This document shows, one piece after another, positions 1 through 44,870 of a stretch of 44,870 bases of DNA. The translations under genes were made by a program, and so were the position numbers. The notes under the pieces were generated by a model. The model saw nothing but the letters and a program-made list of their open reading frames with translations, searched no databases and was not told the DNA's origin. The stretch is from Candidatus Poseidoniaceae archaeon (lineage in GTDB: Archaea; Thermoplasmatota; Poseidoniia; Poseidoniales; Poseidoniaceae). Location of the stretch: positions 1 to 44,870 of the forward strand of contig JAPKCS010000015.1 of the NCBI GenBank assembly GCA_028822845.1. The letters run 5' to 3'. The first letter of the stretch is position 1. Each line of letters begins with the position of its first letter.

Positions 1-1
1 T

Positions 2-1204
2 GGGCGTCAAGGAAGGCCAACAGAACAGAGCCTCACAAGTGAGGAAGTTGAAGTCGGATCCAAAGGAGAAGGCACAACCCATGTCATCTATGTCGAAATG
101 CCAGCAAATGGAAGGTTTGACATTACCCTCACGGTGGTTGAAGCCATCAATGATGTCAGCATCATAGCTGCGTGGGAAGACTCTCCACTTCCGCCGATTG
201 ATGAACCAGAAGAAAACGACGACAATGAGGCAATTGAAGGATCGTGTGAAGACATGGCTCAAGAGCTGTTTAGCACCATCGACGCCAACGATGATGGCGT
301 CATTGACCAACGTGAATTTGACAACGATGCTGAAGCAGTTGAAGTCAATTTCAATGACGTCGACCTGAATGGCGATGGTGAAGTCGAATACCGTGAAGTT
401 CTCCAAGAAGTATGCTCATGCACGAATGAAATCGCTGTCCTGACAGGTAAAATGTCCTCAACTGGTCAAGGTGTTTCCCTCGAAGCGTTCGCTGAATTAG
501 ATCTGAAGAACGAATACGACGCTCCCGCCATCGACCTAAATGACAATCAGTATGTATCACAAGAAGAACTGGAAATCCTAGCCATTGTTTGCACAACAAC
601 ATTCGATGCATTTGATGGAGATGGTGATGGTGTGAATGACGATGAGGATGCCTTCCCCGAGAATCCAGATGAATCAAAAGACACCGACGGTGACGGTGTT
701 GGCGACAACGCTGACCTAGCACCAAGCGTGGCAAACGATCTTATTTATGGCTCAGTGGGCCTTGTAGGCGCCATTGTGTTCTTTGTTTTGGTCTTGCTTG
801 GAATGGGTTCGTTCCGTGGTGATGATGATGAACAAGGTCCGAATGATTGGGACGAATTGAAGCAAAATGACCTCGCATCCCAAATGCTTGGACTAAATGA
901 CCCAGACAGCATTGCGGAGCCTTCCGACGCACCGATGAACGCTACCGAAGACATCTATGCTGAAGCAAACAAAAGCGATTCATTGACTGAATCTTTTGCG
1001 CCTGCTCCACATCAACACGATGCTTTCAGTGTCCCAAGCATGGATGCATTCTCTGATTTACTTCAAACAACAGGTGCAACGCCACCTTCCCAACAACTCA
1101 TGGGAATGCTTGACGCAAGCGGATCTGAAGTGTTGGAGTTCCCTGCTTCAAGTGGTATAATGTGGACACGTTCGTCGCCAAGTGAAGCTTGGCACCAACG
1201 CTAA
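2..1204 (+). CDS. Calcium-binding, membrane-anchored surface protein (C-terminal part; 5' truncated)
   Basis: The frame is open from base 2, so the gene begins before the window and only about 400 C-terminal residues are seen. Two EF-hand-like loops of DxNxDG type lie at about nt 278-400, and a third, weaker one (DLNDNQYVSQEEL) lies at about 533-573. A thrombospondin type-3-like acidic stretch follows at about 608-720 (DGDGDGVNDDEDAF, DTDGDGVGDNAD). A hydrophobic segment at about 734-820 can span the membrane once, and a polar, acidic tail of about 125 residues follows. The likely arrangement is an extracellular Ca2+-binding ectodomain, one membrane anchor and a cytoplasmic tail. No PGF-CTERM-like sorting signal is visible at the end, so it does not look like a substrate of the neighbouring archaeosortase. 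Its stop overlaps that convergent gene's stop. Function is unknown. Confidence 0.75.
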   Translation, partial: GRQGRPTEQSLTSEEVEVGSKGEGTTHVIYVEMPANGRFDITLTVVEAINDVSIIAAWEDSPLPPIDEPEENDDNEAIEGSCEDMAQELFSTIDANDDGVIDQREFDNDAEAVEVNFNDVDLNGDGEVEYREVLQEVCSCTNEIAVLTGKMSSTGQGVSLEAFAELDLKNEYDAPAIDLNDNQYVSQEELEILAIVCTTTFDAFDGDGDGVNDDEDAFPENPDESKDTDGDGVGDNADLAPSVANDLIYGSVGLVGAIVFFVLVLLGMGSFRGDDDEQGPNDWDELKQNDLASQMLGLNDPDSIAEPSDAPMNATEDIYAEANKSDSLTESFAPAPHQHDAFSVPSMDAFSDLLQTTGATPPSQQLMGMLDASGSEVLEFPASSGIMWTRSSPSEAWHQR

Positions 1205-2121
1205 ATCTTCTGATTTGGCGGTTGAAGGATTCCCAATGGAGCCAATAAACGTACGATGTGCCTATGCAATTCTGGCAACAAGTCGAACATGATCAAGGCC
1301 ATCAAAAACATGGCAAAAAGTGAGACAAACCTCGCCACGTAACTGTGCCCAAATTCAAACACCGACATGTCGAGTAAGGTCCATTGTTGGTAGGTTGTGT
1401 GGAGCCAAATGAGGCCCGCATTCCTGAACAAGTTAAGCACATGTATCAGCGGTATGGTTAGGAATAAAACCCTGCACCTGCGACGCCAGTCGATGTCGAG
1501 AACGGCGATGGCACCGATGAAAATAACCATCGATTGAAGGGCCGTACAAGCAAGAACAAAATTAATTCCAATCGGCGTACCATCCACAAGAAGCAATTCA
1601 GTTTGGAACATGTACTCTTCCGCAGAAGATCCCATGAACCATCTGTTGCCTTCGAATTCAGCCCAAGTGACTTGACCTTGTGCGGTGTTGACCCATGTTT
1701 CACCGAGCATCACATCATCGCCGCCAGAAAAACGAAGGAAGACAGCCGCTTGACTGGCAACAAACCAAATGGCCAAAACGCTGAGCCAGGGGACGTGGGC
1801 AATCAACAGGTATGGACCACCAGCATAGGCAACAGCACCTCGTGCCCAGATCAGAGAAGAACGGGTACGATCATCATCGGCTCGTGCCTCCCAAACCGCC
1901 ATTCCAACGGCCATTGGGAGGGCCATCACCGAAAACACTGTTAAAATTAAATCATCATGCTCCAAATACGTCGTGGCATCGTTGAAGAAATAAAGGCCAA
2001 CGCAGACCCATCCAACCTGCGATAACCTCAGGGGTGAAGACTCTCTTCGGTGCCACGATAACGCAAGGGCAAGGAGGCCTACAGCACCTATGATCGAAAT
2101 CACCTCCTTGGAGACCAGCAT
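1201..2121 (-). CDS. artA: Archaeosortase (exosortase/archaeosortase family membrane transpeptidase)
   Basis: A 306-residue protein with several hydrophobic segments throughout. The archaeosortase catalytic triad is visible: Cys192 in ACTALQS, Arg233 in NLFRNAGLIW, and Arg264 in GHSYVARFVSLF. The Cys-Arg distance of 41 residues equals that remembered for Haloferax ArtA (C173, R214, R253). Family knowledge: archaeosortases cleave C-terminal tripartite signals (PGF-CTERM type) on secreted proteins and attach the new C-terminus to a membrane lipid. Substrates are usually encoded elsewhere, and none is obvious here. The gene is divergent from the GmhB-like phosphatase 61 bases away and convergent with the calcium-binding protein. 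Assignment to the family is good; assignment to the A subtype is inferred from the motifs. Confidence 0.8.
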   Translation of the reverse strand: MLVSKEVISIIGAVGLLALALSWHRRESSPLRLSQVGWVCVGLYFFNDATTYLEHDDLILTVFSVMALPMAVGMAVWEARADDDRTRSSLIWARGAVAYAGGPYLLIAHVPWLSVLAIWFVASQAAVFLRFSGGDDVMLGETWVNTAQGQVTWAEFEGNRWFMGSSAEEYMFQTELLLVDGTPIGINFVLACTALQSMVIFIGAIAVLDIDWRRRCRVLFLTIPLIHVLNLFRNAGLIWLHTTYQQWTLLDMSVFEFGHSYVARFVSLFAMFLMALIMFDLLPELHRHIVRLLAPLGILQPPNQKI

Positions 2122-2182
2122 GATTTACCCATAGAGCGGTGACATTTCAACCAAACCCTCCCTTCACGCAAAACGCCTTCAT

Positions 2183-2866
2183 GTGAAGGGGCTAGCCCGA
2201 ACCATGCGGGGGGTCATCGTTCAATCAACACCTACCGCGTTGCCAAGCGAGGCCCCGGATCACGGTGCCATCGCTTTTGTCGACAGGGACGGGGTTCTCA
2301 ATGTCGGCAGTCCCAATTACATCAACAATCCAAGCGAACTTGTCCTCCTCCCGGGGGCTGCAGAAGCCATCGGAGACTTGCGACGAGCGGGTTACAAGGT
2401 GTGTGTGGTGACCAACCAGTCTCCCATCATGCGAGGTTTGTGGGGCGTTGAACAAATCCATGAAATTCATGATGCTTTGCGTCACATGTTCCTCACCATT
2501 GATCAAGATGCCCATCTGGATGCTGTTCTCGTGTGCCCACATCGGCACCGTGATCGATGCAATTGTCGAAAACCAATGCCGGGTATGCTGAGGCTTGGAG
2601 AACGTTTGTTACGGGGAAATGAGGAACTTCAAGAGCGTACAATTATCGAAATCGAACCAGGTGACAAAGTCAATTGGTGGAACCCAAAAATCGTCGCGAG
2701 CCATTCTCGGGACGTCATGATCGGTGACCGAGACAGCGACATGGGTGCGGGTTGGGCCCAAGGACTCCGGTGCTTCAAAGTGAACTGGAACCTTGGTCTT
2801 GCGAGCGTGACCGAGAGGGTCCTCGATGATGGCGACAAAGGCGATCCATTCGAACCACTGAGGTGA
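2183..2866 (+). CDS. HAD-family phosphatase, GmhB/histidinol-phosphatase-like
   Basis: HAD superfamily hydrolase of 227 residues. Motif I is FVDRDGVLN (nucleophile Asp34, acid/base Asp36). Motif II is VVTNQS at about 75-80. A zinc-loop resembling that of D,D-heptose 1,7-bisphosphate phosphatase follows (CPHRHRDRCNCRK, with Cys118, His120, Cys126, Cys128). The final motif is IGDRDSDMGAGWAQGL. Members remove a phosphate from sugar bisphosphates (GmhB) or histidinol phosphate (HisB N-terminal domain). The substrate cannot be told from sequence, and heptose synthesis would be unexpected in this lineage. There are about 25 extra N-terminal residues before the first strand, so a start at Met8 is possible. 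The stop lies inside the Shine-Dalgarno of tiaS, so the two genes probably share a transcript. Confidence 0.8.
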   Translation: MKGLARTMRGVIVQSTPTALPSEAPDHGAIAFVDRDGVLNVGSPNYINNPSELVLLPGAAEAIGDLRRAGYKVCVVTNQSPIMRGLWGVEQIHEIHDALRHMFLTIDQDAHLDAVLVCPHRHRDRCNCRKPMPGMLRLGERLLRGNEELQERTIIEIEPGDKVNWWNPKIVASHSRDVMIGDRDSDMGAGWAQGLRCFKVNWNLGLASVTERVLDDGDKGDPFEPLR

Positions 2867-2870
2867 TTGC

Positions 2871-4079
2871 ATGGGTTGGCTTGGTTTAGATGACACAGAC
2901 ACTGTGAAGGACGGTTGCACAACTTTCAGCTTGCATCACTTACTCATTCACCTGCCTTCGAGCGTTGAAGTTGGTGAACTCCGTTTGGTACGTTTGTGGC
3001 CGTTTGCGCACAATCGAACCCGAGGAAACGCCGCCGTGGCTGTTGAAATCAAAACGGAGGATGAAAACGAATTAATGAATTTCCTCAGCACATATTGGGA
3101 ACAAACCCTCCAGCCACTTGTTGGGAAAATAGACCAATCAAACGACCATGGGCGCCAACAAACACCAACCGACCCAGGTATGGTGTGGTATTCTTCCTTA
3201 CCGGAAAAATCGAACTTCTACCTTGATGCAGTCCAGCGTGAAGTCACGTTCGATCAGGCCCCAAAGCCCACCCGCTCATGGGGTGGTGGTGGCCGAATTG
3301 GAGCGATTGCTGCCGTGGTTTGGCCGAAGACAAACATCACATGGGAGGCAATTGCATGGCGCATGGAAGAACGATGGAAAACGACAGAACGGAAGGTGTG
3401 TGTTCAAGCATTGACCACAGTTAGTGGCATGGACGGTATGTTCCTAACCCGTGATCCAAGATCTCAACGCAGCTTGATTTCACCACGCGGCACCTGCCCC
3501 GTGTTGTTTGGGGTACGGGGCCGTACACCCGAAATAACCCTCGAGGCAGCCAAGGTTTTGGTTGAAGCAAACGACACCGAGGGCGTCCTTGGTTGGCGAA
3601 TGTTCGCCACCAATCAAGCCAGTGATGATCATTTGAAACAATCGTACATTGGAACGGTCGAAAGCGTCGAAATCCTCACACGTGGAACCACCGTCATCAC
3701 AACAGAACATCATCAGTGGTTGGCTTTTGCCGAAAGTGGTGATGTGAAATTAATGGCTCAGGGCCTGGTTCTTGGGGATCGAATCGAAGCCTTTGGGTTG
3801 TTTGCTGATGCCAATGTGCTGCACATTGAAAAATTACGAACCATCAAGAAGGCACCAATTCGCTCACGGCCAACGTGTCCAACGTGCCAACGTACCCTGA
3901 AATCAATGGGCCAAAATCAAGGCGTGCGTTGTCCTGTGTGCAAGCATCGACAAACGCAAGAATGGATTGAAAAAGAACACGACGAGCCTGTTGGTTTCTG
4001 GGTCCAGCCCCCTGCAGATGCGCGACGTCACCTTGCCAGACCCCTCGAGTGGTTGGACTGGCCCAATGAGGCGACCTGA
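2871..4079 (+). CDS. tiaS: tRNA(Ile2) 2-agmatinylcytidine synthetase TiaS
   Basis: TiaS uses ATP and agmatine to convert C34 of the CAU-anticodon tRNA-Ile to agmatidine so that it reads AUA. The protein has 402 residues, near the family norm. The N-terminus LGLDDTDTVKDGCTT matches the family's GxDDTDxxxGxCTT motif. A ferredoxin-like and kinase-like central part follows (PTRSWGGGGRIGAIAA region). A C-terminal zinc ribbon is seen at about 335-357 (CPTC and CPVC pairs), preceded by an OB-fold-like stretch. The start is fixed by an ideal GAGGTGAT at 2860-2867, three bases before the ATG; the previous stop codon sits inside that site. It is cotranscribed with the HAD phosphatase. Confidence 0.93.
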   Translation: MGWLGLDDTDTVKDGCTTFSLHHLLIHLPSSVEVGELRLVRLWPFAHNRTRGNAAVAVEIKTEDENELMNFLSTYWEQTLQPLVGKIDQSNDHGRQQTPTDPGMVWYSSLPEKSNFYLDAVQREVTFDQAPKPTRSWGGGGRIGAIAAVVWPKTNITWEAIAWRMEERWKTTERKVCVQALTTVSGMDGMFLTRDPRSQRSLISPRGTCPVLFGVRGRTPEITLEAAKVLVEANDTEGVLGWRMFATNQASDDHLKQSYIGTVESVEILTRGTTVITTEHHQWLAFAESGDVKLMAQGLVLGDRIEAFGLFADANVLHIEKLRTIKKAPIRSRPTCPTCQRTLKSMGQNQGVRCPVCKHRQTQEWIEKEHDEPVGFWVQPPADARRHLARPLEWLDWPNEAT

Positions 4080-4118
4080 GCACACAACGGCTAAAGCCGA
4101 CATCGCTGTGCTTAGGCT

Positions 4119-4370
4119 ATGGCCGGAGAACAAACCACAAAGAATGTAGCGTACTTCCTTTTTGTCCTCTTATTCGTGGCCATGGCTTGGTTCGTCGCCC
4201 GACGAGCTGGTGAGAACCGTGCTCGTATGCTCGATGCATCTGCTCCGAAAGTAGCAGGAGAGGACACCCTCGAAGGCGGGGCAAAACTACCTGAACAATT
4301 CGATGAACCAGATGATGATGCACTCGACGAGATGGCAGAATTACTTGGTGAAGATGATTCTGAGGATTAA
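4119..4370 (+). CDS. Small single-pass membrane protein, acidic C-terminus
   Basis: An 83-residue protein with one hydrophobic helix at about residues 10-26 (AYFLFVLLFVAMAWFVA). An Arg-rich stop-transfer patch (ARRAGENRAR) suggests the following acidic tail is cytoplasmic. The C-terminal 30 residues are rich in Asp and Glu (DEPDDDALDEMAELLGEDDSED). It lies 39 bases after tiaS on the same strand. The TAA stop overlaps the convergent gene's TAA within TTAA at 4367-4370. No family is recognised. Its acidic composition fits the local proteome and it reads as a real gene, but function is unknown. Confidence 0.65.
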   Translation: MAGEQTTKNVAYFLFVLLFVAMAWFVARRAGENRARMLDASAPKVAGEDTLEGGAKLPEQFDEPDDDALDEMAELLGEDDSED

Positions 4371-4957
4371 GATTCGTAGAACCCTTCATCCTGCAAACGG
4401 CAGGTTCGTGTGACACCATCAATGGTAAGTGAGCGTTCAGGCCCGTCCTTTGGCCGTTCGAGCGTCCAAACTTGATAGCCTCCTTCTTCCATTCCCGATT
4501 TCCCACGAATGGTGAGTGAAGAAGCACCATCACCGGCATTTATACCGGCTTTACTGATCAAGACAAGCGTGATGTTTGAATCAAGAGAGGCTGCCAATGT
4601 GCATGCATCTTTCACGCGGGCTGCAGGTATTCGACCACTTGGTTCACACCAATCATCCAACACAATCAACCGAACGCTCGGAAGTGCTGTTGATGTTTCA
4701 AGCAAAACCCCAACCGCTTGGGTGAGTGAACCAACCAAATTCATAGCGTGAAAGCGAGAAGAATCAGCCAAAGAGAGGTGTTCGAAAAGTTGTCCAAAAC
4801 GCACCCCATCCGGCATTTCAGGTGAAGCCCACAGCACTCTGTCCCCTTGTTCAATGGTGTCTGCTGCCAAATGGAGCCCCAGTGTTGTGCCCCCAGTGCT
4901 TCCTTCAACAGCCAGGTGGATGCGAGTCCCATCGACGGGGAGGGACATGCGACTCAT
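4367..4957 (-). CDS. RecA/KaiC-like P-loop-fold protein lacking the Walker A lysine
   Basis: A 196-residue protein with the look of a single RecA/KaiC/RadB-type domain. A strand-loop-helix at about 14-30 (VEGSTGGTTLGLHLAAD) is followed by a strand (DRVLWASPEMP) where KaiC-like proteins have their conserved strand and Glu. A Walker B-like strand (VRLIVLDDW) lies at about 100-108. The loop STGGTTL aligns with GSGKTTL, but the essential Lys is Gly, so ATP hydrolysis is doubtful. It may be a structural paralogue, as occurs in RadB or GvpD-like families. It is divergent from the small membrane protein at 5044 and overlaps its convergent neighbour by the stop codon. The fold assignment is inference by eye. 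Confidence 0.6.
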   Translation of the reverse strand: MSRMSLPVDGTRIHLAVEGSTGGTTLGLHLAADTIEQGDRVLWASPEMPDGVRFGQLFEHLSLADSSRFHAMNLVGSLTQAVGVLLETSTALPSVRLIVLDDWCEPSGRIPAARVKDACTLAASLDSNITLVLISKAGINAGDGASSLTIRGKSGMEEGGYQVWTLERPKDGPERSLTIDGVTRTCRLQDEGFYES

Positions 4958-5043
4958 GGATTGGCCTTATGACCGCCCTGCAATATACTTCCGATGGCGC
5001 GTTGTAGAGCAACCTTCATGCCCTACCTGCACAACCCAAAGCC

Positions 5044-5265
5044 ATGAGCGACGAACTTGTGGTACGGGAAGGCGAACGAATTCCTCGCCGACCACTTCCT
5101 GAATTTTCGGAAGTCGGATCCTTTGCCGAGGCTATGAAGCGAGACGGTTTCTTCGGAACGGCTGTTGCCGACAAAAACCAGTATGGCCCTCTGGCCATGA
5201 TGCTCCTGTTGTTGATCGTCGCTGGCGTCACGGGCCTTTTGATTAAACTTGCAGCATCTGCTTGA
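5044..5265 (+). CDS. Small membrane protein, C-terminal transmembrane helix
   Basis: A 73-residue product with a charged N-terminal half (SDELVVREGERIPRRPLPEF) and one hydrophobic segment at about 49-70 (PLAMMLLLLIVAGVTGLLIKL). It is a likely tail-anchored or single-pass membrane protein with a cytoplasmic N-terminus. The longer minus-strand frame over the same bases (5023-5397) has low-complexity, basic composition unlike its neighbours, so the plus frame is preferred. It is followed after 87 bases by another membrane protein gene on the same strand. No family is recognised. Confidence 0.6.
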   Translation: MSDELVVREGERIPRRPLPEFSEVGSFAEAMKRDGFFGTAVADKNQYGPLAMMLLLLIVAGVTGLLIKLAASA

Positions 5266-5352
5266 ACGGTCATTCCAGCACTGTGCTGAAAACCATCTGA
5301 TCGATTTGGTCAAACGGTAAACATCAAACCATACCCCCCATTTCGAAAGGAC

Positions 5353-5799
5353 ATGGATGAAAAATCGGTCAATGTAGAAAGCCGTACATCCTCCCAAGAT
5401 AAACGGTGGACCATCATGGCTGCTTTGCTAGGAACAAACACGGCTTTCATGCTTTTTCAAGGGATTGAGCAGGAACGAACCTACACCGCTGTGCGGGAAG
5501 TGGCCCTTACGATCATTGCTGTTGCTCTCCCGTTCCAGGGTATTTATTTCCTGATTTACACCTTTGTCCTCGAACATGAAGGGAAATTGACTGAATCACA
5601 CATGCAGCGCCTACGAAGGGCATCTGCTGTGTGTCAACTTGTTGCTTATGGCTCCCTCATCGGTGTCGCTTTGATGTGGTATAACATCTCAACCTATGTT
5701 GGAATTTTCTTTGTTCTCTCGACGGGTGTTGCCGTCATCCTCATCCGCACTGCAATTCGACCATTGGACCGATTAGACGGCGAGGAAGCCGCAAATTGA
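5353..5799 (+). CDS. Four-helix integral membrane protein of unknown function
   Basis: A 148-residue protein. After about 18 polar residues, four hydrophobic segments can be seen: TIMAALLGTNTAFMLFQGI, EVALTIIAVALPFQGIYFLI, QLVAYGSLIGVALMWYNI and IFFVLSTGVAVILIRTAI. The tail is short and charged. The ATG follows GAAAGGAC, an acceptable ribosome-binding site. It sits between the small membrane protein at 5044 and purB on the same strand. No catalytic motif is visible and no family is recognised. Confidence 0.65.
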   Translation: MDEKSVNVESRTSSQDKRWTIMAALLGTNTAFMLFQGIEQERTYTAVREVALTIIAVALPFQGIYFLIYTFVLEHEGKLTESHMQRLRRASAVCQLVAYGSLIGVALMWYNISTYVGIFFVLSTGVAVILIRTAIRPLDRLDGEEAAN

Positions 5800-5871
5800 C
5801 CGATAAGATTGCCCTTATCGCCAAGATAGTCCAACGGCAATGTTGATGAATCGAGGCGTGAGCCTAGAGTC

Positions 5872-7221
5872 ATGTCCTTCTGCCCGCTCGACTACCGTTA
5901 CGGATGCCAAGAATTCAAGCACATCTGGTCTGAAGTTGGACGCCACGAGCGTCAACTTGAGGTTGAACGTGCACTTATCTGGGCTCATATGCAACTTGGT
6001 CGTGTCTCGAAAGCCGATTACGATATTGTCGCTTCGATCGCCAACCCAACCTCCGTTACCAAGGAACGGGTTTCTGAAATTGAAGCCGAAACCCGCCATG
6101 ACATCATGGCCCTGACCAAGGCAATGGCTGAAGCTGCTGGGGATGCTGGCTGGTGCATACACCTTGGTGCAACTTCAAACGACATTGTGGACACGGCAGT
6201 CGCCATACAACTTCGAGACAGCATGGTCTTGCTTCGAGAACAATTGTGCCTCCTCATCGGCGTGTGTGCCAATGTTGCAGAACGAGAACGGGACACAGTC
6301 ATGCTCGGTCGGACCCACGGTCAAGCCGCCGTGCCAATCACGTTTGGACTCAAGGCTGCAGTTTGGCTGGATGAACTCCGACGCCAACTGATCCGCCTCG
6401 ATGAAGCATCGCCACGCATCGCTGTCGGCAAATTCCTCGGAGCGGTCGGTACAGGCGCAGCACAAGGTCAAAATGCCAGAGAACTTCAACGGCTCATTCT
6501 GACCCACCTCGGTCTTGGTGTACCTTTGGCAACCACTCAAGTTGTTGGACGAGACCGATACATCGAATACGTTTCCTGGTTGTCAAACATTGCGACCACG
6601 TGCGAGAAGATTCTTCAAGAAGTCCGAAACTTGCAACGGTCAGAAATTCAAGAAGCTGGTGAAGGATTCGATATCGAAAAGCAAGTTGGCTCCTCAACGA
6701 TGGCTCACAAAAAGAATCCAATTAAATCGGAAAACGCCTCTGGACTGGCACGAATTGTTCGATCGATGATCATCCCCACCTACGAGAACGCTCTGCTCTG
6801 GCACGAGCGAGACTTAGCCAATTCCAGTTGTGAGCGGTTCACCCTCTCCCACGGCTCCGCCTTGTGCGAAGACGTGATTGCAAAGACACGCGATGTCCTG
6901 ACCAACATGTGGGTCGACGCTGAACGATGCCTTGAGAACATCAAGTCGCAACGAGGATTGGTGATGGCAGAAAAGGTCATGATCGATCTGGTCGACCATG
7001 GAATTCCAAGGGATGAAGCACATGAGATCCTACGTGAAGCCTCCTTCACCGCAGTTGCGAACAAAGAGGAATTGATCGATGTATGCAGCCGTACTCCTGC
7101 TATTGTTGCAGCGTTCAATGCTGAAGAATTGGAAGCAATGTTTGACCCTGCAAACCACATTGGCGTGTCCGGTGAACTTGTCGACGAATGCGTTGCATTG
7201 GCACGAGCTGCCATCAAGTGA
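5872..7221 (+). CDS. purB: Adenylosuccinate lyase
   Basis: PurB cleaves SAICAR to AICAR in purine synthesis and adenylosuccinate to AMP, releasing fumarate. It is a cytosolic homotetramer. The 449-residue length is typical. The fumarase/aspartase signature GSSTMAHKKNPIKSEN starts at Gly273 and holds the flexible catalytic Ser loop. The TSNDIVDTA region at about 102 and LGRTHGQAAVP at about 145 carry the other conserved active-site residues. The N-terminus CPLDYRYG fits the archaeal and Bacillus type. The stop is two bases from the convergent stop of dph6, so the two transcripts must meet here. No other pur genes are in the window. Confidence 0.95.
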   Translation: MSFCPLDYRYGCQEFKHIWSEVGRHERQLEVERALIWAHMQLGRVSKADYDIVASIANPTSVTKERVSEIEAETRHDIMALTKAMAEAAGDAGWCIHLGATSNDIVDTAVAIQLRDSMVLLREQLCLLIGVCANVAERERDTVMLGRTHGQAAVPITFGLKAAVWLDELRRQLIRLDEASPRIAVGKFLGAVGTGAAQGQNARELQRLILTHLGLGVPLATTQVVGRDRYIEYVSWLSNIATTCEKILQEVRNLQRSEIQEAGEGFDIEKQVGSSTMAHKKNPIKSENASGLARIVRSMIIPTYENALLWHERDLANSSCERFTLSHGSALCEDVIAKTRDVLTNMWVDAERCLENIKSQRGLVMAEKVMIDLVDHGIPRDEAHEILREASFTAVANKEELIDVCSRTPAIVAAFNAEELEAMFDPANHIGVSGELVDECVALARAAIK

Positions 7222-7223
7222 AT

Positions 7224-7895
7224 TCAATTTCCTTGAATGCATTTGACTTCATCGAATTCGAACGTGCCTCGAACTCCGTCCCAATCGACTTGACCGCTGA
7301 CTTCCAGTCGTCCAGAAAGATGGGGGCCACCAATCACCAGGGTCTCATACTCGCCACCTTCACCATCGACGTTGAAGCGATGCTGTTGAGCCTTTGACTC
7401 CAATTCCTTCAGGCCCTCAGCATCGAGCACTCGGCCAATAAACGCCTCATCGAGGCCTTCACAACTGACCGATGTGATCATGATTTGGAAGCCGTTGTTG
7501 ACAAGGCCCCGCATGTGTTCGACGCTGTCTTGGTGCCAAAGTGGCGTCCAACTTCGAACACCAAGGCGTTCTGCCATTCGTTCGAGACGGGATTTTTGAT
7601 AGTCGGAGCGGAGGGCACCGCTGACGATACCGTCGATATCTAAAACAGACAAAGCGGCCTCTAAATCAGTTATTTCTTCTTCTTGAACGCCGGGTGTATC
7701 CACCTTGATCCATGGTATGTTGGCCAAAAGCGCTTGATGCTCTACAAGATGAGTCCCCGGAATTTGGAACATCCATGAGTCTCCGCCCGTGATGTTGACT
7801 GTCACAAGGTAAGCAACATCCCAACCTCGGCATTGAGCCCACCACCATGCGGCTGCGGAATCTTTGCCGCCTGAGGACAACACTGCAACTCGCAC
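7224..7895 (-). CDS. dph6: Diphthine-ammonia ligase (Dph6-type ATP pyrophosphatase)
   Basis: Dph6 performs the last step of diphthamide synthesis, using ATP and ammonium to amidate diphthine on EF-2. The PP-loop SSGGKDSAAAWWWAQ lies at the N-terminus. The conserved GEGGEYETLVIGGP is near residue 190, and GIVSGAL and TPLWHQD are also family-typical. The frame can be read from a TTG at 7901. A GTG at 7895 gives the usual MRVAVLSSGGKDS beginning and is preferred; it gives 223 residues. The target, aEF-2, is encoded at 19204-21411 with the modifiable His in place. The gene is divergent from psmA and convergent with purB. Confidence 0.9.
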   Translation of the reverse strand: MRVAVLSSGGKDSAAAWWWAQCRGWDVAYLVTVNITGGDSWMFQIPGTHLVEHQALLANIPWIKVDTPGVQEEEITDLEAALSVLDIDGIVSGALRSDYQKSRLERMAERLGVRSWTPLWHQDSVEHMRGLVNNGFQIMITSVSCEGLDEAFIGRVLDAEGLKELESKAQQHRFNVDGEGGEYETLVIGGPHLSGRLEVSGQVDWDGVRGTFEFDEVKCIQGN

Positions 7896-7975
7896 GACCA
7901 AGGCAAGGCGCCCTTTCTCATGAGGTTAGGGGTGAAGAACCGTGTGAGGGTTCATATGAGGTGGCGTCTTATTGG

Positions 7976-7985
7976 GATTATAAGC
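7976..7985 (+). promoter_or_regulatory. Possible TATA element upstream of psmA
   Basis: The 170-base divergent region between dph6 and psmA contains GATTATAAGC, a TATA-like element about 90 bases before the psmA ATG. An initiation site near 8005 would give a leader of about 65 bases. A second AT-rich patch (ATATATA) lies directly before the start codon and is too close to be the promoter. A GAGGGA at about 8059-8064 can act as ribosome-binding site. The call rests on base composition and position only. Confidence 0.3.
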
Positions 7986-8070
7986 GACGACAAATGAAGG
8001 TAAAGGTTCAACCGATTTTACCCGCATCCTCATAAAGCGTCGATTCAAGCAAGAAGATGAGGGATATATA

Positions 8071-8793
8071 ATGCAACCAAGCGGAAGAGGATACGACCAC
8101 GGCATCACCACCTTTAGCCCAGACGGACGACTGTTCCAAGTGGAATACGCACGGGAATCAGTCAAGCGAGGAACAACAACTGCGGGACTGAAATTCCGTG
8201 ACGGTGTGGTCCTGGTTTGTGACAAGCGCATTGTCAGTCGACTCATTATCCCCGAATCAATTGAAAAGATGTTCAAGATCGATGACCACATCGGCATCGC
8301 CACTTCCGGCCTTGTCGCTGACGCTCGTCAACTCGTGGCTCGAGCCCGGGTTGAATCTCAAGTCAACCGAATCACCTACGCAGCAACCGTCCCAGTGGAC
8401 GTGCTTGTCAAGAAAATTTGCGACTTCAAACAATCCTTCACTCAATATGGCGGTTCCCGTCCATTCGGTACCGCACTCCTAATTGGCGGCGTTGACGACA
8501 ACGGTATCCACCTCTACGAAACTGACCCAAGTGGCGCCTACCAATCCTACCATGCTGGTGCAATTGGCAGCGGACGAAACACGGTGTTTGAGCACTTCGA
8601 AACCCATTGGAAGGAAGGACTAACACTGAACGCCGCTATGAAACTCGGTCTTGAAGCACTCCGAAGCGCAAACGACACCGAACTCAACCGAGAGGCTGTC
8701 GAAGTGACCGTTATCGACCAAGATGGCTACCGTGTCCTTGACCGTGGCGAAGTGAACAAGCAAATTGATCGCTTGAAACCAATCGAAGAGTGA
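8071..8793 (+). CDS. psmA: Proteasome subunit alpha
   Basis: This subunit forms the outer heptameric rings of the 20S proteasome, gates substrate entry and docks PAN or Cdc48-type ATPases. The protein has 240 residues. The alpha-type N-terminal signature GYDHGITTFSPDGRLFQVEYARE starts near residue 7; its pieces YD, SP, GRLFQVEYA are diagnostic of alpha rather than beta subunits. There is no N-terminal catalytic Thr, as expected. It is the first gene of a plus-strand array continuing through SBDS, the exosome and prefoldin genes, the same order as the archaeal proteasome-exosome superoperon. The beta subunit is not in this window. Confidence 0.96.
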   Translation: MQPSGRGYDHGITTFSPDGRLFQVEYARESVKRGTTTAGLKFRDGVVLVCDKRIVSRLIIPESIEKMFKIDDHIGIATSGLVADARQLVARARVESQVNRITYAATVPVDVLVKKICDFKQSFTQYGGSRPFGTALLIGGVDDNGIHLYETDPSGAYQSYHAGAIGSGRNTVFEHFETHWKEGLTLNAAMKLGLEALRSANDTELNREAVEVTVIDQDGYRVLDRGEVNKQIDRLKPIEE

Positions 8794-8849
8794 AGTTTGA
8801 CCACCAGCATGAAATGCTGGTACCCTCGTTCCTAGAGTGAGGGAGAACC

Positions 8850-9536
8850 ATGGTCAGTCTCGATGATGCAGTGCTTGCGCGAATGGAAAAGGGTGGAAAG
8901 AGGTACGAAGTTCTCCTCAACCCAGATTTGGTTGAGGCTTTCAAAGCTGATCCAAGTTCAGTTGATTTGAACGCCTTCATGGCTATGGACGAGGTCTTTC
9001 ATGATGCACGAGGCGGGGAACGACCGACCTCGGAAGCAATTGAGAAGACGTTTGAAACTCAAGACATACGGACGATAGCCACCATGATTTTGACCAAGGG
9101 AAGCATCCAGTTAACCACTGCACAAAGAAAGGCAATGGTGGAACGAATGCGTCAACAAATCGTGCATCAAATTCACATTCAAGCGGTTGATCCAAAAACC
9201 AAAAGCCCCCATCCTAAAACCCGAATCGAGCTTGCTTTGGATGAATCACGTTATTCCGTGGACCCGTTCAAGCGTTTAGAAGACCAAGTTGAAGATGCGA
9301 TTAAACGACTCAAACCAATGATTCCGCTCTCTTTTGAAACAATCCGACTCGCCTTCAAAGTCCCTGGTTCCGCCTATGGACAAGTTTCCCGTATTTTACG
9401 GCCCTATCAGCAAAAAGAGCAGTGGTTGGAAAATGGTTCCTGGGCTTCCGTCATTGAATGCCCAGCAGGTATGAAACCTGACTTGATTGACCAAGTCATG
9501 CGCCAATCATCAGATTCAGAAGTCAAAGAACTGTGA
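8850..9536 (+). CDS. sdo1: SBDS/Sdo1-family ribosome maturation protein
   Basis: The archaeal orthologue of the Shwachman-Bodian-Diamond syndrome protein acts on the large ribosomal subunit; the eukaryotic protein works with an EF-2-like GTPase to release eIF6. The 228 residues fit the three-domain family. The N-terminal FYSH domain includes the typical LARMEKGGKRYEVLLNPDL. The middle helical domain has QLTTAQRKAMVERMRQQIV, and the C-terminal domain has PMIPLSFETIRLAFKVPG. The ATG follows GAGGGAGAACC. It lies 56 bases after psmA and before rrp4, its usual place in archaea. Confidence 0.94.
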   Translation: MVSLDDAVLARMEKGGKRYEVLLNPDLVEAFKADPSSVDLNAFMAMDEVFHDARGGERPTSEAIEKTFETQDIRTIATMILTKGSIQLTTAQRKAMVERMRQQIVHQIHIQAVDPKTKSPHPKTRIELALDESRYSVDPFKRLEDQVEDAIKRLKPMIPLSFETIRLAFKVPGSAYGQVSRILRPYQQKEQWLENGSWASVIECPAGMKPDLIDQVMRQSSDSEVKEL

Positions 9537-9627
9537 GTCGAACACCTGAAACCTTTGCTCGTCGACAGTTTGTTTGAGGGTCGGCTTTATCATGGGATGG
9601 TTGGTGGCGCAGAATGGAGAGAAAGAA

Positions 9628-10323
9628 ATGTCCAACGGTCAAAACGGCGCCGAGCTGCGCCTCGTGACCCCAGGAATGGCCATCGGGCCACTCGCTGGGA
9701 AGCGCGTAGGAAGCGGTACAATCGCACAAAACGACACCATCATTGCCACCCGACTCGGGTGGACAAAAGAATTCAATAACACAGTTTCAGTTGATCCGAT
9801 CAACAGCGCTTACATGCCACGTTCAGGCGACCTCATCGTCGCTGTTGTGGCTGAAGTACGAAACAACCTGTGGTTCATGAACGTCAATGGCCCATTCCAG
9901 GGTCTTCTTCCTATGTCACTCGCACCATGGAAGGTCGAATTTGGAGCAGCACGCCAACACATGGGCATCGGAGATGTCGTCTTGGCTCGTGTCCAAGAAG
10001 TCGATGAATGCCACAATGTGGTTCTCACCATGAAGGGTGTTGGCCTACGCCGCCTCACTCAAGGCACAACCGTCTCTGTCCCAATCAATCACATCGAACG
10101 CCTTCGTGGAGAAGGCAACGCTACCGTACAACGCCTACGAGATGCTGCAGACAGCCGCATCATCATCGGTGAAAACGGAAGAGTTTGGATCGATGGCAAC
10201 GCAGAAGGAACCGCTTGGGCTCGCCAAGCGATTGCTCTGGCTGAGGCCTCTGGCCACAAAACAACATTCGAAGCAGAACTTTCTGCTCTTGAACAAAATG
10301 CTCCGAAAAAAGGTGATGCTTGA
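9628..10323 (+). CDS. rrp4: Exosome RNA-binding cap subunit Rrp4
   Basis: Rrp4 is an RNA-binding cap of the archaeal exosome, sitting on the Rrp41-Rrp42 ring and feeding RNA to it. From the chosen ATG the product has 231 residues. It has an N-terminal domain (VTPGMAIGPLAGKRVGSGT), an S1 domain (SGDLIVAVVAEVRNNLWFMNV) and a KH domain with IIGENGRVWIDG. A longer frame begins at TTG 9574 (18 extra residues). The ATG at 9628 is favoured by GGAGAG at 9616-9621 and because archaeal Rrp4 starts close to the VTPG motif. Its stop overlaps the rrp41 start as TGATG, so translation is probably coupled. Confidence 0.94.
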   Translation: MSNGQNGAELRLVTPGMAIGPLAGKRVGSGTIAQNDTIIATRLGWTKEFNNTVSVDPINSAYMPRSGDLIVAVVAEVRNNLWFMNVNGPFQGLLPMSLAPWKVEFGAARQHMGIGDVVLARVQEVDECHNVVLTMKGVGLRRLTQGTTVSVPINHIERLRGEGNATVQRLRDAADSRIIIGENGRVWIDGNAEGTAWARQAIALAEASGHKTTFEAELSALEQNAPKKGDA

Positions 10324-11051
10324 TGGGTGGATATGGTGATGTACGACTGCTACGCGAAGATGGGCTACGGCTTGATGGACGCAAACTTGATGAAATGCGA
10401 CCAATGACCATTGAAGCTGGTGTGTTACCAGCTGCTGATGGCTCTGCTATGGTCACCCATGGATTGAACGTGGCAGTTGCTGCGGTCTACGGTCCAATGG
10501 AAGCACATCCTCGTAAGATTCAACGCCAAGACCGTGCGGTCATCGATGTCCGCTACAACATGGCTCCTTTCTCAACCAGCGACCGAATTCGTCCTGGATT
10601 CAACCGACGTTCCCGTGAGATCTCCAAAGTGACCGCAGAAGCTCTTGAATCCGTCGTTCTTTGCGAACGCTACCCACGATCCAAGATTCGTGTGGAAATT
10701 GAAATCCTAGCTGCTGAAGCAGGCACTCGATGTGCAGGCCTCACAGCCGCTGCCGTCGCTCTCGCAGACGCTGGCATCCCTATGCGTGACCTCATTGTAG
10801 GCGTTGCATCGGGCAAAGTCGAAGGCATCGTTGTCCTCGATCTCGACAAAGCAGAAGATAACTATGGTCAAGCAGATTTGCCGGTTGGTATTCTCCCGAA
10901 CACTGGAGAAATTGCTTTCCTGCAGATGGATGGTGACTTGTCACCAGATGAATACAATCTCGCCATGGAGTACAACTTCAAGGCAGCAGCAGAGATCCAT
11001 GAAATCATGGTCGATGCTCTCAAGCGCCGTTACGAAGGAGGTGAGAACTGA
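10323..11051 (+). CDS. rrp41: Exosome catalytic subunit Rrp41
   Basis: Rrp41 is the catalytic RNase PH subunit of the archaeal exosome, degrading RNA 3' to 5' phosphorolytically and able to add tails in reverse. The protein has 242 residues. It has DGLRLDGRKLDEMRPMTIE at the N-terminus, the phosphate- and RNA-binding arginines of RDRAVIDVRYNMAPFS, and the catalytic acidic site LDKAEDNYGQADLPVGIL near residue 180. A TTG lies just before the ATG, but the TGATG overlap with rrp4 points to ATG 10323. It overlaps rrp42 by one base at its 3' end. The triad rrp4-rrp41-rrp42 is conserved in archaea. Confidence 0.96.
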   Translation: MGGYGDVRLLREDGLRLDGRKLDEMRPMTIEAGVLPAADGSAMVTHGLNVAVAAVYGPMEAHPRKIQRQDRAVIDVRYNMAPFSTSDRIRPGFNRRSREISKVTAEALESVVLCERYPRSKIRVEIEILAAEAGTRCAGLTAAAVALADAGIPMRDLIVGVASGKVEGIVVLDLDKAEDNYGQADLPVGILPNTGEIAFLQMDGDLSPDEYNLAMEYNFKAAAEIHEIMVDALKRRYEGGEN

Positions 11052-11836
11052 TGGTCGAACTCGTTCCAACTTTGCTTCGCCAAGAACTCTCCCGTCTCGC
11101 TGAAGATGACCTTCGCCTTGATGGTCGTGGACAATGGGAAGGCCGTGAACTCACACTCGAAACCGACTGTTTGTACAACGCTGAAGGATCTGCCAAGGTC
11201 GTCATGGGCGATACCATCGTTTACGCTGGTGTCAAGTTCGAACTCCGAACACCATGGCCCGACCGACCAGCACAAGGATCGCTCATGTGCGGAGCTGAAC
11301 TCCGACCCGTCGCTCACCGAAAGTATGAGCCTGGACCACCTTCCCCGCAATCCATTGAACTCGGCCGTGTGGTCGATCGTGGAATCCGTGAATCGGGTTG
11401 CATCGACATGGAAAGTCTGTGCATTGTCCCCGGCGAAAAAGTCTGGGGCGTAATGATCGACATCCACGTGCTGTCCGATGGTGGAAACATCTTCGACGCC
11501 TGTGGACTCGCTGCAATTGCTGCACTCCGCACCGCAGTGGTCCCTGCCGAACGCTTTGACGTTGGCGAAGATTACACACTGAAGGTCAAGGGAACACCAA
11601 TCATGGCTTCATTCACTCGAGTTGGTGGACGCTATGTCTATGACCCATCCGAAGAAGAAGAATTGGGTGGCGATGAGCGCATTCACATCACCCTAGGCGA
11701 CGAAGGCCACCTCCACTCCCTGCAAAAGGGATTAAGAGGGGTGTTCACGCCCGCCGAATTTGCAGAGATATTTGGTGTCGCACATCTCCGATGTGTCGAA
11801 CTCCGAAAACTCGTAGCAATCCAGGAGGGGAACTGA
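11051..11836 (+). CDS. rrp42: Exosome non-catalytic ring subunit Rrp42
   Basis: Rrp42 pairs with Rrp41 to form the hexameric RNase PH ring. It is inactive itself but needed for RNA binding and activity. The protein has 261 residues. The N-terminal helix is followed by DLRLDGRGQWEGRELTLE, then the RNase PH fold with VVDRGIRESGCIDMESL and a C-terminal segment. The active-site acidic cluster of Rrp41 is absent, as expected. The ATG overlaps the rrp41 stop. The following ribosomal gene starts directly at the next base, so the whole set is one tightly packed operon. Confidence 0.95.
   Translation: MVELVPTLLRQELSRLAEDDLRLDGRGQWEGRELTLETDCLYNAEGSAKVVMGDTIVYAGVKFELRTPWPDRPAQGSLMCGAELRPVAHRKYEPGPPSPQSIELGRVVDRGIRESGCIDMESLCIVPGEKVWGVMIDIHVLSDGGNIFDACGLAAIAALRTAVVPAERFDVGEDYTLKVKGTPIMASFTRVGGRYVYDPSEEEELGGDERIHITLGDEGHLHSLQKGLRGVFTPAEFAEIFGVAHLRCVELRKLVAIQEGN
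11824..11830 (+). promoter_or_regulatory. Shine-Dalgarno GGAGGGG fixing the TTG start of L37Ae
   Basis: GGAGGGG lies inside the end of rrp42, six bases before TTG 11837. No ATG exists near the beginning of the L37Ae family match, and the residues after the TTG (AKRTQKAG) are the expected N-terminus. The strong site therefore decides in favour of a TTG start. Confidence 0.6.
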
Positions 11837-12196
11837 TTGGCAAAGCGAACACAGAAAGCAGGCGCAACAGCAAGATTCGGAGCACGCTATGGTGTATCCG
11901 TCCGACGAAACTCAGGTACAGCACTCGCTAAGAAGAGTGCAAAGTACACATGCCCTGTGTGTCAATACCGCAAGGTGACACGCAAGTCCATCGGTATCTG
12001 GTCCTGCAGCAAGTGCGACCACACCTTTGCAGGCGGCGCTTGGGAACCATTCACCCGTGCTTCAGATGCGAACAACAGAATTCTACGACGATCCGTTGAA
12101 GGCGCTACAACCGCTGACATGGCGTTCATCGCCCAACAAGCAGCCATGGACTACGAACGTGCATTGGCAGCAGGCGAAATCTCCGAAGAAGAGTGA
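11837..12196 (+). CDS. rpl37ae: Large-subunit ribosomal protein L37Ae (eL43)
   Basis: A zinc-ribbon protein of the archaeal/eukaryotic 60S-type subunit. The N-terminus AKRTQKAGATARFGARYGVS and the two Cys pairs (CPVC, CSKC) spaced by about 15 residues are diagnostic, followed by FAGGAWEP. The protein has 119 residues, longer than the 60-95 usual in the family. The extra 35 or so residues at the C-terminus (from about ATTADMAF on) are helical and end in EEE. Translation starts at TTG directly after the rrp42 stop. In many archaea rpoP follows; here pcc1 comes next after 15 bases. Confidence 0.93.
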   Translation: MAKRTQKAGATARFGARYGVSVRRNSGTALAKKSAKYTCPVCQYRKVTRKSIGIWSCSKCDHTFAGGAWEPFTRASDANNRILRRSVEGATTADMAFIAQQAAMDYERALAAGEISEEE

Positions 12197-12211
12197 ACAG
12201 GAGTTTGTACG

Positions 12212-12487
12212 GTGAACACCGTGACAGATAACTGGCGACTTACACTTCACGTGGAGTCGACATCAAAAGCCAACACAAAAGCCCTTGCGGATGCGTTGAC
12301 GACTGACAAAGACGTCGAATGGAACTTAACTTCAACCAAATTCACCATTTCATTTGAGGAGACGAAGGCGAAAGATTTGCGGGCAATTTGGAACACACGT
12401 GTTCGTGGATTGATCGCCGTTGATTCACTCTTGGCCTTGCTCAGTGATTCAAAGCAAGGCGAGCATTCAACTACACCCAACGCATGA
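12212..12487 (+). CDS. pcc1: KEOPS complex subunit Pcc1
   Basis: Pcc1 is the dimerising subunit of KEOPS, which makes t6A37 on ANN-decoding tRNAs together with Kae1, Bud32 and Cgi121. The product has 91 residues with the family's beta-alpha-beta layout. The most recognisable part is the C-terminal helix with TRVRGLIAVDSLLALL, matching the Pcc1 pattern NTxxRxLxAxxSLL. The GTG start follows AGGAG. Its position between L37Ae and prefoldin beta is the conserved place of pcc1 in archaeal exosome superoperons and supports the call. Other KEOPS subunits are not in this window. Confidence 0.85.
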   Translation: MNTVTDNWRLTLHVESTSKANTKALADALTTDKDVEWNLTSTKFTISFEETKAKDLRAIWNTRVRGLIAVDSLLALLSDSKQGEHSTTPNA

Positions 12488-12496
12488 GGGAACACA

Positions 12497-12811
12497 ATGG
12501 ACAATATGGAACAACTCCAAGCCGTGGTCGGCGAAGTACAAGCAGCTCGTCAACAGGTTGCCAACCTGCGCGCTCAAGTCGTTGAATTGGAAACGACTGT
12601 TGACTCGGTTCGTAACCAACCTGCTGATCTCGCCCTGCACCAACAAATGGGCGGTGTCCTCGTTGAAGTCGGCGACCGTCCTACACTTCTTGCGGAATTA
12701 GAACAAACATTGCTGACACTCAATGAACATCTCAATCGATTCACTGAAAGGGAAGCCCAGTTGATGGCGACCTATGAAGAATTACAGGCCGTTCTCAAAG
12801 GATCGGAGTGA
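12497..12811 (+). CDS. pfdB: Prefoldin subunit beta
   Basis: Prefoldin is a hexameric (alpha2 beta4) chaperone that holds unfolded proteins between coiled-coil tentacles for the thermosome. The product has 104 residues. The two long heptad-rich helices are visible (about 1-38 and 70-104), joined by a short beta hairpin region (QQMGGVLVEVGDRPTLLAEL) that resembles the prefoldin beta linker with its GxxLV core. It starts nine bases after pcc1 and overlaps the GTG of the DHH gene as GTGA. Gene order supports the assignment. Confidence 0.88.
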   Translation: MDNMEQLQAVVGEVQAARQQVANLRAQVVELETTVDSVRNQPADLALHQQMGGVLVEVGDRPTLLAELEQTLLTLNEHLNRFTEREAQLMATYEELQAVLKGSE

Positions 12812-13815
12812 ACATGAACGCCGCTGAGCAAGAGCAACTCCGTGCATTTCATGCATGGTTGACTGCGGCCTGTGAACGCGGTCCCGTTCCGGTTCTCACC
12901 GGGAAAAATGGCGACATGGACACCGTTGGTTCCGCCATTGCTCTTTCCGCTTCTCACCCACGATTAATGGCGTGTGGCATCCATATTGGACGCACGGCCA
13001 AACGGGTCGTGGATAACCTCCAAGCCCCGTTTCGTAAAATTGCTGCAGAACGAACTGCATGGCCTGCCGCAATGGGCGGTCTGATCATTGTCGATGCTGC
13101 TGCTCCAGGTCAAGTCGGTGTGCACTTGCCCGAAGGGGTGCCAATGTGCATCATCGATCACCATGCTACCTCAGATTGGGACCTCAAGGAAGGCGACATG
13201 AACCTCCAATGGGAAGTTCGCGCAACGACTCAAATCATCGACCAGTACTTGATGGCCTATGCACCAAAAACTCGATCTGATGATGTTCGAAAAATGCTCC
13301 TCGCAGGGTTGATCACCGACACTGGTCGATTCCGACACGCTGATGCTGGTGCGTTTGAATCCGCACAGCATATGCTGACAGATTCAGGCATCGACTACGC
13401 TTCATTCCTCCAGTTTATAGAATCTGAAACGACTTCTCCGAGTGAACGTGGAAGTCTTTTGAGAGGGCTTTCGAGGGCTAAATCAGTTGAATCAGGCCCT
13501 TGGAACATTGTTCACACCTATTCAGGTACGCTCGAAGGTCGACTTGCAGGTATGCTTGTTGGCTCAGGGGCCGAAATAGCACTGGTGAGCCGGTTCAGAG
13601 ACGGTCAGACCCGCCTCACAGCACGTGCACCTCGTTCAAGCACTCAGCAAGGCATCCACTTGGGCCACCTCATGTCTGCCATCGCAGAACGGATCGGTGG
13701 CGAAGGCGGCGGCCATGATGGGGCAGCAGGCTGGTCTGGCAAAACAGACAGAATTGCTGCTGAATCCGCATTCATCGCTCAAGTTGCCATCGCTCAACGG
13801 AAGGAGGACTTTTGA
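12808..13815 (+). CDS. DHH/DHHA1-family phosphoesterase
   Basis: A 335-residue DHH-superfamily phosphoesterase related to RecJ-like and nanoRNase/c-di-AMP hydrolases. Motif I is GKNGDMDTVGSA (D-x-D), motif II IVDAAAPG, motif III IDHHATS, and motif IV LITDTGRFRH. The C-terminal DHHA1 substrate domain carries GGEGGGHDGAAG. All metal-binding residues appear present. A DHH gene after prefoldin is common in archaeal exosome superoperons, suggesting a role in finishing short RNA or DNA oligonucleotides; this is inference. It can start at GTG 12808 (overlapping the prefoldin stop) or ATG 12814. Confidence 0.88.
   Translation: MNMNAAEQEQLRAFHAWLTAACERGPVPVLTGKNGDMDTVGSAIALSASHPRLMACGIHIGRTAKRVVDNLQAPFRKIAAERTAWPAAMGGLIIVDAAAPGQVGVHLPEGVPMCIIDHHATSDWDLKEGDMNLQWEVRATTQIIDQYLMAYAPKTRSDDVRKMLLAGLITDTGRFRHADAGAFESAQHMLTDSGIDYASFLQFIESETTSPSERGSLLRGLSRAKSVESGPWNIVHTYSGTLEGRLAGMLVGSGAEIALVSRFRDGQTRLTARAPRSSTQQGIHLGHLMSAIAERIGGEGGGHDGAAGWSGKTDRIAAESAFIAQVAIAQRKEDF
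13803..13807 (+). promoter_or_regulatory. Shine-Dalgarno GGAGG for the gene at 13815
   Basis: A perfect GGAGG lies seven bases before ATG 13815. A TTG directly before that ATG (13812) would also give an open frame. The ATG is favoured because its spacing is normal and it overlaps the DHH stop in the TGATG form used elsewhere in this operon. Confidence 0.55.
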
Positions 13816-14879
13816 TGAGTGAGATCAACATGCCAACGGCGCCTGGCTATTTCATCTCAAAGTGGCGCGAAGAAGGTCCCGTCACCATTGAAACACTCAC
13901 CTTATGGCGAGAGGAAATGAACTGGACAACCTGGCTTCCGCTTGCTGAAGCTGCACTGTTTCTCGATGCTGCGGAACTTTTAGCGTTGATTCAAACCGTC
14001 CTTTCTCCAGCGGAAGAGGCAACATTGAATTTGGTTCGTCGCCGAATGCTCGGCGATCATCGATTGGAAACGGCCATCAATGAGGCATTGGAAATCGCTC
14101 GTGCCAAAGACACCCGAGATTTGGCATTGGAAGGCAGGCTCCGTATGGAGCGTGGGCTTTCAAAGTACGAACAAGGTGACAATGAGGGTGCAGCTGAAGA
14201 TCTCGCATGGGCTGAGACGAGGTTGAAATCCGTCGCTAAAGCCAGCAGGGACCATGACCTTTCATTGATCAACAAGGCTGCTTACCATGTCGCTTGCGGC
14301 GAATCGTTGATGGCGTTGACGACCTATTCGGAGATCGCAAGAGACGCTGGACACGCACACGAAACCGTAGCCATTTCCCGACTTGGAGCCAGCCGAATCA
14401 GGGCTGGTCTGGGTCACATGTTCGATGCTGCAAGGCACGCATGGAACGCTCACAATCACGCCATTCTTGCTCATCAAACTCAGATGGCTGTCGAGGCTGG
14501 CGCCTTGTTTTTGGATTTCTCAAGTGCTTCGATCAGTGCAGATGCGAAGCGGATGAAGATCCAAGTCCTTGAAGCCAAACCACGGAGCGTGGACGATGAT
14601 GAACCAACACTCAGCGTCCATCCCGATGACATTGATGGCGTGTTCGACTGGTGTTGCAAGCAATTACCAGAATCAACAGCCGGTGAAGACCGACCCGACT
14701 TACGAGCAATGCTAACGCTATCGCATCGTCTTGACCGTTTAGAGACGTTTGACACCCTCTTGAAAAATCCGGATGACATTGAAGATCCAATGCTTGCCGC
14801 TGTTGCTCAGTCATGCCTTGATGATGAAGTCCTCAAGGAAGCATGGGGCGTTCGTTTGGCGACCCTCACAATGCTGTGA
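13815..14879 (+). CDS. Helical-repeat (TPR-like) protein of unknown function
   Basis: A 354-residue protein, last gene of the superoperon. The sequence is almost wholly alpha-helical, with paired helices that resemble tetratricopeptide repeats between about residues 70 and 240 (RLRMERGLSKYEQGDNEGAAEDL and ALTTYSEIARDAGH are the most TPR-like). There is no signal peptide, membrane segment or catalytic motif. The overlap with the DHH gene as TGATG indicates cotranslation. TPR proteins usually act as scaffolds, so a partner role for the exosome, proteasome or DHH enzyme is conceivable but is only a guess from position. It ends about 70 bases before a hairpin. Confidence 0.7.
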   Translation: MSEINMPTAPGYFISKWREEGPVTIETLTLWREEMNWTTWLPLAEAALFLDAAELLALIQTVLSPAEEATLNLVRRRMLGDHRLETAINEALEIARAKDTRDLALEGRLRMERGLSKYEQGDNEGAAEDLAWAETRLKSVAKASRDHDLSLINKAAYHVACGESLMALTTYSEIARDAGHAHETVAISRLGASRIRAGLGHMFDAARHAWNAHNHAILAHQTQMAVEAGALFLDFSSASISADAKRMKIQVLEAKPRSVDDDEPTLSVHPDDIDGVFDWCCKQLPESTAGEDRPDLRAMLTLSHRLDRLETFDTLLKNPDDIEDPMLAAVAQSCLDDEVLKEAWGVRLATLTML

Positions 14880-14951
14880 ACGATGAAAGGCAGCCCAGCC
14901 CCCATTGACGCTTACGAAGTCTGCTGCCATGATTGTGGCTGCAAATTCTGA

Positions 14952-14970
14952 CGAAGAAAATGATTCTTCG
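14952..14970. terminator. Perfect hairpin between convergent genes
   Basis: A 7-bp perfect stem (CGAAGAA/TTCTTCG) with a 5-base loop lies in the 142-base gap between the plus-strand superoperon and the minus-strand NUDIX gene. Twenty bases further, GGTCACCGTGACC at 14990-15002 is a perfect 13-base palindrome. The place is right for a bidirectional terminator of two converging operons. No long T-run follows, so an archaeal U-tract terminator is not clearly seen. Confidence 0.4.
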
Positions 14971-15021
14971 GTTGAGGATTATTGAGTGAGGTCACCGTGA
15001 CCAAATGAAAGGATTTCCACC

Positions 15022-15435
15022 TTAATTCAAGTGCGCTGTGCACCATTGGGAGAGGTCCATGAATTCGTCATGCGTCCATTCGACAAGCGGTGGAACATTG
15101 TCCCACCATCGAACCTTGGCCACTTTTGTATCATCGACACACCATTCCTCATCTTCAGTGGAGTCAACCACAACGTGAGCGACCCATCCTTTTGGATAGT
15201 AGGTTTTGTTCCACATTCGAACTTCACCTTTGAGACCGGTTTCTTCGAGCAATTCCCGGAGCATTGCTTCATCTGGCGATTCTCCTGGTTCCACGTGTCC
15301 ACCAGGAATCTCCCAACCACGCTCTGGATGCTCAACGAACAGCACTCGACCGCCCTCCCCCATTGGGGTGCATGCTTCGGTGCGAACCGTGACCCAAGCC
15401 AAAACAAAAACGGGATCGGTCTGACCCATCGTCAA
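15022..15435 (-). CDS. NUDIX hydrolase
   Basis: A 137-residue single-domain NUDIX protein that hydrolyses a nucleoside diphosphate linked to another group. The Nudix box is complete: Gly46, Glu52, then RELLEETGL at 60-68, with both metal-binding Glu64 and Glu65. The preceding GRVLFVEHPERGWEIPGGHVE is typical of the MutT/ADP-ribose-type core. The substrate cannot be told. The first residues (MTMGQTDP) give two possible starts. It overlaps the stop of the upstream TPR gene by four bases (ATGA type), so the two genes are translated together. Confidence 0.88.
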   Translation of the reverse strand: MTMGQTDPVFVLAWVTVRTEACTPMGEGGRVLFVEHPERGWEIPGGHVEPGESPDEAMLRELLEETGLKGEVRMWNKTYYPKGWVAHVVVDSTEDEEWCVDDTKVAKVRWWDNVPPLVEWTHDEFMDLSQWCTAHLN

Positions 15436-16442
15436 ACCTCAAACGCTTGTTTTGCTTTTTCGACCCACGGTTCTGCCCACGATTCTCCTTGAGCAACAAG
15501 ACGTCGAGCGAAGAAGAACGCTTCAGAGGCATCTCCGGCCTCCATCAAGGTCTCGAGCCGGGCCAAATCAGGGTCTTTCTTTTGGTCGACCACTTCAGCC
15601 TCCGGAGGTGATGATTCAGGAACGGATGTTGAGATTCGTTGAGAGAGGGTTTGCATCTGCTTAAGGAATTCAGATCGCTTTTCGACGGTCGGTCGCGTCC
15701 AAGGACTGCTCTCTTCGCCATCCATGCTCTGCTTGAGGCGAATGAGGTACTCATCACGGGGCTGGGTATGTGGACGGAGGTTCTGAACGTGGTCGTAACA
15801 CAACCATGCTTCATCGGCTTCTCCACGGCGTTCAAACAACCGCCCTAATTCCATCCATAATTCATGATTATTCGGGCGATGAGCAAGCAGGTGACGGGCC
15901 AATTCAATGAAACGATCTTCGCGACCGCTTGAACGGATTCGTTCCAACCGTCGGCCATAGACAATGTTCGCCCGTTGATCGCTGAAATCAAGTCGGCGGC
16001 ATCGAGAAGCAAAGTCTGCTAAAGCCACATCCGTACCCTCGCCTTCACTGATCAAAAGCCACCACGCATCGGGCTCGAGGGGGTCATGGAGGAAAGCAGC
16101 TTCCAAAAGTTCGACACCGACGAGGAGGAAATCAATTTCTTGAAGTTGGCTGACTTGCTCAGGGTCGCGACCGAGCACGATGAACAGATCCTCAAGCAAG
16201 GCAGAGATACCATCGCTGTCCCCAAGAATTAATTTCAAGTCTGCAAGACAACGCCAATTTTGTTCATCTGTAAAATCATGGAGCAGTGCTTGTCGAGCGT
16301 TTTGCTCGGCCCATGCCATATTTTCTGAAAAGCGGGCTTCATCCTTCGCAGCCAATCGTGCAAACTTCTGTGCTTGAGAGCGATAGCGGATGCCCAAATT
16401 ACGTCGGGGGTGCTGCAACAACGCGGCATTGTCCCCGGACAT
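15432..16442 (-). CDS. TPR-repeat protein
   Basis: A 336-residue soluble helical protein with tetratricopeptide-like repeats. The clearest are around residues 40-75 (ENMAWAEQNARQALLHDF, EQNWRCLADLKLILGDSDG) and 180-225 (ARHLLAHRPNNHELWMELG, LFERRGEADEAWLCYDHV). The latter shows the W-LG-Y-A pattern of TPR. A Pro/Ser/Glu-rich linker at about 240-285 precedes a last helical pair containing ASEAFFFARRLVAQGESWAEPWVEKA. There is no signal peptide or enzyme motif. It is translationally coupled to the NUDIX gene and lies downstream of the UbiD gene. A scaffold role is likely; partners are unknown. Confidence 0.72.
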   Translation of the reverse strand: MSGDNAALLQHPRRNLGIRYRSQAQKFARLAAKDEARFSENMAWAEQNARQALLHDFTDEQNWRCLADLKLILGDSDGISALLEDLFIVLGRDPEQVSQLQEIDFLLVGVELLEAAFLHDPLEPDAWWLLISEGEGTDVALADFASRCRRLDFSDQRANIVYGRRLERIRSSGREDRFIELARHLLAHRPNNHELWMELGRLFERRGEADEAWLCYDHVQNLRPHTQPRDEYLIRLKQSMDGEESSPWTRPTVEKRSEFLKQMQTLSQRISTSVPESSPPEAEVVDQKKDPDLARLETLMEAGDASEAFFFARRLVAQGESWAEPWVEKAKQAFEV

Positions 16443-16489
16443 AGCCTGAACTGAGGAGGTTCACCTAACAAACCTGCGGAAGGTTCGCA

Positions 16490-17809
16490 TCATTGAACTG
16501 ACTTGAAGCCTTCATGGTCCACGCCCCACGGCAAGGTTGCATCGAAACCGACCTTGGAAGTAAGTCCGTCGCTGTCCCTCGAAGGATCGAGTGAACTTCC
16601 TTTTTGGTGGGAGAGAATGATGGTATCTGTGTCGGGTTGCCAACGCGTTACTTTCGCCCACTCAACACGGACAGGGTCACTGATATCGATGTCTTCATCG
16701 ACAATTGTCACCATTTTCATGCTTCGATGACCGGCCAAAGCAGCCATGATGGCTTTCTTTGGATCATCTTCGTTCACTCGGCGGATTTTGACGACCGCAG
16801 CAAGCCAGCCACAACCACCCTCAGTCATGTGAACATCAAGGCACTCACAGACTTCGTTAATCGCAGCCTTGATGGTTGGCGCACGTGGCAACCCCATCAG
16901 CGTCTTATGTTCTGCTTCACCGGGGATCAAGGCATGGAAGATGGGATGATTCCTATGGGCTACACCATCGATTTCAATCACAGGTTCTTGACGAACATCA
17001 TCAACTGTACCTGTGATGTCGACGTAAGGTCCTTCGTCATCGTTTTCACCTGTGATGCGACCCCACAGGACATATTCTGCATCAGCTGGAGCAAGCACAC
17101 CGTTTGGCATGCGGGTTAACCTCAATGGTTTCCCATACAACTTCTCGTGCAGTGCTGCGGCGATGGTGAGTTCGTCGATGTTGTCATCGAAGGACATGGC
17201 TGCAGCCAAGAGGACAACAGGATCTGGTGCATTGACAACAACGATGTTGACTTCACCGCCAGAAGCACGTGCGTTCATGGTCATTGTTCGCAGGTGTCGA
17301 GGAACCAGGCGGACAACAAGATGATTTGAATCACGTACGAATTGGCGATGGAACGACATGTTGCGAATGCCGTTGTCTTCAGCGATGATAACGCTCGCTG
17401 AAGAATAGCGACCTCGGTCTTGAGGCCAGTGATGAGGGATTGGAAGAGCTGTGATGTCAACGGGTTCCTGAATGTTTTCAAAACACTCTGCTTCAGAAGC
17501 ATCGACGATGATCGGTTCGCTTGGGTTCTGCATGGCCCAACCGAGGGTGTCGATGTAGGCCTCTGGCGAGATTCCGATTGCTTGACACAATCGATCTCTG
17601 GTGAGGATGTTAACTGCAGCCCGCTGACCTGGCGTTTCAATCAAATTGTCAAAAACAGTCAGAGCGTGTTTGGACGCTCGAGAATGTTCCCACATTCCAT
17701 GAATTATGCTCACCGGTGCGGATTCAATTTGGGCGGCACCCAAGTGGTCACGAAACGCCATGGCCCGTCCACGGGCCTTCGCCGCTTGAACCTTCTTTCT
17801 CATTCCCAT
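16490..17809 (-). CDS. UbiD-family prenyl-FMN decarboxylase, probably anhydromevalonate phosphate decarboxylase
   Basis: UbiD enzymes use prenylated FMN for reversible decarboxylation. In most archaea one member converts trans-anhydromevalonate 5-phosphate to isopentenyl phosphate in the modified mevalonate pathway. The 439-residue length fits. Family features include VDITALPIPHHWPQDRGRY, NMSFHRQFV, GGEVNIVVVNAPDP and the EGPYVDITGTVDDVR segment shared with archaeal homologues. Two genes acting just after this step (isopentenyl phosphate kinase, IDI-GGPPS) lie 4-7 kb away. One oddity: PADAEYVLWG has Trp where UbiD proteins usually carry a second Glu (EG). The start at 17809 gives a basic N-terminus; ATG 17761 (MAFRDHL) would give the usual family start. 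Confidence 0.85.
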   Translation of the reverse strand: MGMRKKVQAAKARGRAMAFRDHLGAAQIESAPVSIIHGMWEHSRASKHALTVFDNLIETPGQRAAVNILTRDRLCQAIGISPEAYIDTLGWAMQNPSEPIIVDASEAECFENIQEPVDITALPIPHHWPQDRGRYSSASVIIAEDNGIRNMSFHRQFVRDSNHLVVRLVPRHLRTMTMNARASGGEVNIVVVNAPDPVVLLAAAMSFDDNIDELTIAAALHEKLYGKPLRLTRMPNGVLAPADAEYVLWGRITGENDDEGPYVDITGTVDDVRQEPVIEIDGVAHRNHPIFHALIPGEAEHKTLMGLPRAPTIKAAINEVCECLDVHMTEGGCGWLAAVVKIRRVNEDDPKKAIMAALAGHRSMKMVTIVDEDIDISDPVRVEWAKVTRWQPDTDTIILSHQKGSSLDPSRDSDGLTSKVGFDATLPWGVDHEGFKSVQ

Positions 17810-17914
17810 CGTTCGGGCAATGCTTCAGAACAGGGAGAACAGACCAATTCTACCACAATTTAATACCAAAACTCCTCCACAAAGAAATACGGCACGCAGT
17901 CACTCGCAGGGTGG

Positions 17915-17924
17915 TTATTAAATA
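17915..17924 (+). promoter_or_regulatory. TATA box of the rps12-rps7 transcript
   Basis: TTATTAAATA lies 41 bases before the rps12 ATG, in an otherwise G-rich context, within the divergent gap between the UbiD gene and rps12. An archaeal start site about 25 bases downstream would leave a leader of about 20 bases that includes the ribosome-binding site. Position and composition fit well; this is the most convincing TATA element in the window. Confidence 0.5.
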
Positions 17925-17955
17925 GGGGCTTCAAGTCGGCGAATTGCTTGAATGC

Positions 17956-17961
17956 GGTGAT
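17956..17961 (+). promoter_or_regulatory. Shine-Dalgarno GGTGAT deciding the rps12 start
   Basis: GGTGAT is complementary to the 3' end of archaeal 16S rRNA (AUCACC) and lies four bases before ATG 17966. The frame is open from TTG 17948, but that codon lies before this site, so the ATG is the start. The same GGTGAT with a 3-5 base spacer precedes tiaS, aef2, the gene at 30112 and trmY. Confidence 0.6.
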
Positions 17962-17965
17962 TATC

Positions 17966-18394
17966 ATGGGTAGAGGACTCTTCGCAGGTGCAAAGATGGC
18001 AAAAGACCGTCAAAAGTTTAGGTGGTCCGACCGCCGTTACAAGAAGCGTATGCTCAAGCTGCGCGCTCGGCACGACCCGCTTCGTGGGTCGATTCAAGCC
18101 AAGGGTATCGTTATCGAAAAGGTCGGTATCGAAGCCAAGCAACCCAACTCCGGAATCCGCAAGGCCGTCAAGATCTCCTTGATTAAGAACGGAAACAAAC
18201 TCACCGCTTTCGCTCCCGGCGATGGTGCAATCAACTTCATCGACGAACACGATGAAGTCATGGTCGAAGGTATCGGCGGTCGCATGGGCCGTTCGTACGG
18301 AGATATTCCTGGTGTCCGCTACAAGGTCATCCAAGTCAACGGTGTTTCGCTCGACGAAATGGTCCGTGGCCGCAAAGAAAAGCCAATCCGCTGA
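17966..18394 (+). CDS. rps12: Small-subunit ribosomal protein S12 (uS12)
   Basis: S12 lies at the decoding centre and takes part in tRNA selection. The 142-residue product is the archaeal/eukaryotic S23-type form, with [20 protein letters not shown] at the start and [20 protein letters not shown], the conserved PNSxxRK loop facing the decoding site. [20 protein letters not shown] follows. The ATG at 17966 is chosen from the upstream GGTGAT. rps7 follows after ten bases and aef2 after it: the archaeal counterpart of the str operon, without EF-1alpha and S10 next to it. Confidence 0.96.
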
Positions 18395-18404
18395 GGTGTG
18401 TATT

Positions 18405-19043
18405 ATGTCCGAAACAGAAACAGTCACCGAACCCGTGGAAGAAGTCGAAGAAGTCGAAGAAGTTCGACCCATTGCCGGAATCGGCACCCTTGTCTTCGGT
18501 AAGTGGGATGCATCAGGCGTCACATGCAAAGATCCTGGACTTGCACCTTACATCAACCTCACAACGGTCGGCGTACCCCACACCGGTGGACGCCACGCAA
18601 ACGCTTGGTTCGGAAAAGCAAAGCTTTCCGTCGTTGAGCGCTACATCAACAAACTCATGCGAACCGGTCCATACACTGGAAAGAAGCAAGGCGCTATGAA
18701 AGCCTTCGAAACCTCCTTGGACACAATGGAAGCAAAGTCCGGCGAAAACCCACTGCAAACCTTCGTCAATGCTCTTTGCAATGCTGCACCAATGGAAGAG
18801 ATCACCCGGATTAAGTTCGGTGCTGTGTCCCAACCAAAGGCTGTAGACTCCTCACCTTCACGCCGTCTCGACGTCGCTCTACGCAATCTTGCCAAGGGCG
18901 CACAACAAGGAACCCACAAGTCCAAGCGCACCTTGACCAGTTGCATTACCAATGAACTGACAAAGGCCGCTGCTGGTGACGTGACCTCCTACGCTGTGTC
19001 GAAGAAGGAAGAATTGGAGCGCATCGCTGCCTCCGCTCGCTGA
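18405..19043 (+). CDS. rps7: Small-subunit ribosomal protein S7 (uS7)
   Basis: S7 nucleates assembly of the 30S head and contacts the E site. From ATG 18405 the product has 212 residues. The frame is open further upstream inside rps12, but GAGGTG at 18393-18398 supports this start. The core is clear: KLSVVERYINKLMRTG, NPLQTFVNALCNAAP, and the C-terminal RRLDVALRNLAKGAQQ. The first 20 or so residues are an acidic Glu/Val repeat (EEVEEVEEV). It is the second gene of the rps12-rps7 unit. Confidence 0.95.
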   Translation: MSETETVTEPVEEVEEVEEVRPIAGIGTLVFGKWDASGVTCKDPGLAPYINLTTVGVPHTGGRHANAWFGKAKLSVVERYINKLMRTGPYTGKKQGAMKAFETSLDTMEAKSGENPLQTFVNALCNAAPMEEITRIKFGAVSQPKAVDSSPSRRLDVALRNLAKGAQQGTHKSKRTLTSCITNELTKAAAGDVTSYAVSKKEELERIAASAR

Positions 19044-19064
19044 ATAAATCAGCGACGCAACGAC

Positions 19065-19081
19065 ACCGGTAACAGACCGGT
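19065..19081 (+). terminator. Hairpin after rps7 (terminator or attenuator candidate)
   Basis: ACCGGT-AACAG-ACCGGT forms a 6-bp GC-rich stem with a 5-base loop, 22 bases after the rps7 stop, in the 160-base gap before aef2. No strong T-run follows. It may reduce read-through from ribosomal genes into aef2, or protect the rps7 3' end. The rest of the gap holds an AT-richer part (about 19095-19160) that could contain an aef2 promoter, but no clear TATA box. Confidence 0.35.
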
Positions 19082-19194
19082 CACCTCAATCGTTTGGTGT
19101 CAACTTTGTATGGCATACAGCGTTGCTTTCTTCACCTCTGTTGCGAGTCACTTAAGAACCCCATTCAGGTGGCCAAGAACGACGAGAAGTCACG

Positions 19195-19200
19195 GGTGAT
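19195..19200 (+). promoter_or_regulatory. Shine-Dalgarno GGTGAT of aef2
   Basis: GGTGAT lies three bases before ATG 19204, the same element and spacing as at tiaS. It confirms the aef2 start. Confidence 0.6.
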
Positions 19201-19203
19201 TCC

Positions 19204-21411
19204 ATGGGACGAAAGGAAGACAACATCAAGAAGGCCACAGAGGTCATGCACATTTTGCCGCAAATTCGAAATCTGTGCATCGCAGCACACATTGACCACG
19301 GAAAGACAACACTGTCAGACAACCTGATCGCAGGTGCTGGTATGATGTCTGCAGAACTCGCTGGCTCTGCCCGTGTTCTCGATTTCGACGAACAAGAATC
19401 CGCTCGTGGTATCACAATCAACGCAGCGTCTGCTTCGATGGTTCACGCCGTCGAAGGTACAGACTACCTCATCAACCTCATCGACACACCAGGTCACGTT
19501 GACTTCGGTGGCGACGTCACACGTGCTATGCGTGCTGTCGACGGATGTTTCATCCTCGCATGTGCTGTTGAAGGACCAATGCCTCAGACCGAGACCGTGG
19601 TTCGCCAAGCGCTCAAAGAAAAGGTGCGCCCTGTTCTTTTCATTAACAAGGTCGACCGACTGATCAACGAATTGCAAGTGACTCCAGAAGACATGATGGC
19701 ACGCTTCACTGAAACCATCAAGAAGGTCAACCGATTGATCAAGCAATTCGCTCCTGAAGAATTCAAAAAGATCTGGCAAGTTTCCGTCGCAGACGGAACC
19801 GTTGCGTTCGGCTCCGCCTTCCACAACTGGGGCATCACCGTCCCATACATGGCAAAGTCCAACATTTCCTTCAAGGAAATTTTCGCTTACTGCAACAACG
19901 AAGACCAAAAGACCCTCGCTGAGAAAGCTCCGGTCCACGAAGTCTTGCTCGACATGGCTGTTTCCAAGTTACCTGGACCAGTCGAGGCACAACGTTACCG
20001 TGTTCCAAATATTTGGACTGGTGACATTGAATCTGACATCGGACAATCGATGCTAAAGTGCGACCCAGATGCAGAACTGGCAATGATGATCACCAAGATT
20101 TGGATGGACCCTCACGCAGGTGAAGTCGCAGTCGGTCGAATCTACTCAGGTTCAATCGCTCAAGGTGAAACCGTCTACGCCATTGGCGCAGCTAAGCCCG
20201 AACGGGTTCAGCAAGTCAGCATGATGGTTGGTGGCGATCGTATCACCGTCCCAAAGGTCGTTGCAGGAAACATCGCAGCGCTCACAGGAATTCGCTCAGC
20301 AGCCGCTGGTGTCACACTTTCACGTGACAAGGATTTCACACCTTTCGAAGCAATTCGACACTATTCAGACCCTGTGGTCACCGTGGCAGTGGAACCAAAG
20401 AGCATGAAGGACCTTCCAAAGTTCATCGACGCTCTCCGTTCCCTCGCCAAGGCTGACGCATCCCTGCAAGTGACAACCAATGCAGAGACTGGTGAAGCAC
20501 TTCTCGCTGGTATGGGTGAACTCCACTTGGAAATCACCGTTTACCGAATTGAAGAAGAGCAGAACATCAAGGTCAAGGTCAGCCCGCCAATCGTGGTTTA
20601 CCGAGAAGGTATCGAAGGAAGCAACCGAGGACACGCCTTTGAAGGAAAGTCCCCGAACCGCCACAACCGTTTCTTCTTTGAAATTGAACCTCTTAGCCTC
20701 GAAGTCGTCGCAGCTCTACGAGCTGGTGACCTTGGAAGCGGCGCAGTCCGAACCAATGATGCCAAAGAGACCGGTGCCAAGTTCGGTGCTCTAGGAATGA
20801 ACAAAGATTTGATGCGCAAAACATACGCTATCAACGGAACCAACGTTCTCGTGAACGACACCAAGGGTATCCAGGGACTTCACGAAACCCGTGAACTGAT
20901 CATCGAAGCATTCAACGCCGTATGTGTCAAGGGTCCAATTGCAGACGAACCTGTTCAAGGAATGTTTGTTCGACTCGTTGACGCAAAGTTGCACGAAGAC
21001 GCTATCCACCGTGGACCAGCACAAACAATCCCTGCAGTCCGCAACGGAATCAAGGGCGCAATGCTCCGAGCACGAACCGTGCTTTTGGAACCAATGCAGA
21101 AAGCATTCGTTTCCGTGCCAAACGATTGGCTCGGTCAAGTCACCCGTGAAGTGACCAACCGACGTGGAATCATCGAAGACATGCCATCAGAAGGCGAAGT
21201 TACCACCGTCATCGGTGTTCTTCCGATCGCTGAGACCTTTGGTTTCTCCAACGACATTCGAGCTGCATCCCAAGGACGTGCTGTATGGAACACCGAGAAC
21301 CTAGGCTTTGAGCAGTTGCCTCCGCAGTTGTTCGACAAGGTTGTCGCAGAAATCCGTACCCGTAAGGGACTCAAGCCAGAACCTTACCCAGAGTCCTACT
21401 ACTCCGAGTGA
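19204..21411 (+). CDS. aef2: Translation elongation factor 2 (aEF-2)
   Basis: This GTPase drives ribosomal translocation. The protein has 735 residues, as in other archaeal EF-2. GTP-binding motifs are present: AAHIDHGKTT (G1), DTPGHVDFGG (G3) and NKVDRL (G4). The switch I region shows ESARGITINAAS. In domain IV, LHEDAIHRGPAQTIP contains the diphthamide site, His602. The RGP-AQ sequence is slightly unusual compared with the common HRGGGQ. The modifying enzyme Dph6 is encoded at 7224-7895. The stop overlaps a GTG start of the MOSC gene. Confidence 0.97.
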   Translation: MGRKEDNIKKATEVMHILPQIRNLCIAAHIDHGKTTLSDNLIAGAGMMSAELAGSARVLDFDEQESARGITINAASASMVHAVEGTDYLINLIDTPGHVDFGGDVTRAMRAVDGCFILACAVEGPMPQTETVVRQALKEKVRPVLFINKVDRLINELQVTPEDMMARFTETIKKVNRLIKQFAPEEFKKIWQVSVADGTVAFGSAFHNWGITVPYMAKSNISFKEIFAYCNNEDQKTLAEKAPVHEVLLDMAVSKLPGPVEAQRYRVPNIWTGDIESDIGQSMLKCDPDAELAMMITKIWMDPHAGEVAVGRIYSGSIAQGETVYAIGAAKPERVQQVSMMVGGDRITVPKVVAGNIAALTGIRSAAAGVTLSRDKDFTPFEAIRHYSDPVVTVAVEPKSMKDLPKFIDALRSLAKADASLQVTTNAETGEALLAGMGELHLEITVYRIEEEQNIKVKVSPPIVVYREGIEGSNRGHAFEGKSPNRHNRFFFEIEPLSLEVVAALRAGDLGSGAVRTNDAKETGAKFGALGMNKDLMRKTYAINGTNVLVNDTKGIQGLHETRELIIEAFNAVCVKGPIADEPVQGMFVRLVDAKLHEDAIHRGPAQTIPAVRNGIKGAMLRARTVLLEPMQKAFVSVPNDWLGQVTREVTNRRGIIEDMPSEGEVTTVIGVLPIAETFGFSNDIRAASQGRAVWNTENLGFEQLPPQLFDKVVAEIRTRKGLKPEPYPESYYSE

Positions 21412-21887
21412 AGACGATGTCAGGCTCAGTTTTGGGCTTGTTTGCTTCACCAAAAGGTGGTGTGCCGAAGTTCCCTGTCAATGACTTGCAGGTTTCCAAC
21501 AACGGTTGCATAGGCGACCGTCAAAATGACCTCAAGCACCATGGTGGTCCACGACGGGCTGTGTGTTTGATGGCCCTCGACGTGATGGAGTCATTGCAAC
21601 GTGATGGCCATCCAATCGAAGGTGGAAGCACTGGTGAGAACCTCTTGATCGAAGGTATTGCGTGGACAGACTTCGAAGTTGGAACCGTGCTTCGTACCGA
21701 AGAGGTTGTGTTGCGAATCACGGGCGATGCACCTCCCTGCAAAACCATACGAGATTCGTTCACGAATGGCACATTCAAATCGTTGGCTCACACCATCTTG
21801 GCCAAAAAAACCAGGTGGTACGCAGAGGTTCTGCAAGAAGGGACCCTTCACCTCGGTGAGGCGATCCAAATCGATGCAATCAGTTGA
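21408..21887 (+). CDS. MOSC-domain protein
   Basis: MOSC domains are sulfur-carrier or substrate domains of molybdenum cofactor sulfurases, YiiM and mARC-type reductases. The 159-residue protein consists of one such domain. It shows the conserved GDRQNDLKHHGGPRRAVCLM segment, GSTGENLLIEG, and the conserved Cys in DAPPCKTI. The product could bind Mo cofactor or persulfide; its substrate is unknown. GTG 21408 overlaps the aef2 stop; ATG 21417 is the alternative. It is convergent with the IDI-GGPPS gene, overlapping by eight bases. Confidence 0.85.
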   Translation: MKTMSGSVLGLFASPKGGVPKFPVNDLQVSNNGCIGDRQNDLKHHGGPRRAVCLMALDVMESLQRDGHPIEGGSTGENLLIEGIAWTDFEVGTVLRTEEVVLRITGDAPPCKTIRDSFTNGTFKSLAHTILAKKTRWYAEVLQEGTLHLGEAIQIDAIS

Positions 21888-23637
21888 TTCGCTGCAATTG
21901 GAAATCAGTTAATTCCCTGAGCGCACGAAGACTTGGGCCATCAGGAAGTTGATTCAAACACTCATGGGCTTTTGCATGGTAGGATTCTGCCCGTTCACGG
22001 GCGTAATCGATTGATCCAAGGTCGCCCAGTGCTTTGAGACCAGCAGCGATTTCTTCTTTTGTAGCGTCCTCGCCTTTCCCAAGAACATTGAGCAACGTAT
22101 CTTTAGTTGGGCTTTCGGGTTGGCGTAGGGCATGGATCACCATGAGCGTACGCTTGCCTTGTGCAATGTCTGAACCGCAAGGTTTCCCAAGGGTTTCAGA
22201 ATCGGAAAGGGCATCGATCAAATCATCCATGAGCTGGAAGCAAAGACCAACAGCCAAACCCCAGTCGTGCATGCATTCGACCATTTCGTCATCTGCACCA
22301 GACAAATAAGCACCAACTTCAGCACAGGTCAAGAACATAACAGCGGTTTTGCCGGTGATCATCTCGATGTACTGGTCTTCAGAGACACTTTCCATTGATT
22401 CAAAGTCGATATCGAGTTGTTGACCTTCTGAAACCCGCCTAACCATTCGTCCAATTCGCTTCACCAAGAACGGCAACAAGGTATGGTCAATACCTTCTGC
22501 CACAGCCATGGCCTCAAAGGCAATGGCCAACATTGCATCCCCTGCGTTGATTGCAGTCGGCAAATCGTATTCGATGTGAACGGCGTTTCGACCCCTTCGT
22601 AGGTCATCGTCATCCATGATGTCATCATGCACGAGTGTGAAGTTGTGAATGGTCTCGATGGCCGCTCCAACATCCAGAAGACCAGCATGTGAATCACCAA
22701 CAGCCTTGGCAACCATCCAAGGAATACAAGCGCGAAGGCGTTTTCCTCCCCCATGAACAAGGTGCATCATAGCGCCAGAAAGACGCTCATGAGAGGTATG
22801 TGTCAGGGCTCGTTCAATGCGTGTTTCAACAAGCGGCTTAATCTCAGCCAAAGCGGTCAGCAAATCAGCCCCTTCGGCGTTGGGGAGCATGTGGCTGACA
22901 TCACCCATATCGTGAATCTCGTCATCAGCCAGTGCTGCAAGTGCATCTGCGTCGCCAACAGCGTTCCACCAGTCTTCATTCATTAGACGTGCAGCGATGC
23001 AGCGGAACCATGGGGCAACAACGCCCGCTTGGTGATCTTCGTCGATCAACATGGCTTCCAAATCTTCCTCGCTCACCCACATGACTTCAGAAATTTCGTT
23101 AGGATTTGGAGTGATGTCGACATCAGCTTGGATAACCAAGATGTGGTCGAGTTCCCGTTCGATCCAAGTTTGGTTCATTCGGGCACAATAGCGCATTTTG
23201 GTTATGAAGTGAAATGAATCAAGCGGAACCTGAGATGGATCAATGCCCAATTCTTGTTCCAGTTTCCTGACCGCTGCCCGCTTGACACCGAGGGCTTCGT
23301 CTTCTTCCATCTCCTCTTCGCTGTGAAGAGGGTGAGAACAGCAGGAATTCGCCCACACATCAGGGAAGGTCACCTTATCGGATGCTCGGCGTTGAAGCAG
23401 CAAACGGTTTTGACTGTCGAAAAGAAGGACGCTAAATGCACGGTGATAGGCCCCTGGACCTCTGTGAGCGGCTATTTTTGAAATTGGGCCCACGACGTGG
23501 TCCCATTCATCGGTTTGGATAATGGCCTCTGCCATCAAGGCTGATTGGGTGGAATCTGCACCAAGGGAGGACAGAAGTTTTTCTTCTTCTTCATCAAGCT
23601 TGATGGATGGGACATCAGAAATTCCGTACCCTGCCAT
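21880..23637 (-). CDS. idi-ggpps: Fusion: isopentenyl-diphosphate isomerase (type I) + geranylgeranyl diphosphate synthase
   Basis: One 585-residue frame holds two sequential isoprenoid enzymes. Residues about 30-220 are a NUDIX-type IDI: catalytic Cys100 and metal His102 in NSCCSHPL, and Glu162 in ERELDHIL. Residues about 255-585 are a trans-prenyl synthase: GGGKRLRA at 296-303, first Asp-rich motif DDIMD at 338-342, second DDLID at 471-475, and GKTAVMF at 429-435. Phe333, five residues before the first Asp motif, is the size-limiting residue typical of archaeal C20 synthases. The fusion would make DMAPP from IPP and elongate to GGPP for archaeol lipids. A hinge of about 30 residues (DDEIHDMGDVSHM) joins the parts. 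No frameshift or internal stop separates them. The IPK gene lies 78 bases upstream on the same strand. Confidence 0.93.
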   Translation of the reverse strand: MAGYGISDVPSIKLDEEEEKLLSSLGADSTQSALMAEAIIQTDEWDHVVGPISKIAAHRGPGAYHRAFSVLLFDSQNRLLLQRRASDKVTFPDVWANSCCSHPLHSEEEMEEDEALGVKRAAVRKLEQELGIDPSQVPLDSFHFITKMRYCARMNQTWIERELDHILVIQADVDITPNPNEISEVMWVSEEDLEAMLIDEDHQAGVVAPWFRCIAARLMNEDWWNAVGDADALAALADDEIHDMGDVSHMLPNAEGADLLTALAEIKPLVETRIERALTHTSHERLSGAMMHLVHGGGKRLRACIPWMVAKAVGDSHAGLLDVGAAIETIHNFTLVHDDIMDDDDLRRGRNAVHIEYDLPTAINAGDAMLAIAFEAMAVAEGIDHTLLPFLVKRIGRMVRRVSEGQQLDIDFESMESVSEDQYIEMITGKTAVMFLTCAEVGAYLSGADDEMVECMHDWGLAVGLCFQLMDDLIDALSDSETLGKPCGSDIAQGKRTLMVIHALRQPESPTKDTLLNVLGKGEDATKEEIAAGLKALGDLGSIDYARERAESYHAKAHECLNQLPDGPSLRALRELTDFQLQRIN

Positions 23638-23715
23638 GACAATCCCTAATCCGTCGATGCGCCTTCGCTACATGAAGGGTTCTCTCATAATGACTCGAAT
23701 TGGCAAGGATAAAAA

Positions 23716-24528
23716 TCACTTGACGACAACCGTGCCCCGTACTGGAAGGCCCAGACAGGCTTTGTAGACGCGTTCTGCAATTCCACCGTTGACCATGTGA
23801 ACATCGACCCCATGTGCAGCAGCCTGTGCTCCACGGGCGGCCTTGAGACCAATGCCGCCTGTCACGTCAATATCGCTGTGATGTGCCCCTTCAAAGGCGA
23901 TCGACGGCGACCATTCCTCAATGAGATCATCTTCATTGGCGTGTTCAGGGGGAACGCGCAGCAACCCATCAACACCGCCGATAGCGAACACGAGCCGACG
24001 AACGTTTGGCACCTCTGTCGCCAGTCTGTACACCAAATCGTCGCCTGATAAGATTCCAAATCCCCGACCATCTTCTGTATCCACCACATCACCAAAGGTG
24101 ACTGCGACGTGATTGGCGCTCGCCTCGAATGCCTGGAGTGAGCCGGTGAATTCCGCACCGGTTCCTTTGGCCCATCGGTGTGGTGGGTGGACTGAGGATT
24201 CGATACCGTGCTGGGTGAGTGCAGCACATACATGCGCATTCAATGCTAACATTTCTTGACGCACGCAGAGCACTGCTTCGTCTTGAGTTTGACATGTTCC
24301 ATCGGTAGGGATCGGATCGTTGACACGCCCTTCGTTTAATCTCCAGTGTTTTGCTCGCAGGTGACCGTACGAACCTGCACCGTGGACCAAAATGATGTCG
24401 ACACCCTCATCAAGGCACCTTTTCACCGTTCTTGCCAGCCGGTCGATGATGGCCAGTTGAGGCGTGCACAATGAGGTCTTGTCGGTGATAAGACCGCCGC
24501 CCCACTTGATTACGACACGGTCACGCAT
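23716..24528 (-). CDS. ipk: Isopentenyl phosphate kinase
   Basis: IPK phosphorylates isopentenyl phosphate to IPP with ATP, the last step of the archaeal modified mevalonate route. It belongs to the amino acid kinase superfamily. The N-terminal VVIKWGGGLITDK is the phosphate-binding loop. LVHGAGSYGHLRAKHW carries the catalytic His that distinguishes IPK from related kinases. DVTGGIGLKAARGA near the C-terminus binds nucleotide. A TTG at 24567 extends the frame, but ATG 24528 gives the normal start; the product has 270 residues. It lies upstream of IDI-GGPPS on the same strand, so substrate flow follows gene order. Confidence 0.92.
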   Translation of the reverse strand: MRDRVVIKWGGGLITDKTSLCTPQLAIIDRLARTVKRCLDEGVDIILVHGAGSYGHLRAKHWRLNEGRVNDPIPTDGTCQTQDEAVLCVRQEMLALNAHVCAALTQHGIESSVHPPHRWAKGTGAEFTGSLQAFEASANHVAVTFGDVVDTEDGRGFGILSGDDLVYRLATEVPNVRRLVFAIGGVDGLLRVPPEHANEDDLIEEWSPSIAFEGAHHSDIDVTGGIGLKAARGAQAAAHGVDVHMVNGGIAERVYKACLGLPVRGTVVVK

Positions 24529-24624
24529 GGTCAAGCCAAGAGGCAGCAATTGATGAGGTTGACTCAACCCTCATCCCGAGAAGGGTCACCAAGCATTGAT
24601 GAGGTTCGGCCGTGAGCCGGCAAC

Positions 24625-24960
24625 ATGGCAGAAGGACCGACGCTCAGTGATTTCATGCGACATTTGCAAGCGGTGTTGGAGGAGTCCACCGATATCACCG
24701 ACGCCGAAGAGCAAGAGCAACGTCAATGGCAAATTGAAGCAGCCATCCAAGAAGCAATCATTTTTGGCAACCGGTACAGAGAACTCCAGGAACATGGTCT
24801 TGATCCGTTGCGGCTCATCAAACCAAAAACCGGAGACCCTATCGTCCCACCCGTCAACAAAATCGAATCTCTGCAAAGTGGAGTGATGCATTGTGAAGGT
24901 TGTGGTGCTCACCTGGATGCGGATCTCACATTCTGTCCTGCATGTGGACAAAAGAAGTGA
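24625..24960 (+). CDS. Small zinc-ribbon protein with helical N-terminus
   Basis: A 111-residue protein. The first 60 residues are helical and charged (EEQEQRQWQIEAAIQEAIIF). The C-terminus is a zinc ribbon of the DUF7577/zinc-ribbon-2 look: HCEGCGAHLDADLTFCPACGQKK, two CxxC pairs 12 residues apart. Such ribbons usually mediate protein or nucleic acid binding. The gene is divergent from ipk and ends three bases before the convergent kptA stop. No family name can be given. Confidence 0.7.
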   Translation: MAEGPTLSDFMRHLQAVLEESTDITDAEEQEQRQWQIEAAIQEAIIFGNRYRELQEHGLDPLRLIKPKTGDPIVPPVNKIESLQSGVMHCEGCGAHLDADLTFCPACGQKK

Positions 24961-24963
24961 GAA

Positions 24964-25659
24964 TCACTCTTCTTCTTGTTCTTCAAGTTCCCATTGAGCG
25001 ACGATTTCCAAAATAATTGGATCATCCGCTTCAACTTGGTAAAGATATTCACCAGGCATCTCATCAACGAGGTAAACGACTGTTCCAGCTCGATAGATAA
25101 CGTGGCCATCTGCGATTGCTCGAACGGTGTCGACTTCAAGGATGGCTGGGCGGCTGATACGTACGTGACCTGCTTCCATTGCTTGGCTAATGGTTTTTGA
25201 CAGGTGAACGTGGTTGCGATCGCCAGCGGTGATTCCGAGTTCCTTGATGGTTGGAACCTGTTCTTCTTCACACGGCCAATAGAGGGCTTCTGGAATGTCG
25301 TCGGTCGGAAGGTCGAGTTCCAATTCGATCGAGTGTCCGTAGGTTGCACGAATCATTTCACCTTCGACTTGGTAACGTCCCTTGTCGTCAGCGTTTGCGA
25401 CGGCAGCGAAGTGCCATCCACGAAGCCAGTGGTAGTTGCGGCGTTGCTTGGCGATGCTTTCGGAGAGTTCTCGTGAGTTGACCCAGCCGTTGATGTCCAT
25501 CTCGACGTTAAATTTCTCAGGAGCGTGTCGGAGAACAAGAGCCAGCATGCGACCGAGCGAGTTGGATTCTCGGTCACTCATGATGAATTTGCCTTCTTCG
25601 TTGCAAGTTGGGCAGTTGGCTCCTTTGAAGTGGCCGTGGCGATTGCACTGTCGTAGCAT
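24964..25659 (-). CDS. kptA: RNA 2'-phosphotransferase Tpt1/KptA
   Basis: KptA transfers the 2'-phosphate left at RNA splice junctions to NAD+, giving ADP-ribose 1'',2''-cyclic phosphate. The 231-residue protein shows the family blocks: LGRMLALVLRHAPEKF, DINGWVNSREL, RIRATYGHS-like MIRATYGHSIEL and NHVHLSKTI. An N-terminal CxxHxH...CxxC segment (CNRHGHFKGANCPTC) precedes the catalytic part, as in many archaeal members, and probably binds zinc. The C-terminus is acidic (EEQEEE). It is divergent from the thiolase gene and nearly abuts the zinc-ribbon gene. Confidence 0.93.
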   Translation of the reverse strand: MLRQCNRHGHFKGANCPTCNEEGKFIMSDRESNSLGRMLALVLRHAPEKFNVEMDINGWVNSRELSESIAKQRRNYHWLRGWHFAAVANADDKGRYQVEGEMIRATYGHSIELELDLPTDDIPEALYWPCEEEQVPTIKELGITAGDRNHVHLSKTISQAMEAGHVRISRPAILEVDTVRAIADGHVIYRAGTVVYLVDEMPGEYLYQVEADDPIILEIVAQWELEEQEEE

Positions 25660-25770
25660 GAATCAAGTGCGGCTGTGACCTGTTTTTAGTACCTACGCAG
25701 GAATGAGATTGTTTGTCGACACAAATACAGCAACCGACTCAATCAAATGCTGGCGCCTTCTGGACGGTTC

Positions 25771-26943
25771 ATGGTCGATGTTGCCGTCATTGGTGCGGGA
25801 CAAACGAAGTACGGGAACCACCCCTCCGGCTTGAAAGGAATGTGGGCGGAGGCAGCCGAACGTGCCTTTGCCAGCGTTGACCGGGATTTTGAACCAAGGT
25901 GCGTCGATGAAGCCTTCATCGGGAGCGTTGCGTTTGGTGGTGCCCAACTTGGGAACACAGCAGCTTTGCTCACCGAACACTCAGGCATGGATGGAATTCC
26001 AGTCCGCCGAGTTGAAAACGCCTGTGCATCTTCCGGCTTCGCCCTTCGAGATGCTTGGATGGCGATCAAAAGCGGCCAAGCCGATGTTGTTGTCGCAGGT
26101 GGCATCGAAAAAATGAATGATCTTTCCCCCGAACGCCGACGGTTTTGGCTTGGCGTCTCTGGTGACACGGAATGGGAGCGCTTAGCAGGCCTGACGTTTC
26201 CAGGTACCTATGCCTTGATGGCTCGACGCCACTTTCACGAGCACGGATCAAATCACGATGACTTGGTCAACATCAGTGTCAAGAATCACATGCATGGTTT
26301 CGAAAATGAAATGGCTCATATCCGTAAAGAAGTCTCGTTCGAAAAAGCACAAAGTGGCTTCATGGTCGCTGATCCTCTGACTCTTTACGACTGCTGTCCG
26401 ACCTCAGATGGTGCTTCAGCGGTCATACTCGCTGCCGACCACGTCGTCCGACAATTCACAGACGACCCCGTATGGCTCCGCTCGTCTGGGGCTGGTTCTG
26501 ATTTCTTAGCCCTCCATGACCGTCCAAGCATCACTCAAGTGAAAGCGACACAGCAAGCCGCCAAGTCCGCCTACAAAGCGGCTGGCATCACCGCAGGCGA
26601 TGTTGACCTGGCCGAAGTTCACGATTGCTTTACCATTGCAGAACTGATGGCCACAGAAGATTTAGGATTCACCGGTCGAGGCGAAGGCGGTGTGTTTGCA
26701 CGCGAACAACGAGGCGTGTTGAACCAAGGCGAAGTCTGCATCAACCCCAGTGGAGGTCTCAAATCCAAGGGCCACCCCTTGGGAGCGACTGGTACTGGCC
26801 AAGCCGTAGAGGTGTTCAAGCAACTGCGAGGAAGCGTCGAAGCCCCACGGCAAGTACGTGATGCTGAAATCGGCATCACCCACAACGTCGGTGGTTCCGG
26901 TGCCACATGCGCAGTTCACGTCTTTGGGAGGGACAGAGCATGA
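25771..26943 (+). CDS. Thiolase-superfamily acyl-CoA acetyltransferase
   Basis: A 390-residue thiolase of the archaeal/SCP-x-like group. The nucleophilic Cys is in ENACASSG, the catalytic His in EVHDCF, and GGLKSKGHPLGATG and HNVGGSGATC form the rest of the active site. In archaea this type condenses acetyl-CoA units and forms a complex with an OB-fold (DUF35) protein and HMG-CoA synthase, feeding mevalonate synthesis. An OB-fold gene follows immediately, overlapping as ATGA. HMG-CoA synthase is not in this window. A longer start at 25747 is possible; ATG 25771 begins MVDVAVIGAGQTKYG, as usual. A role in fatty acid turnover cannot be excluded. Confidence 0.9.
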   Translation: MVDVAVIGAGQTKYGNHPSGLKGMWAEAAERAFASVDRDFEPRCVDEAFIGSVAFGGAQLGNTAALLTEHSGMDGIPVRRVENACASSGFALRDAWMAIKSGQADVVVAGGIEKMNDLSPERRRFWLGVSGDTEWERLAGLTFPGTYALMARRHFHEHGSNHDDLVNISVKNHMHGFENEMAHIRKEVSFEKAQSGFMVADPLTLYDCCPTSDGASAVILAADHVVRQFTDDPVWLRSSGAGSDFLALHDRPSITQVKATQQAAKSAYKAAGITAGDVDLAEVHDCFTIAELMATEDLGFTGRGEGGVFAREQRGVLNQGEVCINPSGGLKSKGHPLGATGTGQAVEVFKQLRGSVEAPRQVRDAEIGITHNVGGSGATCAVHVFGRDRA

Positions 26944-27788
26944 GTGAGATACTTGAGTGGCATGGTTATTTTGCCACCTTTGACCAACAGGCGTTGATGA
27001 TTCAGTCACCGTTTATCTTGGAGGAGAGCATCACCTTCGGAGCAGATTCCGATTACACAACGATGACCATTGCAGGTCTTCACCTGTTGTTCAGCCGTGG
27101 CATCGATGTAACCAAAATAAAAAGCATCTCTTTGGTCAACGCTGCCGCCGTAAAAAGTGCCACTGGCGTGACGGTACTAAGCGAAGATGATCCGGAAGAC
27201 GAAACCTGTGAATGGAACTTACTGGTTGGTGAAGAAGCAACCCTTGTGTTCACCAACGACCTTGAACGGGACTTGAGCTTTCATGGTCGAGCGGATTTAG
27301 AATCATTGGATCCAACCTTTGCTCACGATATGGCAGCAGCTTGGGCAGCAGAACTCCAGACCAGCAATGTTTCGCAAGGAGCGTATGTTTCGGAAGCAGC
27401 CTACATGGAAGGAGCCAATGCACGTTTGAGTTTCATGGCACAATCCCACGATGACAAAATTGTATGGCCACCGCGTCAAATGGATGCGGATGGACAACGG
27501 CTACCTGAACCGAATCAGCCACTGATGGCATCGGCCACTGTTGAATCATGGACCAAATTGAGCGCGGCGGGTGCTCCATCTGAATTTGCACTGCGAGCGC
27601 CGGTCCTCGGCGGCATTCAGACCGTCTTCGTTCGTTTTGAACAAGGACCATGTGGTGTATTCCTCATTGCTGATGACGAAGAATATCAACCCGAAATAGG
27701 GGACCAAGTGACCTTTGTGGTACGAAGAATCTATGCTCAGGAAGGGTTAATTCGTTACGGTATGAAAGCCGTTCCTCAACGAATTTAA
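26940..27788 (+). CDS. Thiolase-associated OB-fold (DUF35-like) protein with large N-terminal extension
   Basis: A 282-residue protein, translationally coupled to the thiolase. Residues about 155-279 match the layout of DUF35/ChsH2-type proteins. A remnant of the rubredoxin-like ribbon (YMEGANARLSF, WPPRQ) is followed by an OB-fold (TVESWTKLSAAG, VRFEQGPCGVFLIAD, EIGDQVTFVVRRI). The ribbon's four Cys are missing, so it cannot bind zinc. The first 150 residues are unrelated to typical 130-residue DUF35 proteins and contain no motif I know. In the known archaeal complex the OB-fold protein bridges thiolase and HMG-CoA synthase and shares the CoA site. The OB assignment is by pattern and neighbour. 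Confidence 0.7.
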   Translation: MSEILEWHGYFATFDQQALMIQSPFILEESITFGADSDYTTMTIAGLHLLFSRGIDVTKIKSISLVNAAAVKSATGVTVLSEDDPEDETCEWNLLVGEEATLVFTNDLERDLSFHGRADLESLDPTFAHDMAAAWAAELQTSNVSQGAYVSEAAYMEGANARLSFMAQSHDDKIVWPPRQMDADGQRLPEPNQPLMASATVESWTKLSAAGAPSEFALRAPVLGGIQTVFVRFEQGPCGVFLIADDEEYQPEIGDQVTFVVRRIYAQEGLIRYGMKAVPQRI

Positions 27789-27850
27789 CAAATCAAGGCC
27801 CATCCGAAACGCCCAAAGAATTGATAGAAAACAATTGTTCTGGGTCAACC

Positions 27851-28867
27851 ATGGCAGGCTTCGGAAACATACGCAAAGGTCGTCGCGATGCGGTTGAAAA
27901 CCTCAACTACACAGAAGGTGGAGACTGTCCACGATGTGGTGGCGAAGCTCAGTCATCAACAATGGCTGGTTACCTGACATGCGTAGCATGCAACCACGAA
28001 TGGTCCGATCCAAATCACGTTGACGCAACCGAAAGGGCTCCACCTCCAACCTACCGTCAAGATGCAGAAATGATTGAGGAATTCAAGAAAGAAGTTGCTT
28101 CAGGGAGCCTCGCAGGTGTCCTTGGCGTCGATGCGGACTTGACTGAAGAGCAAGAGGCATCCTTAGACCGACTTGAAGATAAATGGATGACAGGTATGCA
28201 AGGGCACTTCAATACGGCAACTGAAGATAGAAAGCCATTGATGATCAGTTTTGATGACGAAGACAACATCGTATCGACCGAGGTTGCAGCACTCACAATC
28301 GTGGCGAATGGTTTCGATGGAGGAGAAGAAATCCGATTGGAATACCCAGGACTCGGGACGGAGTTCTACCAATTCAACGTCGCTGACTCGTCAGGCTGGA
28401 AAAAAGGGCGGACTGCAGAAGACACCGCACGCTCAATTCGCAACATCATCAACAACAATTCAAAATTGGTCTATGCCAATTTGAACGGTGTCCGCATTTC
28501 TTTTGAATTGAGGGATACGAAGCTCAAGGCTGCATCGCTCGTTTTGTTTGTCGATGACCCTGGGGGTACCGACATCGTCGCAGAAAAGAACGGTGTTGTG
28601 CTGGATGCCCGGGACATCAGAGATTTCGATGACTATCGAAATGTTGTCGAACTGGTCCTTGAAGATGGAATTATTTCACCAAGTGAAGACCAGTTGCTCT
28701 GGTCCATGCGCCAACAACTCGGCATCGATGATACCTACCACATCCAAATGGTATTGGAGATCTGTGGTGAAAAAACCCTCAAAGAATGCACAGGATGTTC
28801 AAACATGGCTCAACTCTACCCAGAGTACGCTGCATGGTACTGTCAAACTTGTGAAGATTGGTGTTGA
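27851..28867 (+). CDS. Unknown protein with zinc ribbons at both ends
   Basis: The product has 338 residues from ATG 27851; a TTG at 27821 would extend it by ten. Near the N-terminus lies a TFIIB-like ribbon (CPRCGG, about 14 residues, CVACNH). The middle has an acidic helical stretch (about 65-130), then a beta-rich domain (about 130-260, with FDGGEEIRLEYPGLGTEF). A helical region follows that resembles a TerB or EF-hand-like pair (VLEDGIISPSEDQLLWSMRQ). The C-terminus is a second Cys cluster (CTGC, CQTC, WC). There is no membrane segment. It lies 158 bases before the MamK-like actin gene on the same strand. Function is unknown. Confidence 0.65.
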   Translation: MAGFGNIRKGRRDAVENLNYTEGGDCPRCGGEAQSSTMAGYLTCVACNHEWSDPNHVDATERAPPPTYRQDAEMIEEFKKEVASGSLAGVLGVDADLTEEQEASLDRLEDKWMTGMQGHFNTATEDRKPLMISFDDEDNIVSTEVAALTIVANGFDGGEEIRLEYPGLGTEFYQFNVADSSGWKKGRTAEDTARSIRNIINNNSKLVYANLNGVRISFELRDTKLKAASLVLFVDDPGGTDIVAEKNGVVLDARDIRDFDDYRNVVELVLEDGIISPSEDQLLWSMRQQLGIDDTYHIQMVLEICGEKTLKECTGCSNMAQLYPEYAAWYCQTCEDWC

Positions 28868-29025
28868 ACCAAGGATTGGCATCCTACCGGAGACCTATGC
28901 CCCATTCTATAGGAATTTAATCAAGCATTTATTTCACCCACACAATGCCTTTTCGACAAGATGGTTGGTCAACAGCGAGGTATTCTTCTTAAGGTAGGTC
29001 GCGATGGGCAGGGCAGGTGAGTGCT

Positions 29026-30051
29026 ATGGCAGAAGACGTATTGTATATTGGAATTGATTTGGGAACCTTCCGCTCTGTGATGGTTTCTTCCGACAGCCAC
29101 GAAGAAGAAGAGTTGACCGTCATCGGTACCCCAAAGGATCCGATTGCACGCAATTTCCTCAAGCGAGATGTTCTTTTCGGTGAAGAAGCACTGAAGAACC
29201 GTCTTGCTCTCAACCTTTTCCGCCCGCTCGAACTTGGTGTCATCAAGGACACTCAAGAAGACCGAGAATTCATCGCTCACTTCATCACCCACCTCATTGG
29301 ATTGTCCGACCCTGAAGAATACGACCGTGTGGTCGCCGTTATCGGTGCACCAGCCGAAGCATCCTATGTGGATAAGACCGCAATCTTTGATGCTGCTGCT
29401 GGCTCAGTCAACGCTGCAATGATCATTTCAGAACCTTTCGCTGTTGCTTACGCACTCGACATGATTGAACACACCCTCGTCATCGACATCGGTGCAGGTA
29501 CAGCTGACCTTTGCCGTGTCTACGGTACCATCCCTGGACCAGAAGACCAAATGCACACTGGCCACGCTGGAGATTTCATTGACCGACAACTCATCAAGGA
29601 AATCCAATCCAAGTACAACGGTGCTCAAATCACCAAAGACATGGCTCGCCGATGGAAGGAACAGTATTCCTTCGTTGGAACCCACACCCCTGAATCCCCC
29701 GTTATGGTCGACTTCTCGATTGAAGGAAAAGCCATGAACCTCGACATCACAGATTGCCTCCAATCCGCTTGTGAAGCAATTGTTGAACCAATCGTTGAGA
29801 ACGTCAAGTTGTTGATTGCTGGATCCAACCCCGAATACCACAATGAATTCCGACGAAACATGGTTCTTGCAGGCGGCGGTTCCGGTATCAAGGGCCTCGG
29901 TGCAATGATTGAGCGACGTTTGTCCGACATGGGCGATGTCAACGTTCACGTGGTCGATGACCCAGTGCGCCTCGGTGCAATGGGCGGCCTACGGTTGGCT
30001 ATGGAAGTTCCAGAAGAAATGTGGTCTTCCCTCACCTTGGCAACCCGCTGA
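29026..30051 (+). CDS. Actin-like ATPase, MamK/MreB type
   Basis: A 341-residue actin-superfamily protein, the normal MreB/MamK size. Phosphate-1 loop IGIDLGT is at residues 8-14. The catalytic Glu is in ISEPFAVAYA at about 135-141. Phosphate-2 is VIDIGAGTADLC at about 152-163, and the adenosine motif VLAGGGSGIKGLG is near 285. The stretch RVYGTIPGPEDQMHTGHAGDFID closely resembles my recollection of MamK, the filament that aligns magnetosomes. No other magnetosome genes are here, so a different cargo or a shape or division role is likely. GCAGGTGA before ATG 29026 favours that start over GTG 29017. A small coiled-coil gene follows. Confidence 0.87.
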   Translation: MAEDVLYIGIDLGTFRSVMVSSDSHEEEELTVIGTPKDPIARNFLKRDVLFGEEALKNRLALNLFRPLELGVIKDTQEDREFIAHFITHLIGLSDPEEYDRVVAVIGAPAEASYVDKTAIFDAAAGSVNAAMIISEPFAVAYALDMIEHTLVIDIGAGTADLCRVYGTIPGPEDQMHTGHAGDFIDRQLIKEIQSKYNGAQITKDMARRWKEQYSFVGTHTPESPVMVDFSIEGKAMNLDITDCLQSACEAIVEPIVENVKLLIAGSNPEYHNEFRRNMVLAGGGSGIKGLGAMIERRLSDMGDVNVHVVDDPVRLGAMGGLRLAMEVPEEMWSSLTLATR

Positions 30052-30111
30052 GCTTTACTTTGAAATCCTAGCACTCATTGAATCAACGATAATTCAAAAC
30101 TGGTGATTTAT

Positions 30112-30384
30112 ATGGATGGCAAAAAGACCCTTCGAAAGTTGAAGAAACTCACCACTCGTCTGACCGATCGCATGGAAGAAATGCGAGACCTCATGGATGA
30201 TATGGAAATTGAGTTTGAGATGATGCAGAAGCAAATCTCGATCTTGGAAAAGAATGGACCCATCGTTACGAAGACACCCGCAGAAGAATCTGCTGTGCTC
30301 GAGGATGTGGACATTGACGAAGAAGAAGATGAAGACATTGATTTGGAGAACACAACTGCTGTGTTCATCAAGCCAAAGTTCTGA
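30112..30384 (+). CDS. Small coiled-coil protein next to the actin-like gene
   Basis: A 90-residue protein. A basic start (GKKTLRKLKKLTTRLTDR) leads into a heptad-patterned helix (MEEMRDLMDDMEIEFEMM, EKQI-type continuation) to about residue 47. A Pro/Glu-rich linker, a strongly acidic block (about 65-78) and a short hydrophobic-basic end (TAVFIKPKF) follow. The start is set by GGTGAT at 30102-30107, four bases before the ATG. The 60-base gap to the actin-like gene suggests one transcript. It could be a filament adaptor or regulator, by analogy with small partners of bacterial actins; this is inference from position only. Confidence 0.7.
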   Translation: MDGKKTLRKLKKLTTRLTDRMEEMRDLMDDMEIEFEMMQKQISILEKNGPIVTKTPAEESAVLEDVDIDEEEDEDIDLENTTAVFIKPKF

Positions 30385-30407
30385 ACCTCACCTAGGGCTC
30401 AACTTGC

Positions 30408-31016
30408 CTATTCTTGCTCATACTTTGCCGATAGGTCATTGCTGACCAATTGGTTTTGACAGTGTGGGCATCGATCACTCGAATGCAACTGCGCAGGACG
30501 GATGGCAAGGACTGCCAGGCATGTTGGGCAAGCTGCGTACATTTCACCTGCTTCAAGCGGTACATCAGGAATGATTTCGATGGTGTTGTGGTAGGCGTTC
30601 CGGTAGCCGGAATGAAAGTGTGTTGTCACTCGACGAACTGAGCCAAAGCAGGCCCAAATCATCAAGAAGGCCCACAAGTAAGAGCCAATATAGAGCATCG
30701 TAAGTGCTTCAAACAAAAAGAACAGGGCTGCAAGTGCAATGATGCACGGAGCAATCCAATAGGCAATCGAAGACTTTCTCCGGTAAGCAAGCCAATTCAT
30801 TGTGAGAAGTGCAGCGCTCAAACCCAAGACCGCTTCGAGAAGCGAAGGATATACAAATTGAGTAATGCTGTACAAGACAAAGAGAACAATCAAACTGTCA
30901 ATGAACAGAATGAACGTCGTGCCTCGATGGATCGGGTCATAGGCACTCCCGGTGGTCCCGAAAGATTGAGGACGCATTCCTGCGATGACGAGGTCATCAG
31001 CCCTACCGCTTGCCAT
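30408..31016 (-). CDS. Multi-pass membrane protein with C-terminal zinc ribbon
   Basis: A 202-residue protein. Four or five hydrophobic segments are seen between about 35 and 130 (TFILFIDSLIVLFVLYSITQF, LLEAVLGLSAALLTMNWLAY, WIAPCIIALAALFFLFEAL, SYLWAFLMIWACF). A cytoplasmic tail then carries two CxxC pairs (CPTC, CPHC) about 18 residues apart, a zinc ribbon. No known family is recognised. It is convergent with the coiled-coil gene (23-base gap) and divergent from coaBC (55-base gap). Confidence 0.7.
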   Translation of the reverse strand: MASGRADDLVIAGMRPQSFGTTGSAYDPIHRGTTFILFIDSLIVLFVLYSITQFVYPSLLEAVLGLSAALLTMNWLAYRRKSSIAYWIAPCIIALAALFFLFEALTMLYIGSYLWAFLMIWACFGSVRRVTTHFHSGYRNAYHNTIEIIPDVPLEAGEMYAACPTCLAVLAIRPAQLHSSDRCPHCQNQLVSNDLSAKYEQE

Positions 31017-31071
31017 GGACCTTCGACAGCAGGGTTTGACTTGAGGCTATGGTTCAAGTTCGAAGAAACGC

Positions 31072-32313
31072 ATGATTCTTTTGGCCGAAGCAATCATGTC
31101 GGGGAGCACGGTGGCTAACATCATGGCAGTTCGTGACACGGACGTTGAGGTGCAAGGCGATGCCTTGTCAGGGCGTCACGTCTTGCTCGGCGTCACGGGT
31201 GGCATCGCAGCGGTTGACACCGTACGAATTGCCCGTGAACTTCGCCGTCATGGTGCAGAAATCACGGTCGTGATGACCAACGCTGCCCAGCGAATCATAA
31301 CGCCATTGGCGGTCCGATGGGCGACACAAGGTCGTGTCATCACCGATTGGGATGGCGATATGGAAGTGCTCAACGGTGTCGATGGAGTCTTGGTGGTCCC
31401 GACCACACGCGATACGCTTGCATCTCACCTTCACGGATTGCAAAACGGTCCGTTGTTGATGGCCTTAAGTGTGGCACGCAGCCGTGGCTCTCCGATCATG
31501 ATGGTCCCAAGCATGCATCTTGATTTGGCAAAGGATCCAATGACCGATGAACTCGTCGAACGAGCCCGTCAACATGGAATTCATGTTCACTGGGGCGAAG
31601 AAGAGGAAGGCAAAAGAAAAACCCCGGATCATGAAGAAACCGTGGCTCGATTCAGCCACATCATGAACGCTGGCAAACCGAACCGCAAAGCTGTGGTCCT
31701 CACCCTTGGCGCCACTCAATCTGCCATCGATGATGTTCGCTTCGTTCAAAATTACAGCAGTGGGGCAACAGGTTTTGCTCTTGCTGATGAACTGTACCGC
31801 CACGGCCATGATGTCACATGCGTGGCTGGCGTGACCAACGAACCAGGACCCGCCTGGCTCCCATTGATCATCCGAGCCCCTGAGCCAAACCAAATGCTCG
31901 GGGAACTGCTGGCGTTAGCCAACGATGACATCGATGCTTGGATTCATGCTGCAGCGGTCTTGGATTATGTGGTTGAAGCACCGGCAGAAGGTAAAATTGC
32001 AAGCCAACAAGGCACCCTTAACATCAATTTAGTCGAAAGTGAAAAGCACATCATGGCGTTGAAAGACCGATGCAGTGGGGCGATTCGAATTGGTTTCAAA
32101 CTTGAGTCCGGTATCAAACAGAAGGACTTGATTTATCGAGCCACAGCACAAATAGAAAAGGCGGGAATGACAGCAGTCATCGCCAACCGCCTGGAAGATT
32201 TGAACGATTCAACAAAACCACGAGGTTACCTCGTGGATGCTTACGGGAGCCACTTCGTTCTCGAGACTGAAATTAAAATGTGCGAAGCAGTTCGAACATT
32301 CATCGAACGTTGA
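31072..32313 (+). CDS. coaBC: Bifunctional phosphopantothenoylcysteine decarboxylase/synthase
   Basis: CoaBC joins cysteine to 4'-phosphopantothenate (CoaB) and decarboxylates the product (CoaC, FMN enzyme) in coenzyme A synthesis. The 413-residue length fits the fusion. The CoaC part starts at about residue 36 with VLLGVTGGIAAVDTVRIARE. The CoaB part starts at about 200 with VVLTLGATQSAIDDVRFVQNYSS and contains HAAAVLDYVVE and ANRLEDLND. Two CoaC active-site motifs are divergent: PTTRDT replaces PATANT, and PSMH replaces PAMN. Activity of that half may be altered. Starts at 31072, 31096 and 31120 are possible. Confidence 0.88.
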   Translation: MILLAEAIMSGSTVANIMAVRDTDVEVQGDALSGRHVLLGVTGGIAAVDTVRIARELRRHGAEITVVMTNAAQRIITPLAVRWATQGRVITDWDGDMEVLNGVDGVLVVPTTRDTLASHLHGLQNGPLLMALSVARSRGSPIMMVPSMHLDLAKDPMTDELVERARQHGIHVHWGEEEEGKRKTPDHEETVARFSHIMNAGKPNRKAVVLTLGATQSAIDDVRFVQNYSSGATGFALADELYRHGHDVTCVAGVTNEPGPAWLPLIIRAPEPNQMLGELLALANDDIDAWIHAAAVLDYVVEAPAEGKIASQQGTLNINLVESEKHIMALKDRCSGAIRIGFKLESGIKQKDLIYRATAQIEKAGMTAVIANRLEDLNDSTKPRGYLVDAYGSHFVLETEIKMCEAVRTFIER

Positions 32314-32319
32314 GGTGAT
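32312..32319 (+). promoter_or_regulatory. Shine-Dalgarno GAGGTGAT of trmY
   Basis: GAGGTGAT directly follows the coaBC stop and lies five bases before ATG 32325. It rules against the in-frame TTG at 32319, which falls on the site itself. Confidence 0.6.
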
Positions 32320-32324
32320 TGGTT

Positions 32325-32981
32325 ATGCGTAGATTTGCGGTGATTGGTCATCGTGCGATGTCGCAAGGTAAACTTCCACTCAATGACATGGCCGGTGGTG
32401 CTGGAAGGATGGATGTCCTTGTTCGAGCACTGATGTCAGGGCTGCTCACCAGCCATGGTCTTCGCCATGATTCTGAAGTCGTCCTCCACCTGATGGGTGG
32501 CCCCGGCCCGCCACGAAGGATCAAATTCGTTGGAGCTGAACTTCGAGGCGTACATGCAGAAGAACGAGCAGTGGCCGGACAAATAGGAAAGGTCCTGAAC
32601 CTTCCAACGCCGGCACGAGGCCACTGGGTCGAACGTTCTCATGGCATCTATGACAGCGGAGGTGACATCACCCATACGCTGTCGGACTGGTCCGAGAGTG
32701 TGATCATTGGACTCGACGCTGATGCACCTCGCCTGTGGAGTGGGGATGCGATGTTGCCTTCGACGAGCAAACCACATTCGATCACCACCGGTGAACGTGG
32801 GGAGTTCCAAGTTCAAGGCCTCGACATCGCCTTTGTTCTGAGCGATGACAAGCCTCTGCCGGATGAAACCAAACAGGGACTGTTGATGCGTTCGTTAGGC
32901 GATGCGTGGCTCCAAGGGCACATGGCGGTTGGCGTGTGCCATTTCCTGATGGATGAAGGCGTAGAACTTCGGCTCAGTTAA
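32325..32981 (+). CDS. trmY: tRNA pseudouridine(54) N1-methyltransferase TrmY
   Basis: TrmY methylates pseudouridine 54 in the T loop of archaeal tRNAs to m1-psi, taking the place of bacterial T54. It is a SPOUT-class SAM-dependent enzyme with a trefoil knot. The product has 218 residues. The N-terminal DMAGGAGRMDVLVRALMSGLLTSHGLR, here cited in part, matches the family's PGAGRMD block. KFVGAELRGVHAEERAVAG and the C-terminal SAM/knot segment VLSDDKPLPDETKQGLL are also typical. The gene follows coaBC closely on the same strand. The stop overlaps the surE stop in TTAA at 32978-32981. Confidence 0.88.
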   Translation: MRRFAVIGHRAMSQGKLPLNDMAGGAGRMDVLVRALMSGLLTSHGLRHDSEVVLHLMGGPGPPRRIKFVGAELRGVHAEERAVAGQIGKVLNLPTPARGHWVERSHGIYDSGGDITHTLSDWSESVIIGLDADAPRLWSGDAMLPSTSKPHSITTGERGEFQVQGLDIAFVLSDDKPLPDETKQGLLMRSLGDAWLQGHMAVGVCHFLMDEGVELRLS

Positions 32982-33979
32982 GCCAGAAGCCAAGCAGGAT
33001 AGCCACCTTCAGAGGCTTCTAAAACCCATTTGAGCAATCCATCATCCAAGGCGAGCGGATGTGTTTGTGGCCACACTGGCAAGCAACTGACGCTGGCGTG
33101 ACCTGCATCGACTGCGTCGCAATCGCTCATGACTACGGGACTGTGATCGATGGTGGCCCCACCAATGGTGAAAAGAGCGGTCTCGTCATCCTCAATTGAA
33201 CCAAAGCTCACCGCATTGCGGTACCAGCGCATACCCAAGCGGGTCGTGGTGACTGAACCATCCCATACCGGTGGTACGTTGAGGTTGAGCATTAATTCAC
33301 CATGGCGAAAGGCAGTACGCAAAGCATCTTTTGGATCGTGGCCCCAAGCAGGTGAAGTGGGAACTTCAGGCCAGCGGGTGAGGTGACTTGCTGAGAGATC
33401 CACATGTGGACGTCGCAAGTTTTCTGGAATGAGTGGTAATACTTTGAGCGCTATTTCAATCAAATCAACGGTGGCTTGCACCGCACCTTCCATCCCTTCG
33501 AGTTGGAACGAACCAAGCGATGATGCAATCGCAGGCATACCGTAGAGACCAGCCTCCCTCGCTGCGCCCATTGTGCCGCTGTGATAGGAATCTTGCGACA
33601 TGTTGGGGCCGAGGTTGACACCCGAAACGACAAGGCGTGGAACAACGCCAGGTGCGATGTGCTCAATTCCGCCGTCCAGGGCAACAATCATAGTATCACA
33701 GGGGGTTCCCTCGAGTTCGAAAAGTCGAACTGGTGCGAGGTTTTCATCCAATCCCCATGCCTCTTGAAGATCGTTCCGTGGTCGCAACTTCATCGGTTTC
33801 ATCAAATTGATTCGCATTCCTGCTGCTGAATTGTTTTCCGAAGGTGCAAACGCGATGATGGCGTGTCCCGCCTTATTCAGGGCTTGAGCCAACAAACGAA
33901 AGCCCGGTGCCTCGATGCCGTCGTCGTTGGTAAGAAGAATCCAGCCCGCTTCAGGTGTTTGATCGCTCATGGTGCTCAC
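32978..33979 (-). CDS. surE: 5'/3'-nucleotidase SurE
   Basis: SurE is a metal-dependent phosphatase acting on nucleoside monophosphates and related substrates. The signature LLTNDDGIEAPGF is at the N-terminus. The metal-binding and catalytic residues continue in APSENNSAAGMRI and SGVNLGPNMSQDSYHSGTMG. At 333 residues it is longer than the 250 typical, mainly by an extended C-terminal part after residue 200. GTG 33979 overlaps the stop of the upstream transporter and has GAGGT just before it; ATG 33970 is the alternative. It is translationally coupled to the DMT transporter. Confidence 0.92.
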   Translation of the reverse strand: MSTMSDQTPEAGWILLTNDDGIEAPGFRLLAQALNKAGHAIIAFAPSENNSAAGMRINLMKPMKLRPRNDLQEAWGLDENLAPVRLFELEGTPCDTMIVALDGGIEHIAPGVVPRLVVSGVNLGPNMSQDSYHSGTMGAAREAGLYGMPAIASSLGSFQLEGMEGAVQATVDLIEIALKVLPLIPENLRRPHVDLSASHLTRWPEVPTSPAWGHDPKDALRTAFRHGELMLNLNVPPVWDGSVTTTRLGMRWYRNAVSFGSIEDDETALFTIGGATIDHSPVVMSDCDAVDAGHASVSCLPVWPQTHPLALDDGLLKWVLEASEGGYPAWLLA

Positions 33980-34959
33980 GCAACCTCACTTGGGGGTGAT
34001 GTTTGATTCTTCGTATCTTGGCTTGTGGGAACAGAGGTCACAATCAGCATCAAACCGAGCATGAGAACCCCACCCCCAATCCATGTCCACCGACCAGGTA
34101 AATTGGTGTCAAATAAGGCGAAGCCAATGAATGAACCAATCACGGGTTCGAGGGTGACACACGCTGAGATCACCAGTGGAGAAAGATACTTCAAACAGGT
34201 GTTGAGGCCTGTATGCCCGAGCAAACCAGCGATCAATGCCAAGGCAAGGAACCACCAAAAGAAGGATGGATCAAGCCAACCAAAGACACCGTATGTGACA
34301 AAGTCGCCTTCCACCAACATCGAGGCGGGAAGGAGCAACACCGCTGCAAGCAGCGTCACTGGGAAGGCGTAGAGGAAAATCGGCATCCATGCACGAAGCA
34401 CCCGTCCACATACAATGTAGCCGACAACCGTGAGCGCCCCGAGCAACGCTAGAGAATCACCGTACAAGGTCACGGTGTTGTCACCCTGTGAACCACCTTG
34501 GTCCAACAGAGTCAACCCTGCACCAAGAAAACCAATGATGGCACCAAATGATTCACGCTTCGTTGGCTTTGCAGCGCCTTTGGCAAATAAGGCAAGCAGG
34601 AACATTCCAGCGACGACCATCAAAGGATGAGCGGTCACGAAGAGCAGCGAATGTGTGAGGGTTGTGTGTTTCAAACTCGCCACCCAGAAACCGAAATGCA
34701 AAGCGAGGGCAACACCGCTGAGACCAAGGATTCCAAGGGTTCGACCTTCGAACATCTTCGCCTTCACCTCTGCAGATTGCTGCCGCCATTGCACGGCGGC
34801 AAAAGGCAACAGAACAACCGCAGTCAGTTGCAACCTCCATGAGGCTTTGAGCATTGGATCAAGTGAAATCTGTTGGAGCAATGTTCCGGCACTCGAGACA
34901 CCGAAAAGGGCTGCAATCAACAGAACCCAAACCCAAATGGGTGTCTTGGCTTGATGCAT
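33976..34959 (-). CDS. DMT-superfamily (EamA) transporter
   Basis: A 327-residue membrane protein with about ten hydrophobic helices arranged as two EamA repeats of five. The second repeat contains LAGLLGHTGLNTCLKYLSPLVISACVTLEPVIGS, cited here in part, and the LEPVIG motif is typical. Members export amino acids, nucleotides or other metabolites; the substrate here is unknown. The N-terminus VWVLLIAALFGVSSAGTLL is the first helix. The gene overlaps surE by stop and start codons, and 10 bases separate it from the OPT gene upstream. Confidence 0.85.
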   Translation of the reverse strand: MHQAKTPIWVWVLLIAALFGVSSAGTLLQQISLDPMLKASWRLQLTAVVLLPFAAVQWRQQSAEVKAKMFEGRTLGILGLSGVALALHFGFWVASLKHTTLTHSLLFVTAHPLMVVAGMFLLALFAKGAAKPTKRESFGAIIGFLGAGLTLLDQGGSQGDNTVTLYGDSLALLGALTVVGYIVCGRVLRAWMPIFLYAFPVTLLAAVLLLPASMLVEGDFVTYGVFGWLDPSFFWWFLALALIAGLLGHTGLNTCLKYLSPLVISACVTLEPVIGSFIGFALFDTNLPGRWTWIGGGVLMLGLMLIVTSVPTSQDTKNQTSPPSEVA

Positions 34960-34969
34960 TGAATCACGC

Positions 34970-37291
34970 TCAGCTCTCTAGCACTGCATCATCGGACTTT
35001 GGAGATCCAATGACACCAGCTCGCTTGAACAGCAGATAGATTCCACCGCCAATGGCGACGTTCAATCCAATGAATGAGGCCATACGACCGATGTACCAGC
35101 CTGCACCATCAGGGTTGGGAACAAGCGTATCGATGAATGAAAGGATGCTGGATTCTGTGCCAAAGAAGGCTTCTCCAGTGAGCAGACCTGCTGCAACCAT
35201 GAAGGTGCTAAGAAGAATCAATGCACGTTGTTTTTCTGCCACGGTCGTGCCTTCCTTCTCTTTGATGGCATCAATTCGAGGCTTGAGGCGCTTCTCTTCC
35301 CATGAATCACGAGCAACACCACCAATGAGCATTGGCAGGGTGTGAGGGATGTCGAGGTACATTCCAAGGCCAAACGAGGTACCCATGCCTGTGGCCCATT
35401 CGACGAACATTCCAAGCAGGAATCCTAAGGCCAATAGGGTAAGGTCGCCTTGACCCTCAGCGAAGATCACTGAGAAGGTCGCAAAGGCATTGGCTTGTGG
35501 TGCCATCAGAGAGATGTTCCCATCAGCAAGTTGCTTCGAAAGGAAGATGGCCACACCAGCACCAATGATCGCACCTGGCACAACACCCATGATGTTGCCC
35601 TTGGAAATATGGTATGGTCTGTTACCGATGTAAAGGCTGTTCTTGTAGTCGCCAATCACGGTTCCTGACATGGAGATTGCAGAACCGAAGACAGTTGTTC
35701 CAACCAATCCAAGCAGCACAGCATCTTGTGTGGTGAGGTCCAGCAGTTCTTGAGCGTTCAAGAAGACACCAAGGAGCATCAGAAGCACAATGAACGACGT
35801 GCCCGAAACCGGTTCAATACCCGTTTCACCCATCACTCGAACCGCGATCGCTCCCAGAAGGAAGGTGGTCATGATGAGCACTGTTGCAAACACAAGGGAC
35901 GCAAGGAATGAGAATCCACCGATGGTGAAGATGATCAGCATAGCGACAAAGGTGACGCCCATGAAAATTGGTATGTGCTTCAAAGGCCATTCATACCAGC
36001 CTTTGCCTTCCATGTATTCTTGACTGCCTTCGCCCTTGAAAGCCGAACCGATGTCTGAAAAGATGTTGAGGAAGGTCTTGTACATCTTTGCAAGACCAAA
36101 CATTCCACCACCAACGATGGAACCAATCGCAATTGTTCGAACAGACTTGCTGAATGCAATCATTTGCAAAGCAGCACCATCGCCGCTGGCATAGGTTTGA
36201 ATCGGGATGCTGGATTGGGACATAGCGTCGTAAATTGGGAAGTCGAACCAGACGACGAGTGGGACGAGGAAGAACCAGCCAACGAGCGTACCAAGGTTCA
36301 CCAAGAAAGCCACACGGGTCTTCATGAACCAGCCAATAGCGAACATCGAGGGCGTCAAAGCAAGACCGATGTACGTGTATGCGAAGGGATTCCATGCTGT
36401 CGATTCGCTCCAGTAGGTGTAGCCGAGGGAAACACCATCGCCATCAATTCCAGAGGGTTGGTGTATTTTTCCGCTTGAGTAGAAACTTGCCAGGCCATAA
36501 TCACCGATGTGAAGGGTTTCGGCGAGGTAATCCAGCAGTGCCAACTTCCGGTCATTGGCCCAAATCAATGGATATTCGACCAAAAAGAGACCGACCATGG
36601 TGAGTCCAGTCCAGACCCCGATGGTTTTGAGCGAAGCGCGAGCGTGTTCCACCGCACCTGTGTTGACGTCTGAGGCAATGTCCAGCATTTTGAGCGTCGC
36701 TTCAAATCCAGGAAGTGGCAGTGGATCTTCAACCAACCAGACACGTCGGAAAATGATGAAGTACATGATCCCAAGGAACCCTGCAAACATGCTCGCTACA
36801 ATACCGACGAACGCCAGATTGAATGTATCAGCGTTGCTGATCAGCGGACCTGAAGCCAATTCATACCTCGCATCAGAGGCCAACAAGAAGATTGCAGGGA
36901 AGGTGAAAATGAAACCTGTGGAAGCGTGGGTCGCACCCGTGGTTGCGGAGGTGGCAATGTTAACTTCGGAAGGCGACCACTTCAGGGCCATTCCAAGCAG
37001 GTAAGCAATGTACCATGCAGCAGAGATAGCGAGACCCAGTTTGAGTCCGATGTAAGCAGTAACGCCTGAAAAAACAGCCCCGATGGCTATTCCGTACAGC
37101 ACTTTAGGCGTGTTCCAATGGGACACTTCAAAGGATTCTTCGAGGTTCTTTTCCTCAAGGTACTGTTCCAAAACCCCAGTGTTGAGGTTGTTGTACATGT
37201 CATCGTCCAGCCACGTCAACGTGCCCTTCTCAATGGCCTTCAACCCTTGAGGTGTAACGGGTTGGCGGTATGCAGATTTTTCGACACCCAT
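34970..37291 (-). CDS. OPT-family oligopeptide transporter
   Basis: A 773-residue polytopic membrane protein with about 14-16 helices. OPT proteins import small peptides or metal chelates using the proton gradient. The first transmembrane block VLYGIAIGAVFSGVTAYIGLKLGLAIS, cited in part, carries the family's NxGLKxGL-type motif. SEVNIATSATTGATHASTG and GGVARDSWEEKRLKP are other conserved blocks. An N-terminal soluble stretch of about 60 residues precedes the first helix. In a marine heterotroph, uptake of peptides fits the expected lifestyle. It is followed closely by the DMT transporter on the same strand. Confidence 0.9.
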   Translation of the reverse strand: MGVEKSAYRQPVTPQGLKAIEKGTLTWLDDDMYNNLNTGVLEQYLEEKNLEESFEVSHWNTPKVLYGIAIGAVFSGVTAYIGLKLGLAISAAWYIAYLLGMALKWSPSEVNIATSATTGATHASTGFIFTFPAIFLLASDARYELASGPLISNADTFNLAFVGIVASMFAGFLGIMYFIIFRRVWLVEDPLPLPGFEATLKMLDIASDVNTGAVEHARASLKTIGVWTGLTMVGLFLVEYPLIWANDRKLALLDYLAETLHIGDYGLASFYSSGKIHQPSGIDGDGVSLGYTYWSESTAWNPFAYTYIGLALTPSMFAIGWFMKTRVAFLVNLGTLVGWFFLVPLVVWFDFPIYDAMSQSSIPIQTYASGDGAALQMIAFSKSVRTIAIGSIVGGGMFGLAKMYKTFLNIFSDIGSAFKGEGSQEYMEGKGWYEWPLKHIPIFMGVTFVAMLIIFTIGGFSFLASLVFATVLIMTTFLLGAIAVRVMGETGIEPVSGTSFIVLLMLLGVFLNAQELLDLTTQDAVLLGLVGTTVFGSAISMSGTVIGDYKNSLYIGNRPYHISKGNIMGVVPGAIIGAGVAIFLSKQLADGNISLMAPQANAFATFSVIFAEGQGDLTLLALGFLLGMFVEWATGMGTSFGLGMYLDIPHTLPMLIGGVARDSWEEKRLKPRIDAIKEKEGTTVAEKQRALILLSTFMVAAGLLTGEAFFGTESSILSFIDTLVPNPDGAGWYIGRMASFIGLNVAIGGGIYLLFKRAGVIGSPKSDDAVLES

Positions 37292-37308
37292 GCTTGGTCA
37301 CATCCGGC

Positions 37309-37323
37309 GTGCGCGAGGCGCAC
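37309..37323 (-). repeat. Short GC-rich inverted repeat before the OPT gene
   Basis: GTGCGC-GAG-GCGCAC is a perfect 6-bp inverted repeat with a 3-base spacer, 18 bases upstream of the OPT start codon within the 115-base gap to the acyltransferase gene. It could form a hairpin in the leader or be an operator half-site pair. No other clear element is seen in that gap. Confidence 0.35.
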
Positions 37324-37406
37324 AGATTGACGGTAACACAGGCCCTTCAAGACCATTGCTGTTGGTCGTCGGGGTGCGGTTCCCAATTCAGGGGCTATCT
37401 GAACCC

Positions 37407-38105
37407 TCAACGTTCTGAAGAATCCTTGATTTTACGTGCTGGGATTCCACCCCATACCTCGCCTGCAGGGATCACCTTGTACTTGGGAACCACAGCTTGC
37501 GAAGCAATGACTGCGCCAGCACCAATTTGGACACCTGGTTGAATCATCACACCGGTGCCAATGAGGGCATTATCCCCAATGTGGACGGGACTGAAGATGA
37601 GTTCACCTTGCTCAAAGAGATGACCATTGATCACGGCTGCACCGCCAATCACCACGCCCTTCCCGATGGTGATGAGACCTGGGTCGTTGATGTTGGCCGT
37701 GTTTATTTGGGCACCTGGCCCAACGGTTGCCCCAGAGATTCGAAAGTAGATGTTTGCCAAAAACGATGGCACGAGGTGTTGAAGAACGGGCCGAGTGCAC
37801 CGACCAATTTGCCCACAAAAGCCCCAACGGATTGCAATAAAGGATTGAAGCGGGAAAATGCTCTGTTCCTTTACTCTGACACGGAGGATAAATTGAAGCA
37901 GTGAGGAGAAGGCGAGAAGACAGACCATGTAGACGACAAAAGCGCTTGATAAGATCAATCCAGTGTACAAGGCATCAATCCATTGATGATCGGATACGAA
38001 CACTTCACTGGCCCATCGATAAAGCATCACTGCTGGAGCAGCAGGTACGCCCCAAACAGCAACCATGACCATCATCACAACAACCGAGCCAACGGTTTGA
38101 ATCAA
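37407..38105 (-). CDS. Membrane-anchored hexapeptide-repeat acyltransferase
   Basis: A protein of about 232 residues. The N-terminal 80 residues contain two hydrophobic segments (VVVMMVMVAVWGVPAAPAVML; LILSSAFVVYMVCLLAFSSLL). The C-terminal 110 residues are a left-handed beta helix of hexapeptide repeats: ATVGPGAQINTANI, ITIGKGVVIGGAAVI, VHIGDNALIGTGVM, VQIGAGAVIASQAV. The end, PAGEVWGGIPARKIK, is the usual acetyltransferase closing motif. It probably transfers an acyl group to a sugar or other surface-bound acceptor. TTG 38105 is the listed start. A CTG at 38120 lies at the right distance from a strong ribosome-binding site and is a serious alternative (237 residues). Confidence 0.82.
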   Translation of the reverse strand: MIQTVGSVVVMMVMVAVWGVPAAPAVMLYRWASEVFVSDHQWIDALYTGLILSSAFVVYMVCLLAFSSLLQFILRVRVKEQSIFPLQSFIAIRWGFCGQIGRCTRPVLQHLVPSFLANIYFRISGATVGPGAQINTANINDPGLITIGKGVVIGGAAVINGHLFEQGELIFSPVHIGDNALIGTGVMIQPGVQIGAGAVIASQAVVPKYKVIPAGEVWGGIPARKIKDSSER

Positions 38106-38123
38106 CTGAAACAGTTTCAGTCA

Positions 38124-38132
38124 ATCACCTCC
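38124..38132 (-). promoter_or_regulatory. Strong Shine-Dalgarno GGAGGTGAT before the acyltransferase gene
   Basis: On the minus strand GGAGGTGAT is fully complementary to the 16S 3' end and is the longest such match in the window. It ends three bases before CTG 38120 and 18 bases before TTG 38105. Elsewhere in this window the spacing is 3-5 bases, which argues for CTG as the true start. Confidence 0.6.
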
Positions 38133-38156
38133 AATCAAATTGGTTGTATGAACGGT

Positions 38157-40205
38157 TCATTCTGATGGGGTCGAATCGGTCGGTTCAGAGGCAATGATGC
38201 CACCAGCAGCTCGAGCGATTCGATCTTCTTCAGCAGCAACTCGAATACCCTCTTCAAGGTCCACTCGGCTGGTGAGGAATGTACCCAAGAGAATCACGAT
38301 GGTGATGGTGAGGATCGCCACACGGCTGTCGAACAAACCGCTCGTGATACCATAGAGGAACGTTCCAATCATAGCGGCAGACTTTCCAAGGAATCCGAAG
38401 AATCCGAAGAATTCAGACGTCCGTGTTTCTGGAATCAGCATCGAGAACATCGAACGAGCCTGGGCTCCTGCTGCTCCCATGGCCACGCCAACAAACAGAC
38501 CGAGGATGATCCATTGCAGCGACACGGTGATCCCGAATGGCTGCCAGACGTTGTCGCGCATAAACTCAGCATAGCCGTCGACAGGACCGCCTTGGTCAAC
38601 AATTGTTGGGTGAATCGAACCGATTGTGTTTTCTTGGTCTTGAGGTCCATCAACGAACAGGATCGAGAAACGGGAGATCTCAGGCTCATCAAACGCAGCG
38701 ACGATTGCTGCTGCGTCGTCTTCTGTGATCGATTTAATCTCGTCTTCGGTTGTTGTGGCTTTATCAGCCAAAATTGAAGCGCCTACGAGACCAACAAGGA
38801 TGACGAGTATAATCAACAAAGCCCCTTTGAAGCCCAGTTCCATGCCCTGGATGTAGACCATGGCGCCACCGAGCAAACCGAGCATCACGAGGATGAACAG
38901 ACAAACGAGGATGCCTGCTCCAAGAGTGCTTCCACCGGCACCCTCAGTGCTGTAGTCGGGGGTTGGGAAGTGTTCTTCGAAGGCATCACGGAAATCGTCG
39001 TCGGCATTTCCTGTGGTTTCGCCGATCCATCCCTCATAGCCACGGTCGTAGAGCGTGGTCATAACGTACGTTCCATTTTCACCCTGAACTGCGGGTTCTT
39101 CCCATGCAAAGGTGAAGTCGTAGCCGGAATCTTCAGCTTCAACATCGTTTTCGAGGGCCAATGGAGCAAAACCTGCAGCAACAACTGCCACACAGCAGTA
39201 AATCATGAGGGCGAGCATGAGAGCAAACTTCGTTCCCTTCACGTTGGCTAACTTTCCAAAGAGAATGGTCATAGGAATAGCGACCACGTTGACCGTGAGC
39301 AAAAGAAGGATGTTCATGCTCGGGTTGAGACGGAGGACGGATTCACCAAAGGCACTGGCCATGCTGGCAATGGTGTTGACACCATCGTAGAACAGAAGGT
39401 ACGCGAGAAGGAAAAGCGCCAGAACCTTGAATTTCTTAATTTCACCAAAGGTCGTGAACACCTGCTTGTAAGCCATTTTCGTGGCCTTGCCAAGCCCTTC
39501 CCATTTCATGTCGGAAGGGATTTCTGGTTCCGGAGTCCACTTGAACATGAGCGCACCAAAGCCCCACCACCACAATGAGGAAGTGACAAAGATGGCTGCG
39601 AGTTTGAAATTGGTATCCCACTCAAATGGACCCATGAGAAGGATGAGATGGAAGATGAGCAACAATGAGCCGCCCATGTATCCATAGGCATAGCCCACAC
39701 TTGAGACGTGATCCATGCATCGCTTTTCCGCCATGTAAGGCATGAAGGAGTAGTAAATGACGTTCCCACCGGTGAACCCAATGGTACCGATGGCGTACAT
39801 AACGGCGAGAATGATGTAGCCCTGTGAACCGAAGTAAGGAGCTGCACCCATCAGAGCAGTAAAAATCACACCAACAAAGGTGTACCATTTGAGAAGTTTC
39901 TTTTTGATTGGCATGCGGTCAGCAATCACACCCAGTGCAGGTGCTGTCACCACAACGAGGAGCATTGATGCCGTGAGGATGTAAGCATAGAAGGTATCAC
40001 CAGACTGAGTACCTGTAGCTAAGTTGTACAAGCTAGCCATGAGTGCCGGTGCAATCACCGTCATGACGGTCAGTGCGTAGGCTTGATTCCCCCAATCATA
40101 CCAATACCAACCCTGAAGGGCTTTTTTGTCTGCTTCTGGCATGGCCTTGAGAGCAGTAGCAACAGAGAAAGTTGTATCAGTCGTTGAGGTTTCCGCTGCG
40201 GTCAT
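38157..40205 (-). CDS. UMF1-type (Atg22-like) MFS transporter with large insertions
   Basis: A 682-residue membrane protein of the major facilitator superfamily. The UMF1/Atg22 signature is GWYWYDWGNQAYALTV at about residue 31. PALGVIADRMPIKKKLL matches the MFS loop 2-3 motif. Atg22 relatives export amino acids; bacterial members are uncharacterised. The usual size is 420-480 residues. The excess comes from an acidic non-membrane insertion at about 355-430 and another soluble segment at about 490-560, probably exposed outside the cell. An added pair of helices lies between them. It is preceded by an inverted repeat at 40246-40267. Confidence 0.82.
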   Translation of the reverse strand: MTAAETSTTDTTFSVATALKAMPEADKKALQGWYWYDWGNQAYALTVMTVIAPALMASLYNLATGTQSGDTFYAYILTASMLLVVVTAPALGVIADRMPIKKKLLKWYTFVGVIFTALMGAAPYFGSQGYIILAVMYAIGTIGFTGGNVIYYSFMPYMAEKRCMDHVSSVGYAYGYMGGSLLLIFHLILLMGPFEWDTNFKLAAIFVTSSLWWWGFGALMFKWTPEPEIPSDMKWEGLGKATKMAYKQVFTTFGEIKKFKVLALFLLAYLLFYDGVNTIASMASAFGESVLRLNPSMNILLLLTVNVVAIPMTILFGKLANVKGTKFALMLALMIYCCVAVVAAGFAPLALENDVEAEDSGYDFTFAWEEPAVQGENGTYVMTTLYDRGYEGWIGETTGNADDDFRDAFEEHFPTPDYSTEGAGGSTLGAGILVCLFILVMLGLLGGAMVYIQGMELGFKGALLIILVILVGLVGASILADKATTTEDEIKSITEDDAAAIVAAFDEPEISRFSILFVDGPQDQENTIGSIHPTIVDQGGPVDGYAEFMRDNVWQPFGITVSLQWIILGLFVGVAMGAAGAQARSMFSMLIPETRTSEFFGFFGFLGKSAAMIGTFLYGITSGLFDSRVAILTITIVILLGTFLTSRVDLEEGIRVAAEEDRIARAAGGIIASEPTDSTPSE

Positions 40206-40245
40206 GGACCGTCATGGACCAATCCGCCTTATGAATACAATACCG

Positions 40246-40267
40246 GTTGACCATCAAAATGGTCAAC
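40246..40267 (-). promoter_or_regulatory. Perfect 9-bp inverted repeat upstream of the UMF1 transporter
   Basis: GTTGACCAT and ATGGTCAAC flank a 4-base spacer, 41 bases before the transporter start and 48 bases after the aIF5A stop. It can form a strong hairpin in RNA (terminator of aIF5A) or be an operator for the transporter. On the minus strand TATTGTATTCATAA follows, which might include a TATA-like promoter element. A tandem copy of GTCATGGACC at 40201-40220 duplicates the start codon region out of frame. Confidence 0.5.
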
Positions 40268-40314
40268 AATCACAGGGCGCCGAAAGTGCCAATGATGAAA
40301 GAAAATCAACACTC

Positions 40315-40692
40315 TCAAATGATTTTGTATCGGCCAAGCGCTTCCATCCATAGGATTTCATTGCTCGGTTCAATGTTCATACCTTCTTCGAGGGGGAGGA
40401 TCATCATGGAGTGGTCTTTCATGTTCATGGCGTGAACTTCCTCACCGTCAATGTGGGTGACCATTGCCTTTCCTTTTTCGATCATTGGGACGTGAATGCT
40501 ATCGGTAACGGAGCCGACGTGGGACATTTTCTTTGCAGAAAAGAGAGACATAAGTTCAATACGTGCCTTTGCAGAACCGTGCTTTCCGGGTTTGGAAGTT
40601 GAAATACTCAAAATCTTGTATGCTTCATTGTCAACAACGCAAAAGCGTCCAACTTTTAAAGTTCGAATTTCAACACGGTCTGTTCCTGGCAT
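40315..40692 (-). CDS. eif5a: Translation initiation factor 5A
   Basis: aIF5A binds the ribosomal E site and relieves stalls, for example at proline runs. It needs hypusine or deoxyhypusine on one Lys. The protein has 125 residues in two beta domains. STSKPGKHGSAKARIE holds the modifiable Lys37 in PGKHGSAK. The C-terminal OB domain is typical (VHAMNMKDHSMMILPLEEG). The ATG follows GAGGGATTCT. The gene lies between the SDR and UMF1 genes; deoxyhypusine synthase is not in the window. Confidence 0.96.
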   Translation of the reverse strand: MPGTDRVEIRTLKVGRFCVVDNEAYKILSISTSKPGKHGSAKARIELMSLFSAKKMSHVGSVTDSIHVPMIEKGKAMVTHIDGEEVHAMNMKDHSMMILPLEEGMNIEPSNEILWMEALGRYKII

Positions 40693-40756
40693 AGAATCCC
40701 TCTATGGGGCGCTCATGGTGCTGGCTTATCACCCTTCGCTCTTTTTTGAATCAAAA

Positions 40757-41503
40757 TTATAGTTCACGAACATCGAACCGTTGACCTGATTGTTCCATGG
40801 TATGTGAGGTGACCAAACCAAGCAATTGCTTGGCTACAGTCTCGCTTTTCGCGAGATCACCGTTTTCATGTAGGTCAATGAACGATTGCAATGAAGGGAA
40901 ATCTTCGGCAGGGGCTGATCGGATTTCGAGTTGCATACCCGTATCGACCACGCCTGGTGCTACGGATACGGAACTGATCTGAATGCTCTTCCCTTCTTCT
41001 GCCAGGCACCTCGACCACATGTCCAAACCTGCTTTTGAAACACAGTAGGCAGACCATGAAGCGATTGGACGCTGTGAGGCTCCACTCGAGAGTACCGTAA
41101 TTCGCGTGCGGTCTGTCCTTCCAAGCAGGGAATAAAGCCGTTGAGTGAGGTCTTGAACGCCGATCAGATTGACTTGGATGTTGTGACTCCAAGCATCAGT
41201 TGTGGCTCCAGCCATCGGCTTAACCGGGCCAATTGCTCCGGCATTGTGAACAACACCGCCAATGAAATCAGTTCGCTTGATGATGACTTCAGCAGCATCC
41301 TTGATGGAGGTGGGATTGGAGAGATCACAGTCAATCGAAACAGAACCAGCGGTGATTTCACCAAGTTGAGATCCAATCGAGTCCAATTCCTTCGAAGCAC
41401 GTGCCAGAGCGTAAACGCAGTGTCCAGCATGAGCCAATTCAAGCGCCAAAGCCCGACCTATTCCTTTCGAAGCACCGGTAACAACAAACACTGGAAGGAC
41501 CAT
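40757..41503 (-). CDS. Short-chain dehydrogenase/reductase
   Basis: A 248-residue NAD(P)-dependent SDR. The cofactor loop is VTGASKGIGRALALEL. The NAG motif appears as VVHNAGAIGP. The catalytic Ser lies in LSSGASQRP and the Tyr-Lys pair in SAYCVSKAGLDMW. VSVAPGVVDTGM matches the PG motif. The substrate cannot be told; sepiapterin-reductase-like proteins share VVHNAGxxGP and APGVVDTxMQ, so a pterin reductase is one possibility. It lies between aIF5A and a membrane protein gene on the same strand. Confidence 0.9.
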   Translation of the reverse strand: MVLPVFVVTGASKGIGRALALELAHAGHCVYALARASKELDSIGSQLGEITAGSVSIDCDLSNPTSIKDAAEVIIKRTDFIGGVVHNAGAIGPVKPMAGATTDAWSHNIQVNLIGVQDLTQRLYSLLGRTDRTRITVLSSGASQRPIASWSAYCVSKAGLDMWSRCLAEEGKSIQISSVSVAPGVVDTGMQLEIRSAPAEDFPSLQSFIDLHENGDLAKSETVAKQLLGLVTSHTMEQSGQRFDVREL

Positions 41504-41547
41504 GTCCCGCCATCATCGCATGGATATTGAGTGTGCCGCTCTCTCAA

Positions 41548-42612
41548 TCACAGCCAAGGCCGTACAAGAGGTGTAAGATCATGGATGGCGTCATCGATTT
41601 CTTGACGCACTTCAGCGACCTCTGCTGACCCGAGGTGATCTTCTAAGCGTCGAATGAGTTTTCTGCACCGTGGTGTGGCATCACCTGACATACAAAAGAG
41701 AGCCAATAAGAATCGATGTGCTCGGCGCTTCTCATCGACACTCCCGCTGGTGTGGGGAGGTGTTTCACTTGGGAGCATGAGCAAGAATCGAATCTGGTTT
41801 GGATGCATGAAACGGGCTGTGTGTATTTGCTCATTGAGGCCATCATACACCTCATGGTACAATCCTGCAGAGAGACCATCAAGCCCTTCAGGGAACGCAT
41901 GTTCAACCAACTTTGGAGTCAAGTCATGACCGACCAGGCGTGACCGCATGTCCCTGATCATCGAACGGGTACCGTACATGTTGAGCAGAATAAAAAATGG
42001 TAATGCGGCAACCATAGAGTAGGCACGAACTGCAACCCGACCAATCAAGCGACCCCACATCCGACGCAAAATGATTTTGAACATGGTTGCAGAAGCAACA
42101 ACGCGAAGTTTTGACATCAATTTACGAACCATATTGCCAAGTTTCCCGATCCGTGCAAGAGGATCGATGCCGAACATCATACCCTTGAAGCCGGGAGCCC
42201 CGAGCGCAGCATGAATCAACCAATGGGGGATCGAGTGTTCCAAACCAATCGTTTCCAAATCTTCGGTCGGAATACCCAAGATACTCGCCATACGAGCAGC
42301 GGTCCGCAGTGCATCGCGATAAATGAACACCAATTCAAACGCCGTAGCCAGCGAACTTGCCACCGTCAAAGCAATGAACACAAAAGTGGGACTCAGGTCT
42401 GATGCAGCTGGATGTTCGTACAAAAAGAAGGCCAATGCGACGACAGCCATTCCAGATATGAGCCCGGCTAAACCGGCACGAAGGATGACCAAGTTACCGA
42501 TGAGATCGAGACGCGCATCGGCTTCTAGACGTTCTTCAATGTGAACTTCAGGGTTTGATTCCACAGCGCCAACGAAACGAGTAATCGCCCATTCTTGCAG
42601 TCGAGAAATCAC
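41548..42612 (-). CDS. Membrane protein of unknown function
   Basis: A 354-residue protein starting with GTG, 15 bases after the 3-hydroxyacyl-CoA dehydrogenase gene. Two hydrophobic helices lie at about 45-65 and 75-100 (GLAGLISGMAVVALAFFLYE; TFVFIALTVASSLATAFELVFIY). A central region has amphipathic helices and a third hydrophobic stretch (AYSMVAALPFFILLNMYGT) at about 205. The C-terminal 110 residues are soluble and helical. The middle resembles the many archaeal proteins with a short two-helix module, but I recognise no family. Confidence 0.65.
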   Translation of the reverse strand: MISRLQEWAITRFVGAVESNPEVHIEERLEADARLDLIGNLVILRAGLAGLISGMAVVALAFFLYEHPAASDLSPTFVFIALTVASSLATAFELVFIYRDALRTAARMASILGIPTEDLETIGLEHSIPHWLIHAALGAPGFKGMMFGIDPLARIGKLGNMVRKLMSKLRVVASATMFKIILRRMWGRLIGRVAVRAYSMVAALPFFILLNMYGTRSMIRDMRSRLVGHDLTPKLVEHAFPEGLDGLSAGLYHEVYDGLNEQIHTARFMHPNQIRFLLMLPSETPPHTSGSVDEKRRAHRFLLALFCMSGDATPRCRKLIRRLEDHLGSAEVAEVRQEIDDAIHDLTPLVRPWL

Positions 42613-42627
42613 AGCGCTTTTGCCCCT

Positions 42628-43476
42628 TCAGTAGGTGTAAAACCCTTCGCCAGACTTCCGACCCAGTTTTCCTTGGTCGACCATGTCGATGAGCAACTGG
42701 GCTGGAGCGTATTTGTCATCGCCCATCCCTTCAAGAAGCACGTTCATAATGTGCAAAACGGTATCGAGGCCAATCAAATCACAAAGAGCGAGAGGCCCAA
42801 TTGGGTGGTTCATCCCTAATTTCATGATGCCGTCAATGGCTTCAGGCTTTGCAACGCCTTCTTGGAGCGTTAGAATTGCTTCGTTAAGCATCGGACAAAG
42901 GATTCGGTTTGAGACAAAACCAGGTGCATCGTTGCATGAAAGGGCTGTTTTCCCCATGGTTTCTGATGCTTCGATCACAGCGGCGTTTGTGGCGTCACTG
43001 GTTTCTTTTCCGTTGATGATTTCGACGAGTTTCATAATTGGAACCGGGTTCATGAAGTGCATGCCAATCACGCGGTCAGGACGGTTCGTCGACGCAGCAA
43101 TGGTGGAGATCGAAATCGATGAAGTGTTTGACGCGAGAATCGTTTCTGGCTTGCAAATGGCATCCAGTTCGCTGAAAATACTCTGTTTCAATTCCAATAC
43201 TTCTGGAACTGCTTCGACCACAAGATCGCATTGGGCGCATTCAGCCCGGTCGATGGCGGTTGAGATTCGGCCACGAGCAGCATCTGCATCTTGTTGGGTC
43301 ATGCGCTCTTTAGCGACGAGTTTAGCCAACGATTTCTCAATCGATGCCAATCCTCGGTCCACATAGGCTTGTTCAATGTCGATCATGGTCACATTGTAGC
43401 CTGCACAAGCCGCAACTTGCGTGATGCCATTGCCCATTTGTCCTGCTCCGAGTACGGCGATTGTTTTGATGCTCAT
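42628..43476 (-). CDS. 3-hydroxyacyl-CoA (3-hydroxybutyryl-CoA) dehydrogenase
   Basis: This enzyme oxidises 3-hydroxyacyl-CoA with NAD+ in fatty acid breakdown, or works in reverse in butyrate-type synthesis. The product has 282 residues from ATG 43476, the usual size. The Rossmann loop is [16 protein letters not shown]. The catalytic His is in [27 protein letters not shown] and [18 protein letters not shown] are family-specific. The frame is open to 43548, but those 24 residues are basic and non-conserved, so the ATG at the Rossmann strand is chosen. Other beta-oxidation genes are not adjacent. Confidence 0.93.
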
Positions 43477-43600
43477 ATCACTCAACAAGCGTTGCAGGAG
43501 CCGGGGATTCATCAACCTGCTCCATAAAATTACTTTGATTCTGCACAAAATCGTCCATCGGCGAAAAAAGGCAAGGCTTACGCAAAGAGGATTGAAGAGG

Positions 43601-43673
43601 TAGCCCGACTCGGATTTGAACCGAGGTCGGCGGGACCAAAACCCACCATGATGGACCCCTACACTATCGGGCT
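43601..43673 (-). tRNA. trnQ: tRNA-Gln (anticodon TTG)
   Basis: The minus strand folds into a full cloverleaf of 73 bases with no encoded CCA. The acceptor stem AGCCCGA pairs with TCGGGCT, and the discriminator is A. The D arm is GTGT/TCAT. The anticodon stem GTGGG pairs with CCCGC (one G-T), and the loop TTTTGGT gives anticodon TTG for CAA codons. The T stem CTCGG pairs with CCGAG around TTCAAAT. The A1-T72 pair fits archaeal tRNA-Gln. There is no intron. Downstream on the minus strand a T6 run at 43564-43569 may end transcription. Confidence 0.93.
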
Positions 43674-43731
43674 ATGAACCAAGGGCGGTAGGCCCACCCT
43701 TTTGTTTTTGTCGGCGTCGAAGTGTCAAATT

Positions 43732-44205
43732 TTAATCCAACAACGAAGCCAAATTACCGCCTTCCAGCCGTTTTTGAGCACTTTTCAAAAACTCCGTCAG
43801 GTCAAGCCCTTGTTCTCGCTCGTAGACCTTTGCTTGGAGCCCCATATCGAGTTTATCGAGCTGTTTCACAAATTTAGCTTCAGGCGTGGTTCCGTTTTCA
43901 TAGTCGTCAAACAAATCGATCCATTGAGGAGCCATTTCGAGCATGGCTTTCCGCTCATCCTGTGCTTTCGTGCTGCAATCATCGTGTGGCGTAAGATCAC
44001 CAACCCTGACTTCAGGAAGGTCATGAATCAAGCAAAGCGACAGGACACGAGCGAGGTCGAGGCCAGGAGGACACAACTTCAGAGCAAGAATGGCCATGCC
44101 CCAAGAATGGGCTGCGACGGATTCGGGTGAATCCACGCCTGCACGAACCCAGCCCGCACGGGCGACATTTTTCAGTCCAAGCCATTCCAAAACGCCCTCG
44201 TCCAT
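43732..44205 (-). CDS. HD-domain hydrolase (HDDC2/YfbR-like nucleotidase)
   Basis: A metal-dependent phosphohydrolase of the HD superfamily. The family pattern is clear: LGLKNVARAGWVRAGVDSPE, cited in part, then ESVAAHSWGMA (metal His), LCLIHDLPEVRVGD (HD pair) and KQLDKLDMGLQA (final Asp). Relatives include 5'-deoxynucleotidase YfbR and human HDDC2. From ATG 44205 the product has 157 residues. The frame continues to 44292, but that would overlap the divergent glycosylase gene, and family members begin near FLEWLG, so the shorter form is chosen. Confidence 0.87.
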   Translation of the reverse strand: MDEGVLEWLGLKNVARAGWVRAGVDSPESVAAHSWGMAILALKLCPPGLDLARVLSLCLIHDLPEVRVGDLTPHDDCSTKAQDERKAMLEMAPQWIDLFDDYENGTTPEAKFVKQLDKLDMGLQAKVYEREQGLDLTEFLKSAQKRLEGGNLASLLD

Positions 44206-44255
44206 GAAGTGGCGAAGACACAAGACCTCAAAACCCCCACCCTTGTCAGCATTGC

Positions 44256-44867
44256 ATGGAACTCGGAGAACCTTCATGGTGGCAGGAAGCAATTGCTCAC
44301 TTGAGCGATGATGCGTTGTTGGGTCCGGTCATCAAACGCTATCCCGAAGGAAGTCTTTCAGGCAAGGGCGACGTGTTCACAACGGTTGTTCGAGCGATTG
44401 TTGGTCAACAGATTTCTGTGCTTGCTGCCGACGCTGTCTGGCTTCGCCTCGAGGCTTTGGTCGGCACAATGAACCCGAAGAATGTCCAAGCAAAGACCGA
44501 GCAGGAACTTGCCGCATGTGGGCTCACCCGTTCCAAGGCCTCATACATCCACGGTTTAGCGGTCCAAAGCGAGCAACTTTTGCTCACCAACTGGTCGGAA
44601 ATGACCGATCAGGAAGTTCATGCACACTTTACCTCATTCCGAGGCATTGGGCCATGGACCTCAGAGATGGTCTGTATTTTTGCACTGCTTCGTCCTGATG
44701 TGTTCAGCATTGGTGATATTGGATTGATCAAGGCAGTTCAAATCCTAGAACCAACGGCTCAAACAAAGCAAGAAGTGGTTCAGGTTGCCGAGCGTTGGTC
44801 GCCCTATCGAACGGCTGCCTGCTGGTACCTCTGGCGTATGCTCGACCCGGTGCCGGTTGAATACTGA
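44256..44867 (+). CDS. alkA: DNA-3-methyladenine glycosylase, AlkA type
   Basis: This base-excision repair enzyme removes alkylated purines. The 203-residue product is an HhH-GPD protein. The conserved IVGQQISVLAADAVWLRL is at about 48-65. The helix-hairpin-helix is FRGIGPWTSEM at 128-138. The catalytic Asp154 is in FSIGDIGLIKAV. The N-terminal beta domain of E. coli AlkA is absent, as in many short archaeal and bacterial members. The C-terminus RTAACWYLWRMLD is typical of AlkA. It is divergent from the HD gene (50 bases), and its stop lies at the window end. Confidence 0.92.
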   Translation: MELGEPSWWQEAIAHLSDDALLGPVIKRYPEGSLSGKGDVFTTVVRAIVGQQISVLAADAVWLRLEALVGTMNPKNVQAKTEQELAACGLTRSKASYIHGLAVQSEQLLLTNWSEMTDQEVHAHFTSFRGIGPWTSEMVCIFALLRPDVFSIGDIGLIKAVQILEPTAQTKQEVVQVAERWSPYRTAACWYLWRMLDPVPVEY

Positions 44868-44870
44868 TCA

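Follow-up and report, generated by a model that had tools for sequence, protein, structure and literature searches.

A pair of MamK-superfamily actins with separate conserved partner genes in Marine Group II archaea

Crenactin is an archaeal actin whose conserved neighbor genes, the arcadins, regulate its filament. In magnetotactic bacteria, MamK is the actin by which magnetosomes are aligned. In MamK systems, adaptor or coiled-coil proteins (MamJ, McaAB, Mad20/23/25/26) connect or organize magnetosomes with actin filaments (PMC10653835, PMC13170167, PMC12748827). Outside magnetotactic bacteria, BeeR from Verrucomicrobiota (PDB 8r2n, PMC11929497) is a described relative of MamK, and for the haloarchaeal actin salactin, MamK was reported as the closest known subfamily (PMC10746226) in a paper that does not mention Marine Group II. 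Marine Group II (MGII, Poseidoniales) archaea are among the commonest archaea of the surface ocean (PMC6461757). Two papers on MGII genomics (PMC6336850, PMC6461757) mention neither MamK nor MreB nor a cytoskeleton, and no description of MGII actins was found in the literature searched, which was mostly without subscription papers.

Here, an actin gene (actA) is described from a 44,870-nucleotide stretch of DNA of a Candidatus Poseidoniaceae archaeon (the window, Table 1). A first-pass annotation of this DNA had proposed an undescribed archaeal filament system. Given the literature result, this proposal is plausible, with the correction that the system is larger than was described and comprises two actins with two different partners. 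By general description, it resembles the crenactin system in that an archaeal actin is accompanied by conserved neighbor genes.

Table 1 Features of the actA locus, with positions in the window unless another contig or locus is named
Feature	Position	Strand	Description
ZnR	27851..28867	+	338 aa; N-terminal zinc ribbon, middle domain, TerB-like helical segment (residues ~256-305), C-terminal CxxC pairs
Promoter-like box GAGGTATTCTTCTTAAGG	28977..28994	+	~32-49 nt before actA ATG; form in relatives GAGGNATNCTTCATAAGG
actA	29026..30051	+	MamK-superfamily actin ATPase, 341 aa, start ATG 29026; basis: ORF, profile, fold, invariant catalytic residues
Small basic/coiled-coil/acidic protein	30112..30384	+	90 aa; conserved C-terminal peptide DLENTTxVFVKPKF
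Conserved membrane/zinc-ribbon protein	30408..31016	-	convergent to actA; marks end of actin locus
actB	G000:C27:26274-27278		second actin of the window's genome
Short ccB loci	L172, L174, L175, L176, L178 (G019, G046, G095, G067, G003)		mostly syntenic

Family assignment of actA

The actA reading frame is intact, and its start codon is conserved across relatives. In the only single-contig relative, the gene is found in two frames (G002:C1:1175435-1176441), which reflects either a sequencing error or a real frameshift. When actA is compared with NCBIfam profiles, the highest score is obtained with MamK (363 bits, E = 1e-108), followed by BeeR (212 bits), MreB (85 bits) and salactin (62 bits). 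The curated MamK cut-off (NF040964) of 400 bits is missed by actA and also by the best MGII member (376 bits). Likewise, actA misses the BeeR cut-off of 530 bits and differs from salactin, for which the cut-off is 400 bits; the salactin score in Pfam (53 bits) is above a low threshold of 27 only. Volactin (27 of 35 bits) and HSP70 (11.6 of 20.6 bits, for a protein of 341 residues) are under their cut-offs as well. The PDB entries closest in sequence to actA are those of MamK (5ljw, 5jyg and 5ljv; E ~1e-75), ahead of BeeR (8r2n) and then MreB. An AlphaFold model of actA, prepared from an alignment with 39 relatives (pLDDT 93), gives the same order in a Foldseek search: the MamK filament 5ljv is the top match (TM of 0.91/0.95; rmsd of 1.7), and BeeR and MreB follow. 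Crenactin is found neither among the PDB sequence matches at E ≤ 1 nor in the top 50 fold matches.

The alignment of actA with MamK is full-length, with 39% identity, and the catalytic residues are the same. In agreement with the first-pass annotation, all of the actin nucleotide motifs are kept: the phosphate-1, phosphate-2, connect and adenosine motifs are present in actA together with the equivalents of E143 and D161, and the equivalents of MamK D17, G19, T20, E143, D161, G163, G165, T166, D168, K218 and G288-S291 are invariant in 59/59 actA and 20/20 actB proteins, actB being the second MGII actin. In contrast to MamK, an aromatic residue (F/Y) follows the phosphate-1 motif of actA, where most others have Ser. 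The 30-50 residue N-terminal extension of BeeR is missing from actA, which has ~8 residues before the first motif. According to the database entry 5ljw, AMB-1 MamK A278D is non-polymerizing. The equivalent residue is Asp in most actA proteins, which counts against filament formation, although Glu is found there in several magnetosome MamKs; this position was rejected as a filament test because the site is too variable to decide.

Two trees, a maximum-likelihood tree of 88 rows and a smaller tree of 47 rows, were built without crenactin, arcadin or salactin sequences. In the 88-row tree, the MGII actins form their own group (81/98), which lies outside a 30-row clade of magnetosome MamKs (97/96) and also outside an 18-row bacterial group that includes Nitrospirae, Rokubacteria, Desulfobulbaceae and Planctomycetota. 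BeeR and MreB are placed far out; the branch that sets MreB apart is very long and has full support. In the 47-row tree, actA is sister to actB (100/98), and the MGII actins have as their sister row (88/94) an archaeal actin from the euryarchaeal MAG KR11 (L166). Topologies in which only one of the two paralogs joins the magnetosome clade are rejected by an AU test, with p = 0.005 for actA and p = 0.003 for actB. The profile scores, the fold search and the tree, which has no crenactin sequence, thus support the earlier suggestion that actA is probably MamK-like, as opposed to an MreB, crenactin or Hsp70 protein, and the phylogeny places it in an MGII group within the MamK superfamily and not with MreB.

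Two paralogs and their neighboring genes

A second actin gene, actB, was overlooked by the first-pass annotation. Its product is 47% identical to actA. At least one actin copy is present in 118 of the 194 genomes of the order, and most of these 118 have both actA and actB. Based on the archaellum pattern in PMC6461757, the two MGII families considered here, f1 and f2, probably correspond to Ca. Poseidoniaceae and Ca. Thalassarchaeaceae, respectively. In f1, the carriers are the listed genomes from all ten genera, with the exception of one genome (G064, genus g8) that has actB only. In f2, the carriers are confined to genera g14, g16, g18 and g21. The f2 genera with actin mostly have genomes of 1.6-2.1 Mb, and most f2 genera of 1.1-1.5 Mb have none. 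Because both families carry both copies, a duplication before the f1/f2 split, with loss in the smaller-genome f2 genera, would be the simplest reading. When a phylum-wide sample was searched with the MamK profile, the only other strong match came from Thermoplasmata SG225.bin14 (L078/L140, 435 bits), where the gene lies beside a Kae1-like gene; the six genomes of a sister group in the class contain no MamK-profile actin.

The zinc-ribbon gene ZnR is found directly upstream of actA at every actA locus examined across the order, and in G064 ZnR and actA are both missing. The suggestion that this gene is part of the system is therefore borne out to the extent that ZnR and actA are a conserved gene pair throughout the order. 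The middle domain of ZnR is conserved, and its N-terminal ribbon is lost in genus g9. The TerB match of the helical segment is just under the cut-off. A ZnR profile searched against the PDB yields weak zinc-ribbon matches to L37Ae only, a structure prediction made without an alignment is uninformative (pLDDT 36), and no ZnR relatives were found in viral contigs. The box that precedes actA is conserved at actA loci across the genus, and similarly spaced related forms (TTGATAAACC, TTGATATACC) are observed in other genera. It may well serve as a promoter. Since actA has a promoter-like box of its own, the two genes of the ZnR-actA pair could be transcribed separately.

At 40/40 listed actB loci, the gene directly after actB encodes a coiled-coil protein (ccB, ~420 codons), which is best conserved at residues 241-280 (87-91% identity between families). 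Only genera with actin have ccB in this long form. Most of the actin-less genera have kept a 155-180 residue homolog of its N-terminal part, without actB or the C-terminal half, and where checked, this short gene lies near the same flanking genes (an L18a-type ribosomal gene and a GGGP synthase-like gene). The short and long forms provide a natural experiment: because actin-less genera keep the N-terminal part alone, the comparison suggests that the actin-linked part is the C-terminal half. In the window's genome, the actB-ccB pair is located ~5 kb from a proteorhodopsin-like gene (G000:C27; L070 9218-15900), and the same is seen in L058 and L066.

The 90-residue protein, whose gene follows actA in the window after a gap of 60 bp, had been proposed as a dedicated adaptor. 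This is a genuine gene under purifying selection. Seven relatives are 57-61% identical, and both the core and the C-terminal peptide are invariant among them; dN/dS is ~0.09 and 0.12 for the two closest pairs, synonymous changes far exceeding non-synonymous ones. Most genomes of genera g1, g2, g3, g5 and g7 have one copy of the gene; it has no match in g4, g6, g8, g9 and g10, genera that for the most part carry actA. Adjacency to actA is limited to nine genomes, all from the clade of the window. Elsewhere in f1, its neighbors, named by eye, are dnaJ, cysS, isocitrate dehydrogenase/aquaporin-like and further unrelated genes. Along 27851-30384, the gene order proposed for the system is thus kept across the order for the ZnR-actA pair and is local for the small gene, which is absent from beside actA in relatives. 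The role of dedicated actA partner was rejected because the gene is unlinked in most relatives. A homolog of the convergent membrane/zinc-ribbon gene is found directly after actA in the f2 genera and in several f1 genomes, and actA followed by this gene is the probable ancestral order. By recent rearrangement, the small gene came to lie beside actA; it occupies a variable slot there as a passenger and does not belong to the core of the system. It could alternatively encode a regulator of actA, comparable to the arcadin-2 of crenactin, which works in trans from unlinked sites and became linked later, in the window's clade. This would agree with a real, conserved gene, its invariant peptide and its position in the nine genomes. 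However, the unrelated neighbors in all other sampled contexts, the actA-bearing genera without a match and the varied genes that fill the slot after actA in relatives make such a regulator improbable. This slot (30052-30407 in the window, and the same slot in L009-L033) is a gene-turnover hot spot in f1, with differing genes in many close relatives.

Proposed function and competing explanations

The genes actA and actB probably encode ATP-dependent, filament-forming actins of MGII that represent their own branch of the MamK superfamily, each as the core of a two-gene module. The first module would consist of actA and the upstream ZnR, and the second, elsewhere in the genome, of actB and ccB. 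As in MamK, ATP binding would lead to polymerization and hydrolysis to turnover, and the partner protein would tie the filament to a cargo or an anchor. In ccB, the C-terminal half (residues ~165-360), found only where actB is, would be the likely filament-binding part, whereas the N-terminal half, retained alone in actin-less genera, may bind something else. The adaptors of the MamK systems count in favor of an adaptor role for ZnR and ccB. Positioning or scaffolding by ATP-driven filaments, each with its own adaptor, appears to be the most likely function. A more far-reaching version, which we offer tentatively and consider somewhat unlikely, is a two-filament cytoskeleton in which ancient paralogs form separate tracks, with ZnR for actA and ccB for actB, and organize an as yet unseen internal structure; it would have been lost in the streamlined f2 genera, which keep the ccB stump for another job. 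If true, abundant surface-ocean archaea would have an unseen internal structure organized by actins. The conserved actin pair, with its distinct conserved partners, provides defined proteins for in vitro tests and for imaging.

Instead of positioning cargo, the actins could form a cell-shape or cell-size cytoskeleton of the larger-genome MGII cells, comparable to volactin or MreB. Their presence in all listed f1 genomes and mainly in the larger-genome f2 genera fits loss by streamlining, and no cargo genes are linked to the actA or actB locus. Yet no MreC/D/RodZ-like partner was seen, and a soluble coiled-coil partner is closer to the MamK or crenactin systems, so a shape cytoskeleton is regarded as unlikely. 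A connection with the archaellum, in which the filaments would organize the pole or the archaellum base, was tested because the same genomes have the other detectable copy of ZnR segment 256-305 in their archaellum cluster, and because the KR11 actin is followed, 1 bp on, by a coiled-coil gene with a FlaD/E domain (PF04659, E = 2.5e-16). Because a PF04659 search was empty, archaellum presence was scored by FlaH and archaellin. By this measure, FlaH and archaellin are missing from genera g16 and g21, which carry both actins, and an archaellum without actin is found in g13 and g20. An archaellum-dependent function was rejected since actin presence does not track the archaellum, and organization of the pole or archaellum base is quite improbable. 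In the MGII archaellum cluster, the TerB-like segment is part of a ~150-residue protein (L180 6611-7093, L182 16153-16605), and a very long (~1,600 residues), secreted-looking protein is also encoded. In KR11 (L166 5953-7584), roadblock-like and PAN-like genes, judged by eye, are also present upstream.

Plasmid parMR systems have an actin with a neighboring small protein, and the layout of the present locus resembles this arrangement. A DNA-segregation actin of the ParM kind is nevertheless very improbable, as the MGII genes are chromosomal, syntenic with housekeeping genes across the order and universal in a family, and both profile and fold indicate MamK. Least probable of all, to the point of being hardly credible, is a cryptic magnetosome chain aligned by the MamK-like actin, even though MamK is the protein to which actA is most similar. 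The MGII actins have partner genes other than those of MamK. As the first-pass annotation had observed, no magnetosome genes are found among the neighbors of the actin locus, and magnetochrome is absent from the 21 MGII genomes searched, with two magnetotactic control genomes positive. Because it scores below the curated MamK cut-off, is found without magnetochrome and lies outside the magnetosome clade by the AU test given above, actA is not, on sequence grounds, a magnetosome MamK.

Similar proteins are also present in many non-magnetosomal bacteria (Nitrospirae, Rokubacteria, Desulfobulbaceae, Planctomycetota and others; L131-L169). These belong to the same superfamily, are mostly ~40-47% identical to actA and lack magnetochrome in the one such genome checked. 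In contrast to the MGII actins, they form separate branches and have other neighbors, and ZnR or ccB homologs occur in none of L131-L169. Outside magnetosomes, MamK-type actins thus have a wide distribution that takes in many bacterial phyla, at least three lineages of archaea and a single viral contig. In three loci from non-magnetotactic Nitrospirae (L131, L144 and L160), the gene upstream of the MamK-like actin gene runs into its start; the product, of ~350 residues, carries a hydrophobic N-terminal stretch and may be a partner. The actin of the viral contig (L170, IMGVR_UViG_3300009370_000045, 4989-6032) is 37% identical to AMB-1 MamK; its gene immediately precedes one for a terminase, and a P22-type coat protein is encoded nearby.
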